Virus record (IMG/VR): IMGVR_UViG_3300049255_000177
Location: 1 to 20,845 of that record
Source of the DNA: a virus
Direction: 5' to 3' (one strand)
DNA: 20,845 bases
Shown: positions 1-20,845 of the stretch, piece after piece
How positions within the stretch are numbered: the first letter of the stretch is position 1
Layout: each line of letters starts with the position of its first letter
Made by a program: the position numbers and the translations under genes
Notes under the pieces: model-generated
The model's database searches: none
The model's input: only the letters and a program-made list of their open reading frames with translations
What the model was told of the DNA's origin: nothing

Positions 1-37
1 CGCATCGGTTGCGACGCGGGGCGGGGGCGAAAGGGGA

Positions 38-523
38 TCAGATGCGCTTCTGGCCCTTGAACTGCCAGACGACATTGCCCGTGGCCGCGCCGCCGGCGAT
101 GGTGGCCAGCAGCTCGCACTGGGTTTCGACCAGCCGCGCCGCCGCCAGGCTGGCGTAGCCCAGCTGCTGCCACAGGGGCTGAAACCAGTTGCCGATGGTA
201 ATGGTCTTGAGCGCCTTCACGCTGCCGGCGGCGGTGTGGGTGTCGGTCGCGGCGGCCAGGGCGGCGGGATAGTTGACGTCGCCGATCGACAGGGTCGAGT
301 TGGCGCCCAGGGCGTCGAAATAGACGTCGCAGGCCACCGGATCGAGCACGGTTTCCCAGCCGAAGATCCCCAGGGAAATCGTGTCGGCGATCGGGGCCGC
401 GGCCAGCAGGATCTGGTCGCGCACCAGGATGTGGTCGCTGGTGTCCTTGAACGCCATGTCCACCGGAACGGCGGGGACTTGCTGGGTCACCGCGCCCACC
501 AGGGCGCCATAACGCTTGGTCAT
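38..523 (-). CDS. Probable capsid cement/decoration protein (161 aa)
   Basis: This is a small virion protein encoded directly after the major capsid gene, 26 bp apart on the same strand. The start at 523 is preceded by AAGGA about 8 nt upstream. The protein has no membrane segment and is rich in beta-prone and Ala/Gly stretches. It contains one Trp-rich segment (WFQPLWQQLGYA, about residues 113-124) and ends in a basic tail (FKGQKRI). In BPP-1-like podoviruses a small cement protein (Bbp16) is encoded next to the capsid protein (Bbp17). Position and size suggest the same role, a jelly-roll stabiliser of the capsid shell. I see no diagnostic motif, so the function is inferred from context. A head-completion or head-tail protein is the main alternative. 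Confidence 0.6.
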   Translation of the reverse strand: MTKRYGALVGAVTQQVPAVPVDMAFKDTSDHILVRDQILLAAAPIADTISLGIFGWETVLDPVACDVYFDALGANSTLSIGDVNYPAALAAATDTHTAAGSVKALKTITIGNWFQPLWQQLGYASLAAARLVETQCELLATIAGGAATGNVVWQFKGQKRI

Positions 524-549
524 GATCTTGGTCCTTCAAAGGGCGGGGG

Positions 550-1515
550 TTAGTAGGCGGCGCCTTCGTAACAATCGACTTCCACCACGGCGCTGTCATA
601 GCGGCGCACGCCCCCATGCTCGGTCTTGTAGAAGGCCTGGGGCGTGTCGGACTTGTCGTGGCGGATGGCGATGCGCGCGTCGGTGATCGGCCGGCCGCGA
701 TAGCAGATGGCGTCCTGGATATAGGCGATGTTCTGCCGGATCGCCGACGCGCCGTCGTGGCCGAGGCCGGCGGAGGGCACGCGGGTGGACTTCAGCCAGT
801 GGAAGCGGAAGCCCATGAACTCGTCGATCTTGCCGCCGACCAGGGCCTGGACGTCGGTGTAGTAGCGGCTGGTCACCGGCGTGCGGCGCAGCAGGTCCAT
901 CTTCTGTTGCGAGGTGCCGACCCAGTGACGCTGGCCCTCCAGCTCGCTTTCGTCGAGCAGGAAGCCCGCCTTCAGGATCTTGCCCACCGACAGGCCGTAT
1001 TGCGAGCCGTCCGCCGGCACCACCTCGCCGTCGTGCGCCGCCGACACGTCGGTCGAGGCGATCACCTGGCCGGCCGGCAGGGCGGTCGCCGTCGGAGCGC
1101 TGGCGGCGTCCAGGCGCGAATAGGCCAGGCCCAGGGCGGCGGCGATGATCGCCTTGTCCACATAGCGCCAGCGGCCCGCCATCAGCGACATCATGATCTT
1201 GTTGGTGGGGTCCACCAGCTCGCGGGCCTTGTCCACATTGTCCAGCCACGCGCTGTCCTGGAACGGCGCGAAGAAGCCGATGCGGCGGGTCATGGCGATG
1301 AACTTGTCGGGGGTGTCCGGCACGCGCCCCACGGCCGCCTCCGGATCGGAGGTCTGCACGTCGTCGGCGTTGAACATCTGGCCGGGCGTGTCATAGGCCA
1401 GGTCGCTGTCGACGGTCCCCAGCAGGCGGGTATCGGTCTGTTGCGGGGCTAGGTCCAGGTTGGCCTTGAAGCCCGGCACATACTGGGAAAGGATCGTATC
1501 TTCGGCGGTCGACAT
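550..1515 (-). CDS. Major capsid protein (321 aa)
   Basis: This is the shell-forming protein of the phage head, probably an HK97-fold capsid protein of the podoviral type related to BPP-1 Bbp17. The N-terminal part (MSTAEDTILSQYVPGF, then residues 50-100 with DNADD-like and RRIGFFAPFQDSAWLD segments) and the C-terminal part (DKSDTPQAFYKTEHGGVRR) look like the phage-capsid family seen in such phages. About 320 residues is a normal length. GGAG lies 7 nt before the ATG. The scaffold gene lies upstream across a 203-bp structured gap, and the cement candidate lies downstream. The order portal, Bbp19-like, scaffold, capsid, cement supports the call more strongly than any single motif. Confidence 0.85.
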   Translation of the reverse strand: MSTAEDTILSQYVPGFKANLDLAPQQTDTRLLGTVDSDLAYDTPGQMFNADDVQTSDPEAAVGRVPDTPDKFIAMTRRIGFFAPFQDSAWLDNVDKARELVDPTNKIMMSLMAGRWRYVDKAIIAAALGLAYSRLDAASAPTATALPAGQVIASTDVSAAHDGEVVPADGSQYGLSVGKILKAGFLLDESELEGQRHWVGTSQQKMDLLRRTPVTSRYYTDVQALVGGKIDEFMGFRFHWLKSTRVPSAGLGHDGASAIRQNIAYIQDAICYRGRPITDARIAIRHDKSDTPQAFYKTEHGGVRRYDSAVVEVDCYEGAAY

Positions 1516-1718
1516 GCGACGGCTCCGGTGCTCCGGCCGGCGCTGTCGCGCGCGGCTCCGATCAAATCTGAGTGGGTTTGATCGGCAGCACTCCCCGGAT
1601 AACCGGACGCGAGCCTGGCTTAACGCCCCTGGGCGCGTGCTCCGCTTCGGACCCGCCGTGGCGGACTACCCGACTGCGGAGCACCGAACGCGATGACTTG
1701 CCTGATTTGCGGCGCCCG
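1516..1718 (-). promoter_or_regulatory. Structured gap before the capsid gene
   Basis: These 203 bp between scaffold and capsid genes hold no convincing ORF but two inverted repeats. One has 9-bp arms CCGATCAAA (1558-1566) and TTTGATCGG (1577-1585) with a 10-nt loop. The other has 9-bp arms GTGCTCCGC (1637-1645) and GCGGAGCAC (1676-1684) and encloses a smaller CCGCC/GGCGG hairpin. Neither is followed by a clear U-tract. A processing or attenuation site that sets the capsid-to-scaffold ratio, or a capsid promoter region, is plausible inference only. Confidence 0.4.
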
Positions 1719-2600
1719 TCAAGCCGCCGGTTGCGTCATCGCCAACAGGGCCATGCGCTCCGCCACCACGGCCTTGTGCTGGGGATGGTTGCGGTCGCGC
1801 AGGGCCGCGCCCTTGATCGGGTCGCCCTCCAGCGCCCGCGCCGCGGCCGTGGCCTGGGCCGGCGTCAAAGGCCGGCCATTGCCGCGATCCGCGTCCCCGC
1901 CTTCGCCGCCGGCAGAGCCAGGCTCGGCCATCCGGTCCAGGATCTTTCCCAGGAACCGCGCCAGGTTGGGATAGTTGCCCAGCTTCTCGCCGTTCAGCTC
2001 ATCGACCAGGGCCTTGTCGCCATAGGTGGCCAGGAGGTTGCCGATTTCCTTGACCCGCGGCTCATAGGCCGCGCCCCAATCCTTTTGCAGGGCGGCCTTG
2101 CCCTCGGCCGCCTGGGCCTTGAAGGCCTCTTGCTGGGCCGCCGTGGCTTCAGCGACCTGGGCCGTCCAGAATTCCATGGCCGCCTTGGCCATGGGCGCGG
2201 GCATGCCGGCCTTGTGCGCGTGATCGACGAACTTGGCCAGCATGGCCTTGTCGCCGTCGCTGGCCTTGTCGTCGAGCTTGAACCCATAACCCTCGGGCTT
2301 CTCCGGCAGGCCCAGGCGTGCATAGACGGCGCGCATGCCCTCTGCGTCATTGGGATCGGCGGGCAGGTCGATGCGGCGCTTGGGATCGATGCCGAACCGC
2401 TTTTCCAGGTTCACATAGCCGCTGGCCAGATCCTCGACGGTCTTGAAGTTGTGGACGGAGGGATGGGTGCGCAGATCCGCATTGGCGAAGGTCTCGTAAT
2501 AGGCCTTTTCCCCGCCGCCGCCGCCGGCGCCCCCGGCCGCGCCGCCATCGCCGCCGCCGGCGCCCGCGGCCGCGCCGCCGCCGGCGTCAGAAATCGTCAT
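1719..2600 (-). CDS. Capsid assembly scaffold protein (293 aa)
   Basis: This is a probable internal scaffold for procapsid assembly, removed before DNA packaging. The ATG at 2600 is chosen because it overlaps the end of the Bbp19-like gene by 14 bp. The longer reading from 2741 would run across that gene. Residues 4-30 are an extreme Gly/Ala tract. The rest resembles phage scaffolds: a FKTVEDLASGYVNLEKRFG segment followed by a LPADPNDAEGMRAVYARLG-like segment and a YGFKLDD turn, then a long Ala/Lys/Glu-rich helical region (about 110-200). It sits directly upstream of the capsid gene, which is the usual scaffold position. No protease catalytic motif is seen, so it is called scaffold rather than protease-scaffold. 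Confidence 0.75.
   Translation of the reverse strand: MTISDAGGGAAAGAGGGDGGAAGGAGGGGGEKAYYETFANADLRTHPSVHNFKTVEDLASGYVNLEKRFGIDPKRRIDLPADPNDAEGMRAVYARLGLPEKPEGYGFKLDDKASDGDKAMLAKFVDHAHKAGMPAPMAKAAMEFWTAQVAEATAAQQEAFKAQAAEGKAALQKDWGAAYEPRVKEIGNLLATYGDKALVDELNGEKLGNYPNLARFLGKILDRMAEPGSAGGEGGDADRGNGRPLTPAQATAAARALEGDPIKGAALRDRNHPQHKAVVAERMALLAMTQPAA
2511..2587 (-). repeat. GC-rich low-complexity tract in the scaffold gene
   Basis: This is a nearly pure run of GGC/GCC/GGG-type codons encoding the Gly/Ala N-terminal arm of the scaffold. It is a likely site of slippage and sequencing error. A length change of a multiple of three would be tolerated as a flexible linker. Confidence 0.7.
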
Positions 2601-2961
2601 CAGGCGGGATGTATGCCATCTCATCAGGCGGGTGGTTCGCGTGCGCATCGTCGGTTGCTCCTTGCAGGCTTTCAGACAGGATTTCGCCCACGATCGAGGA
2701 CTGGTCGAACAGGGCGCGGCTGGCCAGGTCGATGGCCGCATCGTGGCGGCCCACCTGGTAGCGCAGCTCGGCGTCGCTCAGGTGCGGGCCGAAGGCGTTG
2801 CCAACGCCGCACGCCGACAGATGGTGGGCCAAAACCAGCCGCCCCAGGTCGCTGGCGAAGGTGGCGCGATAGGCGCGCTCGATGGCCTCCGGGTCTCCCT
2901 TGCGCAGGTCGGCGATCAGGCGCGCGGCGTCGAAGGCTTGGGCGTGAGGGGGCGTCTCCAT
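2587..2961 (-). CDS. Bbp19-like phage protein (124 aa)
   Basis: This is a small acidic protein of the type found between portal and scaffold genes in BPP-1-like phages (Bbp19-like domain). Residues 20-100 form a predicted helical domain with an AYRATFAS.LGRLVLAHHL core and a later LRYQVGRHDAAIDLASRAL segment. The C-terminus is acidic (PPDEMAYIPPDDDF). Its ATG directly abuts the portal stop (TAGATG), and its end overlaps the scaffold start by 14 bp, so translation of all three is probably coupled. Its biochemical role is not known to me. The name rests on domain resemblance and gene order. Confidence 0.7.
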   Translation of the reverse strand: METPPHAQAFDAARLIADLRKGDPEAIERAYRATFASDLGRLVLAHHLSACGVGNAFGPHLSDAELRYQVGRHDAAIDLASRALFDQSSIVGEILSESLQGATDDAHANHPPDEMAYIPPDDDF

Positions 2962-4686
2962 CTAGGCCGCCACGGGCTGGGCGAACGGGGCTGCGGGCGC
3001 GAAGGGCGCGGCCGGTCCGCCGGGGCCTTGGGGCGGCATGGCGCCGGCCACCGAGGCGATGCCGGCCCCCGCGTCGCGGCCGGCGGCGGCCACCTGGGCC
3101 AGCTTGTCGGCGTTCTGCTGCTGCGCCTGCTGATGGGCCAGGGCCTCGCGTGCGGCGGCCACCTTCTGGCGGCTGTTCATGGTGGCCGTGGGGGTGGCCA
3201 GGGCCTCCTGGATCACGCGCAGGCATTCCTCCAGGTCCACGGCCTGGGCGGCGGCCGGATCGTCCTTGGCCACCAGGGCGCGGGCGTTGATCAGCTGCAG
3301 CACAGACTGGATATTGCCGCGCAGCTGGGCGATCTGCAGCGGGCCGGCGTATTCCCAATCGACCGCGGCGCCGGCGATCGAGGCGGGCGCGGGGGCCAGC
3401 AGGTTTTCGGCGGCCATGATCTCCAGCGTCCGGTCGCCCATGGAACAGGTGGGCGCCTCCAGGTTGGCGACGATCGAGCTCATGCCGCGCAGGCGCATAT
3501 CGCGCCGTTCGGTGACCTCCTCGGCGGTCATGTCCCCGCTCTCGCGCAGGCGCAGCCAGTCGACAAAATAGCCCAGCTCGATGTCGTCGATCAGCGACTT
3601 CTTCAGGGCCACGGCCTCGCTGATGTCGCCTGTGAAATCCAGCTTCAGGATCGCCTGATCCGCCCGCTGCAGGCCCAGGCCCGCGGCGTTATAGGCGTTC
3701 AGCGCCCCGGCCCGGCGGTCCAGGGTCTTGCCGAACATGCGCGCCGGCACGGCCAGGGCGGGTTCGGCCTTCTGGCTCGCGCCGTTTTCGATGGCCTGTT
3801 GCAGATGGTTCAGCACCATCACATCAGGCAGCACCTGGCAGCCCGGCCCCTCGGCATAGGCCTCGCCCGGCATCGGGTCGTAGCGGTACACCGCATAGGG
3901 GAAGCTGTCGTAGCCCGAGGTTTCCAGGATCGCGCCCTTTTCCTCGGCGATGGCCACGAAGGCGAAGGGCTTGTTCTCCACCACCGCGCCCGGTCGGCCC
4001 CCCTGGCGCGGGCGGCAGGCCAGGACGATGGAGGTAAAGGCGTTTTCGTCCGGCCCCTTGTCGGCCTGGTTGGGCCATAGTTGCGGGGCGGTCTTGGGCC
4101 AGCGCGCGAACACCCGATAGAGCGGGAGCAGCATCTTGAAGTAGAGGGTGTCGATCACCCCCTCTTCGTTCTCGCTCCACCAGCAGGCCTGGACGGGCCG
4201 GGTGTTGAAATAGGGTCCGAACCCGCGCCGACGGCCAGTCCAGATCACCCCGCAGCCAAAGGCGCAGAATTCCTTCAGCATCGAGCCCATGCGCAGGGCC
4301 AGTTGGGCGCGCGGGCGCAGCATATGGTCGAACACCGACCATTCCATGTCGCCCAGATAGTCCAGGCCCGCGTCGTCGATGTCGGTGCGCCGGCCAGCCG
4401 CCACCAGGCCGCGCTTGACGTTGGGCAGCAGGAAGGGCCGCGTCGGATCGATCCAATAGGCCAGCACCAGGGCCGCCATGCGGCTGTTGGCGTTGGTGGC
4501 CACCGAACTGGTCACCCGGTGCGGGCGCAGCTGGCCCGGGCGGCGCGTCACGCTGAAATCGCGCCGGGGCAGGATGTAATCGGACACCAGCTGCCATTTG
4601 CGATCGTAGTCGACGCGAGCCGTGCGCAGCCCCTGGAACTGGCGCAAGTAATCGTCCACCTCGCGCCGCTGGACGATGGCCGCCAT
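2962..4686 (-). CDS. Portal / head-to-tail connector protein (574 aa)
   Basis: This is a podovirus-type portal (head-to-tail connecting protein family, BPP-1 Bbp21-like). Portals form the dodecameric ring at one capsid vertex through which DNA is packaged and ejected. The N-terminal segment has the usual look of this family: a short helix, RKWQLVSDYILPRR, then a polar NSRMAALVLAYWIDPTRPFL segment. The middle holds GCGVIWTGRRRGFGPYFNTRP, the clip/stem-type region. The C-terminal 100 residues are Ala/Gln/Pro-rich, suitable for a tunnel-lining barrel. The length fits the family. Start and stop overlap the neighbours by 1 bp and 0 bp respectively. Confidence 0.88.
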   Translation of the reverse strand: MAAIVQRREVDDYLRQFQGLRTARVDYDRKWQLVSDYILPRRDFSVTRRPGQLRPHRVTSSVATNANSRMAALVLAYWIDPTRPFLLPNVKRGLVAAGRRTDIDDAGLDYLGDMEWSVFDHMLRPRAQLALRMGSMLKEFCAFGCGVIWTGRRRGFGPYFNTRPVQACWWSENEEGVIDTLYFKMLLPLYRVFARWPKTAPQLWPNQADKGPDENAFTSIVLACRPRQGGRPGAVVENKPFAFVAIAEEKGAILETSGYDSFPYAVYRYDPMPGEAYAEGPGCQVLPDVMVLNHLQQAIENGASQKAEPALAVPARMFGKTLDRRAGALNAYNAAGLGLQRADQAILKLDFTGDISEAVALKKSLIDDIELGYFVDWLRLRESGDMTAEEVTERRDMRLRGMSSIVANLEAPTCSMGDRTLEIMAAENLLAPAPASIAGAAVDWEYAGPLQIAQLRGNIQSVLQLINARALVAKDDPAAAQAVDLEECLRVIQEALATPTATMNSRQKVAAAREALAHQQAQQQNADKLAQVAAAGRDAGAGIASVAGAMPPQGPGGPAAPFAPAAPFAQPVAA

Positions 4687-4874
4687 CAGTTCAGGCCCGT
4701 CAGGGTCGGCAGGCGCGCGCCGCCCACGGCGGCCGTGGCGTTGCTGGTCTGGTCGGCGTTGGTGCCGCCCGATTGCAGCCGGTTGGCCAGGGCGGTGTTG
4801 ACCCGATTGGCCGCGTTCGCCGTGTTGATCGTCGGAACGGGCGCGGGCGGCTTGGGGCCGAACAGTCCGGACAT
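4686..4874 (-). CDS. Small connector-associated protein (62 aa)
   Basis: This short protein begins MSGLFGPKPPAPVPTI and continues as an Asn/Ala/Thr-rich chain. Small proteins with a Phe-x-x-Pro-Lys-Pro-Pro start and a polar remainder commonly precede portal genes in podoviruses. GGAAG lies about 5 nt before the ATG. Its TGA shares one base with the portal ATG (TGATG), so the two are translationally coupled. No catalytic or membrane feature is seen. A minor virion or assembly role is inferred from position only. Confidence 0.65.
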   Translation of the reverse strand: MSGLFGPKPPAPVPTINTANAANRVNTALANRLQSGGTNADQTSNATAAVGGARLPTLTGLN

Positions 4875-4964
4875 GGGCGCTTCCCCGATGGCTGAGGAGG
4901 GCTAGGCTAGGGGCGCGGAGCGGGGCGTCGGATGAAGGTCAGGCCACCAGCTGGAGCCGTCTTT
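4875..4964 (-). other. Short gap upstream of the small connector gene
   Basis: This 90-bp stretch lies between the end of the possible spike extension and the small connector gene. I see no ORF or clear terminator. It may hold the leader of the downstream head-gene transcript. Confidence 0.3.
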
Positions 4965-5108
4965 TCATTGTTGAGCCACGGCGCCGAGGCCGGCGAGGCG
5001 CCAGGCGCAGCTATCGACGGTGACCACGCCCGCGGTCGCAGCGCTCGACGTAAGCGGTTGCACCTGCAAAGTCAGCGTGGTCGCGGTGACAGCGCCTGCT
5101 TGATAACC
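4965..5108 (-). other. In-frame coding-like extension after the spike TGA (47 codons)
   Basis: The spike gene ends with TGA at 5109-5111. The same frame then stays open for 47 sense codons to a second TGA at 4965-4967. The conceptual peptide contains VTATTLTLQVQPL and GVVTVDSCAWRLAGLG, typical of a beta-sandwich C-terminal strand. Its third codon positions are GC-rich, like the neighbouring genes. Possible explanations are stop-codon readthrough, a recent nonsense mutation or a sequencing error. No start codon with a ribosome site lies inside this frame, so an independent gene is unlikely. Confidence 0.45.
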
Positions 5109-6977
5109 TCATTGTGTGGCCCCCAGCACCTGGCGCACGCTCGCGCCATACAGATTGGCGTTGAAGCTGCAGGTCGAGGCGCCGCACACGAAGTCCAGAT
5201 ACATCAGCACGCCGTAGGCGTAGCTGTTCAGCGTCAGTTCGCGGGTCTGCAGGAAGAGCGTATTGCCGGTGTAGGCCGGGAAGCCTGAGGTATCCAGAAA
5301 GTCGCCCCAGGCCGCCGCCTGCTGCGCCGTGGAGCCGTTGGGAACCGTCGCGCCCAGGCTGATTGCGCTCCCTTGTTCCGCCTGCAGCTTGAGGCGGATG
5401 CCTTCCAGCCCGACCGTGGCGCTTTGGCCGCTGACCGGACCCATGGTCAGTTCATCAATCGCCGCACGGATCGTCCAGCCGGACTGAAGCGTGTTGGAGC
5501 CGCCGACCCCGAACGTGGATTGCGAGGTGCTGGCGCTGCTGTTCATGAAATACAGGCGATAGGCGCAGCCGGCCGTCTCGCCCGTCATGCTGACGGCGAG
5601 GTTCAGCGCCGTCCCGTTGCGTCCCGAGGCGTGGGCGACCTCGGACGCGACGGCGGTTCCGGTGCCGGTGCAATTGCTGGTCCGCGTCAGGTAGACCTTG
5701 GCGTCGCGGGTGCCCGACCAGGGCGTCTCGCCGGAGGTGACGGCCGTCGTCCCGGTCTTGTTGAGCGCCGTGGGCAGCAAGTTTCCGGTCGGCTCCAGCG
5801 TCTGGTAATAGTCGGCCGATGGCGAACTGTCCGTCAGGTACGGACCGGGGAAATAGCTGGCGAGCTGATTCCAGATCACCTGAGCAATGCCGAAACAACC
5901 CAGGCTGTTGCAATGCAGGCCGTCCGACGTCCAGGCGACAGGCAAACCTGTCGCGCCGTTGCTGGCGCCGTCCAGGTTGGGATCATTCACGTAGGGCGTG
6001 GGGTTGACCACGATCACGCCGGGCACGAGCGCGGGCAACTGGGTCACATACCAACGGCGCAGCTCGTTGGCGTTCTGGCGCGCGGACGAACCGTTGCTGT
6101 CGGCGCGGTCCAGGGGCGCGATGACGATGGGCCTGATGCCGGCCGCGACGAAGGCGTTGATGCTCTTGAGCACGCTCGCCTGGGTCTGGGCTAGGGTGTA
6201 ACCCGTGCCCGAGGCGTTGCCCGCCCCGTTACTGGGGTTGGACAGATTGTTCGTCCCGCACATCCACAGGACGTTCTTGGCGCCCGAGGCGATGATCCCC
6301 GGGATGAAGGCTTCGGCCTGGACGGTATCCAGGCCGCCCACGGCGTATTCGCCCGATCCGGTGATGATCGAGGTCAGAACTGCGCCGGAGCCAGAGCCTG
6401 ACGTGTCCGTGATCGTCGCCTGGGGGCCGACGGTGCTGTAGTAGCCGGCAGAGGTGATCGTGACCCCGGTGATCACGCCGTTGGTGATGACCGGCGTGGC
6501 CGTGGGCGAGGCGCCCCCGCCCGATGAAGCGAAGCTGATGCTCGTGGTCGCAGGGTTGTAGCCAGAGCCGCCCCGCGCGACCAAGACCTGTACCGTCTGG
6601 CCGAAGTTGCCGCCGGCCACGGGCCATCCGCCGGACGCCGCGCCGGAGCCGGTCGGGTTGATCCGCACGGGCCGCAGCCGGCCGCCGGACAGTGCGACCA
6701 GCTGCGTGAAAACCGCCTTCGGATACCACGTATCGACCCCGCTCGACGAGCTATTGAAGTTCACTGCATTGGCTGTGAGGCTGTCGCAGGCGCCGACAAT
6801 CGAACCGCCGAACTGTGTGCGCGGGATTGTTAGAGCAGCGCTCGCATTCGCCCCCGCAGCCCCCGCCATACCCCGGGCCACGGGGTCGATCTGGGCTGGG
6901 GCGGGCGTGGGTGTGAGGCAGAGCGCCAGAAGGGCGGCGATCCAGCCGTGACGGACGCGCGTCGGCCGGCGCATCAT
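5109..6977 (-). CDS. SGNH-hydrolase spike/tail protein with signal peptide (622 aa)
   Basis: This is a probable receptor-binding or depolymerising tail protein with an SGNH/GDSL esterase domain, an enzyme family that often deacetylates surface polysaccharide. Block I is GACDSLTAN (Ser66), with Cys replacing the usual Gly before Asp-Ser. Block III is GTNN (241-244). Block V is DGLH (Asp352, His355). Between blocks I and III lies a Gly-rich beta-repeat insert (about 130-205) of the GGSGY...ITNGVITGVTIT type. The C-terminal half looks like beta-sandwich carbohydrate-binding modules. Residues 1-29 form a typical signal peptide (basic start, IAALLALCL core, PAPAQ cleavage region), which is odd for a virion protein. 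It begins with an ATGA overlap with the preceding gene. Confidence 0.75.
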   Translation of the reverse strand: MMRRPTRVRHGWIAALLALCLTPTPAPAQIDPVARGMAGAAGANASAALTIPRTQFGGSIVGACDSLTANAVNFNSSSSGVDTWYPKAVFTQLVALSGGRLRPVRINPTGSGAASGGWPVAGGNFGQTVQVLVARGGSGYNPATTSISFASSGGGASPTATPVITNGVITGVTITSAGYYSTVGPQATITDTSGSGSGAVLTSIITGSGEYAVGGLDTVQAEAFIPGIIASGAKNVLWMCGTNNLSNPSNGAGNASGTGYTLAQTQASVLKSINAFVAAGIRPIVIAPLDRADSNGSSARQNANELRRWYVTQLPALVPGVIVVNPTPYVNDPNLDGASNGATGLPVAWTSDGLHCNSLGCFGIAQVIWNQLASYFPGPYLTDSSPSADYYQTLEPTGNLLPTALNKTGTTAVTSGETPWSGTRDAKVYLTRTSNCTGTGTAVASEVAHASGRNGTALNLAVSMTGETAGCAYRLYFMNSSASTSQSTFGVGGSNTLQSGWTIRAAIDELTMGPVSGQSATVGLEGIRLKLQAEQGSAISLGATVPNGSTAQQAAAWGDFLDTSGFPAYTGNTLFLQTRELTLNSYAYGVLMYLDFVCGASTCSFNANLYGASVRQVLGATQ

Positions 6978-7534
6978 TGGCTGATCCTCACGGCCAGGGC
7001 TCCCGAGGTGAACGATCCCAGCTGGGCGCCGCAGTCCACGCGGTAGGGCACGCCGTACTGCGCCTCCACCACGTCCTCAGACAGCGCCGACCCGACGTAG
7101 CTCCAGTTGTAGAGGATGGTGGTGATCCCGCTGGCGGTGACAGTCAGCGGGACCCAGGTCGCGCCGTCCAGCTGGCGCTCCAGATAGCAGGCGGCCGAGG
7201 CGGTTCCCGACAGCTGAACGTGGAATGCCCGGCCGCCCTGGGGGGTGAAGGACCCGGAGGCGGAGGCGCTGGAGATCGTCGCGGTGACCGCGCTGACGCC
7301 GCTGGCCGGCAGGCTGCTGGGCGGCGGCGCCCCGCAAGTCACGCCGTTATAGACTTGGCCGACCAGGCCGCCGTTATTGCCATTACAGGCCTGGCTGAAC
7401 TGGGCCACGGGGGCCAGCGGCTTGATCGCGCCGCCGGGCGTCAGGACTTGACCCGTCATTGTCGGTGTCTGGGCGTGGGCGGCCGCCGCCAGCGCCAGCG
7501 CGCCCCCCATCAGAGCGAGGCGAAGAGATTTCAT
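6974..7534 (-). CDS. Phage beta-sandwich tail-associated protein with signal peptide (186 aa)
   Basis: The C-terminal domain (about 90-186) carries the pattern FTPQGGRAFHVQLSG...CYLERQLDG.TWVPLT...GVPYRVDC...ISQ. This matches a small beta-sandwich module common in virion or tail-associated proteins of podoviruses. The N-terminus (MKSLRLALMGGALALAAAAHAQ) is a textbook Sec signal peptide with AHA-type cleavage near residue 21. TAGGAG overlapping the stop of the terminase gene provides the ribosome site, and the gene ends in an ATGA overlap with the spike gene. It is likely a partner or chaperone of the spike. Export across the inner membrane is predicted from sequence and would be unusual for a virion protein. 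Confidence 0.65.
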   Translation of the reverse strand: MKSLRLALMGGALALAAAAHAQTPTMTGQVLTPGGAIKPLAPVAQFSQACNGNNGGLVGQVYNGVTCGAPPPSSLPASGVSAVTATISSASASGSFTPQGGRAFHVQLSGTASAACYLERQLDGATWVPLTVTASGITTILYNWSYVGSALSEDVVEAQYGVPYRVDCGAQLGSFTSGALAVRISQ

Positions 7535-7546
7535 CGGCGAGCGCTC

Positions 7547-9088
7547 CTAGGGATCGTAGATCGGGCGAGGAGCATCATGGCCGCCCTCCCCGTCCTGTCG
7601 GATGAACCGGCCCTCCACGGGACCGATACCCTCCACCGTCAGCGCGGCGTATTCGTCGGCCTCCACCACATGGCTGAACCGGTTCTTTTCCGGGCTCAGC
7701 CCGACCACCTGGCCGCGCCGTTTGTAGTGGAAGCCGCCGGCGTAGCCCTGGATCAGGCCGATGCAATCCGGATCGATGATCTTGGCCGGCTCGCCGGGCC
7801 CCACGCTCTTGCGAAACAGCCGGTCAATGGCCGCCCGCCGATCCTTGGGCACATTGGTGGGGGCCAGCTGGGCTTCGATCCCCGTATAGTGCTGCAGGGC
7901 CTGGGCCGTGGTGAATTCGCTGGCCGCGTTGGCCCCGCCGGCGGCGGGATCCAGGCACAGCATGGCGCCGGGCGCATGCTGGAAGCGGGTTTCGATGATG
8001 CGCCGGATCTCGCCGCCCAGCTCCTCCGTGGTCATCTGGCCGTCGGGCAGGTAGATCTCCGCCAGGGTGCGCCATTGGCCCGAATAGGCGCGTTGGCTGA
8101 AGGTCGCGGCCGGGATCATGGCGTTGGACCCGGCGTCGATGCCCACATAGACCGGCGAGAAGCGATCGACCTCCAGGGAGCGGATCGCCACATGGCGGTC
8201 CTGGTCGAAATTGGGATGCACGGGTTGGCCGTGGCGGCCATAGCCCGGCCGATTGTTGATCATCCGGCCGATGTCATAGGCGTCCAGCTGGGTCGCCATG
8301 TGGGCGTAGTAGTCCGGCCTGATGCGGCGCAGATTGGCCATGTTCTCGGCATTGGCGGAGAAGCCCCCGGGCTGGCGAAACAGCCGGTCGGTGACCGGCG
8401 CCCGGCCGCCGTCGGGCATGCGCTTCAGATGGAACCGGGTGTGGTAGGCGGTGCCGATCATGGGGGCGTTGGCGTCGCCGAAGATCCCCGAATAGCCCGG
8501 TTCGCCGCCGTCCGGACGATCCTCGGGCTCGGGGTAGCGGCCGACGCGGTTGGATCCCAGCGACAGGATTTGCGGCAGGTCCGCGTTGGTGTCAGCTTCT
8601 GGCAGGTGGATCGCGGTGAACTCGAACCCCCGGAAGAAGTCCTCGATATCCAGGTCGTTGACGGCGCGGAACAGGGTCTCGACATGCAGGCGCGAGGGCT
8701 GGCCCCGGATATTGACCACCATGTCGAAGGTGTGGTCCGCCGGGTCGCCGCGCGACCCGCGAAACTCGCCCATGGTCTGGGGATAGACCTTGAAGTAGCT
8801 GGGCATGATCGTGTCCCAGGCCCGCCGATAGGTTGGGCAGATGCACACGATCCGGGCTCGACGCACGCTGTCGCGGGGACTAGGCTGTTGCCAGGTTGCG
8901 ACGCGGACGTACCGGCGGCTTGAGGCCGTGGTCTTCCCACCCCCCGTAGGCCCCTCGATCATCGCGATGGGGGCCCGGCTGACCTCGTAGGCCTCGGCGA
9001 CGGGGCCGGCGAATGTCCAGCGCCGCAAATCCACCTGATCGCGCAGCTGCAAGCCTTTTTCCCCGACCCCGACCCGTTTTACGATCAC
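7547..9088 (-). CDS. Terminase large subunit (513 aa)
   Basis: This is the packaging motor ATPase and nuclease. Walker A is GPTGGGKT (46-53). A Walker-B-like strand FTAIHLPEAD (157-166) supplies the catalytic acid. The C-terminal RNase-H-like nuclease begins at VYVGIDAG (313-320), with Asp318 as the first metal ligand, and a second acidic strand MLCLDPAAGG follows. Length and order fit large terminases of BPP-1-like podoviruses. The start is GTG at 9088 and has a weak ribosome site. A slightly downstream TTG preceded by AAGG is possible. The gene follows the probable small subunit across a 209-bp gap with a strong hairpin. Confidence 0.9.
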   Translation of the reverse strand: MIVKRVGVGEKGLQLRDQVDLRRWTFAGPVAEAYEVSRAPIAMIEGPTGGGKTTASSRRYVRVATWQQPSPRDSVRRARIVCICPTYRRAWDTIMPSYFKVYPQTMGEFRGSRGDPADHTFDMVVNIRGQPSRLHVETLFRAVNDLDIEDFFRGFEFTAIHLPEADTNADLPQILSLGSNRVGRYPEPEDRPDGGEPGYSGIFGDANAPMIGTAYHTRFHLKRMPDGGRAPVTDRLFRQPGGFSANAENMANLRRIRPDYYAHMATQLDAYDIGRMINNRPGYGRHGQPVHPNFDQDRHVAIRSLEVDRFSPVYVGIDAGSNAMIPAATFSQRAYSGQWRTLAEIYLPDGQMTTEELGGEIRRIIETRFQHAPGAMLCLDPAAGGANAASEFTTAQALQHYTGIEAQLAPTNVPKDRRAAIDRLFRKSVGPGEPAKIIDPDCIGLIQGYAGGFHYKRRGQVVGLSPEKNRFSHVVEADEYAALTVEGIGPVEGRFIRQDGEGGHDAPRPIYDP

Positions 9089-9235
9089 AGGTTGGGGCCG
9101 TCCGGACAGGGTCGGATGAGGCTAGAAGGGTCGATGCCCGACGGAAGATGGGCCACGGCTGGCGGGGCGGCCGGCGGGAGGGGGTGGCGGGGTCGGATCG
9201 AGGGGGCGCCGGCTTCGCCGTCAGGCTCCCTCAGT

Positions 9236-9270
9236 GCGCCGCCCGCTGATCTTCGATCAGCGGGCGGCGC
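9236..9270. terminator. Perfect 16-bp hairpin between terminase genes
   Basis: Arms 9236-9251 (GCGCCGCCCGCTGATC) and 9255-9270 are exactly complementary, with a 3-nt TTC loop. There is no T-run on either side, so a classical intrinsic terminator is doubtful. Attenuation between the two terminase genes, an RNA-processing site or a packaging-site element are alternatives. Confidence 0.45.
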
Positions 9271-9297
9271 GGCGCGATCGCCCGGCCGATCAACGGG

Positions 9298-9846
9298 TTA
9301 GGGCTGGCCGTCCGACTGGCCCTGTCCGACTGGCCGACCACCCGTTGGCAAATCGTCAACGATTTCAATGGGCGCGTCGTCGTCGAAGGACAGCAGGCCG
9401 GCGGCGCCGCTGGCCTGGCCCTCGGGGATCATGAACGCCATGGCCGGCGGCTTGGCCTTGCTCTCGGCGGCCTGCGGCTGGCGCTGGTGGATGTAGGGCA
9501 TGAGCTCCACCCGCTCCCGGGCCAGCAGGACCCAGCCCTCGGCGCGCGAGATGCCGAGGGCCTTGGCCAGCAACGCCGCCTTGACCAGCATCGCCAGCGT
9601 CACGGCGTCCAGCCCCAGGTCGACGATCTGGAGCTCCGCCGCCAGCGCCTTGGCCTTTTTGAGGTCCGCGGGCTTGACCATGGCCAGCTCGGCCGCCTGC
9701 TGACCGGGCGTCATCCCGCCATAGGTCGCCTCGACCCACCGCGCCAGGTCCGCCGACCGCCGATTGCGCGCCCCATGCGGCCGCCCCCGACGCCGCATTG
9801 GGGCCGGCTGGGCGAGGTCGAGGGAGGGCTGGGCGGCATCGGTCAT
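9298..9846 (-). CDS. Probable terminase small subunit (182 aa)
   Basis: It is encoded immediately upstream of the large terminase, where the DNA-recognition subunit is expected. The N-terminus carries a basic AT-hook-like segment, RRRGRPHGARNRRSADLARW (about 18-37). A helical region follows (MTPGQQAAELAMVKP...LKKAKALAAELQ) with a central HTH-like core. The C-terminus is acidic and low-complexity. I see no strict family signature, so the name rests on position, size and the basic helical N-terminus. The ATG at 9846 has no good Shine-Dalgarno. Only 19 bp separate it from the first heptamer of the symmetric array, so the array probably lies in its promoter/leader. Confidence 0.58.
   Translation of the reverse strand: MTDAAQPSLDLAQPAPMRRRGRPHGARNRRSADLARWVEATYGGMTPGQQAAELAMVKPADLKKAKALAAELQIVDLGLDAVTLAMLVKAALLAKALGISRAEGWVLLARERVELMPYIHQRQPQAAESKAKPPAMAFMIPEGQASGAAGLLSFDDDAPIEIVDDLPTGGRPVGQGQSDGQP
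9782..9803 (+). repeat. 22-bp direct repeat, copy 1
   Basis: It is identical to 14615-14636 (starts CGCCCCCGACGCC, ends CATTGGGG). This copy lies in the terminase small gene and encodes part of the basic PMRRRGR segment. Similarity stops abruptly on both sides. Confidence 0.8.
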
Positions 9847-9865
9847 TGGTGGCGATTATTTTAGA

Positions 9866-10119
9866 GGGTTCTGCAGGGTTCTGCCCAGGGTTCTGTCATT
9901 TGTTCCGCCTTTTCCAGGCCTTAGACCTTAGAGAACCCATAGAACCCATAGAACCCTATTATCCTCATGTGTGCGTGAGCAATACGAGGCGCCAAGCCCG
10001 ATGCCGCGCGCGTACAGGAGGGGCGACAGGGTTCTATGGGTTCTATGGGTTCTGTGCGGCCTAAGCCGCTGATCTTGCTGGCCGAATGGCAGAACCCGGG
10101 CAGAACCCGGGCAGAACCC
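9866..10119. repeat. Symmetric array of twelve GGGTTCT/AGAACCC heptamers
   Basis: GGGTTCT starts at 9866, 9876 and 9888. AGAACCC starts at 9932, 9941 and 9950. GGGTTCT starts again at 10029, 10038 and 10047. AGAACCC starts at 10091, 10102 and 10113. The four triplets mirror each other exactly around 9992.5: outer triplets span 29 bp, inner triplets 25 bp, and both outer gaps are 37 bp. The inner triplets form a perfect 26-bp inverted repeat (9932-9957 and 10028-10053). No convincing gene covers the region. It has iteron or operator character and sits between the leftward late genes and rightward early genes. Candidate roles are replication origin, control region or packaging site. Confidence 0.92.
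9959..9967 (+). promoter_or_regulatory. DnaA-box-like 9-mer in the centre of the array
   Basis: TTATCCTCA differs from the consensus DnaA box TTATCCACA at one position. It lies in the central gap of the heptamer array. A single 8/9 match is weak by itself, but its position supports an origin hypothesis. Confidence 0.4.
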
Positions 10120-10233
10120 TCCGGCCGTCTGGCTTCGCCAACTTCATGCCCTCGAAGTGGAGGGTCGGGGTCGGGCCAAACGCCGCGAACCCTGTGTCTC
10201 ATGTCAATGGGTCGGGGCGCAAGCGCGGGGCGG
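10120..10233. other. Gap between array and early promoter
   Basis: This stretch of about 115 bp lies between the last heptamer and the early promoter. I see no gene or further heptamer in it. Confidence 0.3.
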
Positions 10234-10266
10234 TTGACAGCCTCTCAACTGTCGCTTAAAACGACA
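10234..10266 (+). promoter_or_regulatory. Early rightward promoter with overlapping palindrome
   Basis: TTGACA (10234-10239) is followed after 17 bp by TAAAAC (10257-10262), a good sigma-70-type pair. The imperfect palindrome TGTCGCTTAAAACGACA (10250-10266) covers the -10 element and looks like a repressor operator. The first downstream start codon is at 10316. Confidence 0.6.
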
Positions 10267-10315
10267 CTCGACGCGGTCGGCAAGGGCCGTCGCGGCATCG
10301 GAAAGGACCGAACAC

Positions 10316-10468
10316 ATGGCTCTCGATCGCTCGGAAATCGCCCGCGCCCTGGCCAAGGCCATCGCTTACAAGCAATGCGCCAAGCAGGAAGACGCGGAGG
10401 CCTGGGCCCGGCGACTGGTCGAGCTGCTGGAATGCGCCGAAATCCTGGCGCCGGCTGGGGAGCGCTGA
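10316..10468 (+). CDS. Small early protein (50 aa)
   Basis: This short gene starts at ATG 10316 behind a GGAAAGGA ribosome site and ends at TGA 10466-10468. The product begins MALDRSEIARALAKAIAYKQ and is a single amphipathic helical unit with two Cys residues (positions 21 and 40). It is the first gene after the early promoter, and the next gene starts 4 bp after its stop. Third positions are GC-rich like its neighbours, supporting real coding. I do not recognise the family. Size and position suggest an early host-takeover or regulatory peptide. Confidence 0.6.
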   Translation: MALDRSEIARALAKAIAYKQCAKQEDAEAWARRLVELLECAEILAPAGER

Positions 10469-10471
10469 GCC

Positions 10472-10813
10472 ATGGCCACCACACTCAACCGCGCCCATCT
10501 GCGCCGCATGATCGAACGCGGCGAACTCGTCGCCAGCTGCGACGGGATTTATACCGATGACTACGCCCAGGACGAGGCCGCCAACTATCGGCGCACGGAC
10601 TGGATGCCGGCCCGCGTCCGGGCCGCCGGCGAAGCCTGGAACGACGCGCCGGCGGGGTGTGTCACGTTGGACCCTCGCGATTTCTGCGGCTTACCTTCGG
10701 CCGCGCGCCGCCGTCGCGGCCTGACGTTCAGCCTAGCCCCCGGCCGACCGGTCGGGGGCCTTGCTGAGCGCCTGGCGATTTGGGCGAGGAGGAATGCACA
10801 TGAGCGCGCTTGA
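10472..10813 (+). CDS. Hypothetical early protein (113 aa)
   Basis: This is the second gene of the rightward early run. The N-terminal part (TTLNRAHLRRMIERGELVAS) has helix-turn character, followed by acidic YTDDYAQDEAANYRRTDWMPARVR. The last 40 residues are Arg/Pro-rich. Its end overlaps the next gene by 14 bp. I see no catalytic motif or membrane segment, and the family is not recognised. Confidence 0.55.
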   Translation: MATTLNRAHLRRMIERGELVASCDGIYTDDYAQDEAANYRRTDWMPARVRAAGEAWNDAPAGCVTLDPRDFCGLPSAARRRRGLTFSLAPGRPVGGLAERLAIWARRNAHERA

Positions 10814-11138
10814 CCTTCGCCCGCCGGGCCGCCACCACATGGCGACGTGTGAGGAACCGCGCATGGCCGCTGCCGATCGACCCAGCGACGCCCAGCTTAT
10901 CGCCCGTGCGGGCGTGTCGATGTTCGGCGATGAGTGGCCGGCGCCTTTGGCGCGGGCACTCGGCGTCAACCCGCGCACGATGCAGCGCCTGGCGGCCGCC
11001 GTGCGCGAGGGGCGCGGCTATCCGCTCAACCCTTCGCTGATCGAGGATCTTGCCGCGCTTCTGCGCCTCGAGGCGCGCGAGCACCTGGCGCAGGCGGAGG
11101 CCCTCGAACAGGCCTCCGCCGACGCTAAGGCGCGGTAG
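10800..11138 (+). CDS. HTH-containing small protein (112 aa)
   Basis: The start at 10800 is chosen because a perfect AGGAGG (10787-10792) lies 7 nt upstream. The ATG at 10794 would sit only 1 nt from it. Residues about 30-75 read as a helix-turn-helix: FGDEWPAPLARALGVNPRTMQRLAAAVREG, where LARALGVNPRTMQRL fits the two DNA-binding helices. A charged Ala/Glu helix follows. Small proteins of this design are common in alphaproteobacterial prophages as putative regulators. The DNA target is unknown. Confidence 0.65.
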   Translation: MSALDLRPPGRHHMATCEEPRMAAADRPSDAQLIARAGVSMFGDEWPAPLARALGVNPRTMQRLAAAVREGRGYPLNPSLIEDLAALLRLEAREHLAQAEALEQASADAKAR

Positions 11139-11216
11139 GGGTTCGGGGGAAGCGCTGGCGTGAGCAGGCGGCCGGATCGCCATCGCGCGGGGGCGCGGAT
11201 TTCGTGAGATTGGCGG

Positions 11217-11245
11217 TTGATCGCCGTACAGCGATCTTGTACAGT
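11217..11245 (+). promoter_or_regulatory. Promoter with operator-like palindrome for the 128-aa gene
   Basis: TTGATC (11217-11222) and TACAGT (11240-11245) are spaced by 17 bp. The palindrome GATCGC-N6-GCGATC (11219-11236) fills the spacer between them, a position where a bound repressor would block RNA polymerase. Confidence 0.6.
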
Positions 11246-11299
11246 CAGCCTATGGACGCGACGGGATCAGCCCGACGCCCGAGGTTCGGAGACCTGAAG

Positions 11300-11686
11300 A
11301 TGACCACCCTGATCCGCGAACAGACCAGCATCCCCGCCGTTGGCGACATCTGGGCCGACGACGGCGCGTTGGGAAAGGGATTTGTCCACGCCCCGCGGCT
11401 ATCGCGCGTCGCAACAATCGACACGTTTGGTGAAAGCGTCCACTACAAGTGGGATGGCGAAGAGACTTATGCGGTCGCCCTAATCTATGGTCGTGGCGAA
11501 CGGGCCTACGGAACGCTGTCCGGTCCACGGGCTTTTGATGGCCGGTACATAAACAATCGCGTAGCCGATCGATTGGCCGGACGGGTGTTTAATGGCGTCG
11601 ATGACTTGGCCGACGCACTCAAGGACCTAGGATTTGACGCTGTCGTCCAGACCCATTCGGGGGGCTCTTATACCCGCATTCGGTAA
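11300..11686 (+). CDS. Unknown protein of a self-contained cassette (128 aa)
   Basis: The start at 11300 has GGAG 8 nt upstream. Longer readings from 11204 or 11252 would begin in or at the promoter. The product starts MTTLIREQTSIPAVGDIWADD and reads as a compact mixed alpha/beta soluble protein. It has no signal peptide, membrane segment or catalytic motif that I recognise. Codon use is less GC-biased than its neighbours (ATA, TTT and AAT codons around GRYINNRV), which suggests later acquisition. It has its own promoter with a palindrome and a strong hairpin 28 bp after the stop, the architecture of a lysogenic-conversion moron. Function unknown. An anti-defence role is a hypothesis only. 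Confidence 0.7.
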   Translation: MTTLIREQTSIPAVGDIWADDGALGKGFVHAPRLSRVATIDTFGESVHYKWDGEETYAVALIYGRGERAYGTLSGPRAFDGRYINNRVADRLAGRVFNGVDDLADALKDLGFDAVVQTHSGGSYTRIR

Positions 11687-11713
11687 CCGATCACCTGGAA
11701 GCCCCTAGTGCAT

Positions 11714-11740
11714 CCCCTCCTCTCCAGCGGAGAGGAGGGG
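11714..11740 (+). terminator. 12-bp hairpin after the 128-aa gene
   Basis: CCCCTCCTCTCC (11714-11725) and its exact complement (11729-11740) enclose AGC. No T-run follows, so termination would be of the U-tract-free type or need Rho. The position right after the gene favours a terminator. Confidence 0.6.
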
Positions 11741-11819
11741 GGCTCAGAGGTCGGGCCGGGAGCAACTAAGTGCGCTTTCGGGGGACCAGCCTGTTTAGCA
11801 ACACGCAGACATTCGGACA

Positions 11820-12239
11820 ATGAGCCAGCCCTCAAATAGCTTCGGGACCCTCTACGGCCTGCTCCTCCAGGCCTGCGGCCTGTCGCACCGAGAAGCCGCC
11901 GCGCTGCACGGCGTGCGGCTGGACACGATCAACTCCTGGTCCTCAGGGCGGCGGGAGACGCCCGCCGGCGTCATCGCCGATCTGCGCGCACTGTATCGGT
12001 CGATCGCCGGGGCGGCGGCGAACCATGCCGAGACGCTGCGTGAGGCGCCAGATGATTGCGCGATCGAGCTGGGTTATCCGGCCCACGATCATGAGGCGCT
12101 GGCGCTGGGGTTTCCCAGCATCGGCGCATGGCGCGCCATGGCCGCGATCGTGGTCGCGCAGACAGACCGCCCGATGATCCTGGTCCCCCGCGGCTCAACC
12201 CCGGCCACGGCCGCAGCGGTCGATGCGCACGGCCGGTAA
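11820..12239 (+). CDS. HTH regulator, XRE/YdiL-like (139 aa)
   Basis: Residues about 12-50 form a helix-turn-helix: LLLQACGLSHREAAALHGVRLDTINSWSSGRRETP. The LSHREAAALHGV/TINSWSSGRR pair fits scan and recognition helices. The remainder is a small helical and Pro-rich tail ending PMILVPRGSTPATAAAVDAHGR. It lies 133 bp downstream of the unknown 128-aa gene on the same strand and converges with the leftward operon (73-bp gap). It could be the autoregulator of the preceding cassette. The ribosome site is weak. Regulator class is a fold-level inference. Confidence 0.68.
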   Translation: MSQPSNSFGTLYGLLLQACGLSHREAAALHGVRLDTINSWSSGRRETPAGVIADLRALYRSIAGAAANHAETLREAPDDCAIELGYPAHDHEALALGFPSIGAWRAMAAIVVAQTDRPMILVPRGSTPATAAAVDAHGR

Positions 12240-12311
12240 TGACGCTTAAGGACCGCGCGCTCACGATCCTGGCGCGCCCTCGTAGCCAATGCGCGTGTCG
12301 TAGACGGCCTC

Positions 12312-12605
12312 CTAGGTCGCGGCCGGGATTTCGACCTGGCTGGTGCCCAGGCCGGCGGCCGACAGCCCATGGCGCAGTGCGTCCGCCGCATCGTCGGCCG
12401 GCGGCGGCCAGGTCGCTTCTCCGCTTAGGATCGCCACCACCTCTTCCACCGATCCCTTCACCCCCAGCTGATCCAATCCGCCGGCCACCGCGCCGAACAC
12501 GATCATCGTGTGTTTCTGCTGGGAGACCTGCACCCGCGCCACCTGGTCCGGATTGACCGGGATCCGCGTGCCATTGATCAGTTCAAGCCACACGAATTTT
12601 GCCAT
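12312..12605 (-). CDS. Small phage protein, last gene of the replication operon (97 aa)
   Basis: Its ATG directly follows the helicase stop (TAGATG). The first 60 residues have the rhythm of small beta-barrel proteins: FVWLELINGTRIPVNPDQVARVQ, a TMIVFG strand, then VKGSVEEVVAIL. This resembles the layout of FlbD-type small proteins (hydrophobic strands, NG turn, VNPD, then SVEEVV). The likeness is structural only and may be convergent. The tail is Ala-rich. Function unknown. A replication accessory role is inferred from operon position. Confidence 0.6.
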   Translation of the reverse strand: MAKFVWLELINGTRIPVNPDQVARVQVSQQKHTMIVFGAVAGGLDQLGVKGSVEEVVAILSGEATWPPPADDAADALRHGLSAAGLGTSQVEIPAAT

Positions 12606-14516
12606 CTACGCCTCCAGCGCCTCAGCCAACTTGATGAACATGCCCTTGAACTTCTTGTCCAAGCCCTTGTCGCACCCGCCGTTGGTGAACAGATGTTTCG
12701 GCATCTGCCTCAACACCCCGGCCCAGGGTCCGGGCGTGGCCAGGCGGCCGGCCCAGGGCGAGCCGGCGAACAGGGCGTTCAGGCCTGGATGCACGGTCGG
12801 CACGAACAGCCGGGCCGTGGAAAAGTCCTTCACCACATCGTCCGCCGCGAAGCTGATCGACAGCCCCACCTGGGGCAAATACTTCTCCACGTCGTCGATA
12901 TGGCTGGGGGTTGTCTGCCAGGCCTCCAGCAACTCCCACACGCTCTTCTTGGAATTCGTGCGCCACACGTCCGGCTGTTGCTTCAACATCAGGTCGAAAC
13001 ACCGCCGCCAGGTCTTGGTGCGCGTGGCCGTCTCGTTCAGCTGATCGGCGCGCAGCCATGCGGCCCAGTGCTCCAGCTCGCCGGCGTCGGGCATGGCCTC
13101 CGACAGGGCCACATGGCAGCCGGCGGCCAGGGCGCCGAAGGTGTCGGCCGATCGGTCCTCATGTCCCGCGGCGATCAGCATCTCGCGCATGGCGTCGCGC
13201 AGCCGATCCCAGCGCGACCGGTCGCCCTCCATCTCGCACCACTTGAACATGCGGCGCAGCAGCTGGCGGCCCACCGCCTGGGCCAGCTTGGCCTCGCGCA
13301 GGCCCAGCTCCTTCAGCACGTCCACGCCCCGCTCGCCGGCCCGCGCCGGCGGCCGTTCGCGCATCATCAGCACGGCCATGCGGCTGGCGTCCTGGGCGTC
13401 CATGGCGGGCAGGGCGATCGAGCTGAACAGGAAGCTCGACATCACCGAAAATTCCTGGCCCACGCCATCCTTGCCGCCCCTCTGCATCTTGTCGCCGGAA
13501 TAGGCGATGCGGGCCAGCTCCAGGATCTTGTCCGTGGTGCGCGTATCGGCCTTGGCCTCCAGCTCGTCGACCATCACGGCCACGCTGTCCTGCCGCACCT
13601 TCTGATAGATCCCCGCCTGCGTGGTGTTGCTGGTCGACAGCAGCGCCCCGTTCATGATCCAGCGCAGCAGCTTCTGCAGGGTCGATTTGCCCGCCCCCTC
13701 GGTGCCCACCACATAGACCACCGGCCGCTGCTCCAGGCCGCCGCCGACCATGGCCGTCATCAGCCAGCCCAGCGCCAGGCGCGCGTCCATCTCGCCCCGG
13801 TCCCAGTTCCAGCTCTGCAGGGCCTGCAGCAACAGATCGCCCGGCGAGCCATCGCCGGCCTTCTCGTATCGCTCGCTGGGGCGGCCGATCCGGGGCCGGC
13901 CGGGATAGATATATTCGCCATGCTCGCCCGGCGGCTTCCATTTGCCGCCCACCATCACCGCGTCGCCGGCGTGATAGATCAGGCCGCCGTTGTCGTCGCG
14001 CCACGCGCCCCGCCCGCGCACCCGGTCCTCCAGCTCGAAGGCGCCCTTATAGGCGCAGGCCGCGAACAGATCCTGGCGCGCCTCCTCGGCCGCCCAGTTC
14101 TTCACCATCGGGCTCTCGCCCTTGTTGCGCGGCATGGTCCACTGCGGCCAGGCCCAGCACAGATACAGCGGCCGGCCCTTGAACAGGGCGTCGATGTGGC
14201 CCTTGCCGGCGTTCGGCGCCAGGGTGTGCACCTCGCCCAAGGTATTGAGGAAGTAGAAGGTTTCGCCGAGGGTCCCCAGCGGGGTGACGGGGCAGTTTTG
14301 CGGCAGCCCCGTGCGCCGGTCCACAAACCCCGCGCCGCGCCATTGGCCGGGCTCGATCGTCTCCTCCGGCTCGCCCCGCTTGGCCACGTTCATGGGACAC
14401 CCCTTGGGCGCATCGGCCAGGGCCTGCTGGCGCAGGCTCAGCACCGCCTCGGCGTCGTCCTCGAAGGTGGGGAACGCCGCGGCGATCTCGTCGAAGGGAC
14501 TAAGGGACTGGGTCAA
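12606..14516 (-). CDS. Phage replicative helicase, AAA+/SF3-like ATPase (636 aa)
   Basis: This is a probable DNA helicase of the replication module. From the proposed start, Walker A is GTEGAGKST (about 271-279) and Walker B is VAVMVDELEA (about 312-321). They are followed by a sensor-like SSFLFSSIALPAM segment and an arginine-rich stretch. The N-terminal 250 residues may be a primase-coupling region. No zinc finger or AEP primase motif was found. I place the start at TTG 14516 because it overlaps the methyltransferase stop as TTGA, as other genes in this operon do. An open frame to 14648 exists but reads through the methyltransferase. The primase lies two genes upstream, so primase and helicase are separate polypeptides. 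Confidence 0.75.
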   Translation of the reverse strand: MTQSLSPFDEIAAAFPTFEDDAEAVLSLRQQALADAPKGCPMNVAKRGEPEETIEPGQWRGAGFVDRRTGLPQNCPVTPLGTLGETFYFLNTLGEVHTLAPNAGKGHIDALFKGRPLYLCWAWPQWTMPRNKGESPMVKNWAAEEARQDLFAACAYKGAFELEDRVRGRGAWRDDNGGLIYHAGDAVMVGGKWKPPGEHGEYIYPGRPRIGRPSERYEKAGDGSPGDLLLQALQSWNWDRGEMDARLALGWLMTAMVGGGLEQRPVVYVVGTEGAGKSTLQKLLRWIMNGALLSTSNTTQAGIYQKVRQDSVAVMVDELEAKADTRTTDKILELARIAYSGDKMQRGGKDGVGQEFSVMSSFLFSSIALPAMDAQDASRMAVLMMRERPPARAGERGVDVLKELGLREAKLAQAVGRQLLRRMFKWCEMEGDRSRWDRLRDAMREMLIAAGHEDRSADTFGALAAGCHVALSEAMPDAGELEHWAAWLRADQLNETATRTKTWRRCFDLMLKQQPDVWRTNSKKSVWELLEAWQTTPSHIDDVEKYLPQVGLSISFAADDVVKDFSTARLFVPTVHPGLNALFAGSPWAGRLATPGPWAGVLRQMPKHLFTNGGCDKGLDKKFKGMFIKLAEALEA

Positions 14517-15103
14517 GCAACGCTCGCGAACAGGCCCCCGGCGGCCGCCTGGGCCGCTGGATTGATCCAAAGGACCTCGGTGCGAGGCCGTGCGCCATCG
14601 GCCAGTGCTTGCATCGCCCCCGACGCCGCATTGGGGGCACGTCGCCATCCGGCAAGCGCGCCGTCGTATAGCTCCGAGGCATAACCACTGATCACGATCA
14701 TGGAGCTCGAGCGAATGGCCCAGTCGAGCATCTCGCCATGCTGGCCGTCATCCATCTCGTGCTTGTAGGCGTGCTTCAGCGCTCCCTCGACGCGCTTTTT
14801 GCTGCGGCTGTTATGTACATAGGGAGGGTCCAGATAGATCAGCGCGCCGTCTCCATCGAACCGCTGCGCCACCGACAGGCCCGGGCGGTTCTCGATCACG
14901 ACGCCCTGGAGCAGGTCGCAAATGGCCAGCAGCGCGGCCGGCATCCCTGTCCAGTCCAGCGCCGGATGTTTGCCGCTCCGGTCGCTGTTGGCCCGAAAGG
15001 GCTCGACATAGGTGCGATGCTGCGGGAAGTGCGCCACGATCCATAGCGCGAGCCGCCACTTTCCGCCCATATAGCGGAGCGCTGGACGGTTTAGGGAGCT
15101 CAT
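14513..15103 (-). CDS. DNA adenine methyltransferase, D12 class, internally deleted (196 aa)
   Basis: D12 (Dam-type) enzymes transfer a methyl group from S-adenosylmethionine to adenine N6. The N-terminus is typical (YMGGKWRLALWI..FPQHRTYVEPF). So are the catalytic DPPY (about 92-95), the SGYASELYD strand and RTEVLWINP near the C-terminus. In normal members, EPF continues into GGG..., the SAM-binding loop, followed by a ND(L) region and then a GFRANS.RSG segment. Here EPF joins RANSDRSG directly, so about 80-100 residues including motif I are missing, while the frame stays intact. Usual length is near 270-290. Activity is doubtful. It has an ATGA overlap with the primase gene. Confidence 0.8.
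   Translation of the reverse strand: MSSLNRPALRYMGGKWRLALWIVAHFPQHRTYVEPFRANSDRSGKHPALDWTGMPAALLAICDLLQGVVIENRPGLSVAQRFDGDGALIYLDPPYVHNSRSKKRVEGALKHAYKHEMDDGQHGEMLDWAIRSSSMIVISGYASELYDGALAGWRRAPNAASGAMQALADGARPRTEVLWINPAAQAAAGGLFASVA
14615..14636 (+). repeat. 22-bp direct repeat, copy 2
   Basis: It is identical to 9782-9803 but here lies in the methyltransferase gene in a different reading frame (encoding PNAASGA). It falls in a segment that looks inserted relative to the usual family spacing before ADGARPRTEVLW. It is also a weak hairpin (GCCCCC...GGGGGC, 14616-14638). Confidence 0.8.
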
Positions 15104-16215
15104 CCGGCCCTCGCCCAATCGTTGAAATCGCTGCCAACCGCGCTGGCCACCACGAACACCGGCCGGCCCTTGGCCAGCTTGCGCCAATGCGCCTCCACCC
15201 GCGCGAACGCGGCCCGGGCGCCGGCGCCGTAGTCGTTCTCGGCCATCAGCACCACGGCGCTGGCGCATTCGGGCCAGTCCAGCAGGCCCATGAACGACAG
15301 GCTGCCCGCCGCCCACACGCGATAGTGCGGCAGGACGCAGGCCGCGGTCAGGCAGGTCTCGATGCCCTCGCCGATCGCGAGCGGATCGCGCCGGCCGACC
15401 TTGGCCGCCGCGCTCGGCGACAGGCCGCTGGGCCCGCTGGCCAGCCTGATCGCCGCGCCGCGCACCGGCCCGATCATCAGCTTGGGCTTGGCCATATCGG
15501 CCTTGCCGCTGCCATCCGGCTTCAGATAGGTGCGGTGCAGCCCCACCACGGCCGACCCGCGCGTCATGGCGCTCACCATCACATGGCGCCAGGTCTTCAC
15601 CTCGCCCGTGGTCTGGTTGACGTACTCCACATGCTCGGCCCAGCGCAGCGCGCCGGGCATGGCCCTCAGCCGCTCCAGGGGCAGGCCGCGCGCGTGGCGC
15701 AGGTAGTGCTCCGCCGGCGTGCCGGCGATCGGCGGCAAGGTCAGCCACAGGGCGAACAGATGGGCGGAATTGGCCTCGTCGTCCTCCCGCGCCTTGGCCT
15801 CGGCCGCCAGGTGATCCAGCCGGCGGCGCTCCTGTTCGGCGGCGATGGCCCCGCGCCGGCGCGGCGCGTCCGCGCGGCCCTGGCGGTCCAGGTTCAGGAA
15901 ATCCACCGCCCACCAATAGGTGTCGATCTTGCTCCTCAGCCCCTCGACCCCGGCGATCAGGTCGAACACGTCGCCCTGGGCGCCCGTGGCATAGTCCTTC
16001 CACGCGCCCTTGCGGTCGGCGTCCTTCCAGATCACGAAGCTGCCCGCCTTGCGGTCCGCCCGCATGGGGTTGATCGGAAAGATGCGCCGCCCGTCGCCCG
16101 GGCCGGGCAGATCGTGCTTCAGGTTCAGCCGATCCAGCAGCGCCGTCAGGTCTCCCTGCAACCGCGTGCGGATCTCGCCCCAGTCGTAGGGCAGGGGCGC
16201 GCGTTCGGCGGTCAT
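15100..16215 (-). CDS. Toprim primase (371 aa)
   Basis: This is a probable DNA primase that makes primers for phage replication. Residues 1-110 resemble the N-terminal region of Toprim_3/DUF7146-type phage primases (RIFPIN...GSFVIWKD...WKDYATGAQGDVFDLIAG). The Toprim core shows GEGIET (282-287) with the catalytic Glu, then VVLMAENDYGAG (321-332), where the DxD motif reads E-N-D, and FND near the end. The ATG at 16215 is chosen: it overlaps the previous stop as ATGA and has GGAG 8 nt upstream. A GTG at 16221 would sit too close to that site. The helicase is encoded two genes downstream. Confidence 0.82.
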   Translation of the reverse strand: MTAERAPLPYDWGEIRTRLQGDLTALLDRLNLKHDLPGPGDGRRIFPINPMRADRKAGSFVIWKDADRKGAWKDYATGAQGDVFDLIAGVEGLRSKIDTYWWAVDFLNLDRQGRADAPRRRGAIAAEQERRRLDHLAAEAKAREDDEANSAHLFALWLTLPPIAGTPAEHYLRHARGLPLERLRAMPGALRWAEHVEYVNQTTGEVKTWRHVMVSAMTRGSAVVGLHRTYLKPDGSGKADMAKPKLMIGPVRGAAIRLASGPSGLSPSAAAKVGRRDPLAIGEGIETCLTAACVLPHYRVWAAGSLSFMGLLDWPECASAVVLMAENDYGAGARAAFARVEAHWRKLAKGRPVFVVASAVGSDFNDWARAG

Positions 16216-16427
16216 AGCCACAGCTCCAGCGCGGCGCGGGCGATTTCATCGCTCCATTCCGAAAGCGCGTTGGCGACGTCCAGGGGCGGACAGAGCGCGA
16301 TCTGCTGGCGCACGCTGGCGCGCAGCACGGCCCAGGCCGCCGCCTTCGCGCCCCGGTCGGGGGCCAGCTGCTGCACCGTATCGTGCACCAGCCGATCGGC
16401 CAGGGTGTCGATGGGCGGCGCTCTCAC
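16212..16427 (-). CDS. Hypothetical protein, GTG start (71 aa)
   Basis: This is a small helical protein (TLADRLVHDTVQQL..., RASVRQQIAL, LSEWSDEIARAALELWL) encoded between the pentamer-repeat ORF and the primase. The GTG at 16427 overlaps the preceding stop as GTGA, and its own stop overlaps the primase start as ATGA, so it is a translationally coupled link in the operon. No motif is recognised. Confidence 0.6.
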   Translation of the reverse strand: MRAPPIDTLADRLVHDTVQQLAPDRGAKAAAWAVLRASVRQQIALCPPLDVANALSEWSDEIARAALELWL

Positions 16428-16591
16428 GTCATGGCCTCCCGCTCGTCGTCCTCGCGGTCCTCATCGGCCGCGTCGAGCGCGTCCAGCCAGCCGATGGCCG
16501 TCTGCGCCACATATTCCAGCCAGGCGCGAAGAGCGGCTCGGCTCGGCTCGGCTCGGCTCGGCTCGGCTCGGAGGGCGTTTTCATGCGGCAT
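16424..16591 (-). CDS. Small ORF with seven CGAGC repeats (55 aa; possible start 16645)
   Basis: The coding-like part is the C-terminal LRAWLEYVAQTAIGWLDALDAADEDREDDER. The N-terminus is largely made by seven CGAGC pentamers (RAEPSRAEPSRA). In-frame starts are ATG 16591, which overlaps the DnaA-like gene by 11 bp, or ATG 16645, which overlaps by 65 bp and follows GGAT. The ATG that forms an ATGA overlap with the upstream stop (16584) is out of frame at seven repeats. The product has no recognised domain beyond a likely helical core. Frame dependence on repeat number suggests phase variation. Confidence 0.5.
   Translation of the reverse strand: MPHENALRAEPSRAEPSRAALRAWLEYVAQTAIGWLDALDAADEDREDDEREAMT
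16536..16570 (-). repeat. Seven tandem CGAGC pentamers
   Basis: Seven exact units (GCTCG on the plus strand) lie within the 5' part of a small ORF. The unit length is not a multiple of three, so a gain or loss of one unit shifts the reading frame. Confidence 0.9.
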
Positions 16592-17006
16592 TCGAAAACC
16601 GATCACGTTTGCGTGATCCTGGCTCGGCGTCGGATGAAGCGCCATTTTTCATCCGACGCGCCTGCGCCGCCAGCGACGCGGTCACCGTCACCCGCAGGCC
16701 CTCGGCCCGTTCCTCCAGCTCCACGTCGTCGGCCAGGGCCGCGCGCATCCGGGTGCAGTGGCTCTGCACCGTGTCCTTGTGCAGCCCCACATGGCGGCCG
16801 ATGGCGGCATAGCGCGCGCCGGTCAGCACCACCGCCAGGTGCAGCGCCATCTTGCGCGCCTCCCACACCGCCTTGGGCGGGCGGGGTCCGCGCCCCCGGC
16901 TGGGCGCCGTCAGGGCCTCGGGCGCCAGGTCATAGGCCGCCGAGGTCGCCAGCACCGCCGCCCGCCACGCCGCCGCGATCGGCCAGCGATATCGCCCGAT
17001 CGCCAT
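16581..17006 (-). CDS. DnaA domain-IV-like DNA-binding protein (141 aa)
   Basis: Residues about 50-90 (ARKMALHLAVVLTGARYAAIGRHVGLHKDTVQSHCTRMR) match the layout of the C-terminal DNA-binding domain of DnaA, which recognises DnaA boxes through a helix-turn-helix and basic loop. There is no ATPase domain, and 141 residues is far shorter than full DnaA. Standalone proteins of this kind occur in alphaproteobacterial prophages. GGAGG lies 8 nt before the ATG. It sits in the replication operon before the primase, so an initiator-loading or origin-recognition role is reasonable. A transcription factor is the alternative. Confidence 0.65.
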   Translation of the reverse strand: MAIGRYRWPIAAAWRAAVLATSAAYDLAPEALTAPSRGRGPRPPKAVWEARKMALHLAVVLTGARYAAIGRHVGLHKDTVQSHCTRMRAALADDVELEERAEGLRVTVTASLAAQARRMKNGASSDAEPGSRKRDRFSNAA

Positions 17007-17009
17007 GGC

Positions 17010-17381
17010 TCAATCCTCCACGTCGTCGATGTCGCGCCGGCGGCGCGGCGCGCGGGTGTAGGGCGCCGGCGCGGGCGGCGCGGGCCGCGTGCAGATCAGC
17101 CGCGTCTGGAACAGGCCCGCGATCTCGCTCAGCGCCGGCGCGACATCGCAGCGGCGCATCCCGTTGGGCTGCGCGCAGAACGCCCGGCACGTCGCCACCA
17201 ACGCCATCCCGATGTGCTCGTCGCCGCTGTGCGCCAAGGGATAAGGCCAGCCGTCAGACCGCGCCAGCAACGCCCGCAACGCCTCCGGCTCGGCCAGCGG
17301 TTCATCCCGCGCCGCCAGCGCCGCGTCGATCAGGGCGCGCCAGGCGGGCAGGTGACGGTCGTTCAGGGCCCGGGCGGTCAT
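17010..17381 (-). CDS. Hypothetical protein (123 aa)
   Basis: This soluble protein is mostly helical in its first 70 residues (LPAWRALIDAALAARDEPL...). A Cys-containing segment follows (CRAFCAQPNGMRRCD), then a Pro/Arg-rich C-terminus ending RRRRDIDDVED. The start overlaps the Cro-like gene as ATGA. Three Cys residues within about 14 residues could bind metal, but spacing does not match a known finger that I can name. Function unknown. Confidence 0.6.
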   Translation of the reverse strand: MTARALNDRHLPAWRALIDAALAARDEPLAEPEALRALLARSDGWPYPLAHSGDEHIGMALVATCRAFCAQPNGMRRCDVAPALSEIAGLFQTRLICTRPAPPAPAPYTRAPRRRRDIDDVED

Positions 17382-17587
17382 GCCGGCGTCCCGATCAAGT
17401 CAGCCGCGCCAAGCGCCACGCCTTTTTCCAAGGCGAGGGCCAGCACCGTCGGCTGATGGCGCGCCGGGATATGGCCGCCCTTCTTCGGCCACTTCCAAAC
17501 GGCGTCCGTGGTCAGGTCGCAGGCAGCCGCGATGCGCTTCGCGCCGAGCAGGCGAATGGCCTTGGCCGCCGGGCTTTCATCAGACAT
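17378..17587 (-). CDS. Cro/YdaS-like HTH regulator (69 aa)
   Basis: The start at 17587 gives a protein that begins MSDESPAAKAIRLLGAKRIAAACDLTTDAVWKWPKKG, a compact helix-turn-helix of the Cro/YdaS or carph-isopro type. The GAKRIAAACDLTTDAVWKW unit supplies the DNA-binding helices, and the tail (HIPARHQPTVLALALEKGVAL) is the dimer helix. A longer start at 17614 is possible but adds no recognisable sequence. It is divergent from the S24 repressor, as Cro is from CI. It is the first gene of the replication operon, so it would control early lytic transcription. Confidence 0.72.
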   Translation of the reverse strand: MSDESPAAKAIRLLGAKRIAAACDLTTDAVWKWPKKGGHIPARHQPTVLALALEKGVALGAADLIGTPA

Positions 17588-17688
17588 TGTGGAATTTCCA
17601 TCCGGAAAAAGCATCCACGTCCGTGCCTCAAGCGCTTCGCGAATTTCGTCAACGACCTGGAACGGAATTATTTTCCACCCTGGGGGCT
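17588..17688. promoter_or_regulatory. Divergent immunity control region with TGGAA/TTCCA half-sites
   Basis: This intergenic region separates the Cro-like and CI-like genes. Inverted half-sites occur at 17590-17600 (TGGAATTTCCA), 17595-17608 (TTTCC/GGAAA) and 17658-17677 (TGGAA ... TTCCA). The last copy contains a GGAA-N5-TTCC core. These are candidate operators. Clear -35/-10 pairs are not evident on either strand. Confidence 0.55.
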
Positions 17689-18300
17689 ATGAAGCTCTCG
17701 GACATCCCCGCGCGCCTGCGCGTTCTCGGCCGCAGCCAGGCCGACCTGGCCCGACACCTGGACAATCTCGACCCCTCGTCCCTCACCAAGATGATCGCGG
17801 GCAAGGGGCGTCGCGTGCAGGCGCACGAAATCGCCAAGATCGAGGCGTTCTTCGGCGAGAAGCTGGAACTGGGCGACGGGCGCGCGCCACCGGAAATAGT
17901 GCCGCGCCGCCCCGTGCAGCGCCGCGTCCCCGTCTATGGCTACGCCGCTGCCGGCGGGATGGATCGCATAGCCTACGCCGATGACCAAGTGCTGGAGTGG
18001 CGCGAGCCGCCGCCGCTGTGGAGCGGCGCGGGCTTCCTGGCCTATGTGCGCCTATCGGGATCGAGCATGGAGCCCCGCTATTTCGCGGGCGAGCTGGCCG
18101 CCGTTATGCTTGGGGTAGAGCCGGCAAGAAACCAGGATTGCCTGATCGAGTTCGCCAACAATACCGCGCTGATCAAGACTTTCATCCGGCGCGGATCAGA
18201 TATCTTGGTTGCCACTCAATATAGTCCTCGCAAGGATTTAGAGTTTTCACTCAGAGATGTACGCGCGATACACGCGGTTTGGCGACCTGGGCTAATATAA
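17689..18300 (+). CDS. CI-like S24 repressor (203 aa)
   Basis: This is the lysogeny repressor, probably self-cleaving during the SOS response. Residues about 10-65 are a helix-turn-helix DNA-binding domain (LGRSQADLARHLDNLDPSSLTKMIAGKGRRV). The C-terminal half is a LexA/CI-type S24 peptidase: GYAAAGG supplies the Ala-Gly cleavage site, LSGSSMEPRYFAGE contains the catalytic Ser, and NTALIKTFI supplies the catalytic Lys. Full-length S24 repressors have about this size. The start at 17689 is used because upstream in-frame sequence crosses the control region and lacks repressor character. It is divergent from the Cro-like gene and faces a similar operator region at 18432-18467. Confidence 0.88.
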   Translation: MKLSDIPARLRVLGRSQADLARHLDNLDPSSLTKMIAGKGRRVQAHEIAKIEAFFGEKLELGDGRAPPEIVPRRPVQRRVPVYGYAAAGGMDRIAYADDQVLEWREPPPLWSGAGFLAYVRLSGSSMEPRYFAGELAAVMLGVEPARNQDCLIEFANNTALIKTFIRRGSDILVATQYSPRKDLEFSLRDVRAIHAVWRPGLI

Positions 18301-18431
18301 TTAAAACGCGCGCGCCGGAGCTTTATGGAGCGCCAACGCGGCGACATACAGCGTCCAGCCTACGGTAATCTTGCTGTCCATTGAAAAAGCTTAGCCGCAG
18401 CCGTCTCATCCATGCCATCGGTCGTTTACCC

Positions 18432-18476
18432 ATGGAAAACAGCCTTGACCATGGAAAAAAAATCCATCCATATGGC
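18432..18476 (+). promoter_or_regulatory. Promoter and ATGGAAA operators before the small early genes
   Basis: ATGGAAA occurs at 18432-18438 and again at 18451-18457. The second copy forms an inverted repeat with TCCAT (18463-18467) around an A-tract. TTGACC (18445-18450) is a plausible -35, but its -10 match is weak. The half-site resembles those at the CI/Cro region. Confidence 0.45.
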
Positions 18477-18514
18477 CCCTGTTCCACGCGAAACACCCAC
18501 AGGGAGCCGCCGCC

Positions 18515-18718
18515 ATGAAGCCTCGTCCGCCGCCCACCCGTATCGAAATTCAGCCGCCGGCGCGCGTCGATGGGGATGTGATCTACCGGCCGCCGGCGCG
18601 CAGGCCGCTTTCGCGGGGGTGCTCGCTCGGCGGGGCGCTGGCCGTCCTGATCCTGGGCATGGCCCTGGCCGCGGCCGCCGCCGACGCGGCGGCCTGGCTG
18701 CTGCGGGGCGCGCGATGA
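18515..18718 (+). CDS. Small membrane protein (67 aa)
   Basis: AGGGAG precedes the ATG at 18515. Residues 1-35 are Pro/Arg-rich and soluble. Residues about 38-62 (LGGALAVLILGMALAAAAADAAAWLL) form one hydrophobic, likely membrane-spanning helix with a short basic end. It would place a basic N-terminal domain in the cytoplasm. It overlaps the next gene as ATGA. The family is not recognised. A membrane-anchored superinfection-exclusion or regulatory role is possible but unproven. Confidence 0.6.
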   Translation: MKPRPPPTRIEIQPPARVDGDVIYRPPARRPLSRGCSLGGALAVLILGMALAAAAADAAAWLLRGAR

Positions 18719-19068
18719 GACAGGATTTCGTGATCGTGCGCAGCGCAACGGCCGACCAGGATGAGCGGGTGGCCGAGCTGCCGGAGCTGGCCCGCCGCAT
18801 CCACGCCTGGCGCGACGGCGGCGCCATCGAGCTCTACCACGCCGTGGTCGCCCGCCCGGACGAACCGTCGGGGGCCTGCGTGGGGGTGCGGCGCGTGCCC
18901 GACCAGGGCTACGACCTGTTCGGCTATGTCTTCTTTCCCGAACGGCGGGCGTGGATCTGGCCCCAGAACCGCGCGGCCTTGTCCCGCGCCCTGCACGCTC
19001 AGTGCGCGGACCTGGTCAGCGAGATCGCCCCCGAAGGGTCGGTCAACATCCTGCAGGACGCGCCATGA
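18715..19068 (+). CDS. Hypothetical protein (117 aa)
   Basis: It begins at an ATGA overlap with the membrane protein and ends at an ATGA overlap with the next gene, so it is part of a coupled run. The product is compact and soluble, with a Trp/Phe-rich centre (YDLFGYVFFPERRAWIWPQN) and a helical C-terminus (LSRALHAQCADLVSEIAPEG). No known motif is visible. Confidence 0.6.
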   Translation: MRQDFVIVRSATADQDERVAELPELARRIHAWRDGGAIELYHAVVARPDEPSGACVGVRRVPDQGYDLFGYVFFPERRAWIWPQNRAALSRALHAQCADLVSEIAPEGSVNILQDAP

Positions 19069-19295
19069 TCACCAACTATCTGTTCGACGCGGTCGCCTTC
19101 GCCGCCCGTGTGCGGCGCGTTGTCGCGGCGCGCGGCCTGTCCCTGCGCGAAGGCGCGGCCGAGGCCGACGTGGCCCTGGCGGTGTTCCAGCGCGCGCTCC
19201 AGGCGCATCCCTACACCAGCCACGAGAACATCCTGCGTCTGCAGGCATGGCTGGATCGCCACGCTGGCGCCCCGCGCGAAAGGGCCGCGTCATGA
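19065..19295 (+). CDS. Small HTH-like protein (76 aa)
   Basis: This is the third gene of the coupled run. The sequence reads as a Cro-like helix-turn-helix (ARVRRVVAARGLSLREGAAEADVALAVFQRALQ, then ENILRLQAWLDRH). GLSLREGAAEADVALAVFQRAL would supply the DNA-binding pair. The match is at fold level only. A DNA-binding regulator is the best guess. Confidence 0.55.
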   Translation: MITNYLFDAVAFAARVRRVVAARGLSLREGAAEADVALAVFQRALQAHPYTSHENILRLQAWLDRHAGAPRERAAS

Positions 19296-19463
19296 CCCAA
19301 AAGCAAGCGTTGCCTTTGATCTTGACTCCGCCCCTCCGCGCGCGCCCAGTGAAGCGGGGGCGCTCGGATCCCGCGTACAGCGCCAGTCCATTGTCCTGTC
19401 AGTCTACCGCGCGGCCCGTTCGGCACCGCGCGCAACACCAACACAATGATGGAGGCCGCGACG

Positions 19464-19676
19464 ATGGACTATTCTGCCGAACATCCCGACATCCCGCCCG
19501 CGATATCTCGCAGTTGCGAAGCGTTACAGGGACTAGGGCGGCTTCTACTGTGCGTCGATGCGGCGCTATGGAACACCCTGGCGCGGCCGACGCCGGTTCA
19601 ACTGGGCGCCCTGATCCTGCGCGTGCACGCGGACCTGGCCGAAGGCCTGGAAGCGGCCGACTTCAACCCCTCCTAG
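19464..19676 (+). CDS. Small hypothetical protein (70 aa)
   Basis: The start at 19464 follows GGAGG by 8 nt, which is better than the ATGs at 19446 and 19449. The product begins MDYSAEHPDIPPAISRSC and is then helical (LGRLLLCVDAALWNT, LGALILRVHADLAEGLEAADF). It carries no signal peptide or metal site that I recognise. Composition suggests a small, amphipathic, dimer-forming protein. Confidence 0.55.
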   Translation: MDYSAEHPDIPPAISRSCEALQGLGRLLLCVDAALWNTLARPTPVQLGALILRVHADLAEGLEAADFNPS

Positions 19677-19704
19677 ACGCCGTCGCCGATCGGGGGCGCG
19701 CGCC

Positions 19705-20016
19705 ATGAGGGCCGCCCTCGATATGGCCGAAACCGCCGCCGCCACGGGCTATAGCTGGGAGCGCTTTCGCCGCGTCTGGCGCGCCCTGCCGGGCTTTCCA
19801 GCCCCGATCAAGCGCCCCACCTTGTCCGGCCGGGGCGCCTACGCCTGGCGCGCCGAGAGCGTCGAGGCGTGGGTCAAGGCGCGCGAGAGCGCCCTGGGCG
19901 CCCGCTACGTCCAGCCCGTCGACATCGCCAACGACATCGAAGCCCCCCGGCGCGCCAACGCCGCCGCCATCGCCCGCCAGCGCGCCGCCCTCGGCCGCCT
20001 GATGCGCGGCGCCTGA
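19705..20016 (+). CDS. AlpA/excisionase-like HTH protein (103 aa)
   Basis: The N-terminal two thirds read as a MerR/AlpA/Xis-type winged HTH: AETAAATGYSWERFRRVWRALPGFPAPIKR, followed by GAYAWRAESVEAWVKAR. This is the typical GYS...W...GFP..I...Y.W....V..W pattern of phage excisionase and AlpA proteins. The C-terminal tail is Arg/Ala-rich. Such proteins control excision or late prophage genes. No integrase is in the window, so the partner may lie outside it. An alternative start at 19723 would leave the HTH intact. Confidence 0.7.
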   Translation: MRAALDMAETAAATGYSWERFRRVWRALPGFPAPIKRPTLSGRGAYAWRAESVEAWVKARESALGARYVQPVDIANDIEAPRRANAAAIARQRAALGRLMRGA

Positions 20017-20027
20017 ACCCGTTTAAA

Positions 20028-20051
20028 CGGCCCCGCGATCATGCGGGGCCG
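20028..20051 (+). terminator. 9-bp hairpin after the excisionase-like gene
   Basis: CGGCCCCGC (20028-20036) pairs with GCGGGGCCG (20043-20051) around GATCAT. A GTTTAAAC palindrome sits directly upstream at 20021-20028. There is no T-run, so it is a weak terminator or attenuator before the next gene. Confidence 0.45.
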
Positions 20052-20079
20052 CGACTGCTCGCAACAGAGGAGACGAGCC

Positions 20080-20845
<766 letters not shown>

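Follow-up and report, generated by a model that had tools for sequence, protein, structure and literature searches.

Twelve inverted heptamers beside the terminase genes of a phage: a probable iteron replication origin for a putatively self-loading D5-type helicase

The window, i.e. the whole stretch of DNA that was analysed, is a 20.8-kb fragment coding for TerL and a portal protein. An array of short repeats separates its leftward-transcribed late genes from small genes that run rightward; TerS starts immediately to the left of the array (at 9846). The relevant features are as follows.

7547-9088, minus strand: TerL, the query used for finding close relatives.
9298-9846, minus strand: TerS, assigned by position; close family members likewise have it next to the array.
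9866-9894, plus strand: iteron triplet 1 (outer, closest to TerS), GGGTTCT three times, at 9866, 9876 and 9888; spacing 10 and 12.
9895-9931, no strand: spacer of 37 bp in the putative left half-origin, with an AT content of about 51% (window, 31%).
9932-9956, minus strand: iteron triplet 2 (inner), AGAACCC three times, at 9932, 9941 and 9950; spacing 9.
9939-9968, no strand: the 30 bp with the highest AT content in the array (63%), overlapping triplet 2 and TATTATCCTCAT.
9957-10028, no strand: central spacer of 72 bp, partly GC-rich (GCGCGCG), with GCACACATG adjoining the inner triplet; relatives have a comparable GC-rich spacer.
10029-10053, plus strand: iteron triplet 3 (inner), GGGTTCT three times, at 10029, 10038 and 10047; spacing 9.
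10054-10090, no strand: spacer of 37 bp in the putative right half-origin, defined by sequence and geometry.
10062-10074, minus strand: IHF-like site GATCAGCGGCTTA, matching 7/9 of WATCAANNNNTTR, within a 17-bp motif (10059-10075) common to relatives.
10091-10119, minus strand: iteron triplet 4 (outer), AGAACCC three times, at 10091, 10102 and 10113; spacing 11.
12606-14648, minus strand: proposed initiator, a D5/SaPI5-type AAA+ helicase of 680 aa, conserved from about residue 50, with the 3' end of its gene toward the array.
15100-16221, minus strand: primase with DUF7146 and Toprim domains (PF23639, PF13362), the helicase's partner.

Two open reading frames cross the array, 9798-10064 (plus strand) and 9921-10202 (minus strand); their translations are repetitive (FYGFYGF/EPIEPIEP) and they look like by-products of the repeats rather than genes. 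No tRNA, tmRNA or Rfam RNA was found in the window. Repressor and HTH genes are present, and the phage is probably temperate, since it has an S24-type repressor and an excisionase-like gene (17647-18300 and 19705-20016). Two other repeats were observed, i.e. 7.6 copies, 100% identical, of a CGGCT pentamer at 16534-16571, within an open reading frame at 16424-16645 (minus strand), which is possibly a phase-variable tract, and some 35 copies of a GCGGCG hexamer at 20638-20845, which run to the contig end and are probably the reason that the assembly ends there. Within a small open reading frame region (10317-10469), the DNA at 10340-10451 is 73% identical to that of the distant phage MT835534, despite the TerL proteins sharing only 29%.

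All twelve exact copies of GGGTTCT/AGAACCC in the window lie inside 9866-10119, against an expectation of 1.73, and none of 100 dinucleotide shuffles reached twelve (maximum 5). In the terminase sense the layout is >>> 37 <<< 72 >>> 37 <<<, with the outer triplets spanning 29 bp and the inner triplets 25 bp, so bearing out the four alternating triplets, the spans and the 37-bp outer gaps of the original prediction, which had been made from the letters of the DNA. The inner triplets, each with one flanking base, do indeed form a perfect 26-bp inverted repeat (9932-9957 and 10028-10053), and complementarity between the longer arms, 9864-9957 and 10028-10121, is 73% across 94 nt. The proposal of a single centre at 9992.5 for all mirror positions holds for ten of the twelve heptamers; the middle pair of the outer triplets (9876 and 10102) is centred at 9992.0, as the spacing is 10/12 in the left triplet but 11/11 in the right one. 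The agreement of the two 37-bp gaps as reverse complements, put at about 20 of 37 positions, is exactly 20 of 37 when counted by eye. The ancient inverted duplication that was proposed on this basis is plausible, with the duplicated unit being a half-origin, i.e. two opposed triplets plus a 37-bp spacer, and with mirrored TTAG-ended IHF-like motifs in both spacers.

Close relatives, gathered via TerL (62-72% identity), have short-word clusters in alternating orientation immediately upstream of TerS, each with its own word, namely GGGTTCC (L124), CGATTG (L126), TGTTCT (L128), AGTTCCC (L130) and GGTTGC (L131); most words have a GTT-like core (GGTTC, GTTAC, GTTGC, ATTG). The heptamer clusters anticipated at the same locus in related phages are thus there in layout, but the word differs in each relative. 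The constant geometry and varying word suggest a binding protein that has diverged along with its sites. In these relatives the spacer between the last two clusters is AT-rich and that in the middle is GC-rich. Alignment of TerL against bacterial genomes found nothing, and a search of viral contigs for exact GGGTTCT triplets returned mostly unrelated tandem repeats, which were reused as a control set.

The spacers contain further conserved elements. The 17-bp motif, which is similar to the IHF consensus WATCAANNNNTTR, was found first in six relatives and recurs in the independent arrays of L169, L170 and L179 (0-1 of 200 shuffles); in a leave-one-out analysis of the window motif, 0/200 shuffles and 0/40 other segments scored as well. 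In the left spacer (9895-9931), CCAGGCCTTAG mirrors the IHF-like motif of the right spacer in degenerate form. Across arrays there are 31 matches of at least 8/9 to the IHF consensus, against 9.4 expected, a threshold of which the window site, at 7/9, falls short. Nearly all arrays contain one of the AT-richest 30-mers of their locus, an observation that is supportive only, as intergenic DNA is generally AT-richer; the values over 30 bp in most relatives' arrays are mostly 67-93%, compared with 63% in the window, where 0.13% of 30-mers are as AT-rich as 9939-9968. This stretch is a possible melting region, although both it and the IHF-like site are weaker in the window than in relatives. GC skew gave no consistent mark at the arrays. 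Sequence like GCACACATG lies beside an inner triplet in several members, including the window (reverse complement CACGCACACATGAGGATAATAGGG, 9957-10028), L190 (GCGCACACATGTAGAGGTATAGGG, 7570-7625) and L124 (CATGTGTGCGAGGG, 2119-2169), and could be a promoter or priming signal.

As to the protein that recognises the array, the originally proposed binders, the products of 16581-17006 and 19705-20016, are unsupported, and the best candidate is the helicase encoded at 12606-14648. In the window the array lies on the 3' side of the helicase gene, 2.5 kb from its end with small genes in between; it is assigned to the helicase because distant relatives keep an array beside the helicase gene. Viral loci with an array just 3' of that gene are L169, L170, L172, L174, L179 and MT835534. 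A single-protein helicase scan of viral contigs was unsuccessful; alignment of the helicase against bacterial genomes gave 21 loci, nearly all in Alphaproteobacteria. In 17 of these the array follows the helicase stop codon at a distance of between 40 bp and about 2 kb; L205, L206 and L208, which are among the 17, exceed most, not all, of 60 shuffles. Of the four loci without an array, three end within 1 kb and one (L200) is truly without; overall, the helicase relatives in which no array was detected are L171, L175, L177 and L200. The array is immediately 3' of the helicase gene in L169, L170, L172, L180, L181, L191-L193, L196-L198 and others. A Caulobacter hibisci prophage (L190) comes near the window layout, with 12 iterons of the word GGTTCT arranged >>> 36 <<< 52 >>> 37 <<<.

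Two plasmids are informative. The linear 8.2-kb plasmid paNv_CH14 (L180), with five annotated genes and no annotated terminase, has 12 iterons (at most one mismatch) directly 3' of its helicase gene, arranged >>>> 37 << 94 >> 37 <<<<; the circular plasmid paNv_CAN17 (L181) has, with a different word, <<<< 37 >> 94 << 37 >>>> in the same position, its terminase small subunit gene being 5.8 kb away from the array. Thus the two 37-bp spacers and the dyad of the window occur on autonomous plasmids, next to the one gene there that is recognisably for replication. In both plasmids, which are from Arsenophonus nasoniae, a protelomerase gene, a phage-type helicase and an iteron dyad occur together, a combination suggesting phage-derived replicons.

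The association was also found in the reciprocal direction. When 118 viral loci were picked by a GGGTTCT direct triplet alone, four had balanced two-orientation arrays, three of which (L071, L102 and L104, possibly related to one another and so not fully independent) lie about 330 bp past the 3' end of a gene for this helicase, at 52% identity. The detector flags the annotated crr of P4, the positive control, as --+++---+++-. Unrelated stretches, as negative controls, were mostly within the range of their shuffles; one (L150) came out a little above that range, and for this reason scores of 7 or below are not meaningful alone. From gene order, then, the array is seen to track the D5-type helicase, not the terminase.

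Arrays of a similar kind around TATATATATATTAG were observed in Vibrio phage VA-RY-3 (L156, 6793-7077, AGGATA) and Cronobacter phage Ss1 (L160, about 42040-42205 plus 1-75, ATCCCC), the primase-helicase of which is of another kind (phrog_3022); the layout may thus extend beyond this helicase family. Shorter inverted iteron pairs, sub-threshold in the detector, flank AT-rich DNA near the primase gene in BcepC6B (L157/L136, 1-98; CGATAGGGA) and BPP-1 (L158, 26610-26720; TTTGCCTCG) and are candidate origins.

Pfam left the helicase unnamed, with sub-threshold AAA matches only, and a sequence search of the PDB gave P-loop matches only. In alignments of five and ten helicase sequences the AAA+ core is conserved and is followed by a C-terminal region some 136 residues long (about residues 545-680 of the window protein). 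An AlphaFold2 model (mean pLDDT 78) has, by Foldseek against the PDB, the SaPI5 primase-helicase 7ola as its best match (E 1.4e-7), followed by MPXV E5, ASFV PrimPol and NrS-1; with modest TM-scores, about 0.4-0.5 by target, membership of the D5/AAA+ family is supported, by predicted fold only, and domain detail is not. Word similarity and helicase similarity are weakly correlated (Mantel p 0.001 for the C-terminal region, 0.008 for the core), a result confounded by ancestry and by the covariation of core and C terminus (r 0.86).

A pac or cos site, at which the small terminase would bind the heptamers and packaging would begin, was another option, and it fits with the location of the array, which in both the window and its close relatives is immediately upstream of TerS. 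Some pac phages, e.g. SPP1, are known to have repeats ahead of terS. The tie to the small terminase gene does not, however, hold more widely: the array follows the helicase gene, even on the plasmid without a terminase gene, and in Vibrio phage VA-RY-3 two oppositely transcribed genes part the array from the terminase genes, so that a packaging role appears improbable. A regulator-bound control region, either a two-sided operator or one for late promoters, would suit an array lying between leftward late and rightward small genes in a phage with repressor and HTH genes. It is quite improbable given that the array follows a helicase, not a regulator, that L126 has kept its array although the flanking genes on both sides share direction, and that 12 iterons, large spacers and AT-rich stretches are atypical of operators. 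The plasmid arrays, one of them without a terminase gene, and the variable transcription layout among relatives disfavour both of these originally listed options.

Each half of the array folds well as RNA (z -3.4 to -4.9), as would be expected of an RNA or cruciform structure in which the opposed triplets form a hairpin, but any inverted triplets fold in this way, on both strands. Moreover, L169 and L179 have six copies in each orientation, arranged around long spacers, an arrangement in which the same hairpins would be lost; this option, very improbable in our view, was put aside. GC-rich phage DNA often contains tandem repeats, but chance or mechanical repeat expansion without function is scarcely credible, as 0/100 shuffles matched the window and the geometry is conserved with unrelated words in phages, prophages and plasmids; this conservation had already refuted it.

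It is therefore very likely that the array is the phage's iteron replication origin, the option that the original prediction listed first, and that it would be bound by the phage's own, putatively self-loading helicase (12606-14648); helicase linkage, the plasmids and the relatives' arrays all lend this strong support. The twelve heptamers would constitute two half-origins, each of two opposed triplets plus a 37-bp spacer, parted by the 72-bp central spacer. The helicase may recognise the heptamers, probably via its C-terminal domain, with bending of the 37-bp spacer, possibly by host IHF, uniting the two opposed triplets, so that one hexamer could be seated on the six iterons of each half-origin. 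Two head-to-head hexamers would then melt the AT-rich stretch and the neighbouring Toprim primase would start synthesis, with replication being bidirectional.

Among 36 arrays with different words the median is 12 iterons, with 11-13 in 29 of the 36 (at most one mismatch, words hand-chosen); the internal spacers of the half-origins fall into two size groups, 32-39 and 47-49 bp, which differ by about one helical turn, and four-group arrays retain dyad symmetry. It may be, though we hold this tentatively, that iteron number encodes helicase stoichiometry, i.e. six iterons per mirrored half, two hexamers and one subunit per iteron; if so, the family would offer a ready-made set of orthogonal helicase-origin pairs across alphaproteobacterial phages. 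More generally, an origin of this type would provide a recognisable signature for phages without known origins and connect phage, satellite and plasmid replicons, and the many helicase-iteron pairs with different words would enable study of how a self-loading helicase recognises and opens its origin.

Comparison with characterised origins reveals that the original statement, that no known element has this layout, was too strong, since P4 crr/ori1 and SaPI/PICI origins are closely related in layout. Lambda O-type origins share with the array a phage setting, repeated initiator sites and AT-rich DNA; by contrast, they employ a separate origin-binding protein and loader, and their iterons are long, palindromic and inside the O gene. 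In P4, as in the window, type I iterons of about 8 bp occur in alternating groups, of 2-3 in P4; P4 crr has 35-bp and 88-bp spacers and lies 3' of the alpha gene, P4 ori1 has an AT-rich stretch, and the P4 initiator contains a helicase. Differences are that the P4 elements are divided between ori and crr, with no perfect 12-copy dyad, that the P4 word is GGTGAACA rather than GGGTTCT, that P4 alpha is a fusion of primase and helicase whereas the window has separate genes (15100-16221 and 12606-14648), and that P4 is a satellite.

In PICIs the origin lies 3' of rep and has an AT-rich region with a set of iterons on either side (PMC6092414), and SaPI Rep reads its iterons via a C-terminal domain, apparently as two hexamers (PMC7581432). 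The likeness extends to two iteron sets with AT-rich DNA between them, a self-loading helicase (putatively so in the window) encoded upstream, iterons that vary between elements (PMC6092414, PMC7581432), and SaPI5 primase-helicase as the best PDB match of the window helicase model, the counterpart of the D5/AAA+ initiator being recognised by fold only. Iteron sets around an AT-rich region are clear in most relatives, the window having two mirrored sets and a weak AT stretch over triplet 2. Unlike SaPI/PICI origins, which are immediately 3' of the initiator gene, the probable window origin is displaced 2.5 kb to the 3' side and adjoins terS; there are four alternating triplets rather than two sets, and the hosts of the arrays are complete tailed phages or prophages with their own capsid genes, the window element being a phage and not a PICI satellite since it encodes TerL and a portal protein. 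SCCmec Cch2, likewise a D5-type helicase, uses its C-terminal domain to bind iterons, arranged as direct repeats, downstream of its gene (PMC7581432), but its origin has only three 5-nt iterons (AAGTG) and no dyad array. The array would thus appear to be an iteron origin of the P4 and SaPI/PICI-like type, here in complete phages, many alphaproteobacterial prophages and small plasmids, with one helicase family.

Follow-up and report, generated by a model that had tools for sequence, protein, structure and literature searches.

The window, by which we mean the whole stretch of DNA analysed here, is a viral record from IMG/VR; it is 20,845 bp long and has a GC content of 69%. It carries genes for capsid, portal, terminase, primase, helicase and a CI-like repressor. 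Between the helicase and terminase genes lies an array of short repeats, and the order primase-helicase-array-terS-terL is also seen in relatives. The coordinates of these features are given in Table 1. The mechanical open reading frame of the helicase extends to 14648, and the ATG at 14393 was taken as the start; the product matches the profile phrog_21086 with E = 2e-64, as well as a DNA primase family. Relatives of the terS-like protein match PHROG families of unknown function. About 2.5 kb of small genes (10120-12605) separate the helicase gene from the array in the window, compared with <700 bp in close relatives. A D12-class adenine methyltransferase encoded at 14513-15100 on the minus strand apparently lacks ~70-80 residues between its YVEPF and DPPY parts. 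A perfect CGGCT pentanucleotide repeat of 7.6 copies is found at 16534-16571 amid the early genes, and the contig ends in a 208-bp low-complexity tract of the GGCGGC type (20638-20845).

Table 1. Features of the window around the repeat array
Feature	Position	Strand	Details
Terminase large subunit (terL)	7547..9088	-	phrog_2, E = 3.2e-6; tblastn to annotated terminases
terS-like gene	9298..9846	-	Named by position before terL only; start 19 bp from array
Outer iteron triplet, terS side	9866..9894	+	GGGTTCT at 9866, 9876, 9888; spacing 10, 12
Outer-inner gap, A/T-richer, candidate melting region	9895..9931
Inner iteron triplet	9932..9956	-	AGAACCC at 9932, 9941, 9950; spacing 9
Central spacer with imperfect palindrome	9957..10028		CTCATGTGTGCGTGAG in window, CTCGC..GCGAG in relatives; includes TTATCCTCA
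Inner iteron triplet	10029..10053	+	GGGTTCT at 10029, 10038, 10047; spacing 9
Inner-outer gap	10054..10090
Outer iteron triplet	10091..10119	-	AGAACCC at 10091, 10102, 10113; spacing 11
Initiator-type helicase	12606..14393	-	595 aa from ATG at 14393; Walker A GTEGAGKS
Helicase C-terminal domain, candidate iteron-binding	12606..13019	-	Model pLDDT 95.4; top VIA-align chain SaPIbov1 Rep 452-555
Primase-like protein, DUF7146 and Toprim domains	15100..16221	-	Pfam E = 1.9e-23 and 7.2e-9
Small DnaA-domain-IV-like HTH protein	16581..17006	-	Pfam and PDB matches

All 12 GGGTTCT heptamers of the window, counted on both strands, fall within 9866-10119, where 1.73 were expected in the entire window and none of 100 shuffles reached 12. 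They form four mirror-symmetric triplets in the orientation + - + - about an axis at ~9993, and the distance from outer to inner triplet, start to start, is 44 bp on both sides. The two 94-nt halves of the array are 73% complementary. A long DNA hairpin is predicted at the array (z = -13); since it results from the mirrored repeats, it was not counted as separate evidence. An Rfam search gave no match. The outer triplet nearest the terS-like gene has an aligned counterpart in close relatives. An imperfect palindrome of the CTCGCacatatGCGAG type beside an inner triplet is also kept in relatives, at the array centres of loci L057-L067.

Relatives were gathered by helicase homology and scanned for clusters of one hexamer in both orientations, each compared with 100 shuffles. 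Most of the scanned loci have a cluster downstream of the helicase gene that none or few of the shuffles equal, and where the terminase is further off, or genes intervene, the cluster is found near terS. Among loci in which a cluster was detected, 64 non-redundant ones carry ≥7 copies of the hexamer, and 53 of these carry ≥9 (9-14 copies). The hexamer itself takes 33 different forms among the 64 loci, with similar geometry. The 1.48 Mb outside the arrays yielded 17 clusters, nearly all of G/C-only hexamers. The detector found no cluster in L047, L052 and L109, two of which end shortly after the helicase gene, and weak clusters in L111, L131 and L134 were set aside. Fifteen loci have four clear alternating groups; in these the gaps between outer and inner groups are mostly 40-45 bp on both sides, with a spacing of 7-9 within the inner and 8-13 within the outer groups. 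The first gap, corresponding to 9895-9931 of the window, averages 29 percentage points more A+T than its locus, and the second (10054-10090) 16 points more, with all 15 loci above their own average in both cases. In the remaining loci the groups are fewer or oriented otherwise, so that the exact four-triplet form, although common, is not universal. A direct search of viral contigs for the triplet word of the window, GGGTTCTNNGGGTTCTNNGGGTTCT, returned 37 records, none of them mirrored and most of them runs in one orientation, and a scan of genome contigs gave one distant locus only. Among isolate phages with the helicase, ZRG1 has a cluster 4.6 kb downstream of the helicase gene and MQ-4 a loose array ~1.7 kb downstream; no clear array was seen near the helicase of PY223, Mwe-JY13, KLER1-1 or Touem01.

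The AlphaFold model of the helicase has a pLDDT of 89.9. Its best whole-model structural match is SCCmec Cch (5dgk; Z = 16.1 over 432 residues); further matches are to SaPI5 Rep (7ola; E = 8e-9 by Foldseek) and to helicases of the poxvirus D5 type and the MCM family. When the C-terminal domain was compared, the top rank went to residues 452-555 of SaPIbov1 Rep, although with a weak Z (4.5), and most of the chains ranked next were DNA-binding domains; Foldseek with this domain alone gave no match under E = 0.001. Alignment of the window helicase with the EcCICFT073 primase/Rep by hhalign covered 60 columns around the P-loop only, at a probability of 26.

An iteron origin read by the helicase of a mobile element is a known kind, found in SaPI, PICI and SCCmec elements. 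The C-terminal domain of SaPI Rep recognises iterons directly downstream of the rep gene, and Cch2, through its own C-terminal domain, binds iterons that lie downstream of the cch2 operon and that it requires in vitro (PMC7581432). In PICIs the origin is located on the 3′ side of rep, where A/T-rich DNA is flanked by two sets of iterons, and the cloned rep-ori of EcCICFT073 replicates (PMC6092414). Applied to this origin, our detector found 11 copies of GGTAGA in alternating groups. The phage arrays resemble those of SaPIbov1, SaPI5 and EcCICFT073 in having iterons, some in each orientation, close to the 3′ end of an initiator-helicase gene and iteron sets that flank A/T-rich DNA, and the predicted helicase fold is shared with SaPI5 Rep. 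They differ in occurring in complete phages, in having four triplets arranged as two mirrored arms and in lying mostly beside terS; the primase of the window is, moreover, a separate Toprim protein. A PICI is a helper-dependent satellite, whereas the phage encodes a terminase, portal and capsid of its own, and consequently we did not file the window as a PICI. The SCCmec proteins give the best whole-model match, and Cch2 likewise has a downstream iteron site; that site, however, consists of three 5-nt iterons compared with 12 in four groups in the window, and the primases differ. A further likeness is to phage P4, whose alpha protein is a primase-helicase initiator that binds short iterons on both strands, although there the iterons belong to two separate sites, ori and crr. 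Phage lambda encodes an initiator, O, with four direct iterons inside the initiator gene, and loads the host DnaB; in the window the iterons are inverted groups outside the gene and the helicase is encoded by the phage. The preliminary description had regarded a phage initiator acting on alternating triplet iterons as new. The principle is known from the elements above, but the layout as a widespread phage origin appears to be new: the four-group mirrored form beside terS in complete phages was not found in the literature searched, which lay mostly outside subscription journals.

We believe, with a probability of about 0.78, that the replication origin of this temperate phage is formed by the array (9866-10119) and that its initiator is the SaPI-Rep/Cch-like helicase encoded by the phage itself. 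Speaking against this view are the missing GC-skew signal, the weak match of the helicase C-terminal domain, the isolate phages that have the helicase and no clear array near it, and the 2.4 kb between array and helicase gene in the window. The array is tied to the helicase rather than to TerS. In 34 discordant cases the nearest neighbour depended on whether the helicase C-terminus or TerS was compared; the helicase C-terminus was the better predictor of the iteron in 26 of them (Wilcoxon p = 0.0004), the loci sharing ancestry and hence not being independent. For arrays >1.1 kb from the helicase gene it was better in 9 of 10, the window being the lone exception. The C- and N-termini of the helicase were not separated as predictors (10/23), and in the full set helicase and TerL were about equal (17/33). 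Rank correlations between motif and protein similarity over the whole set were weak for all proteins (0.05-0.20, TerS highest), and when the helicase was scanned in sliding windows, the highest AUC (0.71) came from the N-terminal part. Consequently, the proposal that the C-terminal domain reads the iterons rests more on the fold and the precedent of SaPI and Cch2 than on covariation. The helicase is likely the reader of the array.

Since the array lies beside terS in most genomes, we also considered a packaging site (cos or pac), at which TerS would bind the heptamers and terminase would cut in or near the array. Lambda cosB adjoins the TerS gene and offers a precedent. It contains three TerS binding sites (PMC6092414). 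In the window 19 bp separate the array from the terS-like gene; in relatives the array mostly ends ~20-95 bp before that gene, and it stays there even with the helicase up to 6.6 kb away. The distance to terL is also less variable (interquartile range 894-1226 bp) than that to the helicase gene (140-1220 bp; the array lies a median of 282 bp 3′ of that gene over the 64 loci and 2.4 kb in the window), and this low variation is not explained by an origin alone. Against packaging, the iteron in the discordant cases above goes with the helicase more often than with TerS, and pairs with similar TerS and dissimilar helicase C-termini differ in their iterons. The mosaic locus L114, for instance, combines TerS and TerL like those of L040 with a different helicase C-terminus and a different iteron, and in both L114 and the L040 group the terS-like gene is 0.5-1.0 kb from the array. 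In two phages the array is found by the helicase and away from the terminase: that of phi1422, whose helicase matches the window helicase over its full length, starts 11 bp beyond the helicase gene, the terminase being at a distance of 7.2 kb, and that of Acjo_20 lies ~260 bp before (5′ of) the helicase gene and ~4 kb from terS. No array was seen in the stretch scanned around the terminase of five phages (BcepC6B, Rollin, TM3_14A, Hodr and Y3) that have a related TerL and were not recovered by the helicase search. Given these results, we consider a packaging site unlikely.

The origin had been proposed in the preliminary description from a DnaA box and a DnaA-like protein, and a DnaA-type origin would have host DnaA or the protein encoded at 16581-17006 bind that box or the heptamers. 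The near match exists: TTATCCTCA at 9959-9967 on the plus strand differs from TTATCCACA at position 7 alone and lies inside the heptamer array, although not precisely in the middle but beside one of the inner triplets. Boxes with one mismatch occur three times in the window against 1.00 ± 0.94 expected, a number reached by 6 of 100 shuffles, and no box with up to one mismatch is present in the arrays of the 11 close relatives in our alignment (helicase 61-67% identical), which have GCGAGGATTAT or similar at this site, half of a small imperfect palindrome. With the count at chance level and no conservation, we judged TTATCCTCA to be a chance match and rejected it as a functional DnaA box; an oriC-like origin would have several conserved boxes, and the array has a single near match. 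The protein, encoded in the early operon, shows some likeness to the DnaA C-terminal family but scores below the curated threshold of PF08299 (Bac_DnaA_C; 18.9 bits, cut-off 31.5, E = 0.0016). In the PDB its best match is 3pvp, a chain of DnaA domain IV (E = 0.25); it has GLHKDTV in place of the GRDHTTV of 3pvp, the stretch with which DnaA contacts its box. As Bac_DnaA_C is matched (E ≤ 0.01) in only 8 of 50 related records, the protein cannot be the general reader of the arrays and was rejected as such. GC skew, suggested as a check, gives no origin signal: over 22 genomes there is no consistent change at the array (left above right in 10 of 22), and the skew of the window flips near 11.5 kb. 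Thus both original reasons fail and a DnaA-type origin is hardly credible, while the iteron-built origin itself is supported by the comparison of loci, much of it from outside the window. Another reading is an operator of the late operon, with a regulator on the heptamers controlling a terS promoter and no role in replication. The A/T-rich patch noted earlier at the left end is real (gattattttaga, ~9854-9865); it abuts the start of the terS-like gene, outside the array, and includes a promoter -10-like TAAAAT. A sigma-70-like site (9887-9858, minus strand) overlaps the outer triplet, and the array and the terS-like gene adjoin in most loci. An operator would not, however, be expected to be a large symmetric array of 12 sites that is kept by the helicase where terS is far, and the validated PICI origin has the same kind of pattern. 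We therefore regard an operator as very improbable.

For the origin read by the phage helicase, we infer that replication starts at the array through helicase binding, melting and a double hexamer. By analogy with SaPI Rep and Cch2, the C-terminal domain of the helicase would bind the iterons and a hexameric helicase ring would load at the array; the A/T-rich gap between outer and inner triplets may then melt, and the Toprim primase would prime synthesis. With its twelve sites divided between two arms of six, the array would suit a pair of hexamers facing opposite directions, and its mirrored form makes such loading directly testable. More tentatively, and in our estimate with the odds against it, the arrays may constitute a widespread class of phage origin in which 12 iterons in two mirrored arms of six each receive one self-loading helicase hexamer for a bidirectional start, with at least 33 iteron words in a similar geometry, and in which initiation is coupled to packaging or late transcription by the fixed position before terS. 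If dozens of complete phages share this kind of origin, satellites, SCC elements and phages would be connected by a single replication module. The arrays also amount to a natural experiment on the recognition code of the initiator helicase, since their layout is similar and their iteron word highly variable.

Two further loci deserve mention. In L095 the array (7436-7665) is directly before terL and 4.9 kb from the helicase gene, with a TerS-like match upstream of the array. In L192 (Vibrio phage VA-RY-3), a phage picked up only via its terminase, nine copies of AGGATA in both orientations lie between genes at 3873-4120, possibly another origin of this general kind.
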